64,000 nt of DNA from Yoonia vestfoldensis DSM 16212 (lineage in GTDB: Bacteria; Pseudomonadota; Alphaproteobacteria; Rhodobacterales; Rhodobacteraceae): assembly GCF_000382265.1 (NCBI RefSeq), contig NZ_KB907983.1, positions 1 to 64,000 of the forward strand. The letters are read 5' to 3'. This document shows positions 1-64,000 of this stretch, piece by piece. Both the position numbers and the translations under genes were made by a program. Below the pieces are notes generated by a model that ran no database searches, was not told where the DNA came from, and saw nothing but the letters and a program-made list of their open reading frames with translations. Position 1 is the first letter of the stretch, and every line of letters starts with the position of its first letter.

Positions 1-293
1 CAAGCTGTATGAACGCACCAGCGTCATCATCACCACCAACCTGAGCTTCAGCGAATGGGCCAGCGTCTTTGGCGATGCCAAAATGACCACGGCACTGCTC
101 GACCGTCTCACCCATCGCTGCCACATCCTCGAAACCGGCAATGACAGCTACCGCTTCAAGGCCAGCTCCGAAACAGCCAAGAAAAAGCGAAAGGAGACAC
201 CACCATTGACGCCATCATAATACGCAGATCATAACGACTGGGTGGGTCAGATCTCGATGAAAATGCCGGGTCAGTTCTCAGTGACAATCAACA
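1..293 (+). mobile_element. IS21-family insertion sequence, right end only
   Basis: The window opens inside the element. It holds the 3' end of an istB-like gene and a terminal region with two imperfect direct repeats of about 22 bp (244-265 and 268-289), each starting GGGTCAG and continuing with a TCTC.GTGA/TGAA.AAT pattern. IS21-type elements carry such multiple terminal repeats, and the sequence running to ...CAATCAACA at 293 matches the expected IS21-like tip, so the boundary is placed there. The left end, istA and any target duplication lie outside the window. The end sits only 37 bp from the 3' end of a tRNA-Glu gene. Confidence 0.8.
2..220 (+). CDS. istB: IstB-like ATPase of IS21-family element, C-terminal fragment
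   Basis: The frame is open from the window edge to a TAA at 218-220, giving 72 residues. It reads ...[16 protein letters not shown], then [13 protein letters not shown] and THRCHILE, which is the conserved C-terminal part of IstB, the DnaA/AAA+-like helper ATPase that works with the IstA transposase in target selection. A lysine-rich tail (AKKKRKE) ends the protein. Walker motifs would lie upstream of the window, so intactness cannot be judged. Confidence 0.88.
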
Positions 294-330
294 CCGCAAG
301 GGCTTGATAACAATGACGGTAAATAACCAA

Positions 331-405
331 TGGCAGTCCCTAGGGGAATCGAACCCCTCTTTCCAGGTTGAAAACCTGGCGTCCTAACCGATAGACGAAG
401 GGACC
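331..405 (-). tRNA. tRNA-Glu (UUC)
   Basis: On the minus strand a 75-nt cloverleaf starts GGTCCCTTCGTCTATCGG. The anticodon stem is CCAGG/CCTGG around the loop TTTTCAA, giving anticodon TTC. The T arm is GAGGGGTTCGATTCCCCT and the 3' end ...GGGACTGCCA has an encoded CCA. It lies 75 bp downstream of recJ on the same strand and may be read from it or from its own promoter. An IS21-type element ends just beyond its 3' terminus. Confidence 0.96.
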
Positions 406-480
406 GCAGTTGGTGTCGCGCTTTTAGGCAAAGCCCGCAGCGCGCGCAAGGGGGAATTTGCGCTTTTTTCGGACTTCATC

Positions 481-2241
481 TCAATGCGCCGGTGCCGCAT
501 CCTCAAGCCGCAATTGCACTGATTGGCGACCTTGCCAGACATGCACTTCGATGCGTCCGGCCAGGTGAAAACGGGTGCCGTTATGGTGCAACAGGGCGGG
601 TCCCAAAGGGCCGTCCATTGCACCGAAACAGATCGAATCGACCCGCGCACCCAACCCGTCGCCAAAGCTGATTTTGAGGTGGTTCTCGCCCACCTGCTTG
701 GCGAAAAGAATCTGGCAGTCGGGAAAGGCGAAACGCGGCGCAGGCGCACCCGCCCCGAACGGCCCCGCGTCATCCAGCAAGGTCACCAGATCGACCGTCG
801 CCGCCCCCGGCATCAGGATCCCGTCCAGCCGCAGATCGGCAGGCCCCAGCGTACCCGCCCCCTGTTTGTCGAGCAATTCCGCCAGCCGCGCCATCGCAGG
901 TTCCAGCTTGTCCTGCGCAACGCTCAGCCCTGCCGCCATCTTGTGCCCGCCACCCTTGAGCAACAGCCCCTCGCTGGCCAGCCTTTGGATTGCGGCTCCC
1001 AGATCGATACCCGACACAGACCGGCCCGATCCCTTGCCGACACCATCCTCGAAGCCGATCACGATGGCGGGGCGGTTCGTGGCCTCTTTCAGTCGCGCCG
1101 CGACGATGCCCACGACACCGGGATGCCAGCCGTCGCCCGCCGCCCAGGCCAGCGGGCCATCCGTGCCCCGCGCCTTGGCCTGTGCGATGGCCACATCGCG
1201 CACCGCCTGTTCCACGGCGCGCCGGTCGGTGTTCAGCTGGTCGAGCATATCGGCCAGATCGCGCGCCTCTGCCGGATCATCGGTGGCCAGCAACCGCGCC
1301 CCCAGATCAGCCTTGCCGATCCGCCCGCCCGCATTGACCCGTGGCCCCAGGAGAAACCCCAGATGATAGGATGTCGGTGCCGCATCCAGCCCCGCCACAT
1401 CCGCCAGCGCCGTCAGACCCACGCGCGCACGCCGCGCCATCACCGTCAGCCCCTGCCGCACAAAGGCGCGGTTGACCCCAACGAGCGGCGCCACATCCGC
1501 AACCGTGGCCAGCGCGACAAGGTCCAGCATCGCCATCAGGTCAGGCCCTGCGGTGCCCGCGTCCCGCAACTGCCGGTTCGCCTCGACCAGCATCAGGAAC
1601 ACGACGCCCGCCGCACAGAGATGCGCCAGATCGCCGCTTTCGTCCTGCCGGTTCGGGTTCACGACGGCCAGAGCATCGGGCAGCGTTTCCCCGCCAAGGT
1701 GATGGTCCAGCACGATCACATCCGCACCGACAGCCGCCGCGATGGGGCCGTGTGACAGCGTCCCGCAATCCACGCAGACAATCAGGTCATGTGCTGCGGC
1801 CAGTTCGGCCATGGCGGGCTCATTAGGACCATAACCTTCGTCGATGCGGTCGGGGATATAAAGCGTCGCGCGCAGTCCCATCTGCCGCAGCCACACGATC
1901 AGCAGTGCAGCCGAAGCCCCGCCATCCACGTCATAATCGGCAAAAATCGCAATGCGCTCGCGCCCTGCCACGGCCTGCAAAAACCGTGCCGCCGCCTTTT
2001 CCATGTCGCGCAGGCTACGCGGATCAGGCAGCAGGTCGCGCAGGGTTGGGGCCAGAAACAGTGCCGCCTCCTGCGACGGCACACCGCGCCGCGCAAGCGT
2101 CCGACACAGCGCGGGCGGCAGGTTGGTGGCCTGCCCCATGGCTTCGGCCGCGCGATCCTCCTGCACCGAAGGGCCGACCCAGCGGCGCCCCGTCAGCGAC
2201 GCAGTCACTCCCAGAAACGCATGATCTTGTGGTTTGTTCAT
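481..2241 (-). CDS. recJ: Single-stranded-DNA-specific 5'-3' exonuclease RecJ
   Basis: This 586-aa protein is the normal RecJ length. The DHH phosphoesterase core is clear: FADYDVDGGASAALL at about residues 99-113, then IVCVDCGT and VIVLDHHLGG near residues 153-183, and the DHHA1 part with GWHPGVVGIVAARL and KGGGHKMAAG. These supply the metal-binding aspartates and histidines. RecJ degrades 5' single-stranded ends in recombination, mismatch and base-excision repair in the cytoplasm. It lies downstream of glpX and hom on the same strand, with a repeat of the CTCCGGCGGG family between it and glpX. Confidence 0.97.
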   Translation of the reverse strand: MNKPQDHAFLGVTASLTGRRWVGPSVQEDRAAEAMGQATNLPPALCRTLARRGVPSQEAALFLAPTLRDLLPDPRSLRDMEKAAARFLQAVAGRERIAIFADYDVDGGASAALLIVWLRQMGLRATLYIPDRIDEGYGPNEPAMAELAAAHDLIVCVDCGTLSHGPIAAAVGADVIVLDHHLGGETLPDALAVVNPNRQDESGDLAHLCAAGVVFLMLVEANRQLRDAGTAGPDLMAMLDLVALATVADVAPLVGVNRAFVRQGLTVMARRARVGLTALADVAGLDAAPTSYHLGFLLGPRVNAGGRIGKADLGARLLATDDPAEARDLADMLDQLNTDRRAVEQAVRDVAIAQAKARGTDGPLAWAAGDGWHPGVVGIVAARLKEATNRPAIVIGFEDGVGKGSGRSVSGIDLGAAIQRLASEGLLLKGGGHKMAAGLSVAQDKLEPAMARLAELLDKQGAGTLGPADLRLDGILMPGAATVDLVTLLDDAGPFGAGAPAPRFAFPDCQILFAKQVGENHLKISFGDGLGARVDSICFGAMDGPLGPALLHHNGTRFHLAGRIEVHVWQGRQSVQLRLEDAAPAH

Positions 2242-2281
2242 ACGCCCATACTAGCAGGGCCGCTGCCCCCGCGCCACGCCC

Positions 2282-2321
2282 TGACTTCTTATTTCCAAAA
2301 ATACTCCCGCCGGAGGCGGCG
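2282..2321 (-). repeat. Dispersed intergenic repeat, type B copy 1
   Basis: Read on the minus strand this is GCCTCCGGCGGGAGTATTTT followed by TGGAAATAAGAAGTCA. It lies between the glpX stop and the recJ start, in the direction of transcription of both. Other type B copies occur at about 22,470, 34,497 and 39,070. Confidence 0.75.
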
Positions 2322-2331
2322 CGCCAGCGCC

Positions 2332-3297
2332 TCAGCGCACGGGATTGCGATAGATCATCCGCCGGACCGATCCGGTCTTGGACCGCATCAGGATCGTCTC
2401 GGCCGTCACGAACCCGACTTCGCGCTTGATGCCGGGGACCAGCGATCCGTCCGTGACACCTGTCGCGGCGAAAATCACATCGCCCGTCACCATATCGTCG
2501 CGGGTATAGACGCGGTCGAAATTGGTGATGCCAGCCTTTGTCGCACGCCCGCGTTCATCATCGTTGCGAAACAAAAGCCGTCCGAAAATCTGCCCGCCCA
2601 TGCATTTGAGCGCCGCCGCCGCCAGCACCCCTTCGGGCGCGCCGCCGGATCCCATATACATGTCGATGCCCGTCAGATCGGGCTCTGCGCAATGCATGAC
2701 ACCGGCCACATCGCCATCGGTAATGAGCCGGATCGCGGCCCCCGTGCTGCGGATTTCGGCAATCATGTCTTCGTGGCGGGGGCGTTCCAGCACGCAGACG
2801 GTGATGTCCTTGGTCGAACAGCCTTTGGCGGCGGCCAGCGCCGACACCCGTTCGGCAGGCGACATATCCAGCGTCACGACGCCTGTGCGAAACCCCGGAC
2901 CGATGGCCAGCTTGTCCATATAGACATCGGGCGCATGCAGCATCGACCCGCGCGGCCCCATCGCGATCACGGCCAGCGCATTGGGCATGTCCTTGGCGGT
3001 CAGCGTCGTGCCTTCCAGCGGATCAAGCGCGATATCGACGCCCGGTCCATTGCCGGTGCCGACCTCTTCGCCGATGAACAGCATCGGCGCCTCGTCCCGT
3101 TCGCCTTCGCCGATCACCACGACGCCCGCGATATCAAGCTTGTTCAGCTGGGTGCGCATCGCATCCACCGCCGCCTGATCGGCGGCCTTTTCGTCACCGC
3201 GCCCGATCAGGGACGCACAGGCGATGGCGGCCGCCTCGGACACGCGGGCCAGACCCAGCGACAGGTTGCGGTCGTTGAAATCGGCGGGCAGGGGCAT
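2332..3297 (-). CDS. glpX: Class II fructose-1,6-bisphosphatase GlpX
   Basis: The 321-aa product hydrolyses fructose 1,6-bisphosphate in gluconeogenesis. Visible signatures are VIGEGERDEAPMLFIGEEVG (about residues 61-80) and DIALDPLEGTTLTAK, the metal- and phosphate-binding loop of the lithium-sensitive phosphatase superfamily, plus YMGSGGAPEGVLAAAAL further on. Length and motifs fit the bacterial GlpX type rather than class I Fbp. The gene follows hom by 69 bp and probably shares its transcript. Confidence 0.96.
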   Translation of the reverse strand: MPLPADFNDRNLSLGLARVSEAAAIACASLIGRGDEKAADQAAVDAMRTQLNKLDIAGVVVIGEGERDEAPMLFIGEEVGTGNGPGVDIALDPLEGTTLTAKDMPNALAVIAMGPRGSMLHAPDVYMDKLAIGPGFRTGVVTLDMSPAERVSALAAAKGCSTKDITVCVLERPRHEDMIAEIRSTGAAIRLITDGDVAGVMHCAEPDLTGIDMYMGSGGAPEGVLAAAALKCMGGQIFGRLLFRNDDERGRATKAGITNFDRVYTRDDMVTGDVIFAATGVTDGSLVPGIKREVGFVTAETILMRSKTGSVRRMIYRNPVR

Positions 3298-3366
3298 TGG
3301 CTTTTCCTTCGGGTGGGTGCGCTCCCCGTAAACCCTGCTTGTGTCACAGTCGCAAGACTGTTTGCG

Positions 3367-4653
3367 CTAAACTGCCTCGATCCGGATCGCGACAGGGTCG
3401 CCCGACACGACACCGGTGTCCTTGAACGCGGCCAAAGCCTCGTCCAGTGCGGTGCGGGTCGTCTTGTGGGTGACGATCAGCACGGGTGCTGTGGTGTCGG
3501 CGTGGTCGTATTGGCGCATCCTGTCGATGGAAATGCCCGCATCGCCCAAGGCGCGCGCGACTTTCGCCAGCGCGCCGGGTTTATCCAGCAACTTCATCCG
3601 CAGATAATAGGGGGCGGGTATCGCCGCGAGAGCCGGGCGGGCGCGCCGCAGGCTGGTTGCGGGTTGGCCAAAGGTGGAAATCCGCACGCCGCGTGCGATA
3701 TCCATCACATCGCCCATCACCGCGCTGGCGGTCGGACCTTCGCCCGCGCCGGGACCGCGCAGCACGATCTGGCCCACGGAATCGCCTTCGAGAACGACCA
3801 TATTGGTGCCGCCCTGCAACTGGCCCAAAGGCGAGGTGTCGGGAACAAGGCACGGCGACATGCGCTGTTCCAGCCCGCGCCCGGTCATCTGTGCGACACC
3901 CAAAAGCTTGATCTTGAACCCCATGTCAGCGGCCTGCCGGATATCTTCGATGCTGACCGCACCGATCCCTTCCAGCTGGACGGCGTCGAAATCGACCTGC
4001 GTGCCAAAAGCGATGGCCGACAACAGCGCGAGCTTGTGCCCCGCATCAATCCCGCCGACGTCCAGTTCGGGGTCGGCTTCCAGATAGCCAAGGGCGTTCG
4101 CCTCGTCGAACACCTCCTGATAGGTCAGGCCCGCGCTTTCCATGCGGGTCAGGATATAATTGCAGCTGCCGTTCATCACGCCCATGATCCGCGTGATGTC
4201 ATTGGCGGCCAGCCCTTCGGTCAGTGCCTTGACGACGGGGATACCACCCGCGACCGCCGCTTCGAACCGGACCACGCGGCCTGCGGCCTCGGCGGCTTCG
4301 GCGATGGCCTGGCCATGCACGGCCAGCAGCGCCTTGTTGGCTGAAACGACATCCTTGCCAGCGGCGATCGCCGCTTCGGTCGCGTGTTTGGCGGGGCCGT
4401 CATGGCCGCCCATCACCTCGATGAACAGGTCCACATCGTCGCGGCGGGCAAGGGCTGCGGGATCGTCCTCCCAGGCGTAGCCCGACAGATCGACGCCGCG
4501 ATCCTTGTCGCGGCTGCGCGCCGAGACCGCGCTGATCGTGATCGCGCGGCCTGACCGCGCCTGCAACAGGTCGGCATGTTTCTGCACGATCCGCACGATC
4601 CCCACGCCAACGGTGCCCAGTCCCGCAATGCCGAGCCTTAAGGGGTGTGTCAT
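3367..4653 (-). CDS. hom: Homoserine dehydrogenase with C-terminal ACT domain
   Basis: The start is taken at the ATG at 4653 (MTHPLRLGIAGLGTVG), because the frame further upstream runs into a separate lipoprotein gene and lacks domain content. The 428-aa protein has an N-terminal Rossmann motif GLGTVGVG, the catalytic region with ANKALLA and EAAVAGGIPVVKAL, the GIMNGSCNYIL-type stretch (here GVMNGSCNYIL), and a C-terminal ACT domain beginning near YYLRMKLLDKPGALAKVA. It reduces aspartate semialdehyde to homoserine for threonine and methionine synthesis; the ACT domain suggests threonine feedback control. Confidence 0.97.
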   Translation of the reverse strand: MTHPLRLGIAGLGTVGVGIVRIVQKHADLLQARSGRAITISAVSARSRDKDRGVDLSGYAWEDDPAALARRDDVDLFIEVMGGHDGPAKHATEAAIAAGKDVVSANKALLAVHGQAIAEAAEAAGRVVRFEAAVAGGIPVVKALTEGLAANDITRIMGVMNGSCNYILTRMESAGLTYQEVFDEANALGYLEADPELDVGGIDAGHKLALLSAIAFGTQVDFDAVQLEGIGAVSIEDIRQAADMGFKIKLLGVAQMTGRGLEQRMSPCLVPDTSPLGQLQGGTNMVVLEGDSVGQIVLRGPGAGEGPTASAVMGDVMDIARGVRISTFGQPATSLRRARPALAAIPAPYYLRMKLLDKPGALAKVARALGDAGISIDRMRQYDHADTTAPVLIVTHKTTRTALDEALAAFKDTGVVSGDPVAIRIEAV

Positions 4654-4708
4654 GCTGTCAAATCCATATCTGTCGCGGTTTCGGGTGCGGTGTAGCGAAT
4701 AGAGGCCA

Positions 4709-4939
4709 TTACTGCAACGCGCCCGGATCAATCGCGCGCAGGGCGGCAGCGCGGCGTTGCAACGCCGCAATCCGGTCGTCCATGCCATCCGTTTCGGTGG
4801 TGATCAGGGCGGGCTGATCCGCCAGCGGTGCCAGACGCGGATAGGGTGCGCTCCGCGCGGCCTCGGTCACGGTGCCCTCCAGTGCGGGAATATCCGCGCA
4901 GGCGGCAAGGATCAGCAGAAAGGGCAGGGTGTGGCGCAT
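4709..4939 (-). CDS. Small predicted lipoprotein of unknown function
   Basis: Starting at the ATG at 4939 gives 76 aa beginning MRHTLPFLLILAACADIPAL. This is a short lipoprotein signal peptide with a lipobox LAAC and the acceptor cysteine at residue 14. The remainder is hydrophilic and ends in an alanine/arginine-rich probable helix. I do not recognise the family. It lies 55 bp upstream of hom in the same direction and diverges from the TetR gene at 5019. Confidence 0.6.
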   Translation of the reverse strand: MRHTLPFLLILAACADIPALEGTVTEAARSAPYPRLAPLADQPALITTETDGMDDRIAALQRRAAALRAIDPGALQ

Positions 4940-4984
4940 GTGGCAGACAATAGACAGGTGCGGGACTTCGCGGCAAGTCGGGCT

Positions 4985-4996
4985 TTTCATTTGAAA
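4985..4996. promoter_or_regulatory. Possible TetR operator (TTTCA-TT-TGAAA dyad)
   Basis: A perfect 5+5 dyad lies in the short interval between the lipoprotein gene and the tetR-like gene, 22 bp before the latter's start. TetR regulators commonly bind such dyads in the divergent region they control. This is inference from position and symmetry only. Confidence 0.3.
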
Positions 4997-5018
4997 GGCT
5001 GTTCAGTTACATGGCGGC

Positions 5019-5606
5019 ATGGCGCGCAAGCAAGGGTCTCATTCCGATATCACCGGCCCACGGGTGCAGGACACGGCCCTGCGGCTGATCGCGCGGCATG
5101 GCTATGCGGCTGTGTCGATGCGCCAGATCGCGGCCGAGGTCGGGGTGCAGGCGGGGGCGCTGTATAACTACACCCCCGACAAGCAGACCCTGCTGTTCGA
5201 CCTGATGCGCGCGCATATGCAGGACGTGCTGGATGCGCTGGCCGCCGCCGATCTGCAGGGCGATCCGCCTGCGCGGCTGGACGGGTTCACGCGATTTCAC
5301 ATCCGGTTCCATCTGCCGCGATCCGATCAGGTGTTCGTCTCCTATATGGAGCTGCGCAACCTCGCGCCCGAAAACTTTGCCATCCTTGAAAAGATGCGCC
5401 GCGACTATGAAACCGCGCTCGAGGATATCTTGCGCGACGGGGTGGCGGCGGGCGTCTTTGCCGTGCCGGATACACGGATCGCGACGATGGCGATCATTGC
5501 CATGCTGACCGGGCTCAGCCATTGGTACCGCGAAGGCGGACGGCTGGGCATGGATGCGATCGAAGAAATATACTGCAATCTTGTCCAGAACTCGGTCAGG
5601 CGCTGA
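5019..5606 (+). CDS. TetR/AcrR-family transcriptional regulator
   Basis: The 195-aa length is typical of TetR proteins. The N-terminal DNA-binding domain reads TALRLIARHGYAAVSMRQIA followed by EVGVQAGALYNYTPDKQTLL, the usual helix-turn-helix with a Y.Y...K cap, at about residues 14-55. The C-terminal half is the ligand/dimerisation domain, which gives no clue to the ligand. The next gene starts 15 bp downstream on the same strand, so the two are likely co-transcribed. Confidence 0.93.
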   Translation: MARKQGSHSDITGPRVQDTALRLIARHGYAAVSMRQIAAEVGVQAGALYNYTPDKQTLLFDLMRAHMQDVLDALAAADLQGDPPARLDGFTRFHIRFHLPRSDQVFVSYMELRNLAPENFAILEKMRRDYETALEDILRDGVAAGVFAVPDTRIATMAIIAMLTGLSHWYREGGRLGMDAIEEIYCNLVQNSVRR

Positions 5607-5621
5607 CGCGAAAGGTCATCC

Positions 5622-6107
5622 ATGTTCCATCCTGATCACACCGGCGGTCATGCCACGGTCCATGCCTCCGAGGGGCGGCGCTATTTTGCCTGCGGGGTGA
5701 TCTATGGCCTGGGTGGATTGCTGATCTATACCGCGCTGGCCCGCCCGCCGGATTTGTTCTGGCTGATCTTCCTGCTGGGGTTCGGTGGCGCGATGCTGTG
5801 GCTGGGCGAAAGATTGCGCCGCGCGACCCGGCTTGGCATCGTGCTGACCGAAACCGACCTGCGCGACACGGACGGCACCGTGCTGGCGCGGATGGAGGAT
5901 ATCGTGCTGGTGGATCGCGGCGCGCTGGCGATGAAACCCGCCAACGGCTTTACGCTGGTGCTGAAAACGCGTCAGCCGCGGGGCTGGTCGCCCGGCATGT
6001 GGTGGCGGATCGGCAAACGCGTCGGCGTTGGCGGTGTGACGGCAGCAGGCCCGGCCAAGTTTATGGCCGAACAGATCGCGTTGCGGATCAAGGCGCGGGA
6101 CGGCTGA
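5622..6107 (+). CDS. Predicted small membrane protein, PH-like fold possible
   Basis: The 161-aa protein has two hydrophobic segments at about residues 22-41 (FACGVIYGLGGLLIYTAL) and 45-63 (LFWLIFLLGFGGAMLWLG), then a soluble domain of short beta-type runs (GIVLTETDLRDTDGTVLARM, FTLVLKTRQP). Two TM helices followed by such a domain resemble bacterial PH-like membrane proteins, but I cannot assign a family. Its stop codon directly abuts the stop of the convergent TadE-like gene: TGATCA at 6105-6110 holds both stops. Confidence 0.65.
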   Translation: MFHPDHTGGHATVHASEGRRYFACGVIYGLGGLLIYTALARPPDLFWLIFLLGFGGAMLWLGERLRRATRLGIVLTETDLRDTDGTVLARMEDIVLVDRGALAMKPANGFTLVLKTRQPRGWSPGMWWRIGKRVGVGGVTAAGPAKFMAEQIALRIKARDG

Positions 6108-6713
6108 TCAGCACAATTCGTCGCCGCTGGTCGGGTTGGCGAGTGTCGGATCGTAGCAAACCGCTGGCATGAACCGTGGCGAAATGACTGTAAACGTGCG
6201 CAACGCAATCGGGTTGAGGTTGGTATCCGAGAACGGCCCGATCCCCATCGAGAATGGCGCGACATAGTCGACTTCTGTTTCAACCAGGATCGACCGCGCA
6301 CCGTCTGCCATGATCGGGAGTTGGTTTACCAAAGGCAACAATTTCGCGGTGTCCAGATTGTCGCCAAAGCCGCGATTATGGGACCAGCGCACGACGTAAC
6401 GCCCGCCTGGCTGATCCCAGCTATACGCCGTCACACGGATGCGCGGCATGGTGCTGGTTTCGGACAGAACCCGCAGCAAGGATTGCATGGCGGTGATATA
6501 TGTCGCGTCGACGGAGGACTTTTCGCGGCTGATCATGTCAGCCACGGTCAGACCTGCGCGGTTGCTTTTCGCTTCGGCGCGATAGGCGTCGAAATACACG
6601 AACGTAGACAAGAGCGCCCAAATCATGATCGGAACCACCAGGCACAATTCGATCGGGCCGTTGCCGCTTTGGTTCGTCTTGAAATTGCGTAGGGCTGACA
6701 GAAGCTGTTTCAT
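6108..6713 (-). CDS. TadE-like pilus assembly protein
   Basis: The start is placed at the ATG at 6713 (MKQLLSALRNF), five bases after the upstream gene ends; the frame further upstream has no signal-like content. The 201-aa protein has a pseudopilin-type N-terminus: a short basic stretch, then SGNGPIELCLVVPIMIWALL, in which IE follows the hydrophobic-helix boundary as in TadE/TadF. The rest is an extracytoplasmic domain. It is the third gene of a TadG-TadE-TadE unit and should act in the envelope with Flp/Tad-type pili. Confidence 0.78.
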   Translation of the reverse strand: MKQLLSALRNFKTNQSGNGPIELCLVVPIMIWALLSTFVYFDAYRAEAKSNRAGLTVADMISREKSSVDATYITAMQSLLRVLSETSTMPRIRVTAYSWDQPGGRYVVRWSHNRGFGDNLDTAKLLPLVNQLPIMADGARSILVETEVDYVAPFSMGIGPFSDTNLNPIALRTFTVISPRFMPAVCYDPTLANPTSGDELC

Positions 6714-6718
6714 GTTAT

Positions 6719-7279
6719 TTACCGGAAAGGCTCGACAACAAAGGCCGACGTCGCAACAAGAGCATACGACCCGCCAGCGGCGGCACTCGTGTTTCTTTCG
6801 ACGACCGCTTTGCCGATACCCGATGTTGGGATCACAGGATCGAAGCGCGCGCACGCGCGCAGGAAGAGCAGCCTGTTGTTGTTCGTGTTTGTGAACGCCA
6901 CAGGGGGCTGCACGGCCGCACCGCGGTCAACGCAGGCGACTGTCGGGCTAGGGTCGACCCATGCGCGCGGGTCCAATTGGACCATTTCGATCTGCAGCTG
7001 ATTTTCGCAGTCTGGGATCAGCCCGGCAGACGCGCAGATGCGCGTGCGCAGTGTGTCCGGCGTCGGCGTCGGCATCATTCCGATCCGCACATCTCGCACG
7101 GCCAAATCGACACCGCGTTCAAGAGCAAAGTGCCGCAAGGACACCATCCCGCTCTCGAACGCCATCAGAAAGATGAACATGAAGACAGGGAAGGCGATCA
7201 CGAACCCGACCGTCACAGCACCTTCCTCGTTTCCAAGGAAGTCCCTGACATTGTTCCGCGCGGCCTGCAAAAGCGTCAT
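6719..7279 (-). CDS. TadE/TadF-family pilus assembly protein
   Basis: The 186-aa protein has a cytoplasmic N-terminus, then EEGAVTVGFVIAFPVFMFIF, a single transmembrane helix preceded by the typical Gly-Ala boundary of TadE-like pseudopilins, and a soluble domain with four cysteines (at CASAGLIPDC, VACVDRG and RACARF). Its start codon overlaps the stop of the VWA-domain gene by four bases (ATGA), indicating translational coupling. Confidence 0.78.
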   Translation of the reverse strand: MTLLQAARNNVRDFLGNEEGAVTVGFVIAFPVFMFIFLMAFESGMVSLRHFALERGVDLAVRDVRIGMMPTPTPDTLRTRICASAGLIPDCENQLQIEMVQLDPRAWVDPSPTVACVDRGAAVQPPVAFTNTNNNRLLFLRACARFDPVIPTSGIGKAVVERNTSAAAGGSYALVATSAFVVEPFR

Positions 7280-8814
7280 TGCAGCAGTCTCAGCTCGGAC
7301 ACCCGCTGCGCGATGGTTTGGAACGCGGCATTCATCCCGGCAGCGTTCGTCCTAAAGTACATCGACGGATTGGATGCGCAGTCTCTGACATCGGTGTTGT
7401 TGATTTCAACCGCGACCGTCCACACTTCAACCTCGCGGCTTGAAGCCTTGGCACGGTTGCAAATGTTTTCGAAGCGGGTCTCGTTGGTCGACTGCGACGA
7501 CAACAGGTACCGTCGGGACGAATGTGCCTGGATATGTCCATTGCTGGTATTGAGGTTGCGAAGATCGATCGGGTTATTAGGTCGTTCTTGGATCGTCATG
7601 TTCCCATCGGTCATCAGGACGATGATCTTGCGCGTGTCCGCCTCTTTCCAGGCAGAAGGCCGGTTGCTGAATGCAGACGGCACGACGTTCAGCGCGCTCA
7701 GCGCCTGAAACGCTGGCTGTGACGAAGGATCGAGCAAAGCGAGCGCCCACTTCATTCCGTAATGCGTGCCGGTTCCGTCATGCATCCGAATATTGTTAAG
7801 GAAAGTACGAGCTACTGCAGGATCGGCAACAGCATATCGGATCGACGACCTGTCCTGCGGGCACCAGCCAAAATCCATATCGTTTTGATACGCATAATAC
7901 ATGAAGTGCGGGATTTGTGCGCGGCCTGTGCCTGGCAATCCAGCAGTCGTCCAGTCGCTGTTAGACATCTCGATGCAGGACGACACTTGCGGGAAACGCT
8001 CATCATCGGGTGAAGGCACAATTCCGTCGGGGCCAGGGCCGAGGAAAGTATTGATCCTGACGGCGTTCAGGTGGTTGAACATTTCAGGACCCGGATTTAC
8101 CGCACCGGCGTAGGGGATAATATTCAGAGATACGATAGGGTCCTTGCCGACGTACAACAGGCCGGTCGCTGGATCGATATTTGGCGCCAGCACGGTTTCA
8201 GCGAAGCCGATGGCGGCCTCTTGCATCAATTCGAAACGGCTTCTGCCGCCCACACGTTCACGCATCGAACCTGAAATGTCGAGTACGAGCGATATTTCGG
8301 CCTGTGACACACCTTCGGCTGCTGCCGACGCGGCAGGCGCCTGAAGCTGGTCGATCCCGATCAGCCGCAAGTAAAATGTATTCACGTCTAAAGCGGATTC
8401 GACCGTGACCGAACGTGTGCTCGCGGTTGTTCTGACAACTGGCGCGCCGACGATTGCCCCATCGAAACCCGCCTTCCGGAAGTAATCAATCACGACCGTG
8501 GCCGGGTCGGCCCGCTGTTCGCGGTCGGAGGCGGCCAGCACCGCCCGGTCCGATACAGACTGCAATTGTGCGCGCCGCGATTCGAACCGCATAAAGTCAA
8601 CGGCCATCCCGGCCATGACGAGCATTGTGATCAAAAGCACGAGCGCCAGGATGAGAATACTGCCATCTTCATCACGACCGAACGCGCGCAGGCATCTGAC
8701 CCGCCAACCCAGCTTGTCTGTTTTGTTTCCGGCATCCGCATGTGTCTGTGGCATATCCATCCTCGCGGCAGGCGACCGTCGTCGCGCCTTGGTAAGTATT
8801 CGTTCACCCTGCAT
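7276..8814 (-). CDS. TadG-like protein with von Willebrand factor A domain
   Basis: The 512-aa protein begins with a cytoplasmic segment, then DEDGSILILALVLLITMLVM near residues 48-67, a TadE-like transmembrane helix. A VWA domain follows, with the MIDAS motif DISGSM near residue 179 and ALLD and VLMTDG later. This layout is that of TadG proteins, which anchor or organise Tad pili. An AGGGGGAT Shine-Dalgarno-like run nine bases upstream supports the ATG at 8814. It is first in a three-gene operon; no tadA/B/C, cpa or flp gene is in the window. Confidence 0.82.
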   Translation of the reverse strand: MQGERILTKARRRSPAARMDMPQTHADAGNKTDKLGWRVRCLRAFGRDEDGSILILALVLLITMLVMAGMAVDFMRFESRRAQLQSVSDRAVLAASDREQRADPATVVIDYFRKAGFDGAIVGAPVVRTTASTRSVTVESALDVNTFYLRLIGIDQLQAPAASAAAEGVSQAEISLVLDISGSMRERVGGRSRFELMQEAAIGFAETVLAPNIDPATGLLYVGKDPIVSLNIIPYAGAVNPGPEMFNHLNAVRINTFLGPGPDGIVPSPDDERFPQVSSCIEMSNSDWTTAGLPGTGRAQIPHFMYYAYQNDMDFGWCPQDRSSIRYAVADPAVARTFLNNIRMHDGTGTHYGMKWALALLDPSSQPAFQALSALNVVPSAFSNRPSAWKEADTRKIIVLMTDGNMTIQERPNNPIDLRNLNTSNGHIQAHSSRRYLLSSQSTNETRFENICNRAKASSREVEVWTVAVEINNTDVRDCASNPSMYFRTNAAGMNAAFQTIAQRVSELRLLQ

Positions 8815-9106
8815 TTAACACATCCCCCTGCCGTCTGTGACAAAAAATTGCAAGATCACGGCATCGGCACCGTTATTTGCAATGAGTATCTGCATATTGT
8901 AGCAAAATAATGGCAATTGTTTTCAGCAGCGAAACAAAGTTCAGCAGTCATTTGGCCGGAGGAGGTGGCGAATTGTGGGCGAATCGCCTCAATTTGACGG
9001 ACCGCCTCTTTTTTCATCCCTATTTGTCGAATCATACCTATGCTGGCCTCGGGCCGTGACGCGCCCGATCAGACCCGGCGCAGGACCGGGCAAGGAAGGA
9101 AAGACA

Positions 9107-10546
9107 ATGAACGCCCAAGACCCCGCGCAGGAACCCAGTTTCCGCGAATCCGTCGACCTGATGTTCAACCGTGCCGTCGCCCTAATGGACCTCAGCCCCG
9201 GGCTGGAGGAAAAGATCAGGGTCTGCAACGCAACCTATACGGTGCGTTTCGGTGTGCGCCTGCGTGGTGCGCTGCATACGTTCACCGGCTATCGGTCTGT
9301 CCATTCCGAACATATGGAACCCGTCAAAGGCGGCATCCGCTTTGCCCCCAACGTCCATCAGGACGAGGTCGAGGCGCTGGCGGCACTGATGACCTACAAA
9401 TGCGCATTGGTCGAGGCGCCGTTCGGCGGCTCCAAGGGTGGTTTGCGGATCAATCCGGCCGACTGGAACGAACATGAACTCGAACTGATCACCCGCCGTT
9501 TCGCCTATGAGCTGATCAAGCGCGACCTGATCAACCCCGCCCAGAACGTGCCCGCCCCCGACATGGGCACGGGCGAGCGGGAAATGGCGTGGATTGCCGA
9601 CCAGTACCGCCGCATGAACACCACCGATATCAACGCCGCCGCCTGTGTGACAGGCAAACCCACGAATGCGGGCGGTATTGCGGGAAGGGTCGAGGCGACA
9701 GGGCGCGGCGTGCAATACGCCTTGCGCGAATTCTTCCGCTACCCCGAGGATGTGGCCAAGGCGAACCTGACCGGGACCCTGGAAGGCAAGCGCGTCATCG
9801 TGCAGGGGCTGGGCAACGTGGGCTATCACGCGGCGAAGTTCCTGTCCGAGGAAGACGGCGCGCTGATCACCGCGATCATCGAACGCGACGGCGCCCTGCA
9901 TGACGAAAAAGGGCTGAACGTCGAAACCGTTCGCGCCTGGATTTCCAAGAACGGCGGTGTCGCCAATTACCCGCATGCCAAACACATCGCTGACGGGGGC
10001 AAAATGCTCGAGGCGGAATGTGACATCCTGATTCCGGCCGCACTCGAAGCGGTGATCAACCTGTCGAACGCAGACCGCATCCAGGCACCCTTGATCATCG
10101 AGGCGGCGAACGGACCTGTCACCGCCGGCGCTGACGAGATCCTGCGCGACAAGGGCTGCGTCATCATCCCCGATATGTATGCCAATGCGGGCGGTGTGAC
10201 GGTGTCCTATTTCGAATGGGTCAAGAACCTGTCGCATATTCGTTTCGGCCGTATGCAGCGCCGTCAGGAAGAATCGCGCCACCAGCTTGTCGTCGATGAG
10301 TTGGAACGGCTGTCGGCGGACAAGGGCCTCGGCTGGACCTTGTCGCCCGATTTCAAGGACAAATACCTGCGCGGCGCGGACGAGCTGGAACTGGTGCGCT
10401 CGGGGCTCGATGACACGATGCGCGCGGCCTATCAGGCGATGCGCGCGGTCTGGCACGGCCGCGATGACGTGCACGACCTGCGCACGGCGGCCTATCTGGT
10501 GTCGATCCGCAAGGTCGCCGACAGCTATCGCGCCAAGGGGTTGTAA
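9107..10546 (+). CDS. gdhA: Glu/Leu/Phe/Val-family dehydrogenase, probable glutamate dehydrogenase
   Basis: The ATG at 9107 is preceded by AAGGAAGGAAAG and gives a 479-aa product. The substrate domain shows EPVKGGIRFAP (K74), MTYKCALVEAPFGGSKGG (K98 and K110) and VPAPDMGTG; the coenzyme domain has VIVQGLGNVGYHAAKFL, followed by AALEAVINLSNADRI and IEAANGP. These are the catalytic lysines and the Rossmann loop of glutamate dehydrogenases. It interconverts glutamate and 2-oxoglutarate plus ammonia. Standing just ahead of soxBDAG, it may help handle glycine/sarcosine nitrogen, which is inference. Confidence 0.9.
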   Translation: MNAQDPAQEPSFRESVDLMFNRAVALMDLSPGLEEKIRVCNATYTVRFGVRLRGALHTFTGYRSVHSEHMEPVKGGIRFAPNVHQDEVEALAALMTYKCALVEAPFGGSKGGLRINPADWNEHELELITRRFAYELIKRDLINPAQNVPAPDMGTGEREMAWIADQYRRMNTTDINAAACVTGKPTNAGGIAGRVEATGRGVQYALREFFRYPEDVAKANLTGTLEGKRVIVQGLGNVGYHAAKFLSEEDGALITAIIERDGALHDEKGLNVETVRAWISKNGGVANYPHAKHIADGGKMLEAECDILIPAALEAVINLSNADRIQAPLIIEAANGPVTAGADEILRDKGCVIIPDMYANAGGVTVSYFEWVKNLSHIRFGRMQRRQEESRHQLVVDELERLSADKGLGWTLSPDFKDKYLRGADELELVRSGLDDTMRAAYQAMRAVWHGRDDVHDLRTAAYLVSIRKVADSYRAKGL

Positions 10547-10560
10547 GGGCTGCGGTGTCA

Positions 10561-10578
10561 GGTGGATCATGATCCACC
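10561..10578. repeat. REP-like palindrome followed by CTTACACC
   Basis: GGTGGATCATGATCCACC is a perfect 18-bp palindrome lying 15 bp after the gdhA stop and continuing TTACACC. A similar stem with a TTACC tail follows folE2 and another occurs upstream of nrdR. It could act as a transcript-stabilising or terminating hairpin, or be a mobile REP-type sequence. Confidence 0.6.
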
Positions 10579-10650
10579 TTACACCCGCATTTGCCCTTTC
10601 GGTCCGCCGCCAATACGCTAGACTTTGCGTATCGCGGCAAGGGGCAGGGC

Positions 10651-11904
10651 ATGGGCTATTCGGGCTTTGGCATCATCAAGGAAGGGTTGTTCGGCCAGAA
10701 AGGCTGGAAACCGCTCTGGCGTGATCCAGCACCCAAGGCGCGCTATGACGCGATCATCATCGGCGGTGGCGGCCACGGGCTTGCCACGGCCTATTACCTT
10801 GCCCGCGAACACGGGCTGACCAATATCGCCGTGCTCGAAAAGGGCCATATCGGCAGCGGCAACATCGGGCGCAACACGACGATCGTGCGCGCCAATTACT
10901 TTCTGCCGGGCAACCAGGAATTCTATTCCCACTCGCTCAAGCTTTGGGAAGGGATGGAGCGCGAGTTGAACTACAACGTGATGCATTCGCAGCGCGGGCT
11001 GATCAACCTGTTCCATTCCGACGGCCAGCGCGACGCCTTCGTGCGGCGCGGCAATGCGATGATCAATCAGGGCGATGATGCGATCCTGCTGGACCGCGAC
11101 GGCGTGCGCAGCCATCTGCCCTATCTCGATTTCGACAACGCGCGCTTCCCGATCTACGGCGGCCTGTATCACCCGCGCGGCGGCACGGCGCGGCATGATG
11201 CGGTGGCCTGGGGCTATGCGCGCGGGGCCGATCAGCGCGGCGTCGATCTGATCCAGAATTGCGAAGTCACCGGAATCGACATTGAAAATGGTGTCGTCAC
11301 AGGCGTCCAGACCACGCGGGGCCCGATCAAGGCGCGCAAGGTCGGCATCGTCACGGCAGGCCGGTCGGGGCAGGTGGCGGCGATGGCGGGGATGCGCCTG
11401 CCCATCGAAAGCCATGTCTTGCAGGCTTTTGTCACCGAAGGGCTGAAGCCTGTGATCGACCATGTCGTCAGTTTCGGCATGGGGCATTTCTATATCAGCC
11501 AGTCCGACAAGGGCGGGCTGGTGTTCGGCGGTGATTTGGATTTCTACGCCTCTTACGCCGCGCGCGGCAACCTACCGATGAAAGAACACGTGATGGAGGC
11601 CGCGATGACCCTGATGCCGATGATCGGCAAGGCCCGCGTGTTGCGGTCATGGGGCGGGATCATGGACATGACGCCCGACGGCAGCCCGATCATCGACACG
11701 ACACCCACCAAGGGTTTGTTCATCGATTGCGGCTGGTGCTATGGCGGATTCAAGGCCGTACCCGCGTCGGGCTTTGCTTTTGCGCATCTGATGGCGACTG
11801 GCCAACCCCATGCGACGGCTGCGAAATTCCGGCTGGACCGGTTCCGCACCGGCGTGGGGCTGATGGACGAAGAAGGCACCGGATCGCAGCACAACCTGCA
11901 TTGA
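10651..11904 (+). CDS. soxB: Sarcosine oxidase subunit beta
   Basis: The ATG at 10651, preceded by AAGGGGCAGGG, gives 417 aa. The FAD-binding motif is DAIIIGGGGHGLATAYYLA at about residues 33-51, and VLEKGHIGSGNIGRNTT follows. His174 in LYHPRGG is the best positional candidate for the histidine that carries covalent FMN in this family. The C-terminus contains DMTPDGSPIID and GWCYGGFKA. Beta holds the demethylating flavin site of heterotetrameric sarcosine oxidase, turning sarcosine into glycine and 5,10-methylene-THF. It is first in soxB-D-A-G. Confidence 0.96.
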   Translation: MGYSGFGIIKEGLFGQKGWKPLWRDPAPKARYDAIIIGGGGHGLATAYYLAREHGLTNIAVLEKGHIGSGNIGRNTTIVRANYFLPGNQEFYSHSLKLWEGMERELNYNVMHSQRGLINLFHSDGQRDAFVRRGNAMINQGDDAILLDRDGVRSHLPYLDFDNARFPIYGGLYHPRGGTARHDAVAWGYARGADQRGVDLIQNCEVTGIDIENGVVTGVQTTRGPIKARKVGIVTAGRSGQVAAMAGMRLPIESHVLQAFVTEGLKPVIDHVVSFGMGHFYISQSDKGGLVFGGDLDFYASYAARGNLPMKEHVMEAAMTLMPMIGKARVLRSWGGIMDMTPDGSPIIDTTPTKGLFIDCGWCYGGFKAVPASGFAFAHLMATGQPHATAAKFRLDRFRTGVGLMDEEGTGSQHNLH

Positions 11905-11948
11905 GCGTGGGATACGAGTATTTGAAGAAATGAGAATGAAGGCGGATC

Positions 11949-12212
11949 ATGCGGATTGAATGCCCCCATTGCGGCGAACGCGACCGGCGCGAGTTCTATT
12001 ATGTCGGCGATGCTGTCGCGCTCGCCCGGCCCGCACCCGATGCGGGGCCTGACGCCTGGGACGATTATCTGCACAACCGCGACAACCCCGCAGGCGACAC
12101 AAACGATCTGTGGTATCACGAAGGCGGTTGCGGCGCGTGGATCGTGGTTTCGCGCAACACCGTGACCCATGCGGTCCACCGCACCAAACTTGCGCAAAAG
12201 GCCGCATCATGA
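11949..12212 (+). CDS. soxD: Sarcosine oxidase subunit delta
   Basis: The 87-aa product is the usual delta-subunit size. It starts MRIECPHCGERDRREF, and Cys5, Cys8, His57 and Cys61 (YHEGGCGAW) form the expected structural zinc site. It lies between soxB and soxA in the classic order, and its last four bases overlap the soxA start (ATGA), so the subunits are translationally coupled. Confidence 0.95.
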   Translation: MRIECPHCGERDRREFYYVGDAVALARPAPDAGPDAWDDYLHNRDNPAGDTNDLWYHEGGCGAWIVVSRNTVTHAVHRTKLAQKAAS

Positions 12213-15106
12213 GGCTGCGCAACCCCGGCCAGACCGTGACCTTCACCTTCGACGGCAAACCCGTGCAGGGCGTGCCCGGCGAACCTGTGGCTGCCGCTTT
12301 GCTGGCCAACGGGATCAGGCTGATGGGCCGGTCGTTCAAATACCACCGCCCGCGCGGCGTGATGACCGCAGGGTCAGAGGAACCCAACGCGCTGGTCACC
12401 GTGGGGCGCGGTGCGGCGCAGGACCCCAATATCCGCGCCACCGTGCTGGAGGTGTCCGACGGGCTGGAGGTTTTCAGCCAGAACGCCTGGCCCAGCCTGC
12501 GCCATGATGCGCTGGCGGTGAACGACCTGTTGTCGCCGTTTCTGGGCGCAGGGTTCTATTACAAGACCTTCATGTGGCCCGCATCGTTCTGGGAAAAGCT
12601 CTATGAGCCGGTGATCCGCCGCGCGGCCGGTCTGGGCCGGTTGAGCGGGCAGGCCAGCGCCGACTGCTATGAAAAGGCCTTTGCCTTTTGTGATCTTCTG
12701 GTGATCGGGGCGGGGCCTGCGGGGCTGATGGCCGCACTGACCGCAGGGCGGGCAGGTGTGGACGTGATCCTTGCCGATGAGGACAGCGCCATGGGCGGCC
12801 GTCTCTTGCGCGAGGTCGAGGATGTGGATGGCCGGCCCGCCGCGGCCTGGGTCGCGGACGTGCTGGCGCAATTGCGCGCCTTGCCCAATGTGCGGCTGAT
12901 GCCGCGCACCACGGTGACCGGCGCATATGACCAAGGCACTTACGGCGCGCTGGAACGGGTTGCGGCGGCGGGAGCGCCGGTTGAGTGTTTCTGGCGGATC
13001 GTGGCCAAACGGTCGGTACTTTGCGCAGGCGCGCTGGAGCGGCCCATCGCGTTTCCTGACAACGACCGGCCCGGCATCATGCTGGCGGGGGCGGTGCGGG
13101 CTTATGTCAACCGTTGGGGTGTGGCACCCGGCCGGTCTGTCACGGTCTTTGGAAACAACGACGACGCGCACCGGACCGCGCGCGATCTCGCGGCGGCAGG
13201 GATCAAGATCGCGGGGTTGATCGATGCCCGCCCCGATGTGCAGGTGACGGCGGATTATCCCGTTTTCACCGGCGGCAGCGTGACAGCGACCGCCGGACGG
13301 CGCGGGCTGTCCAGCATCACGGTCGCGCATCAGGGCGGCACGCGGGTGATCCAGACGGATTGTCTGGCGATCTCGGGCGGCTGGAACCCGTCCGTTCATC
13401 TGACCTGTCACATGAACGGGCGGCCCCGGTGGCGCGACGATATCGCGGCCTTTGTGCCGACCCCTGATGCCATCCCCGGCATGGCGGTCGCGGGGGCCTG
13501 CAACGGCGTTTTCGAGACCGCCGGCTGTCTGCGCGAAGGGGCCGAGGTGGCCGCCGCCATCGCCCGCGACCTCGGGTTCACAGCCGAAGTGACGCTGCCC
13601 GTCGCCGAGGCCCGCGCCTATGCCATCGCGCCGCTGTGGGAAATCCCCGGAAAGGGGCGCAAATGGGTCGATTTCCAGAATGACGTGACGACCAAGGATA
13701 TCGCGTTGTCGGCGCAGGAAAACATGCGCAGCGTCGAACATATGAAACGCTACACGACCCAAGGCATGGCCCCCGATCAGGGCAAATCGTCCAACGTGCT
13801 GGCGCTGGCGGTGCTGGCTGACCTTACGGGGCGCGGCATCCCCGAGACGGGGACGACGACGTTCCGCCCGCCTTTCGTGCCGGTCGGCATCGCCGCGATG
13901 GGGGCAGGCGGGCAGGGCAAGGGGTTCGCCCCCACCCGCCTGATGACCTCGCATCACGCGACCGTCGCTGCCCGCGCGCCGATGATCGAGGCGGGGCTCT
14001 GGTATCGCCCCAGCTATTTCCCGCTGGAGGGCGAGGTCAGCTGGCGGCAATCCTGCGACCGCGAAGTGGGCTATGCGCGCAACGCGGTCGGTGTCTGCGA
14101 CGTGTCCACTTTGGGCAAGATCGACGTGCAGGGGCCGGATGCGGCTGCACTATTGGATTTTGTCTATACCAACCGCATGTCCACGCTGAAGATGGGCCGG
14201 GTGCGTTACGGGCTGATGCTGCGTGAGGACGGGTTCGTCATGGATGACGGCACCGCTGCGCGTCTGGGGCCGGATCATTTCGTCATCACCACCACCACGG
14301 CGGCGGCGGGGCAAGTGATGCGGCATATGGAATTCGCAAGCCAAGTGCTGCGCCCCGATCTGGATGCGCGCGTCCTGTCTGTCACCGACCATTGGGCGCA
14401 ATTCGCCGTGGCGGGGCCGCGTGCGCAGGTCCTGCTCAACACCGTGCTCGATGACCAGATCAGCAACGAGGATTGGCCTTTCATGGCCTGCGGGACCGTG
14501 GGCATCGGCGGTGTCACTGGGCGGTTGTTCCGGATTTCGTTTTCGGGCGAGACCGCGTTCGAGATCGCGGTGCCCGCGCGGTACGGCGAAAGCCTGTTTC
14601 GGCAATTGGTGGCGCAGGCACGCACTTTGGGCGGTGGCCCCTACGGGATGGAGGCGCTGAACGTGCTACGGATCGAAAAGGGCCTCTTGACCCACGCCGA
14701 ACTGCATGGGCGCACCACGGCCTTTGATCTGGGGCTGGCAGGGATGGTCAGCGCCCAGAAGGATTGCATCGGGCAGGCTGCTGCCAGCCGTCCCGGCCTG
14801 GTTGATCCCGCCCGCGAACGGCTGGTGGGCTTGCGCGCAGTGGAAGAGGGGCGGCGCCTGACCGCAGGCGCGCATCTGTTTGCCAAGGACGCCAAGGCCG
14901 TGACCGCCAATGATCAGGGCTATGTCACATCCGCGTGCTATTCGCCGACGCTGGATTGCTATCTGGGTCTGGCCTTTCTGAAGAACGGCCCCGACCGGCA
15001 TGGCGAGGTGATCCGCATGGTCGACCATTTGCGCGGTGTGGATACATTGGCCGAGGTCTGCCATCCGGTGTTTTTCGACCCCGAAGGAGGACGCGCCCGT
15101 GGCTAG
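12209..15106 (+). CDS. soxA: Sarcosine oxidase subunit alpha
   Basis: The ATG at 12209 overlaps the soxD stop and gives 965 aa. The N-terminus (QTVTFTFDGKPVQGVPGEP) is the ferredoxin-like cap, followed by the NAD(P)-binding motif LLVIGAGPAGLMAALTAGRA near residue 166 and a second Rossmann region at SVTVFGNNDDAHRTA. From about residue 600 the protein is a GcvT-like aminomethyltransferase domain (GVCDVSTLGKIDVQGPDA, LTHAELHGRTTAFDLGLAGM) that uses tetrahydrofolate to capture the formaldehyde released by demethylation. Confidence 0.96.
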   Translation: MRLRNPGQTVTFTFDGKPVQGVPGEPVAAALLANGIRLMGRSFKYHRPRGVMTAGSEEPNALVTVGRGAAQDPNIRATVLEVSDGLEVFSQNAWPSLRHDALAVNDLLSPFLGAGFYYKTFMWPASFWEKLYEPVIRRAAGLGRLSGQASADCYEKAFAFCDLLVIGAGPAGLMAALTAGRAGVDVILADEDSAMGGRLLREVEDVDGRPAAAWVADVLAQLRALPNVRLMPRTTVTGAYDQGTYGALERVAAAGAPVECFWRIVAKRSVLCAGALERPIAFPDNDRPGIMLAGAVRAYVNRWGVAPGRSVTVFGNNDDAHRTARDLAAAGIKIAGLIDARPDVQVTADYPVFTGGSVTATAGRRGLSSITVAHQGGTRVIQTDCLAISGGWNPSVHLTCHMNGRPRWRDDIAAFVPTPDAIPGMAVAGACNGVFETAGCLREGAEVAAAIARDLGFTAEVTLPVAEARAYAIAPLWEIPGKGRKWVDFQNDVTTKDIALSAQENMRSVEHMKRYTTQGMAPDQGKSSNVLALAVLADLTGRGIPETGTTTFRPPFVPVGIAAMGAGGQGKGFAPTRLMTSHHATVAARAPMIEAGLWYRPSYFPLEGEVSWRQSCDREVGYARNAVGVCDVSTLGKIDVQGPDAAALLDFVYTNRMSTLKMGRVRYGLMLREDGFVMDDGTAARLGPDHFVITTTTAAAGQVMRHMEFASQVLRPDLDARVLSVTDHWAQFAVAGPRAQVLLNTVLDDQISNEDWPFMACGTVGIGGVTGRLFRISFSGETAFEIAVPARYGESLFRQLVAQARTLGGGPYGMEALNVLRIEKGLLTHAELHGRTTAFDLGLAGMVSAQKDCIGQAAASRPGLVDPARERLVGLRAVEEGRRLTAGAHLFAKDAKAVTANDQGYVTSACYSPTLDCYLGLAFLKNGPDRHGEVIRMVDHLRGVDTLAEVCHPVFFDPEGGRARG

Positions 15107-15641
15107 ACTGATCGCACTAGGCGCTTTTGGCGATCTGTTGCCTCTGCAGGTGGGCGATGTGACCTGCACGGAAGTGGTGCGCGAGACGCTGTTTTCGGTC
15201 GCGCCCTATCGCGGCCAGCAAAAGGCGGTGTCGGCCGGGTTGAAAACGCAGCTTGGCCTGACCCTGCCTGCCGTCGGGCGGCGCAGGGCCGCGGGTGACG
15301 TGATCTGCCAGTGGATCGGGCATGACGCGTGGATCGTCAGTGCGCCAGTGACGCTCGACGGGTTGGCGGCAGTCACGGATCAATCCGACGGTTATGCCAC
15401 GCTGGAGATCACGGGGGCATCGGTCGAGGCGGTGCTGGCGCGGCTCGTCCCGCTTGATCTGCGCAGCGCGACGTTCAAGGTCAATCACACCGCCCGCAGC
15501 CTGCTGGGCCATCTGCCGGTCAGCATCACCCGCACAGGGCCGCAGGCCTTCGAGGTGATGGTGATGCGGTCCATGGCGGCGTCTTTGGTGCATGATCTGC
15601 AAGAGGCGATGACAGGCGTGGCGGCGCGCGGATCGGCCTGA
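15099..15641 (+). CDS. soxG: Sarcosine oxidase subunit gamma
   Basis: The GTG at 15099 is chosen because GAAGGAGGA stands directly upstream and it overlaps the soxA stop by eight bases; the frame upstream is soxA in another register. The 180-aa protein (VARLIALGAFGDLLPLQVGD) shows TLEITGASVEAVLARLVPLD and NHTARSLLGHLPVSI, which match the gamma subunit. It has no cofactor motif; gamma resembles a folate-binding GcvT fragment and helps form the alpha-gamma interface. It ends the operon. Confidence 0.92.
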   Translation: MARLIALGAFGDLLPLQVGDVTCTEVVRETLFSVAPYRGQQKAVSAGLKTQLGLTLPAVGRRRAAGDVICQWIGHDAWIVSAPVTLDGLAAVTDQSDGYATLEITGASVEAVLARLVPLDLRSATFKVNHTARSLLGHLPVSITRTGPQAFEVMVMRSMAASLVHDLQEAMTGVAARGSA

Positions 15642-15657
15642 CGCTGCGCGCCAGACC

Positions 15658-15719
15658 GAGGCCTCCGGCGGGGATTACGTCAAATCGCGTTTCACGCGAA
15701 TTGACGGGCTCGGAAGATG
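15658..15719 (+). repeat. Dispersed intergenic repeat, type A copy with inserted hairpin
   Basis: The repeat begins GAGGCCTCCGGCGGGGATTA and ends GGGCTCGGAAGATG. Unlike other copies it is split by a near-perfect palindrome at about 15,679-15,705 (GTCAAATCGCGT, TTC, ACGCGAATTGAC). It sits between soxG and dnaG. Confidence 0.7.
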
Positions 15720-15782
15720 CAAAGGCCTTTTCGGTTGATAGTAGCCCTTGGAAAGCAGGGGCAAAAGGCGGATACTGCGCGC

Positions 15783-17732
15783 ATGAGCCTGCCACCCGGA
15801 TTTCTGGACGAATTGCGCAACCGGCTGTCACTTGGACAGGTCGTCGGGCGCAAAGTCATGTGGGATACCCGCAAATCGAACCCCGGCAAAGGCGATCTCT
15901 GGGCGCCGTGCCCGTTCCATCAGGAGAAAAGCGCCAGTTTCCACGTCGATGACCGCAAGGGGTTCTATTATTGCTTTGGCTGCCACGCCAAAGGTGATGC
16001 GATTTCCTTTGTCCGTGAAACCGAGAACGTCGATTTCATGGGGGCGGTGAAGATTCTGGCGGGCGAAGCGGGCATGCCGATGCCCGAACGCGACCCGCAG
16101 GCGCAGCAAAAGGCTGATCTGCGCGGCCAGCTGGTCGAGGTGATGGAAAAGGTCATTAAATGGCACCGCCTGCAATTGCAGACGGGGGCTGCGGCCGAGG
16201 CGCGCGATTACCTTGCCCGACGTGGTCTATCGCCCGAAGCGCAGGCGCGCTGGGATATCGGATTCGCGCCCGCACATGGCGGCGCGCTGGCGTATCTGAC
16301 CGCACAGGGGGTGGACCCCAAGCTAGTGATTGCAGCAGGGATCGCCGCCGAAAGCGACCGGGGTGGCGCGCCTTACGACAGATTCCGCGGGCGGATCATC
16401 TTTCCGATCCGTGATGCGCGGGGGCGGGCCATCGGCATGGGGGGCCGCGCGATGGACCCCAACGCGCCTGCGAAATACTACAATTCACCCGAAACGCCGC
16501 TGTTCGACAAAGGCCGCAGCCTGTTCAACCACGGCCCTGCGCGCGAGGCGGCGGGAAAGGGCAAGCCATTGGTCGTGGCCGAAGGCTATATGGATGTGAT
16601 CGCTTTGTCCGAGGCGGGGTTCACCGCCACGGTGGCCCCCCTTGGCACCGCGATCACCGAGGATCAGCTGCGCCTCTTGTGGCGGATCGCACCCGAGCCG
16701 ATCATCGCCCTTGATGGTGATACCGCCGGTCTGCGCGCGGCGATGCGGTTGATCGACATCGCGCTGCCGCTGCTTGAGGCGGGGCAGAGTTTGCGTTTCG
16801 CGCTGATGCCGCCAGGGCTGGACCCTGACGACGTGATAAAGACGCAAGGCGCGGGGGCGATGCAGAAACTGCTGGATGCCGCGATCCCGATGGTGCGTAT
16901 GCTCTGGGAGCGCGAACTTAAGGCAGCGCCGACCGAGACGCCAGAGCAGAAGGCGGCCTTGAACCAACGGATCAGGGCGTCAATCAGCAAAATAAAGGAT
17001 AAGGAACTTCGCCACTACTATGGCGAGGCAATGAAAGAGTTTCGACGCATCACGTTTCAGACAAACTGGGCGCCGGAGTACAGGCCAAAGGGCAAGAGGC
17101 TTGGCGGTGGTGCTACAGTTGAAGCGAAGAGATCGGTACTTGCTGCTGATCTTGATCGTCGGGGCCTGGAGAGGATCAGGGAAAGGATTGTCCTGGCAGT
17201 TTGCATCAAGAAGACGGAAATGATTGCCGTTTTCGAGCAGGGCTTGGATACATTTGAATTTCTGGAAGGAAGACACCAGGAACTCGCCCTTGCTCTCGTC
17301 AGTTTGGGTCTATCCAACAATGATGTCGATGTTCTGTTGTCGTTGGGAGCAATGGGCTTCGCCGACGAAGTGGCCAACATACTTGCCGATCCGATGGTAA
17401 GGATTAACCCGTCTATGAAGGCAAACTGCAAAGCAGAGGTCGCCAAGATGACGGTTGCAGAGCAGTTGGCGATCTTGAGCGCGGATCGAGGGCATCGCCG
17501 TGAAATGCGCGATGCGGAGGAGGATATGGATGGTCTGGTCGATGAGGGGCTTACTTGGCGGCTTATGCAGGCGAATCGTGCTAGATTTGACGCTTCGGGC
17601 GTGTCGCTGGACGAGTCTGTCGAATTTGAGAGAGGTTCAAACGGTCTAGCACTCAGCAAAGATGAGCGCAGCAACCTTGAAAATCTAATCGCAGCTATCA
17701 ACTTCAGTCCTATAAAGAAGCGGAACCCATGA
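15783..17732 (+). CDS. dnaG: DNA primase DnaG with an atypical C-terminal third
   Basis: The ATG at 15783 gives 649 aa. The zinc-binding domain is Cys43, His46, Cys64 and Cys67 (CPFHQEKSASFHVDD...YYCFGCHAKGD); the TOPRIM core shows VVAEGYMDVIAL and IIALDGDTAGL. It makes RNA primers at the replication fork and docks DnaB through its C-terminus. From about residue 390 (near 16,960) codon use becomes clearly less GC-rich (AAA, ATA, AGG and TTG codons) until the stop at 17732, unlike the first two thirds and rpoD. A second DnaG-like tail lies just downstream, so the 3' end looks like a recombinational replacement. The frame is intact. Confidence 0.95.
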   Translation: MSLPPGFLDELRNRLSLGQVVGRKVMWDTRKSNPGKGDLWAPCPFHQEKSASFHVDDRKGFYYCFGCHAKGDAISFVRETENVDFMGAVKILAGEAGMPMPERDPQAQQKADLRGQLVEVMEKVIKWHRLQLQTGAAAEARDYLARRGLSPEAQARWDIGFAPAHGGALAYLTAQGVDPKLVIAAGIAAESDRGGAPYDRFRGRIIFPIRDARGRAIGMGGRAMDPNAPAKYYNSPETPLFDKGRSLFNHGPAREAAGKGKPLVVAEGYMDVIALSEAGFTATVAPLGTAITEDQLRLLWRIAPEPIIALDGDTAGLRAAMRLIDIALPLLEAGQSLRFALMPPGLDPDDVIKTQGAGAMQKLLDAAIPMVRMLWERELKAAPTETPEQKAALNQRIRASISKIKDKELRHYYGEAMKEFRRITFQTNWAPEYRPKGKRLGGGATVEAKRSVLAADLDRRGLERIRERIVLAVCIKKTEMIAVFEQGLDTFEFLEGRHQELALALVSLGLSNNDVDVLLSLGAMGFADEVANILADPMVRINPSMKANCKAEVAKMTVAEQLAILSADRGHRREMRDAEEDMDGLVDEGLTWRLMQANRARFDASGVSLDESVEFERGSNGLALSKDERSNLENLIAAINFSPIKKRNP

Positions 17733-17760
17733 CACGGTCGAGCAATTCAGCTGCATTTAA

Positions 17761-17871
17761 GCGCGAGCTGAAAGCAACGGGGCACGGATGAAAAAGGACG
17801 AGCGCAGTGCATTCGATCAATTGCTCGACCAGATCAATTTTGCCAAGGGGCAGGGCCGGCCTAGGTCATGA
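17761..17871 (+). pseudogene. Orphan remnant of a DnaG C-terminal tail
   Basis: In the frame running from 17761 to the TGA at 17869-17871 the translation contains SNG, four residues, then KDERSAFDQLLDQINF. The real dnaG ends with SNG, four residues, then KDERSNLENLIAAINF. Twelve of 23 aligned residues are identical with no gap. The frame is closed upstream by TAA at 17758-17760 and has no start signal, so it is a fragment, not a gene. It is GC-rich like the genome, so it may be the original dnaG 3' end displaced by a divergent one. Confidence 0.75.
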
Positions 17872-18000
17872 CATGGCAACAGAACTGAAAAACACGCGGT
17901 CGACTGCTTGCGGTTCACGCCGATGCAGGGTTGATTCGGATCAGACCGAATCAGCCGAATCACCCTGGCTGCGTAACGACGACTTGGAAGGGTCCCTTTG

Positions 18001-19980
<1,980 letters not shown>

Positions 19981-19983
19981 AAC

Positions 19984-20018
19984 AAAAACCCCCGGACCAA
20001 GGTCCGGGGGGTTTTTCT
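19984..20018. terminator. Bidirectional intrinsic terminator between rpoD and the SDR gene
   Basis: AACCCCCGGACC, AA, GGTCCGGGGG forms a long GC-rich stem with a two-base turn, preceded by an A-run and followed by GTTTTTCTTT. It lies between two convergent genes and can serve both strands. Confidence 0.93.
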
Positions 20019-20019
20019 T

Positions 20020-20691
20020 TCAGTTCCGCGGCATCAGGAAAATCTCGCGCACGGCGGCCTGTTCCGATGCGGTCAGCGCGTGCATCACGGCGGCGGCCAC
20101 ATCCTCGGGCTGGAGCTTGTCGGGTTTTTCCTCGTCAAAAAACGGCGTGTTGACCATGCCGGGGGCAACCACGGTGCAGCGGCCACCCCAGTCCTTCATC
20201 TCCTCGGCCAGATTGCCGGCAAAACCGTGGACGAACCATTTGGTCGCGCCGTAAACCGACCCCGGCAAATGCACGCGGCCTGCCGCGGAACCCGTCAGAA
20301 CCATATGCCCCTTGCTGGCGTGCAGATGCGGCAGTGCCGCCTTGACTGTGCGCAACAGGCCTTTGATATTCAGATCGACGATGGCATCCCATTCATCCAG
20401 ATCGCCGTCTTCGGCCCCGAAAGTGCTCGTGCCGCGCCCGGCATTGGCAAAGGCCGCGTCAAGCCCGCCGAACCGGTCGATCAGCGCGGCGATGGCCTTG
20501 GTCTGGGCGTCGATGTCCAGCACATCGCCGGGCAGGGCCATGGCCTGATCGCCGATTTCGGCGGCCAGTGCGTCAAGCTTGTCCGCGCTGCGGGCAAAGA
20601 GGCCCACATTCCAGCCGCTTGCGGCGGCGGCGCGGGCGGTTGCGGCGCCGATCCCGCTCGAGGCGCCAGTGATGAAAACTGTCTTTGGCAT
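20020..20691 (-). CDS. Short-chain dehydrogenase/reductase (SDR family)
   Basis: The 223-aa protein is a classical SDR: VFITGASSGIGAATARA (TGxxxGIG, residues 8-14), NAGRG for the NNAG region, catalytic Ser in LTGSAAGR, and YGATK (YxxxK). It should be a cytosolic NAD(P)(H)-dependent oxidoreductase; the substrate cannot be told from sequence. It stands alone, convergent with rpoD. Confidence 0.92.
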   Translation of the reverse strand: MPKTVFITGASSGIGAATARAAAASGWNVGLFARSADKLDALAAEIGDQAMALPGDVLDIDAQTKAIAALIDRFGGLDAAFANAGRGTSTFGAEDGDLDEWDAIVDLNIKGLLRTVKAALPHLHASKGHMVLTGSAAGRVHLPGSVYGATKWFVHGFAGNLAEEMKDWGGRCTVVAPGMVNTPFFDEEKPDKLQPEDVAAAVMHALTASEQAAVREIFLMPRN

Positions 20692-20793
20692 TGGGTTTCC
20701 TTTCTATTGCTGCTGGCCCAACGCCCGAGACAGCAATTCGTTGCCGACCTGCGCAGGCCGCGACGGCATTGTCGCAAGATGGCTACTGTATCT

Positions 20794-20812
20794 GGGGGGA
20801 TGAAATCCCCCC
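20794..20812. repeat. REP-like palindrome with CTACCC tail
   Basis: GGGGGGAT, GAA, ATCCCCCC is an 8+8 stem followed by TACCC. It lies between the SDR gene and nrdR and resembles the stem-plus-TTAC elements at 10,561 and 59,395 in layout. Confidence 0.5.
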
Positions 20813-20892
20813 TACCCAAAACCAAGGCGGGTTCTTATAGTGGCTGTGGATAAGTGGGGTCAGGCCCCAACAGATAGCCCAAAGGACCTCAT

Positions 20893-21363
20893 ATGCGCTG
20901 CCCTTTTTGCGGAAACGTCGATACTCAGGTCAAGGATTCCCGCCCCGCAGAAGACCATGTCGCGATCCGGCGCAGGCGGTTCTGTCCGGCCTGCGGCGGG
21001 CGGTTCACCACCTATGAGCGCGTGCAATTGCGTGATCTGGTCGTGATCAAATCCAATGGCCGGCGCGAGGATTTCGACCGCCAGAAGCTCGAACGCTCCA
21101 TCCGTATCGCGCTGCAAAAGCGCCCGGTGGAACCCGAACGCATGGACCAGATGATCAGCGGCATCGTGCGCCGGCTGGAAAGTCTGGGCGATACCGATAT
21201 TCCGTCAGGCACCATCGGCGAGATCGTGATGGAAAGCCTGGCAAGGATCGACACGGTCGCCTATGTGCGGTTCGCCAGCGTCTACAAGAACTTTCAGGCG
21301 GCGGATGATTTCGACAAATTCGTCAGCGAATTGCGCCCGATCGCAGCCAAAGAAGACGAGTGA
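20893..21363 (+). CDS. nrdR: Transcriptional repressor NrdR
   Basis: The 156-aa protein is the standard NrdR size. The N-terminal zinc ribbon uses Cys3, Cys6, Cys31 and Cys34 (MRCPFCG...[12 protein letters not shown]), followed by an ATP-cone domain ([18 protein letters not shown]). NrdR senses nucleotides and represses ribonucleotide reductase genes. AAAGGA precedes the ATG. It is followed by ribD with overlapping stop and start, the common nrdR-ribD order. Confidence 0.97.
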
Positions 21364-22439
21364 CCGACGCCCGTTACATGGCTCTTGCGCTGCAACTGGG
21401 GCGGCGCGGGATGGGGCGTGTCTGGCCCAATCCGGCGGTGGGTTGCGTGATCGTCAACCATGGCCGGATCGTCGGGCGCGGCTGGACACAGGATGGCGGA
21501 CGCCCTCATGCCGAGGCCGTGGCACTGGCACAAGCCGGTGCGGAGTCGCGGGGGGCGACGGTTTATGTCACGCTGGAACCCTGCGCCCATCATGGCAAGA
21601 CCCCGCCCTGCACCGAGGCGCTGATCGCCGCTGGTGTGGCGCGTGTGGTGATTGCGGTCGGTGATCCTGATCCGCGCGTCGCGGGGCGTGGGATCGCGAT
21701 GCTGCAACAGGCCGGGATGGCGGTGGATGTCGGGCTGCTGGCTGATCAGGCCCGCGCGGATCATGCTGGCTTTCTGTCGCGCATCATGGGGGGGCGTCCT
21801 TTTGTGACGCTCAAGCTGGCAGGCACGCTCGATGGCCGGATCGCCACGGCAAGCGGCGAAAGCCAGTGGATCACAGGACCAGAGGCGCGCCGTGCTGTGC
21901 ATATGATGCGTGCACGCCATGACGCCGTGATGGTCGGTGCAGGCACGGTGCGTGCGGATGATCCGGCGCTGACGGTGCGCGGCCTTGGCAGCCTGCGCCA
22001 GCCCGTGCGCGTCGTCGTCTCGCGCGCGATGAAGCTGCCGGTGACCAGCCAATTGGCGCAAACGGCGACACAATCCCCGGTCTGGTTCTGCCATGGGGCC
22101 GAGGCGGATGTGGCGGCCTGGGTGGACCTTGGGGCGGTCAGCCTGCCCTGTGCGGTACGCGCGGGCCAGGTCGACCCCGAGGCGATGATGCAGGCGCTGG
22201 CGGGCGCCGGGATCACGCGGGTGTTCTGCGAGGGGGGCGGTATGCTCGCGGCCTCCTTGCTCAATGCGGGGCTGGTCGATGATCTGGTGGTGATGACCGC
22301 AGGCCGCGCGATCGGCGCCGAGGGTACGCCCGCGCTAGCGGCGATGGGGATCGGGCGGTTGGCGGACGCGCCGCGCTTTGTGCTGGCGGATCTGGCGCGT
22401 CTGGGCGAGGATGTCATGACGCGCTGGCGGCGGGTCTAG
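21360..22439 (+). CDS. ribD: Bifunctional riboflavin biosynthesis deaminase/reductase RibD
   Basis: The GTG at 21360 overlaps the nrdR stop (GTGA). The 359-aa protein has an N-terminal cytidine-deaminase-like domain with HAEAVAL (about residue 50) and [13 protein letters not shown], giving the zinc His and two Cys ligands, and a C-terminal reductase domain ([39 protein letters not shown]). It carries out steps two and three of riboflavin synthesis. The rest of the rib operon continues after an opposite-strand kpsCS block. Confidence 0.97.
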
Positions 22440-22447
22440 GGTTTCAC

Positions 22448-22492
22448 GGGGCGCAGCCCCGTACCCCGGAGTATTTTTGGAAAAAAGAAGTC
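22448..22492 (+). repeat. Dispersed intergenic repeat, type B copy 2
   Basis: The 5' part diverges (GGGGCGCAGCCCCGTACCCC, itself a small stem), but the 3' part GGAGTATTTTTGGAAAAAAG with AAGTC matches the other type B copies. It separates the convergent ribD and kpsC genes. Confidence 0.65.
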
Positions 22493-24485
22493 AACGCCAC
22501 AAGGGGGCGAAGCTGGCGAAGAGGCCCTGCAGTTTCGCCGCTGCGCGGTTGAAGCGCGGGGCGGGCGGGATGTCGTCATGTTCGAGCCGGTCGACGATCA
22601 CTTCGACCGGGCAGGGCAGGCCGCTGACCGGATCGCGGTAGCGCGGATAGGCGATCAGCGCGGCATGGACGAGGGCGGTCAGGTCCACTGCCGCATTGCG
22701 CCGTGCCAGCGGCATCGCGCGGTCATCGGTCAGCCCCCAGCCTGCGTAGAATGGCATGCCCAGACAGGTGACGGGACGGTCGTGCAGCAATGCCTCGAAC
22801 CCCAGAAGCGATGTCATGGTCCAGACTTCATCGCAGGCCCTGATGGCGGCGATCGGATCGGCATCGTCCAGCACCAGATCGGCCCAGTCGCGCGGGTTGG
22901 GGACATGGCCGGGGCGCAGTTTCGCGCGCACGTCGGGGTGCGGTTTGTAGAGGATGACGGCGGCGGGGTTGGCGGCGCGCACCGCTTGCAAGAGCGCCGC
23001 GTTGGTGCGCACCTCGCCTGCGCCAAGCCGGATGCTGGCGTCATCCTCGACCTGGCCGGGGACGAGGATGCGTCGCCCTTTGGGCAGGTCGGGCAGCGGG
23101 GAGCTTTGCAGGTTGTATTTCGACAGGCCCGCCGTGGTGATCCGCGCGATCAGCGCCTGTGCCCGGTCGCGCGCAGCAGGGTCGAGCGTGTCCGACCCTG
23201 CGATCAGCGCCTCAAGCCCGCTGGGGCGGGTCGCGTCGTAGTAGATCCCCAGATCGTCCAGCACCAGGGACAGCGGGGCAATCAGATCCGCGCCCAGACC
23301 GCGCGAGCGCAGGAAGCCATCCTCGACCAGCGCGGCGTCGCCGCCAGCCTTGCTGGCCCAGCGCATCAGGCGGCGGTTTGACTGTTTGGCCAGCGTCACG
23401 GCCTTGGTGCCGCGCGCGAACCGCACCCTTTCGGGCTGGCCGAAGAAGTGCTGCAATGGCTTGCGTTTCCACAGCCGCATGTCGGCGGCGACCCAGCCGC
23501 GATGATCGTCCCGCCAGGCGCGGGTCAGCGCGGACAGGGTGGCGGTCGCTTCCTCGAAGCTGCACAGCCGGTCGTTATAGGGGTCGTACCATGTGGGATA
23601 GAGGATCATCGCGCCTGCGAACAATTGCGCCCGGGTCAGACGGCGCTGCCGGCGCTGGACCGGCTTGCGGTCGTCTGTCAGCCCCCAGCCCACATAGAAA
23701 GGCTGGCCGAAGACGACGGGTTTGTGACCGGCAAGGACCGCCTCGAACCCCAGTTGCGATGTGACTGTATAGACCGCAACCGCCCCCGCCAACAGCGCCC
23801 AAGGCGAGACGGGTCCGTCACACAGGCTGATCCGGTCGCTGGCATCGGCGGCGGTGAAATAGCCCGCCTTGTCGCCTGCCATCGTTTCGGGATGGGTTTT
23901 GATCACGATCCGCTGGCCGGGGTGTTCGGTCTGGGCGAAGAACAGCATCTCGCGGAAGGTGTTGCTGTCCGCACCGCTCGCGGTGATGCTGGCATCCTTG
24001 CGGGTCTGGTCGACGACCAGCACATAGCCTGCCTCTGGCACGGGGGCGGTGGGATCGAAACAGGTGTATTTCGACAGATCGTCCGCCTGAAGTGCTGCAA
24101 TCCCGGCCTTGGCGCGGTTCAGCAGGGCGGTGTCATCAAGCGGATCCTCGGTGAGGATCGTTTCCAGATCGGACACGGTCGTTGGGTCGAAATGCACACC
24201 GCGCCGGTCGATGTTCAGCCCGATGGGCAGATCACCCGACCGCCCCGGCCGGACAGAGCGCAGGAAACTGTCCTCGACCCGGACAAGGCCCGCGCCTTTG
24301 TGGCGTGCCACAGCCTCGCCCCGCGGGGCGGTGGGGCTGTGGCCCCAGACGCCGATCAGGTCGTCCGGTCCGGGCGCGCCGAGCCGGATGTCATAGCCCG
24401 CCAGCGTCAGGATGCGCCGGATTCGGGGCTGGGTCAGGAAACCGCCCGAATAGACATAGAGGTTCTGACGCTTTTCAACCGGCAT
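22491..24485 (-). CDS. kpsC: Capsular polysaccharide beta-Kdo transferase KpsC-like
   Basis: The 664-aa protein is an internal duplication. The N-half has VEDSFLRSV, DDLSKYTCF, DQTRKDASI, IKTHPE and SQLGFEAVLAG..FYVGWGLTDD. The C-half repeats VEDGFLRS, GLSKYNL, GQVEDDASI, YKPHPDV and SLLGFEALLHD..FYAGWGLTDD. KpsC adds the beta-Kdo linker on phosphatidylglycerol for group 2 capsules, each half being a separate Kdo transferase. It pairs with kpsS upstream on the same strand. Confidence 0.92.
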   Translation of the reverse strand: MPVEKRQNLYVYSGGFLTQPRIRRILTLAGYDIRLGAPGPDDLIGVWGHSPTAPRGEAVARHKGAGLVRVEDSFLRSVRPGRSGDLPIGLNIDRRGVHFDPTTVSDLETILTEDPLDDTALLNRAKAGIAALQADDLSKYTCFDPTAPVPEAGYVLVVDQTRKDASITASGADSNTFREMLFFAQTEHPGQRIVIKTHPETMAGDKAGYFTAADASDRISLCDGPVSPWALLAGAVAVYTVTSQLGFEAVLAGHKPVVFGQPFYVGWGLTDDRKPVQRRQRRLTRAQLFAGAMILYPTWYDPYNDRLCSFEEATATLSALTRAWRDDHRGWVAADMRLWKRKPLQHFFGQPERVRFARGTKAVTLAKQSNRRLMRWASKAGGDAALVEDGFLRSRGLGADLIAPLSLVLDDLGIYYDATRPSGLEALIAGSDTLDPAARDRAQALIARITTAGLSKYNLQSSPLPDLPKGRRILVPGQVEDDASIRLGAGEVRTNAALLQAVRAANPAAVILYKPHPDVRAKLRPGHVPNPRDWADLVLDDADPIAAIRACDEVWTMTSLLGFEALLHDRPVTCLGMPFYAGWGLTDDRAMPLARRNAAVDLTALVHAALIAYPRYRDPVSGLPCPVEVIVDRLEHDDIPPAPRFNRAAAKLQGLFASFAPLWR

Positions 24486-24525
24486 TGCGGCACGTTATGC
24501 CAGCGGCGACCCCTTGACCAGCGCG

Positions 24526-25800
24526 CTAGGAGGCGAGGCGCAGGTCGTGAACGTCGTCATCGTGTTGCTTGCCAGCATATGGATCGCTCTCCGCCAGCAT
24601 CAGGGGGACAAGCTTTGTGATCAGGTTGCGGCGGCCTTTGGTGGAATAGAATCCGCCCGGCACTTGGCTTGTTTCAAGCAGAAACTGCCGGAAATCGCGG
24701 TACGCCCGCGTGTCTGGTCTGCGCGCGGCAGTGAAAAACGCAGGGAGTGGCTGGTCGGACACGAAGTCCGGCTTGTCGTAGACGGCCGTCCCGAAAATCC
24801 GCAAAGGGATGCCGCGCCAAAGCACCTGCTGGCCAGCGGTCGAATTGATCGTGACCGCCGAACGCGCGGAATCGAGCAGATGCGCCAGCTTTCCACCGCG
24901 CACGTAATGCACGCGGTCAGCAATACCGCGGGCGATTGCGGCCTGCCGGATCAGGCGGCGCAGGGGTTTGCGCCCGTTTTCCAGCGGATGCGCCTTGAGC
25001 ACGAGGTGATGCGCGCGGGGTGCGCCTTTGGCGAACCCCGCGACAACGACGTCGATGAATGTCTCCATGTCGCGGAACGGCGAATGCATCTGAAAGCTCG
25101 AATCATGTTCGAGTTGCAGCAGCGCCAGATGATAGGGGCGGCCGCGCACCTTGATCCGCAGCGTGGCCAAACCCCGCAGCAACGCGTGAAACGGCATCAT
25201 CATCAGGCGGCGGGAATAAAGCCGCGCCTCTGTCCGCACGGGCAGGGCGCGGTGTGGGCGGAACTGCGGATAGCGCGCGTTACGGAACATCACGAACCAA
25301 TGATACAGAGCGCCGTAAAAGATATGCTGGCGCATGTCGCCCCAATGGGCGGGTGGCGTCGGCATGTCGCGCCCATCCCGGGCCAGATGTGCGCGCATGT
25401 CCGCAACGGTCAGATCGCGCAAGCGGGAATGGCCGTTGCTGCCGTCGCGTTCATAGGTGATCCAGTAGGGGCGCAGATAGCCTTCCTCGAAGACATGGAT
25501 GCGCAGGCCTGCGGCGCGGGCCTGGCGGACCGCCTCGGCATGGACGGGGCGGGTGTCGCCGTAAAGCACGATGTCGGTGATTCCTTTGTCGCGCAGGATC
25601 GTGGCAAGTGTTGCGGGCCATGCTGCAAGGCTATCGCGGAACGGCAGATATCCCGGTGCCCCCCACCAGAAGGCCGCGTCGCCAGCATTGAACCCCACGC
25701 GCCACACTTCCGCACCAGATTTGCGCAAGGCCGCAGCCATCTGGCGAAAGAATGGCCCATGCGGCCCTTGCAGGAAAAGAAAGCGGCGCTGGATACTCAT
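24526..25800 (-). CDS. kpsS: Capsular polysaccharide export/Kdo transferase KpsS-like
   Basis: The 424-aa protein starts RRFLFLQGPHGPFFRQMAAA and contains VFEEGYLRPYWITYE, LLQLEHDSSFQMHSPF, KAHPLENG and TINSTAGQQVLWRGIPLRIF, all typical of KpsS, which adds the first Kdo to the lipid acceptor. With kpsC 40 bp downstream it forms a two-gene capsule-linker unit. It carries no other capsule genes with it and splits the rib cluster. Confidence 0.9.
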   Translation of the reverse strand: MSIQRRFLFLQGPHGPFFRQMAAALRKSGAEVWRVGFNAGDAAFWWGAPGYLPFRDSLAAWPATLATILRDKGITDIVLYGDTRPVHAEAVRQARAAGLRIHVFEEGYLRPYWITYERDGSNGHSRLRDLTVADMRAHLARDGRDMPTPPAHWGDMRQHIFYGALYHWFVMFRNARYPQFRPHRALPVRTEARLYSRRLMMMPFHALLRGLATLRIKVRGRPYHLALLQLEHDSSFQMHSPFRDMETFIDVVVAGFAKGAPRAHHLVLKAHPLENGRKPLRRLIRQAAIARGIADRVHYVRGGKLAHLLDSARSAVTINSTAGQQVLWRGIPLRIFGTAVYDKPDFVSDQPLPAFFTAARRPDTRAYRDFRQFLLETSQVPGGFYSTKGRRNLITKLVPLMLAESDPYAGKQHDDDVHDLRLAS

Positions 25801-25872
25801 ACCATCCTACTGACACACGAAAAACAACCACGTGTTAACACCGCAATCTGACTGGAATGCGGCATCGCGGCA

Positions 25873-25907
25873 AGCGGCTTGTCTTGCCTGCCCTGCGACA
25901 AGCCGCT
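25873..25907 (+). promoter_or_regulatory. 11-bp perfect inverted repeat in the ribE leader
   Basis: AGCGGCTTGTC and GACAAGCCGCT flank a 13-nt loop, ending 29 bp before the ribE start. In RNA this is a very stable hairpin but without a T-run, so it is not a standard terminator. I see no FMN riboswitch core here. It may be an operator or a leader hairpin for ribE. Confidence 0.5.
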
Positions 25908-25936
25908 ACGTCAGGACCAAGCGGAAAGGAAAGCCC

Positions 25937-26533
25937 ATGTTTACAGGAATTGTCACCGATATCGGCCACGTGCTGGAACTCGAACAGCGCGGTGATCTGC
26001 GCGCGCGGATCGGTACGGGCTATGATGTGGCGGGCATCGATATCGGCGCGTCAATCGCCTGCAACGGGGTGTGCCTGACGGTGATCGCGCTGGGGCGCGA
26101 CCCGCAAAACTGGTTCGACGTGCAGATTTCGGCGGAAACCGTGGGGGCCACGAATGTCGGCGGCTGGACAGTCGGCAAACGGCTGAACCTTGAACGCGCG
26201 CTGAAGGTCGGGGACGAGTTGGGCGGACATATCGTGTCGGGCCATGTCGATGGCGTGGCCGAGGTGGTGGCCATGCGCGATGAGGGCGACAGCACCCGCG
26301 TGACGTTTCGCGCGCCCGAACCGCTGGCAAAGTTCATCGCGCCCAAGGGGTCGGTCGCGCTGGACGGCACGTCGTTGACCGTGAACGAGGTCGCGGGCCG
26401 CGATTTCGGGATCAATTTCATCCCCCATACCAAAACCGCCACGACGTGGGGCGAGGTTGCGGTGGGTGATCTGATCAATATCGAGATCGACACGATGGCC
26501 CGCTATGTCGCGCGGTTGCAGGACTACGCCTGA
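25937..26533 (+). CDS. ribE: Riboflavin synthase, alpha subunit type
   Basis: The ATG at 25937, after GGAAAGGAAAG, gives MFTGIVTDIGHVLELE, the diagnostic riboflavin synthase N-terminus. The 198-aa protein consists of two lumazine-binding barrels: the first with SIACNGVCLTV, the second with IVSGHVDGVAEV and GSVALDGTSLTVNEV. It dismutates 6,7-dimethyl-8-ribityllumazine to riboflavin. Stop and next start overlap (TGATG), so the following gene is translationally coupled. Confidence 0.97.
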   Translation: MFTGIVTDIGHVLELEQRGDLRARIGTGYDVAGIDIGASIACNGVCLTVIALGRDPQNWFDVQISAETVGATNVGGWTVGKRLNLERALKVGDELGGHIVSGHVDGVAEVVAMRDEGDSTRVTFRAPEPLAKFIAPKGSVALDGTSLTVNEVAGRDFGINFIPHTKTATTWGEVAVGDLINIEIDTMARYVARLQDYA

Positions 26534-27087
26534 TGGCGGGGATCGGGCATAACTCCGGCCTCTCGCAGGAGCCGGGGCACAGCTGGCGCAAATTCGCATG
26601 GACCAAGGCACGGCAGGATTTGCTGCCTGTTCTGCCGATCGAGGTGGTGCGCCTGCGCGTCAAACGCGCCGCCGAACTGGGCCTGCCATACAAGACTTAT
26701 GCCGGGATCCGCGCCAGCAACGGCCATGACCTGATCGGGTTTTTGTTTTCTAGCAATGCCTTGCGGGTGCCTAGCTGTGGGCAGGCAATGCCGGGGGACC
26801 GCGCGGCGCGGCTGGAAACGTTGGTCAATACCGCCCGCCACGGCCTTGCACACCGGCCTGTCACACCCACGCATCTGGCGGGGCTGGCGGGCATCGACCG
26901 CGCCTTTGCCGCCCCACGCTTTGCCGACAGCTCGTCTGCCATGCGCCGCGATCTGGATCAGGTGACAGGCACGCTGCGCCAGCCTGCCGACCGTTTTGTG
27001 CTGGTGGGCGATACCGATTTCGAGCGGGAATGGGTCGCGGCGGCCCGTCTGGCAGGCTATGTCAGCGCCGAGGCTTTCTTTCCTTAA
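26533..27087 (+). CDS. Uncharacterised protein coupled to the riboflavin operon (GIGHNSG N-terminus)
   Basis: The 184-aa protein starts MAGIGHNSGLSQEPGHSW; an IGHNSG peptide is seen at the N-termini of various alphaproteobacterial proteins. The next part is basic and helical (WRKFAWTKARQDLLP, EVVRLRVKRAAELGLPYKTY), then IGFLFSSNALRV, and an alpha-rich C-terminal half. No catalytic motif or TM segment is visible. Its ATG overlaps the ribE stop and it ends 78 bp before ribB, so it is read with the rib genes. I cannot assign a function. Confidence 0.75.
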   Translation: MAGIGHNSGLSQEPGHSWRKFAWTKARQDLLPVLPIEVVRLRVKRAAELGLPYKTYAGIRASNGHDLIGFLFSSNALRVPSCGQAMPGDRAARLETLVNTARHGLAHRPVTPTHLAGLAGIDRAFAAPRFADSSSAMRRDLDQVTGTLRQPADRFVLVGDTDFEREWVAAARLAGYVSAEAFFP

Positions 27088-27165
27088 GCCACCCTGCGCC
27101 CTGCGCCCCTTTTCAAACGGTGGATGCTGGGCTATCTGGCAGGCAACCAAGCTGCGGGGTCGCCT

Positions 27166-28296
27166 ATGTCCATCACTTTCGAAACGCCGGGTCCGGTCGA
27201 ACTGGACTGGTCCGATGCGATCAGCAAGATCGAGGACATCATCGACGATGCCCGCAACGGGCGGATGTTCATCCTTGTCGATCACGAGGACCGCGAGAAC
27301 GAAGGCGATCTGGTCATCCCCGCCCAGATGGCGACCCCCGACGCGATCAACTTCATGGCCAAACACGGGCGCGGGCTGATCTGTCTGTCGCTGCCCGGCA
27401 GCCGCATCGACGCGCTGGGCCTGCCGCTGATGGCGTCCAACAATTCCTCGCGCCACGAAACCGCGTTCACCGTCAGCATCGAGGCGCGCGAAGGCGTGAG
27501 CACTGGTATTTCCGCCGCCGACCGCGCGCGCACCGTATCGGTGGCGATTGACGCGTCCAAGGGTGCTGCCGATATCGCGACACCGGGCCATGTGTTCCCG
27601 CTGCGCGCGCGCGAAGGTGGCGTGCTGGTCCGCGCGGGCCATACCGAGGCTGCGGTCGATATCGCGCGGCTGGCGGGGCTGAACCCGTCGGGCGTGATCT
27701 GCGAGATCATGAAGGAAGACGGCGAAATGGCGCGTTTGCCGGACCTGATCGCCTTTGCGCAGATGCATGGGCTGAAGATCGGCACGATCAGCGACCTGAT
27801 CGCCTATCGCCGCCGCCACGACAATCTGGTCGTGCTGCGCGACAGCCAGACCATCACGTCGGAATTCGGCGGCGACTGGGAAATGCGGATTTTCGTCGAT
27901 GAAACCCAAGGGGCCGAACATATCGCGCTGATCAAGGGTGATATCACCACGCCGGATCCGGTGCTGGTGCGGATGCATGCGATGGACCCGATGCTGGACG
28001 TCGTCGGTGTCGGTCCCAAGGGGCGGCGCAACGAATTCGGCGATGCGATGCAACTGATCGCCGACGAAGGGCGCGGCGCGCTGGTGCTGCTTCGTGACCT
28101 GCATATGAAACTGGACGCGAGCGAAGAAGCCTCGCCCCACACCCTGCGGCAATACGGGCTGGGCGCGCAGATCCTGTCGGCGCTGGGCCTGCATGCAATC
28201 ACCCTGCTGACCAATTCGCCCAAGCCAAAGGTCGTCGGCCTCGACGCTTACGGTCTTGAGATCGTCGGCACGCGCAAAATCTCGGAGATTGGCTGA
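27166..28296 (+). CDS. ribB: 3,4-dihydroxy-2-butanone-4-phosphate synthase with degenerate GCHII-like C-terminus
   Basis: MSITFETPG at 27166 is taken as the start (an earlier ATG at 27124 is possible), giving 376 aa. The N-terminal RibB domain has FILVDHEDRENEGDLVIP, HGRGLICLSL, TGISAADRA and GHVFPLRAREGGVLVRAGHT, with the acidic and His active-site residues. The C-terminal half aligns with the RibA fold (VRMHAMDPMLDVVG) but lacks the cysteines that bind zinc in GTP cyclohydrolase II, so only the synthase step is supported. Confidence 0.93.
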   Translation: MSITFETPGPVELDWSDAISKIEDIIDDARNGRMFILVDHEDRENEGDLVIPAQMATPDAINFMAKHGRGLICLSLPGSRIDALGLPLMASNNSSRHETAFTVSIEAREGVSTGISAADRARTVSVAIDASKGAADIATPGHVFPLRAREGGVLVRAGHTEAAVDIARLAGLNPSGVICEIMKEDGEMARLPDLIAFAQMHGLKIGTISDLIAYRRRHDNLVVLRDSQTITSEFGGDWEMRIFVDETQGAEHIALIKGDITTPDPVLVRMHAMDPMLDVVGVGPKGRRNEFGDAMQLIADEGRGALVLLRDLHMKLDASEEASPHTLRQYGLGAQILSALGLHAITLLTNSPKPKVVGLDAYGLEIVGTRKISEIG

Positions 28297-28823
28297 TGGC
28301 CGGACCCACACACCATATCCTGCCGCTGCCGGAATTCGACAAGCCGGTGAAAATCCTGATCGTCGCCTCGCCCTATTACAAGGACATCAGCGACCACCAG
28401 ATCGCCGGTGCCGTGGCCGAGATCGAAAAGGCCGGTGCCACGCACGAGATTGTGCATGTGCCGGGCGCGCTGGAAATCCCCACCGCCATCGGGATTGCCG
28501 CGCGGATGAGCAATTTTGACGGCTATGTCGCCCTTGGCTGCGTGATCCGGGGCGAGACGACGCATTACGATACCGTCTGCAACGACAGTAGCCGCGCGCT
28601 GCAACTTTTGGGGTTGCAGGGGCTGTGCATCGGCAACGGTATCCTGACCGTGGAAAACCACGCGCAGGCGGCGGTGCGTGCAGACCCCGCGCAGATGAAC
28701 AAAGGCGGCGGGGCGGCGGCGGCGGCGCTGCATCTGGTGGCGCTGGCGCGCAAATGGGGCCGCGCTGAAAAAGGCGTGGGCTTTACCCGCGACATCCTGA
28801 TGGCAGGTAATACAACCGCATGA
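28296..28823 (+). CDS. ribH: 6,7-dimethyl-8-ribityllumazine synthase
   Basis: The 175-aa protein shows the lumazine synthase landmarks: VASPYYKDISDHQI, VPGALEIPTAI, LGCVIRGETTHYDTVC and GNGILTVENHAQA. It condenses the RibB product with the pyrimidine intermediate. Its start overlaps the ribB stop by one base and its stop overlaps nusB by four, so ribB-ribH-nusB form a tightly coupled unit. Confidence 0.97.
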   Translation: MAGPTHHILPLPEFDKPVKILIVASPYYKDISDHQIAGAVAEIEKAGATHEIVHVPGALEIPTAIGIAARMSNFDGYVALGCVIRGETTHYDTVCNDSSRALQLLGLQGLCIGNGILTVENHAQAAVRADPAQMNKGGGAAAAALHLVALARKWGRAEKGVGFTRDILMAGNTTA

Positions 28824-29287
28824 CGATCTCCAACAACCAGCGCCGCAAGATGAAATCAGCCGCACGGTTTTATGCCGTGCAGGCCCTGTTCCAGATGGAA
28901 GCCACCGGACAGACCGTCGAAGGGATCGTGCGCGAATTCGAGGATCACCGCTTTGGCGAGATCATCGACGATGTCGAACTGGTGGAAGGCGATGTCGATA
29001 CCTTCCGGCGTATGATGGACCGCGCTGTCGATCTGCAGGCCAGCATCGACCAGATGACCGACCGTGCGCTGGTCGCCAAATGGCCCATCGCGCGGATCGA
29101 CCCCACATGGCGCGCGCTGTTCCGCGCCGCTGGGGCCGAACTTTTGGACAAGGACACGCCGCCCAAGGTCGTGATCAGCGAATTCGTGGCCGTGGCCGAG
29201 GCGTTTTCGCATGACGGCAAAGAGCCGAAATTCGTCAATGCCGTGCTGGACCATATGGCGCGCGAGGCGCAGCCAGAGGCGTTCTGA
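28820..29287 (+). CDS. nusB: Transcription antitermination factor NusB
   Basis: The 155-aa protein begins with a basic helix and AARFYAVQALFQMEATG, then shows IARIDPTWRALFRAAGAELL and DTPPKVVISEFVAVAEAFS, the all-helical NusB pattern. NusB with NusE binds boxA RNA and supports rRNA antitermination. The ribH-nusB order is widespread. Confidence 0.96.
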   Translation: MTISNNQRRKMKSAARFYAVQALFQMEATGQTVEGIVREFEDHRFGEIIDDVELVEGDVDTFRRMMDRAVDLQASIDQMTDRALVAKWPIARIDPTWRALFRAAGAELLDKDTPPKVVISEFVAVAEAFSHDGKEPKFVNAVLDHMAREAQPEAF

Positions 29288-29318
29288 TCCGCAGCGAGCG
29301 TCGCGCTAAAAAGGTCGG

Positions 29319-29352
29319 GGCCTCCGGCGGGGATAACTGGGCTCGGAAGATG
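29319..29352 (+). repeat. Dispersed intergenic repeat, type A copy
   Basis: GGCCTCCGGCGGGGATAACT followed by GGGCTCGGAAGATG lies between nusB and the next gene. Confidence 0.7.
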
Positions 29353-29409
29353 GTGGCACTTGTTTTCCCTGATGCATGGCTTAGCTCTTGTTCATAGGGA
29401 GACGCTGCC

Positions 29410-29718
29410 ATGACACATGATCACGAACCGGACCTGATGCGGCTTTACCTGCGCCATTGCGCCGTGGGCTTTGTGATCGCGGCGGGGTTTGTCGCGATGC
29501 TGCTCTGGTACGATGTGGCGCGGCTGGGCAGTCTGGTGGCCAATTCCGATATCGGCTGGCTTGCCGTATTCCTGCTGTGGTTCTTTCACGGAACCGTCTT
29601 TGGCGGCGTGCAATTTGCCATTTCAATCATGCTGAATGCCGAGGATGATGACGACGACCAGTCCGGTGGGCAACTGATCCCGATCCGTGTGACCGCGCAG
29701 TCGCGGCGCGGGCGTTAA
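29410..29718 (+). CDS. Small predicted inner-membrane protein
   Basis: The 102-aa protein, preceded by GGGAG, has two hydrophobic helices at about residues 17-36 (GFVIAAGFVAMLLWYDV) and 48-72 (IGWLAVFLLWFFHGTVFGGV), then an acidic run (AEDDDDDQSG) and a basic C-terminus. I do not recognise the family. It ends two bases before the structured RNA candidate. Confidence 0.65.
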   Translation: MTHDHEPDLMRLYLRHCAVGFVIAAGFVAMLLWYDVARLGSLVANSDIGWLAVFLLWFFHGTVFGGVQFAISIMLNAEDDDDDQSGGQLIPIRVTAQSRRGR

Positions 29719-29720
29719 GC

Positions 29721-29883
29721 GACGGGCACCACATCTGCCGTAGCGGTAGCTAATCCCGAGGACCTGTTTTTACAGGTGGGCGCCAGATAGACTGACCAGG
29801 GCCAGAACAGAGCCAGCTCCCTCGGAGTTGCTTAAGGCCACTGGATTTGTACCGATGGTATACATGCAGCGCAGAAACCCGTC
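29721..29883 (+). ncRNA. Structured RNA candidate with 6S RNA-like architecture
   Basis: A 163-nt non-coding stretch can fold into one rod: GACGGG (29721-29726) pairs with CCCGTC (29878-29883), TCTGC (29734-29738) with GCAGA (29871-29875), CGGTA (29744-29748) with TACCG (29850-29854), and, past an open region, CCGAGG (29756-29761) with CCTCGG (29820-29825). An internal ACCTGT/ACAGGT hairpin sits at 29762-29777. A long closing stem, large central bubble and apical arm of this total length are the 6S RNA (ssrS) pattern. No terminator with a T-run is seen. The assignment is by architecture only. Confidence 0.5.
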
Positions 29884-29930
29884 TGACCCACAGTTAGGGC
29901 GCGGCGCGCGGTTGCACAAGTGGGGCGAAA

Positions 29931-30077
29931 TTATTCTTCGATTTCACCGCGGATCAGCCAACCATTGCGACCGACCATTGTGGCTGGCGCGTAGCCCAGC
30001 AGGATCCGTTCGGCCAGTCCGATGGTGAGCAGCGCCATGCAGACTTCGAAAAATGAGATACCGACAATCAGCGACAT
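29931..30077 (-). CDS. Possible 48-aa membrane peptide
   Basis: The ATG at 30077 follows GGAAGG at a ten-base distance and opens MSLIVGISFFEVCMALLTIG, one hydrophobic helix, ending in an acidic RGEIEE. Size and signal-like start fit a small membrane protein. There is no coupling to a neighbour, so it may be chance. Confidence 0.35.
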   Translation of the reverse strand: MSLIVGISFFEVCMALLTIGLAERILLGYAPATMVGRNGWLIRGEIEE

Positions 30078-30366
30078 TTTCTGCATTCCTTCCGTAACGC
30101 GATCTGTATCGCAACCAAACCAGACCAAAACGTGACGTTGGCAAGGTATTCGGCGGACAAAGACCGCCTTGCTGACCCAATCACGCCACAATCCCCCTGT
30201 GCACCTGACCGGTGTTCGACAGGCAGGTTTCTGAAAATAAAAGAAAAACTGTGGTCCATTCCAGAGCGTGCGGCGTTGGTACGCAAAATGCGCCGCATTT
30301 GATGAAAGCTTTTTTCACAGCGGGAAGAATCACATCCCCCTCGCCACCTCACCGGGATTGCAATGT
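30078..30366. other. Intergenic stretch without recognised gene
   Basis: This AT-richer interval between the small minus-strand peptide and the SOS box holds only very short frames. It should contain the promoter of mmcB and, on the minus strand, that of the peptide; I see no clear -35/-10 pair, tRNA or repeat. Confidence 0.5.
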
Positions 30367-30381
30367 GTTCACCTATTGTTC
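30367..30381 (+). promoter_or_regulatory. LexA (SOS) box upstream of mmcB
   Basis: GTTC-ACCTATT-GTTC is an exact match to the alphaproteobacterial LexA operator GTTC-N7-GTTC. It ends 11 bp before the mmcB start, where repression would block initiation. It also argues against the longer open frame from 30363, whose first codons it would occupy. Confidence 0.82.
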
Positions 30382-30392
30382 AGTATGTCGCC

Positions 30393-30851
30393 ATGCCATC
30401 CGTGTCGACATCCCCCGCATTGCAGCCCGGTCAAAGTCTGGCCCGTGGCGTCTGCCGCCATCTGCGCGGCCACAATTTCGTCAGTGTCGAGGAATTGGTG
30501 CCAGCCCCCGGTTTGCGCGTCGATGTCATGGCGCTGGGGCCGAAAGGCGAAATCTGGGTGATCGAGTGTAAATCAAGTCGCGCCGATTTCCAGACCGACC
30601 GCAAATGGCAGGGCTATCTGGATTGGTGCGACCGTTTTTTCTGGGCGGTGGGCAGCGATTTTCCGTTGGACCTGCTGCCCGACGACACCGGGCTGATCAT
30701 GGCCGACAGCTATGATGCTGAAATCCTGCGGATCGGGCCGGACCGGCCTTTGCCCCCCGCGCGGCGCAAGATGGTGACGCGGAAATTCGCGCGCCATGCC
30801 GCAATCCGTGCGCAGATGGCGCGTGATCCGGGGTTTGTCAGCGCTTTTTGA
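30393..30851 (+). CDS. mmcB: MmcB-family DNA repair protein
   Basis: Starting at 30393 gives 152 aa. The core GLRVDVMALGPKGEIWVIEC, then KSSRADFQTDRKWQGYLDWC resembles a PD-(D/E)xK nuclease fold: D in RVDV, then ExK in IECKSS. This matches MmcB, a mitomycin-C-inducible protein linked to translesion synthesis in Caulobacter. The SOS box just upstream supports the call. Its 3' end overlaps the convergent small gene by 14 bp. Confidence 0.88.
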   Translation: MPSVSTSPALQPGQSLARGVCRHLRGHNFVSVEELVPAPGLRVDVMALGPKGEIWVIECKSSRADFQTDRKWQGYLDWCDRFFWAVGSDFPLDLLPDDTGLIMADSYDAEILRIGPDRPLPPARRKMVTRKFARHAAIRAQMARDPGFVSAF

Positions 30852-31029
30852 CGGCGCGCGCGGCCTGGGCTGCGGCGCGGATCTCGTCGGCGATTTCTTC
30901 GGCTTCCTCGGGTTCGAAATCCATCGGAATCTCTATGTCGCCCGCCTCGACGAAGATGCGCACCATGCCCAGTTCGGTTGGGCCGATCTGCATGTTGGCC
31001 TCGATATCGCGTTCGTTGTTGATACCCAT
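30838..31029 (-). CDS. Small conserved acidic protein (DUF6324-like)
   Basis: The 63-aa protein MGINNERDIEANMQIGPTEL continues with VRIFVEAGDIEIPMDFEPEE and a helical AAAQAARAVKKR tail. AAGGAACAGATC precedes the ATG. It resembles the short Rhodobacteraceae family called DUF6324; that name is from memory and is less certain than the gene itself. No function is known. Confidence 0.7.
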   Translation of the reverse strand: MGINNERDIEANMQIGPTELGMVRIFVEAGDIEIPMDFEPEEAEEIADEIRAAAQAARAVKKR

Positions 31030-31153
31030 GATCTGTTCCTTGATGACTTTCGCCTGCCTACAGCGCCGCGTAATCGCTTGGCAAGGGCCGCGCGCGAAAA
31101 GCCGCGACTAGCCCTTGCAATCACACGGTCATGCCGCTAAATCCGGCGCCAGT

Positions 31154-31230
31154 GCCGCCTTAGCTCAGTTGGTTAGAGCGCTTGATTGTGGATCAAGAGG
31201 TCGCTGGTTCGAGACCAGCAGGTGGTACCA
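31154..31230 (+). tRNA. tRNA-His (GUG)
   Basis: The 77-nt gene begins GCCGCCTTAGCTCAGTTGG; the anticodon stem CTTGA/TCAAG encloses TTGTGGA (anticodon GTG). The T arm is GCTGGTTCGAGACCAGC and the end AGGTGGTACCA has an encoded CCA. The discriminator is A73 and the base before position 1 is T, so the usual G-1/C73 identity pair of tRNA-His is absent, as known for a group of alphaproteobacteria. Confidence 0.97.
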
Positions 31231-31267
31231 CCCCCTTTTCAGGCCGCAGATGTCGACGGAGAACCAG

Positions 31268-32299
31268 ATGGGGCCGACCCTGATCACCTTTACCATCGCT
31301 GCCAACCCGCCGCCGCGGCTGGACAAGGCGCTTGGCCGGGATGTACCGGATGATGCCGCCCTCAGCCGGTCGCGTCTGGCGCGGCTGATCGCGGATGGCG
31401 CTGTGGCGGTGGATGGTGTGGTCGTGACCGACCCGCGTTTCCGCATCAGCGAAGGCGCGCAGGTCGCCGTCACCATCGAGCAAGCGGTTGAAAGCCATAT
31501 CGGGGCGGAGGATATCACGCTCGAGGTGGTGTTCGAGGACGAGGACCTGATCGTCATCAACAAACCCGCCGGTATGGTCGTGCATCCCGCCCCCGGCACA
31601 CCCGAAGGCACGCTGGTCAATGCGCTGATCCACCATTGCGGTGACAGCCTGTCGGGTGTGGGCGGCCTCAAACGCCCCGGCATCGTGCACCGGATCGACA
31701 AGGACACATCCGGCCTGCTGGTCGTCGCGAAATCCGACCGCGCGCATCATCATCTGGCCGACCAATTCGCCGACCATACGGTCGAACGCCGCTATATCGC
31801 GGTCTGCTATGGCGTCCCCGAAGCGAACGATCCGCGCCTGCGCGGGATCAAGGGCACCAGTTTCGAGCCCGGCAATATCCTGAAAATCCAGACCCGGCTG
31901 GGGCGGCACCGCACGGACCGCCAGCGGCAGGCGGTGTCCTTTACCGCCGGACGCCATGCCGTGACGCGCACGCGAATCCTCGCCCCTTTGGGCACGCCGC
32001 CGGTTGCGGCCCTGATCGAATGCTGGCTCGAGACAGGCCGCACCCACCAGATCCGCGTGCATCTGGCCCATTGCGGCCATGCGCTGATCGGCGATCCGAC
32101 CTACGGCAGCCGGCGCAAGATGTCGCCCAAAGCACTGGGCGAGGCAGGGGTGGATGCCGTTGCCGCTTTTCCGCGTCAGGCGCTGCATGCGGCGACCTTG
32201 GGTTTCGTGCATCCGGTGACCGAGGAATTCCTTGAATTCGAGGCCCCTTTGCCCGCCGATATGCAGGCTCTGCTGACCGCGATGAGTGCTGCGGTCTGA
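31268..32299 (+). CDS. rluD: RluD-type 23S rRNA pseudouridine synthase (RluA family)
   Basis: The ATG at 31268 has GGAG six bases upstream; an ATG at 31250 is also in frame. The 343-aa protein has an N-terminal S4 domain (SRSRLARLIADGAVAVDG) and a catalytic domain with VINKPAGMVVHPAPG and HRIDKDTSGLLVVAK, whose aspartate is the catalytic residue, then ETGRTHQIRVHL. It isomerises uridines in 23S rRNA; which positions (RluD or RluC sites) is not decided by sequence alone. It follows tRNA-His and precedes rpoH. Confidence 0.9.
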   Translation: MGPTLITFTIAANPPPRLDKALGRDVPDDAALSRSRLARLIADGAVAVDGVVVTDPRFRISEGAQVAVTIEQAVESHIGAEDITLEVVFEDEDLIVINKPAGMVVHPAPGTPEGTLVNALIHHCGDSLSGVGGLKRPGIVHRIDKDTSGLLVVAKSDRAHHHLADQFADHTVERRYIAVCYGVPEANDPRLRGIKGTSFEPGNILKIQTRLGRHRTDRQRQAVSFTAGRHAVTRTRILAPLGTPPVAALIECWLETGRTHQIRVHLAHCGHALIGDPTYGSRRKMSPKALGEAGVDAVAAFPRQALHAATLGFVHPVTEEFLEFEAPLPADMQALLTAMSAAV

Positions 32300-32460
32300 A
32301 ATACCGGATCGCATGTGCGTGAGCGCACCGAAAGATGGCTCGCAAAAGTGAACTGATTGGTTCATATTGAGTTGACCACAAGTAAAGACCGACACTTGAA
32401 AATTGGCCGCAGCGCGACCACATCCATGTTAAGCCTTTATACATAACGGAGGGCACGACA

Positions 32461-33357
32461 GTGAGCGACTATAAAAATCTTCCCGCACCAACCCCGGAAG
32501 GCGGCCTGAACCGCTATATGCAGGAAATCCGCAAGTTCCCGATGCTGGAACCCGAAGAAGAATACATGCTGGCCAAACGCTGGGTGGACCACGAAGACAC
32601 AGAAGCCGCGCATAAGATGGTCACATCGCACCTGCGTCTGGCTGCAAAGATCGCCATGGGCTATCGCGGCTATGGCCTGCCGCAGGCCGAGGTGATTTCC
32701 GAGGCGAACGTGGGCCTGATGCAGGCGGTCAAACGGTTTGACCCCGAAAAAGGGTTTCGCCTTGCGACCTATGCGATGTGGTGGATTCGCGCCTCGATCC
32801 AGGAATATATCCTGCGGTCCTGGTCGCTGGTGAAGATGGGTACAACATCGGCCCAGAAAAAGCTGTTCTTCAACCTGCGCAAGGCGAAAAACCGCATCGG
32901 TGCGCTGGAAGAAGGCGATTTGCGCCCAGAGAACGTCAAACAGATCGCGAACGATCTGGGCGTGACCGAGGATGAGGTGATCTCGATGAACCGGCGCCTG
33001 TCGGGGGGCGACGCCTCGCTCAACGCGCAGATCGGGTCGGATGGTGAAGGGTCGATGCAATGGCAGGACTGGCTCGAAGACGACAGCGCCAATACCGCCG
33101 CCGATTACGAGGAACATGACGAACTTGACGCGCGTCGCGCCTTGCTGGCCGAAGCAATGACCGTGCTGAATGACCGCGAAAAGGACATTCTGGTGCAGCG
33201 CCGCCTTGCCGACGAAACTGTCACGCTCGAAGATCTCAGCGCGCGCTATGACGTCAGCCGCGAACGGATCCGCCAGATCGAAGTGCGGGCGTTTGAAAAG
33301 CTGCAGTCGCGCATGACGCAGCTTGCGCGCGAAAAAGGCATGCTGGAAAGCGCCTGA
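32461..33357 (+). CDS. rpoH: RNA polymerase heat-shock sigma factor RpoH (sigma-32)
   Basis: The GTG at 32461 follows CGGAGGG. The 298-aa protein has region 2 (HLRLAAKIAMGYRGYGLP, EANVGLMQAVKRFDPEKGFR, YAMWWIRASIQEYI), the RpoH box QKKLFFNLRKAKNRI that distinguishes sigma-32 from other sigmas, and region 4 ([19 protein letters not shown]). It directs heat-shock transcription. The leader is AT-rich with TTGACC and CTTGAAA elements, but no confident promoter spacing could be fixed. Confidence 0.97.
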   Translation: MSDYKNLPAPTPEGGLNRYMQEIRKFPMLEPEEEYMLAKRWVDHEDTEAAHKMVTSHLRLAAKIAMGYRGYGLPQAEVISEANVGLMQAVKRFDPEKGFRLATYAMWWIRASIQEYILRSWSLVKMGTTSAQKKLFFNLRKAKNRIGALEEGDLRPENVKQIANDLGVTEDEVISMNRRLSGGDASLNAQIGSDGEGSMQWQDWLEDDSANTAADYEEHDELDARRALLAEAMTVLNDREKDILVQRRLADETVTLEDLSARYDVSRERIRQIEVRAFEKLQSRMTQLAREKGMLESA

Positions 33358-33393
33358 GCTTTCCCGCGACCTGTCGTCCGTATGATCCCCGTC

Positions 33394-33430
33394 GGAGCCT
33401 CCGGCGGGGATATTTTTTGCTCGGAAGATG
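33394..33430 (+). repeat. Dispersed intergenic repeat, type A copy
   Basis: GAGCCTCCGGCGGGGATATT then TTTTGCTCGGAAGATG. It is the cleanest type A copy, 37 bp after the rpoH stop. Confidence 0.8.
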
Positions 33431-33489
33431 GGAAAGGGGCGTGGCACCAGCCGGATGATAGCGCTACCATTCCCAAAAGGGAGACTGAT

Positions 33490-34464
33490 ATGACACCAAT
33501 CCGCTGGGGCATCCTGGGTGCCGCCGATTTCGCCCGCCGTTTCATGGGCCCCGCCATCCATGCCGCCAAAGGGGCCGAGCTGTCCGCGCTGGCCACATCC
33601 AGCCCCGACAAGGCGGCGGGTTTCGCCGCCTTCGCCCCCGGCATCACGGTGCATGACAGCTATGACGCGCTCTTGGCCGATCCGGCGGTGGATGCGGTCT
33701 ATATCCCGCTGCCCAACCACCTGCATGTGGACTGGTCGCTCAAGGCGCTGGCGGCGGGCAAACACGTCTTGTGCGAAAAACCCATGGGGCTGGCGGCGGC
33801 TGATTATGACCGGCTGATCGCCGCGCGCGATGCGGCCGGGCTGCTGGCGGCCGAGGCTTTCATGATCGTGCATCATCCCCAATTCATCCGCGCGCGCGAC
33901 CTTTACGCCCAGGGGGCGATCGGCAAGCTGATGCATGTCGACGCGACCTTTACCTATAACAACGCGGGTGATATGACCAATATCCGCAACCGCCCCGAAA
34001 CCGGCGGTGGCGCGCTGCGCGATATCGGCGTCTATACCTTCGGGGCGGCGCGGTTCGTCAGCGGGCAGGAACCCGATGCCATCACCCACGCCGAGCTACG
34101 GCTGGAAAACGACGTCGACGTCTTCGCCCAAGTCGCCGTGACATTCCCCGACTTCGCCTATTCCGCGCTCGTCTCGATGCGGATGCACCCGCGTCAGCAG
34201 GTCACCTTTCACGGCGACAAGGGCGTCATGCGCCTGACCTGTCCGTTCAACGCCAATGTCTTCGATATCGCACAACTGACGCTGGAAACTGATGGCAGCA
34301 GCATCATCACCGAACGCTGGCCGGGGGTGAACCATTACATCCTGCAAGTCGAAAACTTCGGAAATGCGCTGCGCGGCGAGGCGGATTACCCGTGCCCGCT
34401 GGAATTCTCACGTGGCACGCAAGCCATGATGGACATGGTCTTTGCGGCGGGCGCGCCGCGCTGA
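33490..34464 (+). CDS. Gfo/Idh/MocA-family oxidoreductase
   Basis: The ATG at 33490, after AAGGGAGACTG, gives 324 aa. The N-terminal Rossmann part reads [18 protein letters not shown], then [13 protein letters not shown] and the family signature HVLCEKPMG; the C-terminal part has [18 protein letters not shown]. It is an NAD(P)-dependent sugar- or polyol-type dehydrogenase of unknown substrate. Neighbours give no pathway clue. Confidence 0.93.
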
Positions 34465-34478
34465 TCGCGCGCCCTTCC

Positions 34479-34516
34479 GACTTCTTTTTTCCAAAAATAC
34501 TCCCCCGCCGGAGGCG
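34479..34516 (-). repeat. Dispersed intergenic repeat, type B copy 3
   Basis: On the minus strand it reads GCCTCCGGCGGGGGAGTATT followed by TTTGGAAAAAAGAAGTCG. It lies just after pepF in pepF's direction, between convergent genes. Confidence 0.75.
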
Positions 34517-34522
34517 CTGGCG

Positions 34523-36328
34523 TTACAGCACCTCTAGCTCGTCGATCATGCTTTCGATCAGCGCCAGCCCTTTGTCCCAGAAGGCGGGGTCGGAAGCATC
34601 GAGCCCGAACGGCGCCAGCAATTCCTTGTGGTGCTTGGATCCGCCCGCGCGCAGCATGGCGAAATACTTGTCGCGGAAATCGGCGTCGCCTTCTTCGAAC
34701 ACGGCATAAAGCGCGTTCACCAGACCGTCGCCAAAAGCATAGGCATAGACGTAAAACGGCGAATGCACAAAATGAGGGATATAGGCCCAGAACGTTTCGT
34801 AGCCTTCGGCAAAATCGAACACGGGGCCAAGGCTTTCGGCCTGCACCGACATCCAGAGCGCGTTGATATCATCGGGCGTCAATTCGCCTTCTGCCCGTGC
34901 AGCATGCAGCTTGCATTCGAAATCATAGAACGCGATCTGGCGCACCACGGTGTTGATCATATCCTCGACCTTGCCCGCCAGCAGCACCTTGCGGTCCTGC
35001 GGCGTCTTGGCATTGTCGAGCAATTGCCGGAAGGTCAGCATCTCGCCAAACACCGACGCCGTTTCGGCCAGCGTCAGCGGGGTGGAGGACAAAAGCTCGC
35101 CCTGTTCGGCGGCCAGCACCTGATGCACGCCGTGCCCCAGCTCATGCGCCAGCGTCATCACATCGCGCGGTTTGCCGAGGTAGTTCAGCATCACATAGGG
35201 ATGCACCGGCGTCACCGTCGGATGCGCGAAAGCGCCCGGTGCCTTACCGGGTTTGGTGGCGGCATCGATCCAGCCCTTGTCGAAAAACCGGCCCGCGATG
35301 TCGGCCATGCGCGGATCAAAGCCAGCGTAGGCGGTCATCACCGTGTCGCGCGCCTCGTCCCAGCCGATCACGCGGGTCTGCTCCATCGGCAAAGGTGCGT
35401 TGCGGTCCCAGACTTGCATCCGGTCCAGCCCCATCCATTTTGCCTTCAGCGCATAATAGCGATGCGACAGGCGCGGATAGGCTTTGACGACGGCGTCGCG
35501 CAATGCCTCGACCACCTCGGGTTCGACATGGTTGGCAAGATGGCGCGCGGCCTGCGGACTGGGCATCTTGCGCCAGCGGTCGCTGATTTCCTTTTCCTTG
35601 GCCAGCGTGTTGTGCACGCGCGAGAAAATCTTGATGTTCTCGCGGAAAACGGCGGTCAAGGCATGGGTCGCCGCCTCGCGTTTCGTGCGGTCCTGTTCGG
35701 TCAGCAGGTTCAGCGTGCTCTCGAGGTTCAGCACCTCGCCATCCACGACGAATTCCAGCCCCGCCATCGTTTCGTCGAAAAGACGGTTCCATGCGGCGGC
35801 ACCCACGGTCGATTGGTCGTGCAGAAACTTTTCCAGTTCGTCCGACAATTGATGCGGCTTCATCGCGCGCATCCGGTCGAACACGGGCTTATAGCGCGCC
35901 AGATCGTCGTTGTCGGCCAGAAGGCCTGCAAGATGCGCGTCTTCCAGGCGGTTGAACTCCAGCCCGTAGAACACCAGAGGCGTGGTAAAGCGGGTGATCT
36001 TGTCCTGACAATCGGCCATGAATTTGGCGCGGTCGCTGTCGGTCGTGATCTGGTAGTAGCGCAGACCCGCAAACGACATGATCCGCCCCGCGATCACGTC
36101 GATCTGTTCATAGCGCCGCACTGCCTGTAGCAGCCCAGCCGCATTCAGCGTCGCAAGCTTGCCTTCGTAATCGGCGGCAAAGGCCGCGCATTCTGTTTCC
36201 AGCCACGCCAAGTCGCGCGTGATCTCGGGGCTGTCCGGGCCGGGATAAAGATCGGTCAGGTCCCATTCGGGCAAATCGCCAAAGGCCTTCTTTCCGGTGA
36301 CATTGGCATCATAGACGGGGTTTTGCAT
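34523..36328 (-). CDS. pepF: Oligoendopeptidase F (M3 family metallopeptidase)
   Basis: The start at 36328 (MQNPVYDANV) puts the conserved LPEWDLTDLY about 18 residues in; ATGs at 36358 and 36382 are also in frame with no clear ribosome site. The roughly 601-aa protein has the M3 zinc motif in MTLAHELGHGVHQVL (HExxH, plus the downstream glutamate in LAETASVFGE), and a C-terminal SPFYVYAYAFGDG. It cleaves oligopeptides in the cytoplasm. Confidence 0.94.
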   Translation of the reverse strand: MQNPVYDANVTGKKAFGDLPEWDLTDLYPGPDSPEITRDLAWLETECAAFAADYEGKLATLNAAGLLQAVRRYEQIDVIAGRIMSFAGLRYYQITTDSDRAKFMADCQDKITRFTTPLVFYGLEFNRLEDAHLAGLLADNDDLARYKPVFDRMRAMKPHQLSDELEKFLHDQSTVGAAAWNRLFDETMAGLEFVVDGEVLNLESTLNLLTEQDRTKREAATHALTAVFRENIKIFSRVHNTLAKEKEISDRWRKMPSPQAARHLANHVEPEVVEALRDAVVKAYPRLSHRYYALKAKWMGLDRMQVWDRNAPLPMEQTRVIGWDEARDTVMTAYAGFDPRMADIAGRFFDKGWIDAATKPGKAPGAFAHPTVTPVHPYVMLNYLGKPRDVMTLAHELGHGVHQVLAAEQGELLSSTPLTLAETASVFGEMLTFRQLLDNAKTPQDRKVLLAGKVEDMINTVVRQIAFYDFECKLHAARAEGELTPDDINALWMSVQAESLGPVFDFAEGYETFWAYIPHFVHSPFYVYAYAFGDGLVNALYAVFEEGDADFRDKYFAMLRAGGSKHHKELLAPFGLDASDPAFWDKGLALIESMIDELEVL

Positions 36329-36391
36329 GGCGCGGCTTTCGTTGCTGTTTGATGGCATACTTAGGGTGTCGCGCGGCGGCATGGAACCCTG

Positions 36392-37981
36392 TCAGCCGTA
36401 AAGCCGCAGCATTTCGCGCAGATCATCGAGCGTATTGGCCTCGGCCACGGGTTTGTCCTGCCGCCAGCGCAGCATCCGCGGAAACCGGAGCGCGACGCCC
36501 GATTTGTGCCGCGGGCTTTGATTGATGCCTTCAAAGGCGATTTCGAACACATGCACGGGCGGCACCTGCCGGACGGGGCCGAATTTTTGCAGCGTGTTCT
36601 TGCGCACCCAAGCCGTGATCTGGCGGAATTCGGCATCGGTCAGGCCGGAATAGGCTTTTGTGAAGGGCACCAGCGCATCGCCGTCGCGCACGGCGAATGT
36701 GTAATCGGTGAAAAGATTCGCCCGTCGTCCGCTGCCCGCTTGCGCATAGATCATCACGGCATCGATGGTCAGCGGATCGACCTTCCATTTCCACCAATCG
36801 CCTTTCTTGCGGCCTGAAAGATAAGGGCTGTCGTGGCGTTTGAGCATCAGCCCTTCGGCCCCCACGTCCCGCGACTGGCTGCGTGCGGCGGCCAGATCGT
36901 CCCACGTGCCGAACGGCACCTGCGGCGACAAGCGCAGGGGGGTGTGGGTTGAAACCTGCGCAACAAGCCCCGCCAACGCCGCGCGGCGGTCGGCAAAAGG
37001 CAGGTGCCGGATATCGCGGCCGTCCTGTTCCAGCAGATCATAGGCCATCAGGATCACGGGCGCCTCGGCCAGCAATTTGCGCGGCACGGTCTTGCGCCCG
37101 ATGCGTTTTTGCAAGGCGGCAAAGGGCAGGGGGGCGCCGTCCGCAAAGGCCAGCACCTCGCCGTCAATCACGGTGCCGTCTGGCAGAGCATCGCAGAGCT
37201 GGGCGAGCTCGGGAAAGCGGTCGGTCATCAGGTCTTCGCCGCGTGACCACAGATAATGCGTGCCGCCGCGCAGGATGAACTGCCCCCTGATCCCGTCCCA
37301 TTTGCGTTCCGCCGACCAATCGGCAGGCGGGCCGAGGGCCTCCAGATCCTCCAACCCGTAGGCCAGATAGAACGGATAGGGGCGCGACGCGTCGGTGCCG
37401 GGATCATCCGCCTCGATCAGGCTGGTCCAGGTGACGCTGTCGGGCGTCCAGTTGCCCATCAGTTTATGAGTCAGCTCCGGTTCGGGCTGGCCTGTCGCCT
37501 GTGCCAGCGCGCGGGTCATCAGTTTCGCGCTGACGCCGATGCGGAAACCGCCGGTCAAGAGCTTGGTGAACAAGAACCGTTCCGCAGGCGGCAGCCGGTC
37601 CCATGCGGCGATGATGCCGGCCTTGCGCGCGTCTTCGTCCTGCGTGCCCAAGGCGCGCAGATGCATGATCCAGTAGGTTAGGCTTTCGTCGCTGGTGGCG
37701 CGCGGCGGCGGCAGCACCAGCGCGATGGTTTCGGCCAGATCGCCCACGATGCTGTAGCTTTCCTCGAACAGCCAGTCGGGGAGGCCTGCCACCTCTGCCG
37801 CCCAGAGCCGCAATTTGGAGGCGGTGATCACCCGCTTCGGCCTGCGTCCGGTGAACAGGGCGGTGGTCCAGAGCTTGTCGCTGTCGGGTGCTGTGCGGAA
37901 ATAATCGGCCAGTGCGGCGACCTTGACGCTGGTCTTGGTGCTTTCATCAAGCTGGGCGAAAAGGGCGGCAAAGGCTTTCAT
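36392..37981 (-). CDS. ATP-dependent DNA ligase
   Basis: The 529-aa protein has an N-terminal ligase accessory domain, then the nucleotidyltransferase core: AERKWDGIRGQFI with adenylated Lys227, YLWSRGEDL, DGTVIDGEVLAF, GAEGLMLKRHDSPY (motif IV) and KKGDWWKWK (motif V), then an OB fold (RMLRW). It seals nicks using ATP, apart from the main NAD ligase. Its start overlaps the MBL exonuclease stop by four bases, as in the bacterial ligase-exonuclease cassette. Confidence 0.94.
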   Translation of the reverse strand: MKAFAALFAQLDESTKTSVKVAALADYFRTAPDSDKLWTTALFTGRRPKRVITASKLRLWAAEVAGLPDWLFEESYSIVGDLAETIALVLPPPRATSDESLTYWIMHLRALGTQDEDARKAGIIAAWDRLPPAERFLFTKLLTGGFRIGVSAKLMTRALAQATGQPEPELTHKLMGNWTPDSVTWTSLIEADDPGTDASRPYPFYLAYGLEDLEALGPPADWSAERKWDGIRGQFILRGGTHYLWSRGEDLMTDRFPELAQLCDALPDGTVIDGEVLAFADGAPLPFAALQKRIGRKTVPRKLLAEAPVILMAYDLLEQDGRDIRHLPFADRRAALAGLVAQVSTHTPLRLSPQVPFGTWDDLAAARSQSRDVGAEGLMLKRHDSPYLSGRKKGDWWKWKVDPLTIDAVMIYAQAGSGRRANLFTDYTFAVRDGDALVPFTKAYSGLTDAEFRQITAWVRKNTLQKFGPVRQVPPVHVFEIAFEGINQSPRHKSGVALRFPRMLRWRQDKPVAEANTLDDLREMLRLYG

Positions 37982-38988
37982 GCCGCATCCTCGGCGGCAT
38001 CAAACCCTTCGCCTTGATAATCCGTGCTGACGACATGCGCGTCATGGCCCTGATCGCGCAGCCATTGCTGAAAGGCAGTGGTATAGCCATGGGTGACAAA
38101 GATTTTCTCTGCCCCCGTTGCGGTGATCGCCGCGTTCAGGCCTGCCCAATCGGCATGGTCGGACACGATGAACCCCCGGTCCGCCGCGCGTCTGCGCCGC
38201 ACACCGCGCAGGGCCATCCAGCCGCTGGCAAAGGCGGTCGAGGCAGGCCCGAACCGCCGTGCCCAGGGCGTGCCAAGCGCGGAAGGCATGGCCAGCACCA
38301 AAGCGCCGGGGTGGGTTTTGGCGGTGACATTCGCATCGACGCGGGTCGTGGCGGGCAGGGGGATACCCTGCGCGCGCAGGACCTCGTTCGTGTTTTCCAC
38401 CGCGCCATGCGTCAGAATCGGGCCGATGGCAGGGTCAAGCAGGCGCAAGAGCCTTTGCGCCTTGCCCAAGGCATAGGCCCCCAGGATCGCGGTCTTGCCT
38501 GCGGCCGCACACTCGGCCCACCAGCGGTTGATCTGGCCCTGCAAGATATCCTGCGGCGTCCAGTTGAAAATGGGCAGCCCGAAGGTGCATTCGGTGATGA
38601 AGGCGTGGCAGGGGACGGGGACGAAAGGTTCCGACAACCCGTCATCCACCGTCTTGTAATCGCCCGAGACGACCCAGACCTGCCCTTTGACCGCGATGCG
38701 GATCTGCGCCGATCCCGGCACATGGCCTGCGGGGTGGAACGACACTGTGGCATCCCCGATTTGCTGTGCGGTGTCATAGGCAATCGTCTGCACCGCGATA
38801 TCGCCCAAGCGATGCCGCATGACGGCGGCGGTCCGGGGCGTGGCCAGATAGCTGTCCATCCCCCAGCGGGCGTGATCGCTGTGCGCATGGGTGATGAGCG
38901 CCCGTGGCACGGGGCGCCAGGGGTCGATGTAGAAATCCCCCGCAGGGCAGTAGATGCCGCGGTCGGTGAAGGTGAGCACATCCGTCAT
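37978..38988 (-). CDS. Ligase-associated DNA exonuclease (metallo-beta-lactamase fold)
   Basis: The 336-aa protein carries the metal site HAHSDH (His34, His36, Asp38, His39), FHPAGHVPGSAQIRI and VVSGDYKTVDDG of MBL/beta-CASP-type nucleases, and late on SDHADW. It matches the ligase-associated exonuclease family that accompanies the ATP-dependent ligase downstream. The Lhr-type helicase and PdeM phosphoesterase often found with this pair are not adjacent. Confidence 0.9.
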   Translation of the reverse strand: MTDVLTFTDRGIYCPAGDFYIDPWRPVPRALITHAHSDHARWGMDSYLATPRTAAVMRHRLGDIAVQTIAYDTAQQIGDATVSFHPAGHVPGSAQIRIAVKGQVWVVSGDYKTVDDGLSEPFVPVPCHAFITECTFGLPIFNWTPQDILQGQINRWWAECAAAGKTAILGAYALGKAQRLLRLLDPAIGPILTHGAVENTNEVLRAQGIPLPATTRVDANVTAKTHPGALVLAMPSALGTPWARRFGPASTAFASGWMALRGVRRRRAADRGFIVSDHADWAGLNAAITATGAEKIFVTHGYTTAFQQWLRDQGHDAHVVSTDYQGEGFDAAEDAA

Positions 38989-39052
38989 GAGTGACAGATA
39001 GGGTTTGTGGCCGCCCTGCCAATGGCATGCTTACGTGGCGGCGGCGAGACCT

Positions 39053-39090
39053 GAGCCTCCGGCGGGAGTATTTCTGGAAAAAAGAAGATG
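39053..39090 (+). repeat. Dispersed intergenic repeat, type B copy 4
   Basis: GAGCCTCCGGCGGGAGTATT then TCTGGAAAAAAGAAGATG. Unlike the others it points against both neighbouring minus-strand genes. Confidence 0.7.
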
Positions 39091-39102
39091 TGGACGGTGT
39101 GG

Positions 39103-40041
39103 CTAGTGATGCGCGTCGAAATGGGCGATGATTTTCGTGGTGACGCTGTCGCGCATCTCGGGCGTGTCCATCAGCATTTCGTGTTGGCCGCCCTTGATCT
39201 CGTGCAGCACACCGCCCGGCCAGCGGGCCATGCGGGTGCGGATGGCGGCGGGGTCGACGATGGATTCCTTGCTGCCCAGAAAGGTGATGCATGGCGTGGC
39301 GGGCGAAGGCAGGCGGGCCAGAGCGCGCATCTCTTGCAATGATTTGTTCAGCCAGCGCAGGGTGGGCCCGCCGAGGCCGAGCTCCGGATGGGCTTTGATC
39401 TGGCCGCCCAACGCGGCATAGATTTCGGGGTCGTTGGTCAGCATGTTGCCGGCAAAGGGCTGTTGCAGCGGATAGCTGGTGGCGGATTGGCCGGGGACGA
39501 CCTTTTCGTCGAATTTCAACGTCAGGCTGAGTGTCGAGAGGCCCCATGCAAAGCTGCGCGTCGCGCGCGGCATCTGGATGCCCCACATCGGGGCGGAAAA
39601 CATCACTGCCGCGACGTCGAGGCCATTGGTCAGTGACCGCAGCCCGATGCAGCCACCCATCGAATGCGCGATCATGAACCACGGACGCGGCAGGCCAAGG
39701 TCGGCGGCATGGGCAAGCAAGGCCTGCACATCCTGCTGATAATCCGCAAAATCGCCGATATGGCCCAGATCGGTGTCAGCGATCAGCCTATCGGCCAGTC
39801 CCTGCCCGCGCCAGTCCACCGCGAGCGTGGCATATCCTGCTGAAGTCAGCGCCTGCGCGGTGATTCCATATTTTTCGATGTATTCGGTGCGGCCCGGAAA
39901 GATCAGCACGGTGCCCCGTGCGTTGTCCACCGGCCAGTGACCTGCGCGGATGCGCCTGTTGTCGCCAGTGGTCAGCCAATGCGCGGCCCCGTGCGCGGGG
40001 CCGTTCGCGATATCATCGAAAAACGGGGCCGCAGGTGACAT
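39103..40041 (-). CDS. Alpha/beta hydrolase, lysophospholipase/monoacylglycerol lipase-like
   Basis: The 312-aa protein has LIFPGRTEYIEKYGITAQAL at the oxyanion strand, WRGQGLADR, and the nucleophile elbow IAHSMGG (GxSxG variant HSMGG). A late FLGSKESIVD supplies the acid region and GGQHEM the histidine. This is the Hydrolase_4/PldB type, probably acting on lipid esters. It starts one base inside the end of the SCP2 gene, so the two form an operon with a lipid theme. Confidence 0.88.
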   Translation of the reverse strand: MSPAAPFFDDIANGPAHGAAHWLTTGDNRRIRAGHWPVDNARGTVLIFPGRTEYIEKYGITAQALTSAGYATLAVDWRGQGLADRLIADTDLGHIGDFADYQQDVQALLAHAADLGLPRPWFMIAHSMGGCIGLRSLTNGLDVAAVMFSAPMWGIQMPRATRSFAWGLSTLSLTLKFDEKVVPGQSATSYPLQQPFAGNMLTNDPEIYAALGGQIKAHPELGLGGPTLRWLNKSLQEMRALARLPSPATPCITFLGSKESIVDPAAIRTRMARWPGGVLHEIKGGQHEMLMDTPEMRDSVTTKIIAHFDAHH

Positions 40042-40331
40042 CAGGACAAAACGCTCGTCAGTTTCATCGCCATGCCCATGTCGCCGTCAACGCTCAGCTT
40101 GCCTGTCATGAAGGCGGTTGTCGGGTTCAATTCGTCGTCAAGGATCGCCTTGAACACATCCGCGGTGGCGGTCAGCGTGACGTCGGCGTCATCATCGGCG
40201 GCGCGTGCACCGCTTTGGTCGATGATGATCGTGCCTTCGTTTTCAATGACGAATTTGGCGCTGCCGTCAAAACCGTTGCCGTCCATCTTGGCGTTCAACT
40301 GGGTGACGGCTTCGTTCACTACATCGCTCAT
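40041..40331 (-). CDS. SCP2 sterol-binding domain protein
   Basis: The 96-aa protein is a single SCP2 domain: FVIENEGTIIIDQSG, DVTLTATADVFKAIL and NPTTAFMTGKLSVDGDMGMA, typical of stand-alone bacterial SCP2 proteins thought to bind acyl lipids in the cytosol. Its stop overlaps the hydrolase start by one base, and the TPR gene diverges upstream. Confidence 0.92.
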   Translation of the reverse strand: MSDVVNEAVTQLNAKMDGNGFDGSAKFVIENEGTIIIDQSGARAADDDADVTLTATADVFKAILDDELNPTTAFMTGKLSVDGDMGMAMKLTSVLS

Positions 40332-40405
40332 GATTTTGATCCTCTCGTGATGATTTGCGGCAGGCAGGCTCTGGCGTCCGCCGCATGATGCGCTACACTC
40401 ATGCT

Positions 40406-40966
40406 ATGATGGTTCATCTCTTTCGCTTCAAATGTATCGTTGCGGCACTTGTGCTGGGCTTGGGTCTTTCGCTGCCTGTGGTGGCACAAACCGACCGGCT
40501 CGACCAGCTTTTCGCGGAATTGTCGCAGACCGATGAAGAAGGATCGTTGCGGATCGAACAGCAGATCATCTCCGAATGGAGCAAGAGCGGGTCGGCGTCG
40601 ATCGACCTGCTGTTGCGGCGTGGGCAGGATGCGCTGGATGATGGCGCGCCTGATGCAGCCCTCGATCATTTCTCGGCGCTGGTCGATCATGCGCCTGAGT
40701 TTGCCGAAGGCTATTACCTGCGCGCCACGTCTTTTTATCTGCTCGATGAAATCGGTCCCGCCATGGCCGACCTTGAAGAGGTCCTGACCCGCAATCCGCG
40801 CCATTTCGAGGCGATGCGCGGGCTGGCGGTCATGATGGAAGAAACTGGCAGACCCGAAGGTGCGCTTGAACTTTACGACATGATCCTTGATATCGTGCCA
40901 CATTCCGCGCAGGCCCGCGACGAACGCGCGCGCCTGCAACAACAGTTAGAGGGCCAGGCGATCTGA
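40406..40966 (+). CDS. Exported TPR-repeat protein
   Basis: The start at 40406 (MMVHLFRFKC) gives 186 aa with a signal peptide (IVAALVLGLGLSLPVVAQ) likely cut near residue 27. The mature part has at least three TPR units: DLLLRRGQDALDDGAPDAAL, AEGYYLRATSFYLLDEIGPA and FEAMRGLAVMMEETGRPEGA. It is probably a periplasmic protein-protein scaffold. Confidence 0.86.
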   Translation: MMVHLFRFKCIVAALVLGLGLSLPVVAQTDRLDQLFAELSQTDEEGSLRIEQQIISEWSKSGSASIDLLLRRGQDALDDGAPDAALDHFSALVDHAPEFAEGYYLRATSFYLLDEIGPAMADLEEVLTRNPRHFEAMRGLAVMMEETGRPEGALELYDMILDIVPHSAQARDERARLQQQLEGQAI

Positions 40967-40991
40967 CCGCCCGGCCCTGACGGGGACGAAA

Positions 40992-43754
40992 ATGCAAGGT
41001 TCCCGGATCACGGCCGTTCTCGGGCCGACCAATACAGGCAAGACGCATTACGCGATCCAGCGGATGCTGTCGTACCGGACCGGCGTGATCGGTCTGCCGC
41101 TGCGCCTGCTCGCGCGCGAGGTTTATGACCGCATCGTCGCGATCAAGGGGCCGGGGGTTGTGGCCCTTGTCACCGGCGAGGAACGGATCGTTCCACCGCG
41201 TGCCGCCTATTGGGTTTGTACGGTCGAGGCGATGCCCGACGGCATGGGATGCGATTTTCTGGCTGTCGATGAAATCCAGCTCTGCGCCGATCCCGAACGC
41301 GGGCATGTGTTCACCGACCGGCTGCTGCATGCGCGGGGCTTACATGAAACCCTGTTTCTGGGGGCCGAGACCATGCGCGGCGCAATTGCCGCCCTTGTGC
41401 CCGGCGTGCAATTCATGGTCCGCGACCGGATGTCCGAGCTGACCTATACCGGATCGAAAAAGATCAGCCGGATGCCCGCACGGTCCGCCATCGTCGGGTT
41501 TTCGGTCGACAACGTCTATGCCATTGCCGAACTTTTGCGCCGCACCAAGGGGGGTGCCGCCGTCGTCATGGGCGCGCTGAGCCCCCGCACCCGCAATGCG
41601 CAGGTGGAAATGTACCAGAACGGCGATGTCGATTATCTTGTCGCGACCGATGCCATCGGGATGGGGCTGAACCTTGATATCAGCCATGTCGCGTTTTCGT
41701 CGCTGACCAAATATGACGGCCGCCGGATGCGGCATCTCGAACCGCAGGAACTCGCGCAGATCGCGGGCCGTGCGGGGCGGCATATCGAGAATGGCACGTT
41801 TGGCGTGACAGGCGAGGCACCGCCCTTGGACGCTGCCGTGGCCGAGGCGATCTGCAACCACCAGTTCCGGCCGGTCGCCAAATTGCAATGGCGCAACAGC
41901 CGGTTGCAGTTCGGATCGGTCAAGCGGCTGATCGGATCATTGGAAGACCGGACCGATAACCCGTGGCTGACGCGGGTGCGCGAAAGCGACGATCTGGCCG
42001 CGCTGAAGGCGCTGGCGCTTGATGCAGAGGTCGCGGCGCGCGCCACGGACGGGCCTTCGGTGAAACTGCTGTGGGATGTCTGCCGCATCCCCGATTTTCG
42101 GGGCATTTCGGCGGGCGAACATGCGGGATTGCTGACGCAGATCTACAACGATCTGCATCAGCTTGGGCATGTCTCGGCCAATTGGTTCGCCTTGCAGGTG
42201 CGCCGGATTGACCGCACCGACGGGGACATTGATACTCTGTCCAAGCGGCTGGCCTATATCCGCACGTGGACCTATGTGGCCCAACGCAACGGCTGGCTGC
42301 TTGACGATTCCCATTGGCGCGATGAAACCCGCGCTGTAGAAGACCGTTTATCAGATGCGCTGCATGGCGCATTGACGCAAAGATTTGTGGACCGGCGGAC
42401 CAGCATCCTGCTTCGCCGGCTCAAACAAAAGGAGAGCCTGTTGGCCGAGGTGAATGAAAAAGGTGAGGTGACCGTCGAAGGCGAATTCGTCGGTCGTCTG
42501 GAAGGGTTCCGTTTCCGCATGGACAAGGCGGGCAGCCCCGACGAGGCGAAAACCCTGCGGCAGGCGTCGCAGCAGGCGATTGCGCCGCATCTGCATCTGC
42601 GCGCGGACCGTTTCTATAACGCGCCCGATACAGAGATCGATTTCACCGAACAGGGCGGCCTCATGTGGGGCGATCAGGCCGTGGGCAAGCTGGTGTCGGG
42701 GTCGGACCCGCTGAAACCCGGTGTCGCGGTTTTCGTCGATGACGAGGCAGGCCCCGATGTCGCAGCCAAGGTGCAGCGCCGTTTGCAGCATTTTATCGAC
42801 CGCAAGATCGCGACAGGATTCGAGCCTTTGCTCGCGCTGAAAAATGACGACACGCTGACAGGGGCGGCCAAAGGCTTTGCCTACCGGATGGCCGAACATT
42901 TCGGCATCATCCCGCGCGGCGATATCGCCGACGAGGTCAAGGCGCTGGAACAGGACGCGCGGTCTGCCTTGCGCAAGCATGGCGTGCGGTTCGGCCAGTT
43001 CACGATTTTCCAGCCTTTGCTGCTGAAACCGGCACCCACCCGCCTGCGCCTTGTGCTATGGTCGCTGGCCCGTGACCTGTCGGAATTCCCGCAAAGCCCG
43101 CCGCCCGGTCTGGTGACGGTGCCGGCCGCCAAGGATGCCGTGCCCGGCTATTACGCGATGGCAGGCTACCGTGCCGCGGGCGAACGGGCGATCCGCATCG
43201 ACATGCTGGAACGTCTGGCTGATATGCTGCGCGACAAGGACAGCCGTGGCGGTTTCGAGGCGAACCCCGACATGCTGTCGATCACTGGCATGACGCTGGA
43301 CCAGTTTGCCGATTTGATGGCCGGTCTGGGCTACAAGGCGGAAAAAGCGGAACGCGTTAAGGTCAAGGCCACGCGCGCTGATGTGGCGGGTGATCCGCCG
43401 ACCGAAGTTCCCGTCGAAACCCCTGATCAGCCCGCCGATGCGCCCGCAGAGCTGCCTGACGATACGCCGCAGGAAATGCCTGCCGACGCACCTGTCGAAA
43501 CGCCCGACGCCCCCGAGATGGAGGTGTTTTATACCTTCACCTGGGGCGGTCGCCCCGCCCGTGCGGCGCGGCCCGAGAACGCGCGCGCCAACGACCGCCC
43601 GCGCAGCAATGGCAAGCCGAAAGGCAAACCCAAAGGCAAGCCGCAGGCATCTGCGCATAAACCTGAGCGGTTTCAGGCGAAGCCCAAATATGAAAAGCCG
43701 ATCGATCCCGACAACCCCTTTGCCGCCGCTCTGGCCGGGTTCAAGAAAGATTGA
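40992..43754 (+). CDS. Suv3-like superfamily 2 helicase with C-terminal extension
   Basis: The 920-aa protein has Walker A GPTNTGKT (residues 11-18), LPLRLLAREVYDR, VDEIQL (DEIQ box), and motifs V-VI ATDAIGMGLNLDI and QIAGRAGRHIENG. This is the helicase core of mitochondrial SUV3, an RNA/DNA helicase that partners exoribonuclease. From about residue 795 the sequence turns into low-complexity PVETPDQPADAPAELPDD type repeats, then an RPRSNGKPKGKPKGKP basic tail, perhaps an RNA-binding or docking region. Confidence 0.9.
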   Translation: MQGSRITAVLGPTNTGKTHYAIQRMLSYRTGVIGLPLRLLAREVYDRIVAIKGPGVVALVTGEERIVPPRAAYWVCTVEAMPDGMGCDFLAVDEIQLCADPERGHVFTDRLLHARGLHETLFLGAETMRGAIAALVPGVQFMVRDRMSELTYTGSKKISRMPARSAIVGFSVDNVYAIAELLRRTKGGAAVVMGALSPRTRNAQVEMYQNGDVDYLVATDAIGMGLNLDISHVAFSSLTKYDGRRMRHLEPQELAQIAGRAGRHIENGTFGVTGEAPPLDAAVAEAICNHQFRPVAKLQWRNSRLQFGSVKRLIGSLEDRTDNPWLTRVRESDDLAALKALALDAEVAARATDGPSVKLLWDVCRIPDFRGISAGEHAGLLTQIYNDLHQLGHVSANWFALQVRRIDRTDGDIDTLSKRLAYIRTWTYVAQRNGWLLDDSHWRDETRAVEDRLSDALHGALTQRFVDRRTSILLRRLKQKESLLAEVNEKGEVTVEGEFVGRLEGFRFRMDKAGSPDEAKTLRQASQQAIAPHLHLRADRFYNAPDTEIDFTEQGGLMWGDQAVGKLVSGSDPLKPGVAVFVDDEAGPDVAAKVQRRLQHFIDRKIATGFEPLLALKNDDTLTGAAKGFAYRMAEHFGIIPRGDIADEVKALEQDARSALRKHGVRFGQFTIFQPLLLKPAPTRLRLVLWSLARDLSEFPQSPPPGLVTVPAAKDAVPGYYAMAGYRAAGERAIRIDMLERLADMLRDKDSRGGFEANPDMLSITGMTLDQFADLMAGLGYKAEKAERVKVKATRADVAGDPPTEVPVETPDQPADAPAELPDDTPQEMPADAPVETPDAPEMEVFYTFTWGGRPARAARPENARANDRPRSNGKPKGKPKGKPQASAHKPERFQAKPKYEKPIDPDNPFAAALAGFKKD

Positions 43755-44140
43755 CCGATGCGGCGCGGGTCACGATCCGGCTGGATAAATGGCTGTGGCA
43801 TGCGCGGTTCTTCAAATCGCGCAGCATCGCCGCCGGGATCGTGACCGCGGGCAAGGTGCGCGTCGGTGGCACGCCTGTCAGCAAACCCGCCCGCGCCGTC
43901 GGGGCGGGCGATGTGCTGACCTTCGTGCAGGCCGATGTCACGCGGGTGATCCGCATCCTTGACTGCGGCACGCGCCGTGGTCCGGCGCCCGAGGCGCAGG
44001 CGCTTTACGAGGATTTGACGCCCGTCACGGTGGCGGCACCCCAGACCCCAGGCAGCGACCGCAAGGGGCGCCCCACCAAGAAGGACCGCAGGGATATGAT
44101 GACGCAGCGCGGGATGGATGACCCTTTCACGCTTGAATGA
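43751..44140 (+). CDS. hslR: S4-domain RNA-binding protein, Hsp15-like
   Basis: No ATG fits; the TTG at 43751 overlaps the helicase stop (TTGA) and gives 129 aa: [20 protein letters not shown] continuing [20 protein letters not shown], the S4 fold, with a basic C-terminus ([13 protein letters not shown]). Hsp15 binds stalled 50S subunits bearing nascent chains. Coupling to the helicase suggests a shared RNA-handling role. Confidence 0.88.
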
Positions 44141-44187
44141 CCGCGCGATCCGTTTTAGCAAGCCTGCGAAGAATTACGGATGACCCC

Positions 44188-44523
44188 ATGACCTATATCG
44201 TCAACGACAGTTGTATCGCCTGCAAATACACCGACTGCGTCGAGGTGTGCCCGGTGGATTGTTTCTACGAGGGCGAGAACATGCTGGTCATCCACCCCGA
44301 CGAATGTATCGATTGCGGCGTATGCGAACCCGAATGCCCTGCCGACGCGATCCGCCCCGATACCGAACCCGACATGGAAAAATGGGTCGAGTTCAACCGC
44401 AAGTATTCGGAAATGTGGCCGGTCATCATCACCAAGAAAGACCCGCTGCCCGGTGCCGCCGAGATGGATGGCCAGCCCGACAAGATGCGGCTGTTTTCCG
44501 AAGCCCCCGGCGAAGGCGGCTGA
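44188..44523 (+). CDS. fdxA: 7Fe ferredoxin FdxA
   Basis: The 111-aa protein starts [20 protein letters not shown]. Cys9, Cys17 and Cys50 are placed to bind a 3Fe-4S cluster and Cys21, Cys40, Cys43 and Cys46 a 4Fe-4S cluster ([11 protein letters not shown]). This is the FdI-like seven-iron ferredoxin. It lies between the S4 gene and carD, a conserved alphaproteobacterial order. Confidence 0.96.
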
Positions 44524-44715
44524 CGCTAACTCTCTGATCCCAAAGGATTGCTGTGCGCTACGAAGGGACGCTTTCGAAGGACGCGTTTTTGTGGTATGAT
44601 TCTGTCAATGACGCGAACGATTTGATCCTGCCAAACGTACCAAACCCGTTGGTGACCCTTTGTTACCGACGGTTTTTTGTCGCCTGATGTGCCGGATTGC
44701 CATGAAAGGACAATC

Positions 44716-45222
44716 ATGACCAAGAAGAAAAGCGAATTCAGCCCCGACCAGTTTGTCGTCTATCCGGCGCATGGCGTGGGCAAGATCGTCTCTGTCGAAA
44801 CGCAGGAAGTCGCGGGCTTCGAGCTTGAGATGTTCGTGATCGCCTTCGAGAAGGACAAGATGACCCTGCGCGTGCCGACGCACAAGGCATCCGATGTGGG
44901 CATGCGCGCACTGGCGACGCCCGATGTGGTGAACCACGCGCTCAAAACGCTCAAGGGCAAGGCCAAGGTCAAAAAAGCCATGTGGTCGCGCCGTGCGCAG
45001 GAATACGAGCAAAAGATCAATTCCGGCGACCTGATCGCCATCGCCGAAGTCGTGCGCGACCTGCACCGTCAGGACGACCAGCGCGAGCAAAGCTATTCCG
45101 AGCGGCAGCTGTACGAAGCGGCCTTGGAACGCCTGACCCGCGAATTCGCCGCTGTGGCTGGCGATGACGGGAATGCGGCAGCCGCGCAGATCGGGTCTGT
45201 GCTGGTGGGGCGTGCGGCTTAA
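44716..45222 (+). CDS. carD: CarD-family transcription regulator
   Basis: The ATG at 44716 follows GAAAGGA and gives 168 aa. The N-terminal RNA-polymerase-interacting domain reads PDQFVVYPAHGVGKIVSVET, and the helical C-terminal domain holds KVKKAMWSRRAQEYEQKI with the conserved tryptophan that stabilises open complexes. CarD supports rRNA and housekeeping promoter opening. It ends at a strong terminator. Confidence 0.96.
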   Translation: MTKKKSEFSPDQFVVYPAHGVGKIVSVETQEVAGFELEMFVIAFEKDKMTLRVPTHKASDVGMRALATPDVVNHALKTLKGKAKVKKAMWSRRAQEYEQKINSGDLIAIAEVVRDLHRQDDQREQSYSERQLYEAALERLTREFAAVAGDDGNAAAAQIGSVLVGRAA

Positions 45223-45239
45223 GCGTCTGTGAGATGAAG

Positions 45240-45271
45240 AAAAAGCCGCGCGAGAGAGCGCGGCTTTTTTT
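45240..45271 (+). terminator. Intrinsic terminator after carD
   Basis: AAAAAGCCGCGC, GAGAGA, GCGCGGCTTTTTT forms a GC-rich stem followed by a T-run, 18 bp after the carD stop. Confidence 0.93.
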
Positions 45272-45466
45272 ATGGCGTTTTCGCGCGTGGCGTCGCGATG
45301 ACGCACTAGGATGGACGCGGATTTTGACGTTGCCGGTCGTTCTGTAAATTCAGTCTGACACCCAAGCAGTTCTGGCCCAAAGCGGACCATCGGCACAATG
45401 TGGATGAAGGTCAGGTGTGCGGGGCATTGCTGCCGTTCGCTTTTTCTCGATGAACGGCTGGTTCTG

Positions 45467-46009
45467 CTAGACAAAGCTTATTTCAGTCGCCGCGACACTG
45501 CTTATCAATCCGCCAGTGTTCACAGCACTATAGATCGATCTTGGCGGGCGGGCAGCCTTGTCAACGTTGCGCTGCACCCAGTTTCTGACTTCCAACGTCT
45601 TCAACGACTGCGACAGGGCGCGATCCGTGATTGTTGGCAGGTTTCGTTTGATATCATTGAAGTGACTTGGCCTATGGATCGTTGTGAGCACAGGCAACGT
45701 CCATGAGCGGCGCAGCAAATCCTGATCTTCGTCAGCAGTAATACTCTGAATTCTATGGGCGATGGCAGCGGCGGAAATGCCAAGCTTTGTCAATCTAAAC
45801 TCCGGCCGCAGCGGGTGGCCGTATCCGGGGTTTCGTTCCAACAGTCCGATTGAGATCAAGTGCTCCATGCTTTGCGCGAAAGCCGTCCTGCTCGCGCCCG
45901 TTGCGGCCAACAGCGGCGCCTGACGCCCGGCAGTGCCTGCATGCAGGTTCGCCAAAATAGGAATGGCCCAAGCTCTTGATGTAGTGTTGACAAACGTCTC
46001 TATGTCCAT
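45467..46009 (-). CDS. HxlR-like regulator with two winged-helix domains
   Basis: The 180-aa protein is longer than the usual 100-120 aa. Its C-half is a normal HxlR domain (LLRRSWTLPVLTTI, HFNDIKRNLPTITDRALSQS). The N-half repeats the layout more loosely (RAWAIPILANLHAG, LLAATGASRTAFAQSMEHLI), suggesting a tandem or duplicated winged helix. Codon use is AT-richer than in the neighbours. It diverges from the VOC gene with 39 bp between starts, so it likely controls it. Confidence 0.83.
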   Translation of the reverse strand: MDIETFVNTTSRAWAIPILANLHAGTAGRQAPLLAATGASRTAFAQSMEHLISIGLLERNPGYGHPLRPEFRLTKLGISAAAIAHRIQSITADEDQDLLRRSWTLPVLTTIHRPSHFNDIKRNLPTITDRALSQSLKTLEVRNWVQRNVDKAARPPRSIYSAVNTGGLISSVAATEISFV

Positions 46010-46048
46010 AAAGTATAGTTAATACATTTTCAGTCAAAAGGAAAGACA

Positions 46049-46426
46049 ATGTCACTCATTTCGTTGAATGAAACCATCACGATTTCGATTTCTGTCAAAG
46101 ACCGCCATTCAAGTGCTGATTGGTATAAAAGCATGCTCGGGTTTGACACGATCTACCATTCAGATGAGGCGGGGTGGTCAGAGCTTCAGACCAATACAAA
46201 AGGGGTGACGCTTGGACTGGGCGAGCATACCAAGCCTGCCCCCGGCAACTGCGTTCCCGTTTTCGGTGTCGCTGATCTGGATACGGCGCGGCAAAAGCTG
46301 GAACAGGCCAAAGTGAGATTTGATGGCGAAACAGATATCGTTGAAGGCATGGTCAAGACAGCAACTTTCTATGATCCAGATGGCAACGCAATGATGCTCG
46401 CTGAAGATTTGACGGGAGGGTCATGA
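46049..46426 (+). CDS. VOC-family (glyoxalase/dioxygenase-like) protein
   Basis: The 125-aa protein has the paired beta-alpha-beta-beta-beta layout: ISVKDRHSSADWYKSMLGFD in the first module and FGVADLDTARQKLEQ, then TATFYDPDGNAMMLAE in the second, the last carrying the usual metal-binding glutamate. Function could be glyoxalase, dioxygenase or drug binding. It pairs with the divergent HxlR regulator in an AT-richer insert between carD and purD. Confidence 0.85.
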   Translation: MSLISLNETITISISVKDRHSSADWYKSMLGFDTIYHSDEAGWSELQTNTKGVTLGLGEHTKPAPGNCVPVFGVADLDTARQKLEQAKVRFDGETDIVEGMVKTATFYDPDGNAMMLAEDLTGGS

Positions 46427-46630
46427 TCAGATTTCTGGCCCAATAGCAGCCCTTCAGACAATCTACAGTATCCGACACTATGGCCTCATTCCTGCCCTTC
46501 GCTGCAATCAGCGCCAAGGACCCTCCATTCAAATCAGGTGATTTCTTGACGCGATAGTTAAAACAACTGTCTAGCCGTCACGCGGCGGGGTCGGTTCTGA
46601 AACCAAGTCAAACGCCAACCCCGTCCCCAT

Positions 46631-47893
46631 TCACAATGCCCGCCAGCCGATATCCGACCGGTAAAACCCGCCCGGCCAGTCGATGCCTTGCGCCATTGCA
46701 TAGGCCTTTTCATGTGCCTCGGCGAGGGACGCACCGCGCGCGGTGACGTTCAGCACGCGCCCGCCATGCGCCTCATATTGGCCCTCCGCGCGCTTGGTGC
46801 CTGCATGGAACACCATGTGGAAACTGTCCTCGGGCAGCAGGTCCAGCCCGCCGATCACGCTGCCTTTGGCGTAATCGCCCGGATAGCCGTTGGCCGCCAT
46901 CACGATGGTCAGCGCGTGGTCATCGGCCCAGTTCACGCTGACCTCGTGCAGGCGTTCTTCGGCGCAGGCTTGCAGCAAATCAAGGATCTGGCCCCCCAGA
47001 CGCATCATCAGCACCTGACATTCGGGATCGCCGAAACGCACATTGTATTCCACCAGCCGTGGCTGGCCGTTCTGAATCATAAGGCCGCAGAACAGCACGC
47101 CCTGAAACGGGGTGCCGCGCCGGGCCATTTCATCCATCGTGGGCTGGATGATTTCCTTCAGTGCCTTTTGCGTGACGGCGTCCGTCATCGCGGGGGCGGG
47201 CGAATAGGCGCCCATGCCGCCCGTATTCGGCCCCTGATCGCCGTCGAAGGCGCGTTTGTGGTCCTGCGCTGTGCCCACCGGCAGGATCGTCGTGCCGTCG
47301 CAGAGCACGAAGAACGACGCTTCTTCGCCCTCCATGAATTCCTCGATCACGACAGCGGTGCCAGCGGGGCCGAAACTGCCGTCGAACATATGGTCAAGGG
47401 CGGCCAGCGCCTCGTCCAGCGTCATGGCGACGACGACGCCTTTGCCTGCGGCCAGACCGTCGGCCTTGATGACGATGGGCGCGCCTTGCGCCTGCACGTA
47501 GGCGCGGGCAGGGTCTGCTTCGGTGAACCGCGCATAGGCGGCGGTGGGCGCACCTGCCGCATCGCAGATTGCTTTGGTGAATGATTTCGACGCCTCCAGC
47601 TGCGCTGCCGCCTGCGACGGGCCGAACACAAGCGTGCCTGTGCGGCGCAAGCGGTCCGCGACACCGGCGGCCAGCGGGCCTTCGGGGCCGATGATGACGA
47701 AATCGACAGTGTTTTCTTCGACGAAATTGGCGACAGCATCGCCATCGAGGATATTCAGATCGGCGCAATCCGCAATCTGCGCGATGCCCGCATTGCCCGG
47801 TGCCACGATCAGCCGGTCGCATTTGGGGTTCTGCTTGATCGCCCATGCGAGGCTATGCTCGCGCCCGCCGCTGCCCAGAATGAGGATGTTCAT
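46631..47893 (-). CDS. purD: Phosphoribosylamine-glycine ligase PurD
   Basis: The ATG at 47893 (MNILILGSGGREHSLAWAI) gives 420 aa, the normal size. The ATP-grasp signatures are IVIKADGLAAGKGVVVAMT and EEFMEGEEASFF, with HKRAFDGDQGPNTGGMGAYS and NVRFGDPECQ near the active site. It makes glycinamide ribonucleotide in purine synthesis. It diverges from xseA. Confidence 0.98.
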   Translation of the reverse strand: MNILILGSGGREHSLAWAIKQNPKCDRLIVAPGNAGIAQIADCADLNILDGDAVANFVEENTVDFVIIGPEGPLAAGVADRLRRTGTLVFGPSQAAAQLEASKSFTKAICDAAGAPTAAYARFTEADPARAYVQAQGAPIVIKADGLAAGKGVVVAMTLDEALAALDHMFDGSFGPAGTAVVIEEFMEGEEASFFVLCDGTTILPVGTAQDHKRAFDGDQGPNTGGMGAYSPAPAMTDAVTQKALKEIIQPTMDEMARRGTPFQGVLFCGLMIQNGQPRLVEYNVRFGDPECQVLMMRLGGQILDLLQACAEERLHEVSVNWADDHALTIVMAANGYPGDYAKGSVIGGLDLLPEDSFHMVFHAGTKRAEGQYEAHGGRVLNVTARGASLAEAHEKAYAMAQGIDWPGGFYRSDIGWRAL

Positions 47894-48019
47894 GGGGTCT
47901 CTCCGCCGTTGAAAACTTGGGGCGGTCTTAGTCACGGACGGCGCAGATCACAAGGCCGGGCTTGGCCTTTGGGCGGCGGCACCTTAGGGTTCGGCCCAAA
48001 CTGCCCAAGGATCACTCCG

Positions 48020-49507
48020 ATGATGGATTTGTTCGAAGACGGCCCCGCCGACAACACGCCCGAATATTCCGTGTCCGAGATTTCGGGGGCTGTCAAAAAG
48101 ACCATCGAAGGAGGCTTTGCCCATATCCGCGTGCGCGGCGAGTTGGGCCGGATTTCGCGGCCGTCGTCGGGTCATATCTATCTGGACCTCAAGGACGACA
48201 GGTCCGTGCTGTCCGCCGTCATCTGGAAAGGCCGGGCCAGCGCCCTGACGCACCGCCCCGAGGAAGGGATGGAGGTCATCGCCACCGGCAAGCTGACGAC
48301 CTTTCCGGGCCAGTCGAAATACCAGATGATCATCGAGGATATCGCGCCTGCGGGAGCCGGTGCCTTGATGGCGATGCTGGAAAAGCGGCGCGCGATGCTG
48401 GCGGGTGAAGGGTTGTTCGATACGGCCCGCAAGAAACCGCTGCCCTATCTGCCCGAGATCATCGGCGTCGTCACATCGCCATCGGGGGCCGTGATCCGCG
48501 ACATCCTGCACCGCCTGCGCGACCGTTTCCCGCGCAAGGTGCTGGTCTGGCCGGTCGCCGTGCAGGGGCAGAAATGCGCCGCCGAAGTCGCCGCCGCCAT
48601 CGACGGGTTCAACCGCCTGACACCGGGCGGTGCGTTGCCACGGCCCGATCTGATCATCGTGGCGCGCGGCGGCGGGTCGTTGGAGGATCTCTGGGGCTTC
48701 AACGAAGAAATCGTGGTGCGTGCGGCGGCGGCATCGGACATTCCGCTGATTTCCGCCGTGGGGCATGAAACCGACACCACGCTGATCGACTTTGCCGCCG
48801 ACATGCGCGCGCCCACGCCGACGGCGGCGGCGGAACTGGCGGTGCCAGTGCGGATCGAACTCCTCGCCTTTGTCGACCAGCAAGGCGCGCGGCTGGTGCG
48901 GGCCTTGTCCAATGGCGTGCAGACCCGCCGCCAGCGCCTGCGTGATCTGGCGCGTGCCTTGCCGCAGGTGGACACGCTGGTCGATGGCCCACGCCAGCGG
49001 CTTGATTACCTGTCCGACCGGCTGCCTGCGGCCTTGCGGCAGGCGGCAGCGAAAAAACGGCTGCAACTGAGCGATGCCGCCCTGCGCCCCGCGATCCTGC
49101 ACCGCCGACTGGCCGAGGATCGCAGGCGGCTGGCCACCTTGTCCGACCGCCTCGCCCCCGCCTTGCAACGCCGGACCCGTGATGCGGCGACAACGCTGGA
49201 ACGGGCGGGGCGCGGTTTGCGGTCTGATCTGCTGCGATCGCGTCTGGACCGGCAGGCCGACCGGCTGGGTATTGCTCTGCAACGGCTGTCGGACCGGGCG
49301 ACGCGCCAACAGGCGGAACGGTCGGCACGGCTTGCCGCGCTGGACCGGCTGCGCGAAACGCTGGGCTATATGGAAACGCTCAAGCGCGGCTATGCCGTGG
49401 TGCGCGGGGACGGGGCGCTGGTCACGGATACGGTCGGTGCGGCCAAGGCCGGCAATCTGGAAATCCAGTTCGCGGATGGCCGGATCGACGTGCGTTCAGG
49501 ACGATAG
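48020..49507 (+). CDS. xseA: Exodeoxyribonuclease VII large subunit
   Basis: The start is placed at the ATG at 48020 (MMDLFEDGPADNTPEYSVSE), after AAGGATC, for 495 aa. It has the N-terminal OB fold (GHIYLDLKDDRSVLSAVIWK), the catalytic domain with IGVVTSPSGAVIRDIL, RGGGSLEDLWGFN and AVGHETDTTLIDFAAD, and a long coiled-coil C-terminus rich in Arg, Leu and Gln. It digests single-stranded DNA with the small subunit XseB, which is not here. Its 3' end overlaps the next, convergent gene by 12 bp. Confidence 0.97.
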   Translation: MMDLFEDGPADNTPEYSVSEISGAVKKTIEGGFAHIRVRGELGRISRPSSGHIYLDLKDDRSVLSAVIWKGRASALTHRPEEGMEVIATGKLTTFPGQSKYQMIIEDIAPAGAGALMAMLEKRRAMLAGEGLFDTARKKPLPYLPEIIGVVTSPSGAVIRDILHRLRDRFPRKVLVWPVAVQGQKCAAEVAAAIDGFNRLTPGGALPRPDLIIVARGGGSLEDLWGFNEEIVVRAAAASDIPLISAVGHETDTTLIDFAADMRAPTPTAAAELAVPVRIELLAFVDQQGARLVRALSNGVQTRRQRLRDLARALPQVDTLVDGPRQRLDYLSDRLPAALRQAAAKKRLQLSDAALRPAILHRRLAEDRRRLATLSDRLAPALQRRTRDAATTLERAGRGLRSDLLRSRLDRQADRLGIALQRLSDRATRQQAERSARLAALDRLRETLGYMETLKRGYAVVRGDGALVTDTVGAAKAGNLEIQFADGRIDVRSGR

Positions 49508-49879
49508 ATCGTTGCAGATCAAGGGTTCATCCGCATCGGTTTCAAAGATGATGGTGCCGAAGGGCACATTGGTAAATTCTGCCCTGATCCTGCCGTTTTC
49601 CAGATAGGTCGCCCAGCACTGGGGTTCGGGATTGTCCTCGTAGCGAAAGCAGATATCGCCCTTGCTTTCGTACCAGACGCCGTATTTGCAGGTGCCGTCG
49701 AAGGCCGACCACATCACGCGGCGGCCTTGCAGATAGGCTTCGATCCCGTAAAGCGGGTTGATGTCGGTGTGGAATGTGATTGTGCGGCCAGTGACATGGG
49801 CGTCGAATTCCTCGGCCGACATCTTGTCCTGTGCGGCGGCGGGTGTCGCCAGCAGCAAAAGCAAAAGAAAACTACGCAT
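49496..49879 (-). CDS. Exported protein of unknown function
   Basis: The 127-aa product has a signal peptide MRSFLLLLLLATPAAAQ, cut after AAA or AQ, and a mature domain with four cysteines (GTCKYG, GDICFRY, PQCWATY, PLICND) and a HTDINPLYGIEAYLQG segment. Similar short exported proteins occur in Rhodobacteraceae, but I cannot name one. It overlaps the start region of the upstream hydroxylase gene's stop by eight bases, so the two are probably co-transcribed. Confidence 0.75.
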   Translation of the reverse strand: MRSFLLLLLLATPAAAQDKMSAEEFDAHVTGRTITFHTDINPLYGIEAYLQGRRVMWSAFDGTCKYGVWYESKGDICFRYEDNPEPQCWATYLENGRIRAEFTNVPFGTIIFETDADEPLICNDLSS

Positions 49880-50885
49880 CGCGCCACCTGTCGGCCAAAG
49901 GGTCCATGATCCGCCGCCACAAAGGCGGCACCAAAGCGATGCTGGCCATCAGCGGCAAAGGTCGCGGCAGTATCGGCGCATCGGCAGGCAGGTCAAGGGC
50001 GGGATAGGCGCGGGCAGGGTGCGCGTGATGGTCCGAATGGCGCGTCGCGTTCAACAGCATCGCGGAGGAATATTGATGCGGGCTGTTCCAGCTATGGTGT
50101 GCGGCGACAGGCTCGGGTTTGCCCGCAGGGCTGGTCTTGCGCAGCAGGCCATAGTGCTGGACGTAATCCGACAACAGCAGTTGCGTCTGCGCATGGCCCG
50201 CAAGTGCCACGTAAAGCAGCAGGCCCTTGGTGCCACCCAACAGATAGGTAACAGCGATGAAAACCGCGCCGCCGCCCAGATAAACCCAGTAAGGATTGCG
50301 CCACGCGGGTCGCCCGATGCGCGCCAGCCGTGCTTTCTCGGCCGCATAGCCGCCTTTGAACGACCCGACCCACGCGCGGATCATGTAGCGGTAGAACCCT
50401 TCGCCCCTGCGCGATGTATTGGGGTCGCGGCGGGTGGCAACATGGCGATGATGCACCAGCAAATGCGCCGATGTGTGATGGCCGAACAGCAGCGAGATAT
50501 AGACCCACATCCCCAGCCGGTGCAGCGCGCGTTGGGGGCGGTGGATCAGTTCATGCGCGTTGGCATTGCTGACCTGTCCGAGATAAAGGCCCACGGCAAA
50601 GAACAGGGCGATCTTTTCGCCGCGGTCCAGCAGATCGCCAGCGAGGGCCACAACGACCAGCGGCAGCAAGGCCAGATGCACCAGTGCGAGCAAGACCGAC
50701 AGCGCTGTGCCCGTTGCATCGGCGCTGCTCCTGTCCTCGGGCAAGAGCCTGTCGGCCAGCGCGGTCACACCCGTCAATACCACAAGCGCCATCAGCGGCC
50801 AGACCCCGCCGTTGAGGGCTGCAAACGCGATCCCCCCCGCAGGCAGCAGGCTGGCAAAGGCGAAAAGGGCGGTCTGGCGGGTCAT
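49872..50885 (-). CDS. AlkB-like membrane di-iron hydroxylase (alkane monooxygenase family)
   Basis: From the ATG at 50885 the 337-aa protein has several hydrophobic segments and the eight-histidine pattern of the family: HELIHR, HLLVHHRHVATRRDP, DYVQHYGLL and NATRHSDHH. These ligate the di-iron site of AlkB-type alkane or fatty-acid hydroxylases. No rubredoxin or transporter gene adjoins. The substrate is therefore open. Confidence 0.87.
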   Translation of the reverse strand: MTRQTALFAFASLLPAGGIAFAALNGGVWPLMALVVLTGVTALADRLLPEDRSSADATGTALSVLLALVHLALLPLVVVALAGDLLDRGEKIALFFAVGLYLGQVSNANAHELIHRPQRALHRLGMWVYISLLFGHHTSAHLLVHHRHVATRRDPNTSRRGEGFYRYMIRAWVGSFKGGYAAEKARLARIGRPAWRNPYWVYLGGGAVFIAVTYLLGGTKGLLLYVALAGHAQTQLLLSDYVQHYGLLRKTSPAGKPEPVAAHHSWNSPHQYSSAMLLNATRHSDHHAHPARAYPALDLPADAPILPRPLPLMASIALVPPLWRRIMDPLADRWRDA

Positions 50886-51023
50886 AACCGCGCTGTAGCA
50901 CGGCTGGCGCGTGCGATTAAGCGAAACCGCACCGCTGCGCGCTTTGGCCCCGCAGGTGTCGCTTTTGCGTGGTTCACGGGGGGGCCGCGGGCTATGCTGC
51001 GCCAAAAGCGGAGGACTGCGGAC

Positions 51024-52709
51024 ATGGCCAAGGACAACCAAGACGGCATCTGGAAATCCGGCAAAGGCAAGGGGCGGCACACGCCCAAAGGCCGCCAGTT
51101 GGACGATACGGCTTGGGCAGAGGTGCGCGCGTTGCTGGGGGACCGCCCGCGCCGCCGCGATCTGCTGATCGAATTCCTGCATCTGATCCAGGACGACTAT
51201 GGGCATCTGTCCGCCGCCCATCTGCGGGCGCTGGCCGAGGAGATGCGCCTGTCACAGGCCGAGGTCTACGAGGTCGCGACCTTTTACGCCCATTTCGACG
51301 TGGTGAAAGAAGGCGAGACACCGCCCCCCGCGCTGACAATCCGCGTTTGTGACAGCCTGTCCTGCGAACTGGCGGGCGCGCAGGCGCTGAAATCGGCACT
51401 GGAGGACGGGCTCGATCCTGCGCAGGTGCGCGTGCTGCGCGCGCCTTGCATGGGGCGCTGCGATACCGCCCCCGTGTTGGAAATCGGGCACAACCACATC
51501 GACCATGCGACCCCTGAAAAGGTGCAGGCCGCGATTGCGGCGGGTGACACCCATGCGCATCTGCCCGACTACCAGACCCTGGCGTCCTACCGCGCCGATG
51601 GTGGCTATACCGTGCTGGAACGCTTGCGCGCGGAAGGTGACTGGCAGGCGGTGCAGGAACTGGTGCTGGCCTCGGGCCTGCGCGGATTGGGCGGTGCGGG
51701 CTTTCCGGCGGGCAAGAAATGGGGCTTTGTGCGTGCCCATGCTGGCCCGCGCTATCTGGCCGTGAACGGGGACGAAGGCGAACCCGGTACGTTCAAGGAC
51801 CGCTATTACCTCGAACGCACGCCGCATGTGTTTCTGGAAGGCATGCTGATCGCCGCCTGGGCGGTCGCGGCGGAGACCTGTTTCATCTACATGCGCGACG
51901 AATATCCCGCCGTGCTGGAGATCCTGCGCCGCGAGATCGCGGCACTGGAAGCAGCGGGCATCGTCGCTCCGGGTTTTATCGACCTGCGGCGTGGCGCGGG
52001 GGCCTATATCTGCGGCGAGGAATCCGCGATGATCGAAAGCATCGAAGGCAAGCGCGGCATCCCCCGCCACCGCCCGCCCTTCGTCGCCGAGGTCGGCATC
52101 TTTGACCGCCCGACGCTGGTGCATAACGTGGAAACGCTGCTTTGGGTGGCGCGGATCTGCCGCGAGGGGCCGGAGATCCTGAGCGGCGTGGAAAAGAACG
52201 GGCGCAAGGGGTTGCGGTCCTACTCCGTCTCTGGCCGCGTGGCGCGGCCTGGCATGTATGTTCTGCCAGCGGGGTCGACGATCACCGATATCATCGCGGC
52301 GGCGGGCGGCATGGCGTCGGGCCATGTCTTCAAGGCCTACCAGCCCGGTGGTCCGTCCTCGGGGCTGTTGCCTGCAACGCTGGATGACATCCCGCTCGAT
52401 TTCGACACGTTGCAGCCGCATGACACCTTTATCGGGTCGGCCGCCGTTGTTGTGCTGTCGCAGCAGGACCGTGCGCGGGATGCCGCGCTGAACATGCTGC
52501 GGTTTTTCGAGGATGAAAGCTGCGGGCAATGCACGCCCTGCCGTGTCGGGTGCCAGAAGGCGGTGCAGCTGATGCAGGCCGACCAATGGGACCGCGCCTT
52601 GCTGGGCGATCTCTGCACGGCGATGGCGGATGCGTCGATCTGCGGGCTGGGGCAGGCCGCACCCAACCCGATCCGGCTGGTGATGCGCCATTTCGCGGAC
52701 GAAATCTGA
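51024..52709 (+). CDS. NuoE-NuoF fusion, formate dehydrogenase/NADH oxidoreductase-type beta subunit
   Basis: The ATG at 51024 after GGAGG gives 561 aa. Residues 1-160 are NuoE-like, with Cys109, Cys114, Cys142 and Cys146 for a 2Fe-2S cluster. The rest is NuoF-like: GLRGLGGAGFPAGKKW and GDEGEPGTFKDR for FMN/NADH, GAYICGEESAMIESIEG, and SCGQCTPCRVGC for a 4Fe-4S cluster. It resembles FdsG-FdsB fused subunits of NAD-dependent formate dehydrogenases. The molybdenum subunit is not adjacent: ftsY follows. Confidence 0.9.
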   Translation: MAKDNQDGIWKSGKGKGRHTPKGRQLDDTAWAEVRALLGDRPRRRDLLIEFLHLIQDDYGHLSAAHLRALAEEMRLSQAEVYEVATFYAHFDVVKEGETPPPALTIRVCDSLSCELAGAQALKSALEDGLDPAQVRVLRAPCMGRCDTAPVLEIGHNHIDHATPEKVQAAIAAGDTHAHLPDYQTLASYRADGGYTVLERLRAEGDWQAVQELVLASGLRGLGGAGFPAGKKWGFVRAHAGPRYLAVNGDEGEPGTFKDRYYLERTPHVFLEGMLIAAWAVAAETCFIYMRDEYPAVLEILRREIAALEAAGIVAPGFIDLRRGAGAYICGEESAMIESIEGKRGIPRHRPPFVAEVGIFDRPTLVHNVETLLWVARICREGPEILSGVEKNGRKGLRSYSVSGRVARPGMYVLPAGSTITDIIAAAGGMASGHVFKAYQPGGPSSGLLPATLDDIPLDFDTLQPHDTFIGSAAVVVLSQQDRARDAALNMLRFFEDESCGQCTPCRVGCQKAVQLMQADQWDRALLGDLCTAMADASICGLGQAAPNPIRLVMRHFADEI

Positions 52710-52713
52710 GGCT

Positions 52714-52731
52714 GCCTGCGGCTTTGCCGCA
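52714..52731 (+). terminator. GC-rich hairpin after the NuoEF-like gene
   Basis: CTGCGGC, TTT, GCCGCAG-type stem directly after the stop, without a T-run, so a weak terminator or stability hairpin. Confidence 0.4.
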
Positions 52732-52737
52732 GTTGCG

Positions 52738-52772
52738 GCGCTCCGCGCAGGGATATTTATGCTCGGAAGATG
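52738..52772 (+). repeat. Dispersed intergenic repeat, divergent type A copy
   Basis: GCGCTCCGCGCAGGGATATT then TATGCTCGGAAGATG. The 5' core is altered, but GGGATATT..GCTCGGAAGATG is conserved. Confidence 0.6.
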
Positions 52773-52844
52773 GGGGCGCGTGGTCTTTTCAATTCCGGGC
52801 GGAGTGGCTAGGTCTTTCCCCAGAAGTCATGAAAGGCTGTTCCG

Positions 52845-53816
52845 ATGGCGTTCTTCAGCAAGCTCAAAGAGAGGATGTTCAAATCCTCAGCCAGGATCGA
52901 CGCAGGTCTCGATGCGATCGTCGCAGAGCCTGCGCCGAAGCCCGGCCTGATCGGGCGGCTGTTTGCGGATACGAATGTCCAGCGCCGGAACCTTGACGAT
53001 GCCATGCTCGAAGAGCTCGAGGATTTGCTGATCGCGGCCGACATGGGGGTCGAGACCGCGCAGCGCGTCACCGCCAATATCGCCGAAGGGCATCTGGGCA
53101 AACGTGTCTCGGTCGAGGAGGTCAAGCGCCTGCTGATGGCTGAAGTGGTGCGGATCATGGAACCCGTGGCGCGGCCACTGCCGATCTATGCCAAGACCCC
53201 GCAGGTCGTGCTGGTTGTGGGCGTCAACGGATCGGGCAAGACGACGACGATCGGCAAGTTGGCCAGCCAGTTTCGCGCAGCGGGCAAGAATGTGGTGATC
53301 GCGGCGGGCGATACGTTCCGCGCCGCGGCGGTCGAACAATTGCAGGTCTGGGGGCAGCGCGCGGGCGTGCCCGTGCTGACCGCGCCCGAAGGGTCTGACC
53401 CCGCCAGCCTGGCCTATGATGCGATGACCAAGGCGCAGGCCGATGGGGCCGATCTTCTGATGATCGACACCGCCGGGCGGCTGCAAAACCGTGCTGATTT
53501 GATGGAAGAGCTGTCCAAGATCGTGCGCGTGATCCGCAAGAAAGACCCCGATGCGCCCCATAACGTGCTGTTGGTGCTGGATGCGACGACCGGGCAAAAC
53601 GCGCTGCAGCAGGTCAAGGTGTTCCAAGACTTGGCCGCCGTGTCGGGGCTGGTGATGACCAAGCTCGATGGCACGGCCAAAGGCGGTGTGCTGGTGTCGC
53701 TGGCTGACAGGTTCGGCCTGCCGATCCATGCCATCGGCGTGGGCGAGCAGATCGACGATCTGGCGCCGTTCGACCCCGAGGAATTCGCAGCCGCCCTTGT
53801 CGGTCTGGACCTTTAG
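52845..53816 (+). CDS. ftsY: Signal recognition particle receptor FtsY
   Basis: The 323-aa protein is essentially the NG core: an N domain, then G1 VGVNGSGKTTTIGKLA, GDTFRAAAVEQL, LMIDTAGRLQN (DTAGR) and TKLDGTAKGG. It recruits SRP-ribosome complexes to the membrane. It lacks the long acidic A domain of enterobacterial FtsY, as is usual in alphaproteobacteria. Confidence 0.97.
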   Translation: MAFFSKLKERMFKSSARIDAGLDAIVAEPAPKPGLIGRLFADTNVQRRNLDDAMLEELEDLLIAADMGVETAQRVTANIAEGHLGKRVSVEEVKRLLMAEVVRIMEPVARPLPIYAKTPQVVLVVGVNGSGKTTTIGKLASQFRAAGKNVVIAAGDTFRAAAVEQLQVWGQRAGVPVLTAPEGSDPASLAYDAMTKAQADGADLLMIDTAGRLQNRADLMEELSKIVRVIRKKDPDAPHNVLLVLDATTGQNALQQVKVFQDLAAVSGLVMTKLDGTAKGGVLVSLADRFGLPIHAIGVGEQIDDLAPFDPEEFAAALVGLDL

Positions 53817-53822
53817 GCCGCG

Positions 53823-54734
53823 TTGGACACGCTCGCCGCCTATCTGATTGCCGTCGCCGGCACGCCGGAAGGCGCGCGGCTGGCCACGATCCTTGCGCTT
53901 GTGTCGGCGCTGGCGCATGCGGTGTTCGGGGCTTTGCAGAAAGGCCGTCACGACCCGTGGCTCACACGCGGAGCGATCGATTTCTGGCTGGTGGTGTTTT
54001 CGGCGCCTGTGGCGCTGTTTGTCGTGCCTTGGCCCAATGCCGCGACGGCGCTGATCCTTGTCGGCGCGGTCGGCATCCATTTTGCCTATAAGGTCGCGAT
54101 GGCGCGGGCCTATGAAAAGGCGGCCTTCACGGTGGTCTATCCGGTCGTGCGCGGCACGGGGCCGCTGGTCACAGTGATCGCGGCAACTGTGTTTTTCGGC
54201 GAGCGGTTCACGGGCATGCAATGGGTGGGGGTCGCCTGTTTGTCGGGGGGCATCCTGCTTTTGGCGCTGCGCAATCTGAGCGAGGAAAAGCTGGATCCCG
54301 CCGCCCTGCGGGCGGGGCTGGCCTGGGCCGTGGCGGGTGGGTTGCTGGTGGCGATCTATACGACCTATGACGCGTTCGGTATCCGGCAGGCCCCCGATCC
54401 TTTCACCTTTCTGGCGTGGTTCTTCTTTGTGACGGCACTTGATTTCCCGCTGTTGGCCCTGCGCCGTTACCGGCTCATGGCGGCGCCGCCTGTGCTGGCC
54501 CCGCTGATGTGGCGCGGGGCGATCGGCGCGCTGGTGGCTTGGGTCAGCTTCGGGGGCGTCATGGTCGCCACCATGGTCGGCAAGGTCGGCGAGGCCGCGG
54601 TCCTGCGCGAGACGTCCACCGTTTTTGCCGCCTTGATCGGCTGGTTCATCCTGCGCGAAAAAGTAGGTCCACGCCGCCTGTTTCTGATGACACTGGTTGC
54701 CTTGGGCGCGGTGATCGTGGAAATGGGTGGCTGA
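53823..54734 (+). CDS. EamA/DMT-family transporter
   Basis: The TTG at 53823 gives 303 aa with about ten hydrophobic helices in two repeats; each EamA half has an end such as VVYPVVRGTGPLVTVIAATV and LRETSTVFAALIGWFILREK. Drug/metabolite exporters of this type sit in the inner membrane; the substrate is unknown. It starts six bases after ftsY and is followed by ispZ after 11, so the three may form an operon. Confidence 0.86.
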   Translation: MDTLAAYLIAVAGTPEGARLATILALVSALAHAVFGALQKGRHDPWLTRGAIDFWLVVFSAPVALFVVPWPNAATALILVGAVGIHFAYKVAMARAYEKAAFTVVYPVVRGTGPLVTVIAATVFFGERFTGMQWVGVACLSGGILLLALRNLSEEKLDPAALRAGLAWAVAGGLLVAIYTTYDAFGIRQAPDPFTFLAWFFFVTALDFPLLALRRYRLMAAPPVLAPLMWRGAIGALVAWVSFGGVMVATMVGKVGEAAVLRETSTVFAALIGWFILREKVGPRRLFLMTLVALGAVIVEMGG

Positions 54735-54745
54735 AGGAGATCAAG

Positions 54746-55357
54746 ATGGCCGCAAGACAGATCAATCCGGTGTTGAAACAGGTTCTGGAACTGGGGCCGA
54801 CGCTGGCGTTTTTCCTGATCTACCTGCGCATCAAGGATGAAACCTATACGATCGGAGGCACGGATTACACGGGGTTCATTATCGCGGCGCTGGTTTTCGT
54901 GCCGATCCTGCTGGTGGGCATGGGCATCCTGTGGATGCTGACCGGCAAGCTGAGCCGGATGCAGATCTTCACCGCCTTCATGGTCATTTTCTTTGGTGGG
55001 CTGACAGCCTGGTTCAACGACGAGCGGTTCTTCAAGATGAAGACCACCATCGTCTATGGCGCGATGGCGGGACTTTTGGGGATCGGGCTTTTGCGCGGAC
55101 AAAGCTATCTGCAATATGTGATGGAGGAATTCCTGCCGATGCGCCGTGAAGGCTGGATGATCTTCACCAAGCGGCTGGCGTTGATCTTTGGCGTGCTCGC
55201 GGTCGCGAATGAAATCATCTGGCGCACCCAATCGACCGAAACCTGGGTCAAGCTGGAAACATTCGCCTTTCCTGCCGTGCTGTTCGTCTATCTGTGGATC
55301 CAGATCGTCGGGCTACAAAAGTACCTGATCGAAGATCCGAGCCAGTCCAAGGACTGA
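54746..55357 (+). CDS. ispZ: Intracellular septation protein A family (IspZ/YciB)
   Basis: The ATG at 54746 follows AAGGAGATCAAG, an almost ideal ribosome site. The 203-aa protein has five or so hydrophobic helices and the family features LELGPTLAFFLIYL, GGLTAWFNDERFFKMKTTIV and NEIIWRTQSTETWVKLE. Members are inner-membrane proteins linked to cell envelope and division. Confidence 0.94.
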   Translation: MAARQINPVLKQVLELGPTLAFFLIYLRIKDETYTIGGTDYTGFIIAALVFVPILLVGMGILWMLTGKLSRMQIFTAFMVIFFGGLTAWFNDERFFKMKTTIVYGAMAGLLGIGLLRGQSYLQYVMEEFLPMRREGWMIFTKRLALIFGVLAVANEIIWRTQSTETWVKLETFAFPAVLFVYLWIQIVGLQKYLIEDPSQSKD

Positions 55358-55363
55358 GGCGGA

Positions 55364-55693
55364 TCAGCGCATTTCGGCAAACCGAAACCCGACCTGTCCG
55401 GGACCATAATGCGCCCGCGCATCGCGCCGGTAGCGCAGGGTGTCGACCTGATGGTCGGTCAGGGCGGGACGGAACACGATGCCCATCGTCCCATTCACCG
55501 ACCAGCGGACGACGGCATCGACCCGCTGGTGCAGGATGCTGATCTGCACCTTGTCGCCGCGTGCGATGCCGCTGATCCCCGTCAGGCGCGCGCCAGTCGC
55601 GTTGACATCGGTGACTTGGCCCTGTTGCTCCCCGAAACGGGTGTGCAAGGCCACAGGAAAGGTCGTCGGATAGCGGTGTGGTCGATATTGCAT
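55364..55693 (-). CDS. PilZ-domain protein
   Basis: The 109-aa protein has the arginine pair in RPHRYP at the N-terminus and DVNATGARL, the D/N-x-S/A-x-x-G motif of c-di-GMP-binding PilZ domains, followed by alternating beta strands. The residues favour c-di-GMP binding, but the RxxxR spacing is not exact. It is convergent with ispZ and diverges from the riboswitch region. Confidence 0.82.
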   Translation of the reverse strand: MQYRPHRYPTTFPVALHTRFGEQQGQVTDVNATGARLTGISGIARGDKVQISILHQRVDAVVRWSVNGTMGIVFRPALTDHQVDTLRYRRDARAHYGPGQVGFRFAEMR

Positions 55694-55820
55694 GATAGCA
55701 CCCGAGTCTCTCGTCTGCCCTCACTCTAGCGGGATGGGTTTAACAAACGGTTACCGGTGCAGGGCCCGCTCTGACGCATCGCCATTGACGCGGGTGCGCT
55801 GGCGGCGTATGCGGAAACCC

Positions 55821-55872
55821 GTGGTGATTTGTCTCCGGATTGCAGGCCACGTTAAACATTCTGCTAAAAAGG
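55821..55872 (+). promoter_or_regulatory. SAM-II riboswitch aptamer upstream of metZ
   Basis: GTGGTGATTTG..CCGGATTGCAGGCCACGTTAAACATTCTGCTAAAAAGG carries the SAM-II hallmarks in order: the 5' stem with TGATTTG, the GCAGGCCACG strand (GGCCAC pairs back to GTGG), TAAA, then GCTAAAAAGG that forms the pseudoknot. SAM-II elements control methionine genes in alphaproteobacteria. The aptamer is followed at once by a terminator. Confidence 0.92.
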
Positions 55873-55886
55873 TGGCGGGTTTGCAG

Positions 55887-55919
55887 ACCCCGATACCTTT
55901 GCCGGTGTCGGGGTTTTTT
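55887..55919 (+). terminator. Riboswitch-linked attenuator hairpin
   Basis: ACCCCGATACC, TTTGC, CGGTGTCGGGGT then TTTTTT, lying 14 nt after the SAM-II aptamer and 27 bp before the metZ start. SAM binding would favour termination here. Confidence 0.9.
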
Positions 55920-55946
55920 CATGCGCTGCGCGCGCGGGGGCAGAAG

Positions 55947-57116
55947 ATGAGTGATTGGAAAAAACGCACCAAGGCCGTGCATCAGGGCATCCGCCGCAGC
56001 CAGTATGGCGAGGTCAGCGAAGCCATCTTCATGACGCAAGGCTTTGTCTATGATAGCGCCGAGGCTGCCGAGGCGCGGTTCATCAAGACAGGTGACGACG
56101 AATTCATCTACGCCCGCTACGGCAACCCCACCGTCGCAATGTTCGAGGACCGGATCGCCGCCCTTGAAGGGACCGAGGATGGCTTTGCCACGGCTTCAGG
56201 CATGGCTGCGGTGCATGGCGCGCTGACCTCCATGCTCAAGGCGGGCGATCATGTCGTGTCCGCACGCGCGCTGTTCGGGTCGTGTCTTTACATCCTGCAA
56301 GAGGTGCTGACGCGTTACGGGGTCGAGGTGACGTTCGTCGATGGCACCGATCTGGGCGCATGGCAGGCCGCGATCCGGCCCGATACCAAGGTCGTGTTCT
56401 TCGAGAGTATCTCGAACCCGACGCTGGAAGTCGTCGACATCAAGGCGGTCGCCGAACTGGCCCATGCGCGGGGCGCGCTGGTGATGGTGGACAACGTGTT
56501 CTCGACCCCCGTGTTTTCGGACGCGGTGGCGCTGGGCGCGGATGTCGTGATCTATTCCGCGACCAAGCATATCGACGGGCAGGGGCGGGCCTTGGGCGGG
56601 GTCATTCTGGGCACGCGCGATTTCATCCGTGGCACGGTCGAGCCGTTCATGAAACATACCGGCGGGTCGATGTCGCCGTTTACCGCATGGCTGATGCTCA
56701 AGGGGCTGGAGACGATGGACCTGCGCGTGCGTGCGCAGGCGGCCAGCGCGCAGCATATCGCAGAGTCGCTGGCAGCGGACGGCGCGGTGCGCGTGATCTA
56801 TCCCGGTCTGCCCGATCATCCGCAACATGCGCTGACGATGGCGCAGATGGGGTCGGGCGGCACGGTTCTGGCGATTGATGCCGGATCGAAAGACGCGGCC
56901 TTTGCCTTGCTGAACCGGCTCGAGATTTTCACGATCTCGAACAATCTGGGTGATGCCAAGTCGATTGTCACCCATCCCGCAACAACGACGCATCAGCGGC
57001 TGGATGCTGCGACGAAACAGGCTTTGGGGATCACCCCGGGCCTGATACGCTGCAGCATCGGTCTGGAAGACGCGGACGATCTGTTGGGCGATCTGCGGGC
57101 CGCGATTGGCGGGTAA
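55947..57116 (+). CDS. metZ: O-succinylhomoserine sulfhydrylase MetZ
   Basis: The ATG at 55947 gives 389 aa. It is a Cys/Met-metabolism PLP enzyme: YARYGNPTVAMFE, ATASGMAAVHGAL, DNVFSTPVFSDAVALGAD and the PLP lysine in YSATKHIDGQGRALGG. It turns O-succinylhomoserine and sulfide into homocysteine. O-acetylhomoserine specificity cannot be excluded by eye. It is under a SAM-II riboswitch. Confidence 0.95.
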   Translation: MSDWKKRTKAVHQGIRRSQYGEVSEAIFMTQGFVYDSAEAAEARFIKTGDDEFIYARYGNPTVAMFEDRIAALEGTEDGFATASGMAAVHGALTSMLKAGDHVVSARALFGSCLYILQEVLTRYGVEVTFVDGTDLGAWQAAIRPDTKVVFFESISNPTLEVVDIKAVAELAHARGALVMVDNVFSTPVFSDAVALGADVVIYSATKHIDGQGRALGGVILGTRDFIRGTVEPFMKHTGGSMSPFTAWLMLKGLETMDLRVRAQAASAQHIAESLAADGAVRVIYPGLPDHPQHALTMAQMGSGGTVLAIDAGSKDAAFALLNRLEIFTISNNLGDAKSIVTHPATTTHQRLDAATKQALGITPGLIRCSIGLEDADDLLGDLRAAIGG

Positions 57117-57125
57117 GAGTGTCAC

Positions 57126-58121
57126 ATGCTGCAGCGTATCAAGGATGAAATCGTCTTTTGCGCTGTCGGTCTCTGGATTATCGGCACGATGCGGCGCGAA
57201 TGGCTGCGGCTGGTCTTTCGCCAACTGAAATACGGGCTGCTGCGCGTGCGGGTCGCGGTGCCGCGTCTGGCGAACGAGAAATTCCTCTGGCGCAAGGCCT
57301 TTGACCACGACCCGCGCTTTGCCATCGTCACCGACAAGCTGGCGGCCAAGGACTGGGTCGCCGCGCAGGGGATCGCGGCCATGATGCCGCAGACCCTGTG
57401 GTCGGGCACTGATGCCAATGATATCCCCGACGACCTCTGGCAGCGGCCGATCTATATCAAGGCCATGCATGGCTGCCAGATGAACATCCCGGTGCTGACC
57501 CCGCCCGAGGACCGCGCCGCCGTGATCGCGGCCGCCAATGCCTTTGTGACCCGCGAACATGGCGCGCGGCAGCGGCAATGGGCCTATAGCCAGGTGCCCC
57601 GCGCCCTGATCGCGGAAGAGGTGATCAGCCCGGGCACGGAACTGATGGAGGTGAAGTATTACACCTACGGCCCTATCGTCGAACAATTCATCCTGCGCCG
57701 GGCTGGCCCGCCGGTGACGGCTGCGCGCTGGCTGCGGCAGGCGGATGGCAGTTTCATCCGGTCCAATCAACCGACGGTCATCAGCAAGATCATCGACGGG
57801 ACGCCTCTGCCCGACGTGGTTTACAAGGGGCTGGCGCTGGCCGTTGAAATCGGCGCGCTCTTTGACCATATGCGGGTAGACACCTTGATGGACGGGGACG
57901 ACGTCTATCTGGGGGAACTCACGGTCTACAACATCGCGGGACGGGTGCATCTGCACGGGGACAAGGTTGACGATTACCTCAACCGGTCATGGGACCTGCG
58001 GCGCAGCTGGTTTCTGTCGATCCCGCAGCCGGGGTGGCGCGGTCTTTATGCCGCAGCCTTGCGCCGAAAACTGGACCGGACGGCGCTGGCTGGCAAACCG
58101 ACCGCAATTCCCGCAGGATAG
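57126..58121 (+). CDS. TupA-like ATP-grasp protein
   Basis: The 331-aa protein has NEKFLWRKAFDHDPRF, VTDKLAAKDWVAAQ, IYIKAMHGC, RALIAEEVISPG and GELTVYNIAGRV, the order seen in TupA-type ATP-grasp proteins near polysaccharide genes. It probably joins or caps a carboxylated sugar polymer. No other polysaccharide gene adjoins; its partner might be the kpsCS locus, which is speculation. It starts nine bases after metZ. Confidence 0.82.
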   Translation: MLQRIKDEIVFCAVGLWIIGTMRREWLRLVFRQLKYGLLRVRVAVPRLANEKFLWRKAFDHDPRFAIVTDKLAAKDWVAAQGIAAMMPQTLWSGTDANDIPDDLWQRPIYIKAMHGCQMNIPVLTPPEDRAAVIAAANAFVTREHGARQRQWAYSQVPRALIAEEVISPGTELMEVKYYTYGPIVEQFILRRAGPPVTAARWLRQADGSFIRSNQPTVISKIIDGTPLPDVVYKGLALAVEIGALFDHMRVDTLMDGDDVYLGELTVYNIAGRVHLHGDKVDDYLNRSWDLRRSWFLSIPQPGWRGLYAAALRRKLDRTALAGKPTAIPAG

Positions 58122-58215
58122 GTGCGATCCTGAGCACACGGTTCTGGCGCCTTTTCCACAAGGGACGACACAGCGATGACCGACCTGCGCGCCGATTTGT
58201 TACGTTTCTGCCGCA

Positions 58216-58231
58216 GCATGTCTGGACATGC
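58216..58231. promoter_or_regulatory. Palindrome upstream of folE2
   Basis: GCATGTCTGGACATGC is a perfect 7+7 dyad with a TG centre, 52 bp before folE2. It could be an operator. It does not look like the known Zur site that often controls folE2. Confidence 0.35.
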
Positions 58232-58283
58232 GCCGCAGCCGCGCCATCTTCGCAAGGCGGATGCACCACGAGAGGGTCTAGAT

Positions 58284-59384
58284 ATGAATATCCACGCACG
58301 CGACATGGACCGTCAGCCAACGCGCTCCGACGCCGAAGCAGCCCTTGCGCTTTTGCGGCGCTGGGCGGGCGATGTCACGCCCGAAGAAGTGGCGACGCTT
58401 GATCCACTGGTATCGCGTCTGATCCCCGGACAAGAAGTATCGAACTACCCCGCGCTTGCCCGCGCCTACCCCGAGGATTTCGCGGTGGACGAGGCCTACA
58501 AAGCCTCCATGCCCGACCTGCAGAATGGCCCGTCCAGCCTGATCAAGGGTGCCAAGCGGCAGATCCAGCATGTCGGCATTTCCAACTTTCGGCTTCCGAT
58601 AAGGTTCCGTACCCGTGACAACGGTGATCTGACGCTGGAAACCTCGGTGACGGGCACCGTGTCGCTGGAAGCGGAAAAGAAGGGCATCAACATGTCCCGC
58701 ATCATGCGGACATTCTACAAACATGCCGAGGAAACCTTCAGCTTCGAGGTGATCGAACGCGCGCTTGATGCCTACAAGACCGATCTGGACAGTTTTGACG
58801 CCCGCATCCAGATGCGGTTCAGCTTTCCGATGAAGGTGCAAAGCCTGCGGTCGGGGCTGGCTGGCTACCAATATTACGATATCGCATTGGAACTGGTCGA
58901 AAGTGCCGGTGTGCGCAAGAAGATCGTGCATCTGGATTACGTCTATTCCTCCACCTGCCCCTGTTCGCTGGAACTGTCCGAACATGCCCGCCAGTTCCGC
59001 GGGCAACTGGCCACGCCGCATTCGCAGCGGTCGGTCGCGCGAATCTCGGTGCTGGTCGAAGACGGCCCCTGCCTGTGGTTCGAGGACCTGATCGAACATG
59101 CCCGCGCTGCCGTGCCGACCGAGACGCAGGTCATGGTCAAGCGCGAGGATGAACAGGCGTTTGCCGAACTCAACGCCGCCAATCCGATCTTTGTGGAAGA
59201 TGCGGCACGTCTGTTCACTGAACAGTTGCAACTGGACCCGCGCGTGTCCGATTTCCGCGTGATCGCCAGCCATCAGGAAAGCCTGCACAGCCATGACGCG
59301 GTGTCGGTGCTGACCGAAGGCGCGACCTTTGCCGCCGAAAGTCTTGATCCACGGCTTTTCGCCTCGCTTTTCCACGTCGGGTGA
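58284..59384 (+). CDS. folE2: GTP cyclohydrolase I type IB (FolE2)
   Basis: The ATG at 58284 gives 366 aa. The FolE2 landmarks are VGISNFRLPIRFRTRD, GTVSLEAEKKGINMSRIMRT, and VYSSTCPCSLELSEHARQ, whose cysteine is a metal ligand, plus a C-terminal FRVIASHQESLHSHDA. It makes dihydroneopterin triphosphate, the first step of folate/queuosine synthesis, with flexible metal use rather than zinc. Confidence 0.96.
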   Translation: MNIHARDMDRQPTRSDAEAALALLRRWAGDVTPEEVATLDPLVSRLIPGQEVSNYPALARAYPEDFAVDEAYKASMPDLQNGPSSLIKGAKRQIQHVGISNFRLPIRFRTRDNGDLTLETSVTGTVSLEAEKKGINMSRIMRTFYKHAEETFSFEVIERALDAYKTDLDSFDARIQMRFSFPMKVQSLRSGLAGYQYYDIALELVESAGVRKKIVHLDYVYSSTCPCSLELSEHARQFRGQLATPHSQRSVARISVLVEDGPCLWFEDLIEHARAAVPTETQVMVKREDEQAFAELNAANPIFVEDAARLFTEQLQLDPRVSDFRVIASHQESLHSHDAVSVLTEGATFAAESLDPRLFASLFHVG

Positions 59385-59394
59385 CAAGGTGCAG

Positions 59395-59412
59395 GGTGGG
59401 TCCCGACCCACC
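59395..59412. repeat. REP-like palindrome with CTTACCACC tail
   Basis: GGTGGGTC, CC, GACCCACC follows folE2 by ten bases and runs into TTACCACC. Same plan as the element at 10,561. Confidence 0.6.
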
Positions 59413-59496
59413 TTACCACCAGCCCTTGAAGCCCCCCGTCTGCGCGCATAGTGTCGGGGGCAATGATGAAGTCGGACATTCGTCCAGCAGAGAGGC

Positions 59497-60123
59497 ATGA
59501 CCATGCAAGACCCCGTCGAAACCTACATGAACCTTGTGCCCATGGTGGTCGAACAGACCGCACGCGGCGAACGCGCCTATGACATCTTTTCGCGCCTGCT
59601 GAAGGAACGGATCATCTTTCTCAACGGTCCCGTTCACGACGGGATGAGTCAGTTGGTCGTCGCGCAATTGCTGCATCTGGAATCGGAAAACCCGAAGAAG
59701 GAAATCAGCATGTATATCAACAGCCCCGGTGGTGTCGTGACCTCGGGCCTGTCGATCTATGACACGATGCAATACATCAAGCCCAAGGTCAGCACGCTGG
59801 TGATCGGGCAGGCGGCCTCCATGGGGTCGCTTTTGCTGACAGCGGGGCATCCCGGCATGCGCTTTTCGCTGCCCAACAGCCGCGTCATGGTCCACCAGCC
59901 ATCGGGCGGCTATCAGGGACAGGCGACGGATATCATGATCCACGCCGCCGAGACGCAAAAGCTCAAGACCCGTTTGAACGAAATCTACGTCAAACACACC
60001 GGCCAGCCGCTGAAGAAAGTCGAAACCGCGCTGGAACGCGACAATTTCATGTCGCCCGAAGAGGCCAAGGACTGGGGCCTCATCGACGAGATCGTGGTGA
60101 ACCGTGAAAAATCGTCCGAGTGA
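59497..60123 (+). CDS. clpP: ATP-dependent Clp protease proteolytic subunit ClpP
   Basis: The 208-aa protein has the catalytic serine in [14 protein letters not shown] (about residue 109), the histidine in [10 protein letters not shown] and the aspartate in the ...[21 protein letters not shown] region. The N-terminal [20 protein letters not shown] forms the axial loop. It assembles with ClpX, encoded 138 bp downstream. Confidence 0.98.
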
Positions 60124-60261
60124 TTTCGGGATGTTCACCATGCTGAAAAAGTGACCAGAGGGCAGGTCATTTTGACATTGTAGACCTTGGCGGGCTGTCC
60201 TAGTGTCAAAGCAGGGCAGCCCGTTCAGGTTTTGGCGGGCCTACAGGCCAAGAGGGTTGAT

Positions 60262-61527
60262 ATGGCGACGACGACCGGAAACGACAGCAAAAACACGCTT
60301 TACTGTAGCTTCTGCGGCAAGAGCCAGCATGAGGTGCGCAAGCTGATCGCCGGTCCGACGGTGTTCATCTGTGATGAATGCGTCGAACTCTGCATGGATA
60401 TCATCCGCGAGGAAACCAAGGCGTCAGGCCTGAAATCCGGCGAAGGTGTGCCCACACCGGCCGAAATCTGCAGCGTTCTCGATGATTATGTGATCGGGCA
60501 GGTCCATGCCAAACGTGTGCTGTCTGTGGCCGTCCACAACCATTACAAGCGCCTGAACCACGCTGACAAATCCGATATCGAATTGTCGAAATCCAACATC
60601 ATGCTGATCGGGCCGACCGGCTGCGGCAAGACGCTGCTGGCACAGACGCTGGCGCGCATTCTGGACGTGCCGTTCACCATGGCCGATGCTACCACCCTGA
60701 CCGAAGCCGGTTATGTCGGTGAGGATGTCGAGAACATCATCCTGAAACTGCTTCAGGCCTCTGAATACAACGTCGAGCGCGCACAGCGCGGCATCGTCTA
60801 TATCGACGAGGTCGACAAGATCACCCGCAAGTCCGACAACCCCAGCATCACCCGTGATGTCTCGGGTGAAGGCGTGCAGCAGGCCCTGCTCAAGATCATG
60901 GAAGGCACCGTGGCTTCGGTGCCGCCGCAGGGTGGGCGCAAGCATCCACAGCAGGAATTCCTGCAAGTGGACACGACCAATATTCTGTTCATCTGCGGCG
61001 GGGCTTTTGCCGGCCTCGACAAGATCATCGCGCGGCGCAGCAAGGGGTCCGGCATGGGCTTTGGCGCGGACGTCAAAGACGTGGACGAACGCGGCATCGG
61101 CGAGGTGTTTCAGGATCTCGAACCCGAGGATCTGTTGAAATTCGGCCTGATCCCCGAATTTGTCGGCCGTCTGCCTGTGATCGCCACGCTGACCGATCTG
61201 GACGAAGACGCGCTGATCACCATCCTGACCAAGCCCAAGAACGCGCTGGTCAAGCAATACCAGCGCCTGTTCGAGCTGGAGAACACCAAGCTCACCTTCA
61301 CCGAAGATGCGCTGACCGCCATCGCCAAACGCGCGATCAAGCGCAAGACAGGCGCGCGCGGGTTGCGGTCGATCATGGAAGGCATCCTGCTTGACACGAT
61401 GTTCGACCTGCCCGGCATGGACACCGTGACCGAGGTCGTCGTGAACGAAGAGGCGGTGACATCCGACGTCGCGCCCCTGATGATCCACGACGATGTGAAG
61501 AAAAAGGAATCCGCGACAGCGGGTTGA
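60262..61527 (+). CDS. clpX: ATP-dependent Clp protease ATPase subunit ClpX
   Basis: The ATG at 60262 gives 421 aa. The N-terminal zinc finger uses Cys15, Cys18, Cys37 and Cys40; the AAA+ core has [15 protein letters not shown] (Walker A), [10 protein letters not shown] (Walker B), the pore loop [10 protein letters not shown] and [16 protein letters not shown], and a C-terminal [16 protein letters not shown]. It unfolds substrates for ClpP. A TTGACA lies 85 bp upstream, but without a clear -10. Confidence 0.98.
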
Positions 61528-61558
61528 CGCATCAGCAATGGTGGCTCCCGGTCCATGG

Positions 61559-61594
61559 GAGCCTCCGGCGGGGATATTTTCTTCTCGGAAGATG
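61559..61594 (+). repeat. Dispersed intergenic repeat, type A copy
   Basis: GAGCCTCCGGCGGGGATATT then TTCTTCTCGGAAGATG, between clpX and the NDUFA12-like gene. Confidence 0.8.
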
Positions 61595-61683
61595 CGGCAG
61601 GGTCGGCGCGGCTGCACAGGGCAGAGTACTGGACCTTTCTGGCGCGATAGGGCATGACAGCCGCAGTTTACCGGAGACGCAGC

Positions 61684-62067
61684 ATGGGCCTTGGTCATTC
61701 AATCAAACGCATTTTCACGTGGTGGGACGGCCAGACCTATGGCACCCAGCTGTGGACCAGCCGCAAAGGGTTGCGGGTGGGTGAAGATCAGCAGGGTAAC
61801 ATCTATTACCGCAACGCTGACGACAGCCGCCGCTGGGTGATTTACAACGGCGAAATCGAAGGGTCGCGCGTCAGCCCCGACTGGCACGGATGGCTGCACC
61901 GGACATGGGATGAACCGCCGACAGAGGCGCCCCTGTCGCACAAGACCTGGGAAAAACCGCATCAGGCGAACCTGACCGGCACGGTCGCGGCCTATGCGCC
62001 TGCCGGGTCGATCCGCCGTGTGACGCCAGCTGACCGCAAGGATTACGAAGCCTGGACGCCTGAATAG
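61684..62067 (+). CDS. NDUFA12-family complex I accessory subunit
   Basis: The 127-aa protein reads [19 protein letters not shown], then [40 protein letters not shown] and [10 protein letters not shown], the NDUFA12 family order (W and P rich). It is an accessory subunit of alphaproteobacterial NADH dehydrogenase. It is four bases ahead of the DUF2155 gene. Confidence 0.95.
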
Positions 62068-62074
62068 GGACGTG

Positions 62075-62467
62075 ATGCGCCTTTTTGCGACTTTTGCCTG
62101 TCTTTTGCTGTCCGCCCCGCTTGCCGCCCAAGAGGTCGTTTCGGGCATTGGCGGAGAGATCCGTGTTCTTGACAAGTTGACAGGCGCCGTCACTGATCTG
62201 ACGCTTGCCAATGGTCAGTCCGAGAGCATCGGTGTCTTGTCGGTCATGTTGGGCGACTGCCGTTATCCCGCAGATAACGTGGCAGGCGACGGATACGCCA
62301 GGCTGATCATTCACTACCGCGACAGCGTCACGCCGATCTTTTCGGGCTGGATGCTCGCATCATCCCCGGCGTTGAACGCATTGGATCATCCGCGCTATGA
62401 TGTCTGGACGTTGCGCTGCATGACCGCGCTTGATGACGGCACTGCATCCGAGAACGCGGCGGATTGA
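62075..62467 (+). CDS. DUF2155-domain exported protein
   Basis: The ATG at 62075 gives 130 aa with a signal peptide (MRLFATFACLLLSAPLAAQ) and the DUF2155 core: IRVLDKLTGAVTDLTLANGQ, LGDCRYPADN and IFSGWMLASSPALNALDHPR..DVWTLRC, with two cysteines that may pair in the periplasm. It often stands with the NDUFA12 and aat genes. Function unknown. Its 3' end overlaps the convergent aat gene by 73 bp. Confidence 0.9.
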   Translation: MRLFATFACLLLSAPLAAQEVVSGIGGEIRVLDKLTGAVTDLTLANGQSESIGVLSVMLGDCRYPADNVAGDGYARLIIHYRDSVTPIFSGWMLASSPALNALDHPRYDVWTLRCMTALDDGTASENAAD

Positions 62468-63039
62468 ACGACGGCGGCTGCCAGTTGCTGGTGATATTGT
62501 CGGCGCGGAATCTCGATCGCACCCAGACTGGCCAGATGCGGTGTCAGGAATTGCGTGTCGAAGAGCACGAACCTCCCCCGGCGCAGATTGTCGATCAGAT
62601 AGGCCAGCGCGACCTTTGACGCATCGGTTGCGCGGCTGAACATGCTTTCACCGAAAAAGGCAGCCCCGATGCGGATGCCGTAGACGCCGCCGACCAACCT
62701 GTCGTCCTGCCAGACCTCGACCGAATGGGCGTGGCCCTGTTGATGCAGGCGCAGGTACAGATCACGGATCGTCGGGTTGATCCATGTCTCCGGGCGGTCC
62801 GCACAGCCGTCGACGACATCGGCGAAGGCTGTGTCGAAACTGACGCGGAAATGCCCGCGCCGGATGCTGCGTCCAAGGCTGCGGCTGATACGGAACCGGT
62901 CCAGCGGAAAAACGCCCCGCATCCGCGGATCGACCCAGAAAATATCCGGGTCGTCGCGGCTTTCGGACATCGGGAACACCCCCAGACGATAGGCTTGCAG
63001 CACAAGCGCGGGCGTCAGGGGAAGGTCCGTGTCCCGCAC
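62395..63039 (-). CDS. aat: Leucyl/phenylalanyl-tRNA-protein transferase
   Basis: The GTG at 63039, one base after the accC stop, gives 214 aa. Motifs are LVLQAYRLGVFPMSESRDDP, WVDPRMRGVFPLDRFRISRS, HAHSVEVWQDDRLVGGVYGI and FFGESMFS. It adds Leu or Phe to N-terminal Lys/Arg of proteins, creating N-degrons that ClpAP (via ClpS) degrades, so it fits next to clpP/clpX. Confidence 0.95.
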   Translation of the reverse strand: MRDTDLPLTPALVLQAYRLGVFPMSESRDDPDIFWVDPRMRGVFPLDRFRISRSLGRSIRRGHFRVSFDTAFADVVDGCADRPETWINPTIRDLYLRLHQQGHAHSVEVWQDDRLVGGVYGIRIGAAFFGESMFSRATDASKVALAYLIDNLRRGRFVLFDTQFLTPHLASLGAIEIPRRQYHQQLAAAVVQSAAFSDAVPSSSAVMQRNVQTS

Positions 63040-63040
63040 G

Positions 63041-64000
63041 TCAGGACAGGTGGGTTTCCAGCCAGTGTTCCAGCCAGTGGATGTTGTAATCCCCCGACTG
63101 TACGGCCGGTTCCGCCAGCAGCGCATGGAACAATGGGATGGTCGTGTCCACGCCATCGACAATCAGCTCGCCCAAGGCGCGCCCCAGACGCGCCAGCGCC
63201 TCTGGCCGGTCCCGGCCATGCACGATCAACTTGCCGATCAGGCTGTCGTAATAGGGCGGGATGCGGTAGCCATCATACAGCGCGCTGTCCATCCGCACGC
63301 CAAGACCGCCCGGCGCATGATATTGCGTGATCGTGCCGGGGCAGGGCGCGAAATTGGGCAGTTTTTCCGCGTTGATCCGCACCTCTATGGCGTGGCCGTT
63401 GATCTTGAGATCGTCTTGCGTGAACGACATCGGCAGGCCGGAGGCGACGCGCAGCTGTTCGCGCACCAGATCGACGCCAAAGATCGCCTCGGTCACGGGA
63501 TGTTCGACCTGCAAACGCGTGTTCATCTCGATGAAGTAGAATTCATCGTTTTCGAACAGGAATTCGATCGTGCCCGCGCCGATGTAGTTGATCGCAGCCA
63601 CGGCATCGGCGCAGACCTTGCCAATGCGCGCGCGCAATTCGGGGGTGATGATGGGGCCGGGGGCCTCTTCCAACACCTTCTGGTGGCGGCGTTGCAGCGA
63701 ACAATCGCGTTCGCCCAGATGCACGGCATTGCCCTTGCCGTCGCCGAACACCTGAATTTCGATATGGCGCGGCGTGGTCAGGTATTTCTCGATATAGACT
63801 TCGTCGTTGCCAAAGGCGGCTTTCGCCTCGGACCGGGCGGAATGAAAGGCTTTTTCCATGTCGGCGGCAGTCAGCGCCACCTTCATGCCGCGCCCGCCGC
63901 CACCGGCCGTGGCCTTGATGATGACGGGATAGCCGATCTCCTCGCCCACGCGCTGCGCATCTTTCAGCGTCGGCACGCCGCCGTCCGACCCGGGCACGCA
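63041..64000 (-). CDS. accC: Biotin carboxylase subunit of acetyl-CoA carboxylase, N-terminal part missing
   Basis: The frame is open to the window edge and supplies about 319 C-terminal residues of the usual ~450. It has the ATP-grasp glycine loop KATAGGGGRGMKVA, EKYLTTPRHIEIQVFGD, ERDCSLQRRHQKVLEEAP and the catalytic EMNTRLQVEHPVTE, then the biotin-carboxylase C-terminal domain. It carboxylates biotin on AccB for fatty-acid synthesis. accB would be expected upstream. Confidence 0.96.
   Translation of the reverse strand, partial: CVPGSDGGVPTLKDAQRVGEEIGYPVIIKATAGGGGRGMKVALTAADMEKAFHSARSEAKAAFGNDEVYIEKYLTTPRHIEIQVFGDGKGNAVHLGERDCSLQRRHQKVLEEAPGPIITPELRARIGKVCADAVAAINYIGAGTIEFLFENDEFYFIEMNTRLQVEHPVTEAIFGVDLVREQLRVASGLPMSFTQDDLKINGHAIEVRINAEKLPNFAPCPGTITQYHAPGGLGVRMDSALYDGYRIPPYYDSLIGKLIVHGRDRPEALARLGRALGELIVDGVDTTIPLFHALLAEPAVQSGDYNIHWLEHWLETHLS

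What the first reader, a model, noticed from the sequence alone, without database searches (positions are those of the whole stretch)
16960..17871. dnaG looks like a recombinant: foreign-looking 3' third, with a second DnaG tail left behind
The first two thirds of dnaG use the GC-rich codons of the genome. From about 16,960 codon choice turns clearly more AT-rich until the stop at 17732. Just downstream, at 17761-17871, a different frame encodes a peptide aligning with the last part of dnaG without gaps (SNG, four residues, KDERSAFDQLLDQINF against KDERSNLENLIAAINF). Seen directly: the duplication and the composition shift. Inferred: the region encoding the helicase-binding domain was replaced by a diverged copy and the original tail survives as a fragment. 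A swap in DnaG's DnaB-interacting end could change priming control.
Basis: partly seen in the sequence, partly recalled or inferred. Interest (0 to 1): 0.75.

Follow-up and report, generated by a model that had tools for sequence, protein, structure and literature searches.

The report
Primase gene with a transplanted tail
In this marine bacterium the rear third of the gene for the replication primase DnaG was replaced by a distant relative's version, leaving a scrap of the old end behind; a similar exchange is seen in two related bacteria while the partner helicase stayed the same.

Summary
The window lies in the GTDB genus of Yoonia tamlensis. Codons 1-371 of dnaG are native (96% protein identity to three sister species); the rest is only 36-38% identical to theirs. 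Identity breaks at 16897 and returns at 17775: 878 bp were replaced. The last 97 bp of the sisters' dnaG survive behind the new stop (17775-17871, 92-93% DNA identity). An AU test rejects grouping the new segment with the sisters (p=1.6e-32). Two other genomes were recombined at the same left boundary with related AT-rich segments: Y. tamlensis, and G387 in another genus, whose dnaG region is 98-99% identical to a sister's except for a ~650-bp internal cassette (46%). All three segments belong to a rare 'type B' DnaG C-region, scattered through the family and apparently native in a few genera. DnaB of each recombinant is 97-100% identical to its sisters', so the helicase was not exchanged. Limited searches found no mobile element carrying the segment. 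Best explanation: uptake of DNA from a type B relative, anchored by homology in the conserved catalytic core, with an illegitimate join on the right in this genome. Donor, delivery route and selective cause are inferred.

The parts
15783..16896 (+). native part of dnaG: zinc-binding domain and catalytic core (residues 1-371)
   Evidence: 358 of 371 residues identical to L004, 96% to L004/L005/L006; DNA 996, 980, 969 of 1113
16897..17732 (+). replaced part of dnaG: type B end (residues 372-649) with its own stop codon; end of the RNA-polymerase domain, linker and presumed DnaB-binding end
   Evidence: 36-38% identity to sisters; 46-47% to Yoonia tamlensis; AU p=1.6e-32; lower GC3
17733..17774 (+). 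42 bp of foreign spacer behind the new stop, without a counterpart in the sisters
   Evidence: alignment
17775..17871 (+). relic of the original dnaG 3' end (last 31 codons and stop)
   Evidence: 89-90 of 97 bases identical to L004/L005/L006; tail HMM E=1.2e-17
17872..18000 (+). native dnaG-rpoD spacer, 123-125 of 130 aligned columns identical to sisters; holds three GANTC sites at 17933, 17948, 17957
18001..19980 (+). rpoD, native right flank
   Evidence: ORF; an rpoD homologue lies downstream of dnaG in all 123 loci examined

Best explanation
dnaG of this genome is a recombinant. Shown: the segment 16897-17774 was replaced by the corresponding end of a diverged 'type B' dnaG plus 42 bp from behind it, and the old last 97 bp were left behind. 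Inferred mechanism: a fragment of chromosomal DNA from a type B relative entered the cell (gene transfer agent or transformation). It paired with the strongly conserved catalytic-core sequence just before codon 372 (homologous join). The other end joined without extended homology near the old 3' end (homology-facilitated illegitimate recombination, HFIR), deleting most of the old end. The product is the only dnaG found in the genome, so by inference it primes replication with the unchanged DnaB. In G387 both ends were homologous, so most of the last 60 residues were kept in frame; in Y. tamlensis the right join also lies where no homology is evident. The conserved core works as a crossover anchor beside a fast-diverging end.
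For: N/C conflict: 96% against 36-38% identity; AU test p=1.6e-32 for the window, 2.7e-7 for Y. tamlensis, 1.5e-4 for G387. Sharp joins and relic. The same left boundary in three recombinants. G387 against its sister G453: 98.1% over 1500 bp upstream, 99.4% over codons 1-360, 99.2% over 1000 bp downstream, but 45.8% DNA and 31% protein identity in the cassette, residues 374-587. The four strongest falls of GC3 among 106 distinct dnaG genes are G218, G387, G053 and the window, all type B. Type B appears vertically held in G270/G868 (N 83%, C 70%), so chromosomal donors can exist. One dnaG in G000. One match to the DnaB N-terminal family in 20 of 20 genomes; DnaB identity to sisters 97-99% (window), 97-98% (G053), 100% (G387 to G453). 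All nine genomes tested carry a GTA-type gene. HFIR leaves this one-sided pattern: PMC3240628 (abstract and passages).
Against: No close donor was found: the best match to the window's segment is 46-47%, so the donor, its own 3' flank, and whether the right join was truly without homology are unknown. HFIR is rare in the laboratory (PMC5361080 passages; PMC3240628 abstract). The GTA marker shows a possible vehicle, not its use. Type B rows have long branches, and the tree program flags some joins inside that group. The window's own fall in GC3 is the mildest of the four (robust z -2.9), and other type B rows show no such fall.
Confidence: 0.8

Rival explanations
1. A mobile element (phage, satellite or integrative element) once sat inside dnaG, brought its own DnaG end to restore the gene, and was later lost by a deletion that left the new end, a 42-bp scar and the last bases of the displaced old end.
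For: Same left boundary in three genomes; AT-rich inserts; spacer without a counterpart in the sisters behind the new stop in the window (42 bp) and in Y. tamlensis (80 bp).
Against: No confirmed relative of the segment in IMG/VR (these scans rest on short peptide patterns). In phage records no match to the window or Y. tamlensis segment and one 54-residue match to the G387 segment in an unannotated 6.5-kb record. Plasmid matches: six records, 27.5-30.4% identity, large Paracoccus/Pseudorhodobacter replicons. No displaced second C-end was listed beside a complete dnaG in 56 genus genomes or in the 346 of 394 family genomes with a match at E<=1e-10 as far as listed. In G387 the exchange is an internal cassette with a native tail, which an insertion would not give.
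Confidence: 0.1
2. Two steps: ordinary double-homology replacement of the dnaG end, spacer and part of rpoD from a relative, then a second recombination or deletion that brought back the native right side including the last 97 bp of the old dnaG.
For: Both ends are homologous in G387, and rpoD follows dnaG in all 123 loci, so donors would normally offer homology on both sides.
Against: Needs two events at one site; the native relic lies behind foreign spacer, which plain reversion would not preserve.
Confidence: 0.2
3. No transfer: the dnaG end diverged very fast in this lineage and its tail was duplicated in place.
For: The dnaG end does evolve faster than the core across the genus.
Against: AU tests; type B membership and composition shift; the relic is like the sisters' tail, not like the window's own new tail.
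Confidence: 0.02
4. Assembly or contamination artefact.
For: The window is from a 45-contig assembly; no reads were available.
Against: The parallel cases are in other assemblies, one of them the type-strain genome Y. tamlensis DSM 26879 (L098), of whose dnaG a 1000-base stretch is identical in G053.
Confidence: 0.01

Closest known systems
Homology-facilitated illegitimate recombination (HFIR) in naturally competent bacteria
   Same: One join inside homologous sequence, the other illegitimate (PMC3240628, abstract and passages).
   Different: Reported from transformation of three species and, rarely, E. coli conjugation; here read from a natural genome, in a replication gene, donor unknown.
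Displacement of T6SS effector (and Rhs) 3' ends leaving orphan remnants, Vibrio cholerae
   Same: Conserved upstream anchor, variable 3' part, remnants of older modules left downstream, HFIR proposed (PMC5361080, abstract and passages).
   Different: Those loci are effector/immunity genes; dnaG is a single-copy housekeeping gene with no known reason to diversify.
DnaG-type bacterial primase (TIGR01391, PF10410)
   Same: The product is a DnaG: TIGR01391 375.3 bits against a cut-off of 283.6; PF10410 just over its cut-off (21.3 bits, cut-off 20.6) at residues 373-414.
   Different: Its last 278 residues belong to a rare C-region type, unlike that of its sister species.

Membership tests
DnaG primase | zinc-binding and catalytic (TOPRIM) core over the curated cut-offs | tested here: met
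DnaG primase | C-terminal end that binds DnaB | tested here: inconclusive
   PF10410 marginal in the window (21.3-21.8 bits, cut-off 20.6) and G387 (21.6), 25.1 in native L004, no match in Y. tamlensis; AlphaFold model helical but too poor to use (pLDDT 43); binding itself not testable here
HFIR product | one junction in homologous sequence | tested here: met
   shared LLDAAIPMV coding stretch up to 16896
HFIR product | other junction without extended homology, with deletion of recipient DNA | tested here: inconclusive
   old end is missing except for 97 bp; donor flank unknown, so lack of homology cannot be shown
Integrative element at dnaG | element genes between dnaG and rpoD, displaced old end | tested here: not met
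   only 268 bp between stop and rpoD in the window; no displaced C-end beside a complete dnaG listed in 56 genus genomes

The most novel reading that the evidence does not exclude
The DnaG end in Rhodobacteraceae is an exchangeable module: two old C-region types persist in the family, and type B cassettes keep entering type A genomes, mostly at one boundary and without change of DnaB, because something that attacks or depends on that surface (for example phage or plasmid replication proteins) favours a switch of type.
Probability: 0.25. Interest if true: 0.75.

Novelty: new variant of a known kind. Interest (0 to 1): 0.52.

Why it matters
From general knowledge, DnaG works with DnaB throughout replication, so its helicase-binding end might be expected to co-evolve with DnaB and to resist transfer. 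Here that end was exchanged for one about 31-38% identical in three genomes with DnaB unchanged; G387 and G453 are otherwise nearly identical around dnaG. These are natural experiments on how much of the primase-helicase contact is really constrained, and on whether something selects for switching. Four paper searches (listings with abstract starts only) showed no report of it.

Tried and rejected
Donor search: scans of GTDB contigs, IMG/VR, phage and plasmid records, and searches of 394 family, 244 order and 289 class genomes found no close donor. IMG/VR and GTDB scans depend on short peptide patterns and can miss diverged copies; the order search used E<=1e-35. At E<=1e-25 the class search matched 4 of 289 genomes, all in the window's family.

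Helicase co-exchange: rejected, DnaB is like the sisters' in all three recombinants (columns filled in at least 18 of 20 rows).

G023 (L086) looked like another recombinant in the genus with a relic; it is a run of N in the assembly and was dropped. Left out of the 87-row trees: L084 and L087 (partial), L086 (gap), L033 (same genome as L090). One search used 35 rows chosen by me. L088 (second piece of G036) was fetched and not used.

Type B census: the profile was built from six of the seven high scorers, so their separation is partly by construction; G075 (246 bits, next 181) is the only one found without being in it. 345 of 394 genomes matched at E<=1e-25.

Same left boundary: I looked for genomes with a native core, which favours boundaries late in the gene. 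G026, same GTDB genus, seems to carry a longer replacement starting near residue 100, so the boundary is not fixed in all cases.

Genus searches around G218 and G075 found no other species, so their cases could not be tested. The GTA marker is a possibility, not a test of delivery.

Full report
What was checked. I number residues from ATG 15783, whose product starts MSLPPGF as in relatives; an in-frame ATG at 15717 also exists. The gene ends at 17732. The genus was searched with the full protein: 56 genomes including the window's own (G000), 56 of 56 with a match.

Composition. GC3 per 40 codons is 0.65-0.82 in the first ten blocks and 0.50-0.65 in the seven from 16983 on. Over 106 distinct dnaG genes the difference between the 216 codons after codon 372 and the 372 before has median -0.03; the four largest falls are G218 (-0.28), G387 (-0.25), G053 (-0.23) and the window (-0.14; robust z -2.9). 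The window's is the mildest of the four, and other type B genes show no such fall. Composition by itself would be suggestive, not decisive.

Homology. Against the nearest species G054, G022 and G055 (L004, L005, L006) the first part is 96% identical in protein and the rest 36-38%. In 60-base windows DNA identity to these three is 70-97% from 15783 to 16862, 75-78% in the window from 16863, 47-48% in that from 16923 and 31-70% after it. The last base shared with a sister is 16896. Among the genus genomes the two parts move together: where one of the three nearest neighbours shown has 95% or more in the first part, the second has 73-99% (63% for the partial L087), but 36% for the window. G053 has 90-91% against 34-35% with G040, G016 and G025. 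Several other genomes with 90-92% in the first part have 54-78% in the second. L086 is broken by Ns and does not count.

Relic. From 17775 to 17871 the window follows the sisters' own dnaG end, 89-90 of 97 bases, and then their spacer, 123-125 of 130 aligned columns. It is unlike the window's present tail. An HMM of dnaG tails built without the window found it at E=1.2e-17. Of 123 loci (some genomes under two ids) only L086, the assembly gap, also passed the inclusion threshold; the next E was 1.3. Counted from the stop codon, the distance to rpoD is longest in G270 (444), the window (271) and G053 (205), with L042 at 202, against a median of 133 (L086 set aside). The first three are type B.

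Trees. A 35-row tree of the first part puts the window in a group with L004-L008 (100/97), Y. tamlensis with G040, G016 and G025 (100/98), and G387 with its sister G453 (99/94). In the tree of residues 373-588 all three leave these sisters and join a group of ten 'type B' rows (100/100). Forcing them back is rejected: p=1.6e-32, 2.7e-7 and 1.5e-4. Long branches make the order inside type B uncertain, as the program warns. An 87-row FastTree gave the same split with support 1.0.

The near-isogenic pair. G387 and G453, in another genus of the family, are 98.1% identical over 1500 bp before dnaG, 99.4% over codons 1-360 and 99.2% over 1000 bp after it. Residues 374-587 of G387 are only 31% identical in protein and 45.8% in DNA. 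The left edge lies in the same LLDGAIPMV stretch as in the window. On the right homology returns inside the coding sequence: 55 of the last 60 residues are the sister's. This is a recent cassette exchange with no trace of an element.

Type B. A profile of eight type B ends, run over 394 family genomes, gave seven at 246-320 bits and the next at 181. Six of the seven helped build the profile. In 289 class genomes the only matches at E<=1e-25 were 4 in the family. G270 and its congener G868 both have type B with concordant parts (N 83%, C 70%). The first parts of G218, G026, G366, G151 and G075 form a group of their own (100/99). So type B looks native in some genera and has moved into type A genomes. 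G026, placed in the window's genus, seems to carry a longer replacement starting near residue 100.

Helicase. Each of 20 genomes has one match to the DnaB N-terminal family. DnaB is 97-99% identical between the window and G054, G022 and G055, 97-98% between G053 and its sisters, and 100% between G387 and G453. The exchange was not matched by a change of helicase. In G387 most of the last 60 residues are native; from general knowledge (recalled) the main DnaB-contacting hairpin of DnaG lies at that end. In the window and Y. tamlensis that end is foreign.

How it most likely works. Shown: replacement, boundaries, relic, recurrence, unchanged DnaB. Inferred: DNA of a type B relative was taken up, paired with the conserved core, and joined on the right without extended homology in the window. 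This is the pattern of homology-facilitated illegitimate recombination (PMC3240628, abstract and passages) and resembles displaced Vibrio T6SS effector modules (PMC5361080, abstract and passages). Rhodobacter capsulatus gene transfer agents move random ~4.5-kb fragments that replace alleles in recipients (PMC9690577, start of abstract in the listing), and a GTA-type gene is in nine of nine genomes tested. That is opportunity, not proof.

What stays open. The donor is unknown, the selective cause is unknown, and no fitness or priming effect has been tested. I looked for reports of DnaG end exchange with four searches and saw none in the listings; most subscription papers are not held.

Verdict.

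Noticed in passing
window 17933-17961 and the dnaG-rpoD spacer of relatives: The spacer before rpoD holds on average 3.9 GANTC sites within at most 130 bp; 103 of 105 distinct spacers have three or more (2 have none), against about 0.5 expected from random sequence; the spacers are related, not independent. GANTC is the CcrM methylation site (recalled), so rpoD may be under methylation-dependent control in the family.
   Followed up: partly
L158 (G000 contig 24), L159 (contig 17), L160 (contig 26), L161 (contig 2): The window's genome has four copies of the GTA_TIM gene, while eight relatives have one each. Three lie in loci whose shared genes are 81-95% alike (two genes 96-100%); the fourth is 39-53% like them. 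It looks like one standard GTA plus three related prophages with GTA-like tail genes; the genes were not annotated.
   Followed up: partly
L085 (G026): DnaG of G026, same GTDB genus as the window, is type B and departs from its congeners from about residue 100 on, while its DnaB is 82-90% identical to theirs, within the range of the genus: probably a longer replacement.
   Followed up: partly
L037 (G218): dnaG of G218 has the largest fall in GC3 of 106 genes (0.81 to 0.54) at the same place; no congener was available to test a swap.
   Followed up: no
L034/L155 (G270), dnaG-rpoD spacer: An unusually long spacer (444 bp from the stop codon) with no dnaG relic and no GANTC in the last 130 bp before rpoD.
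   Followed up: no
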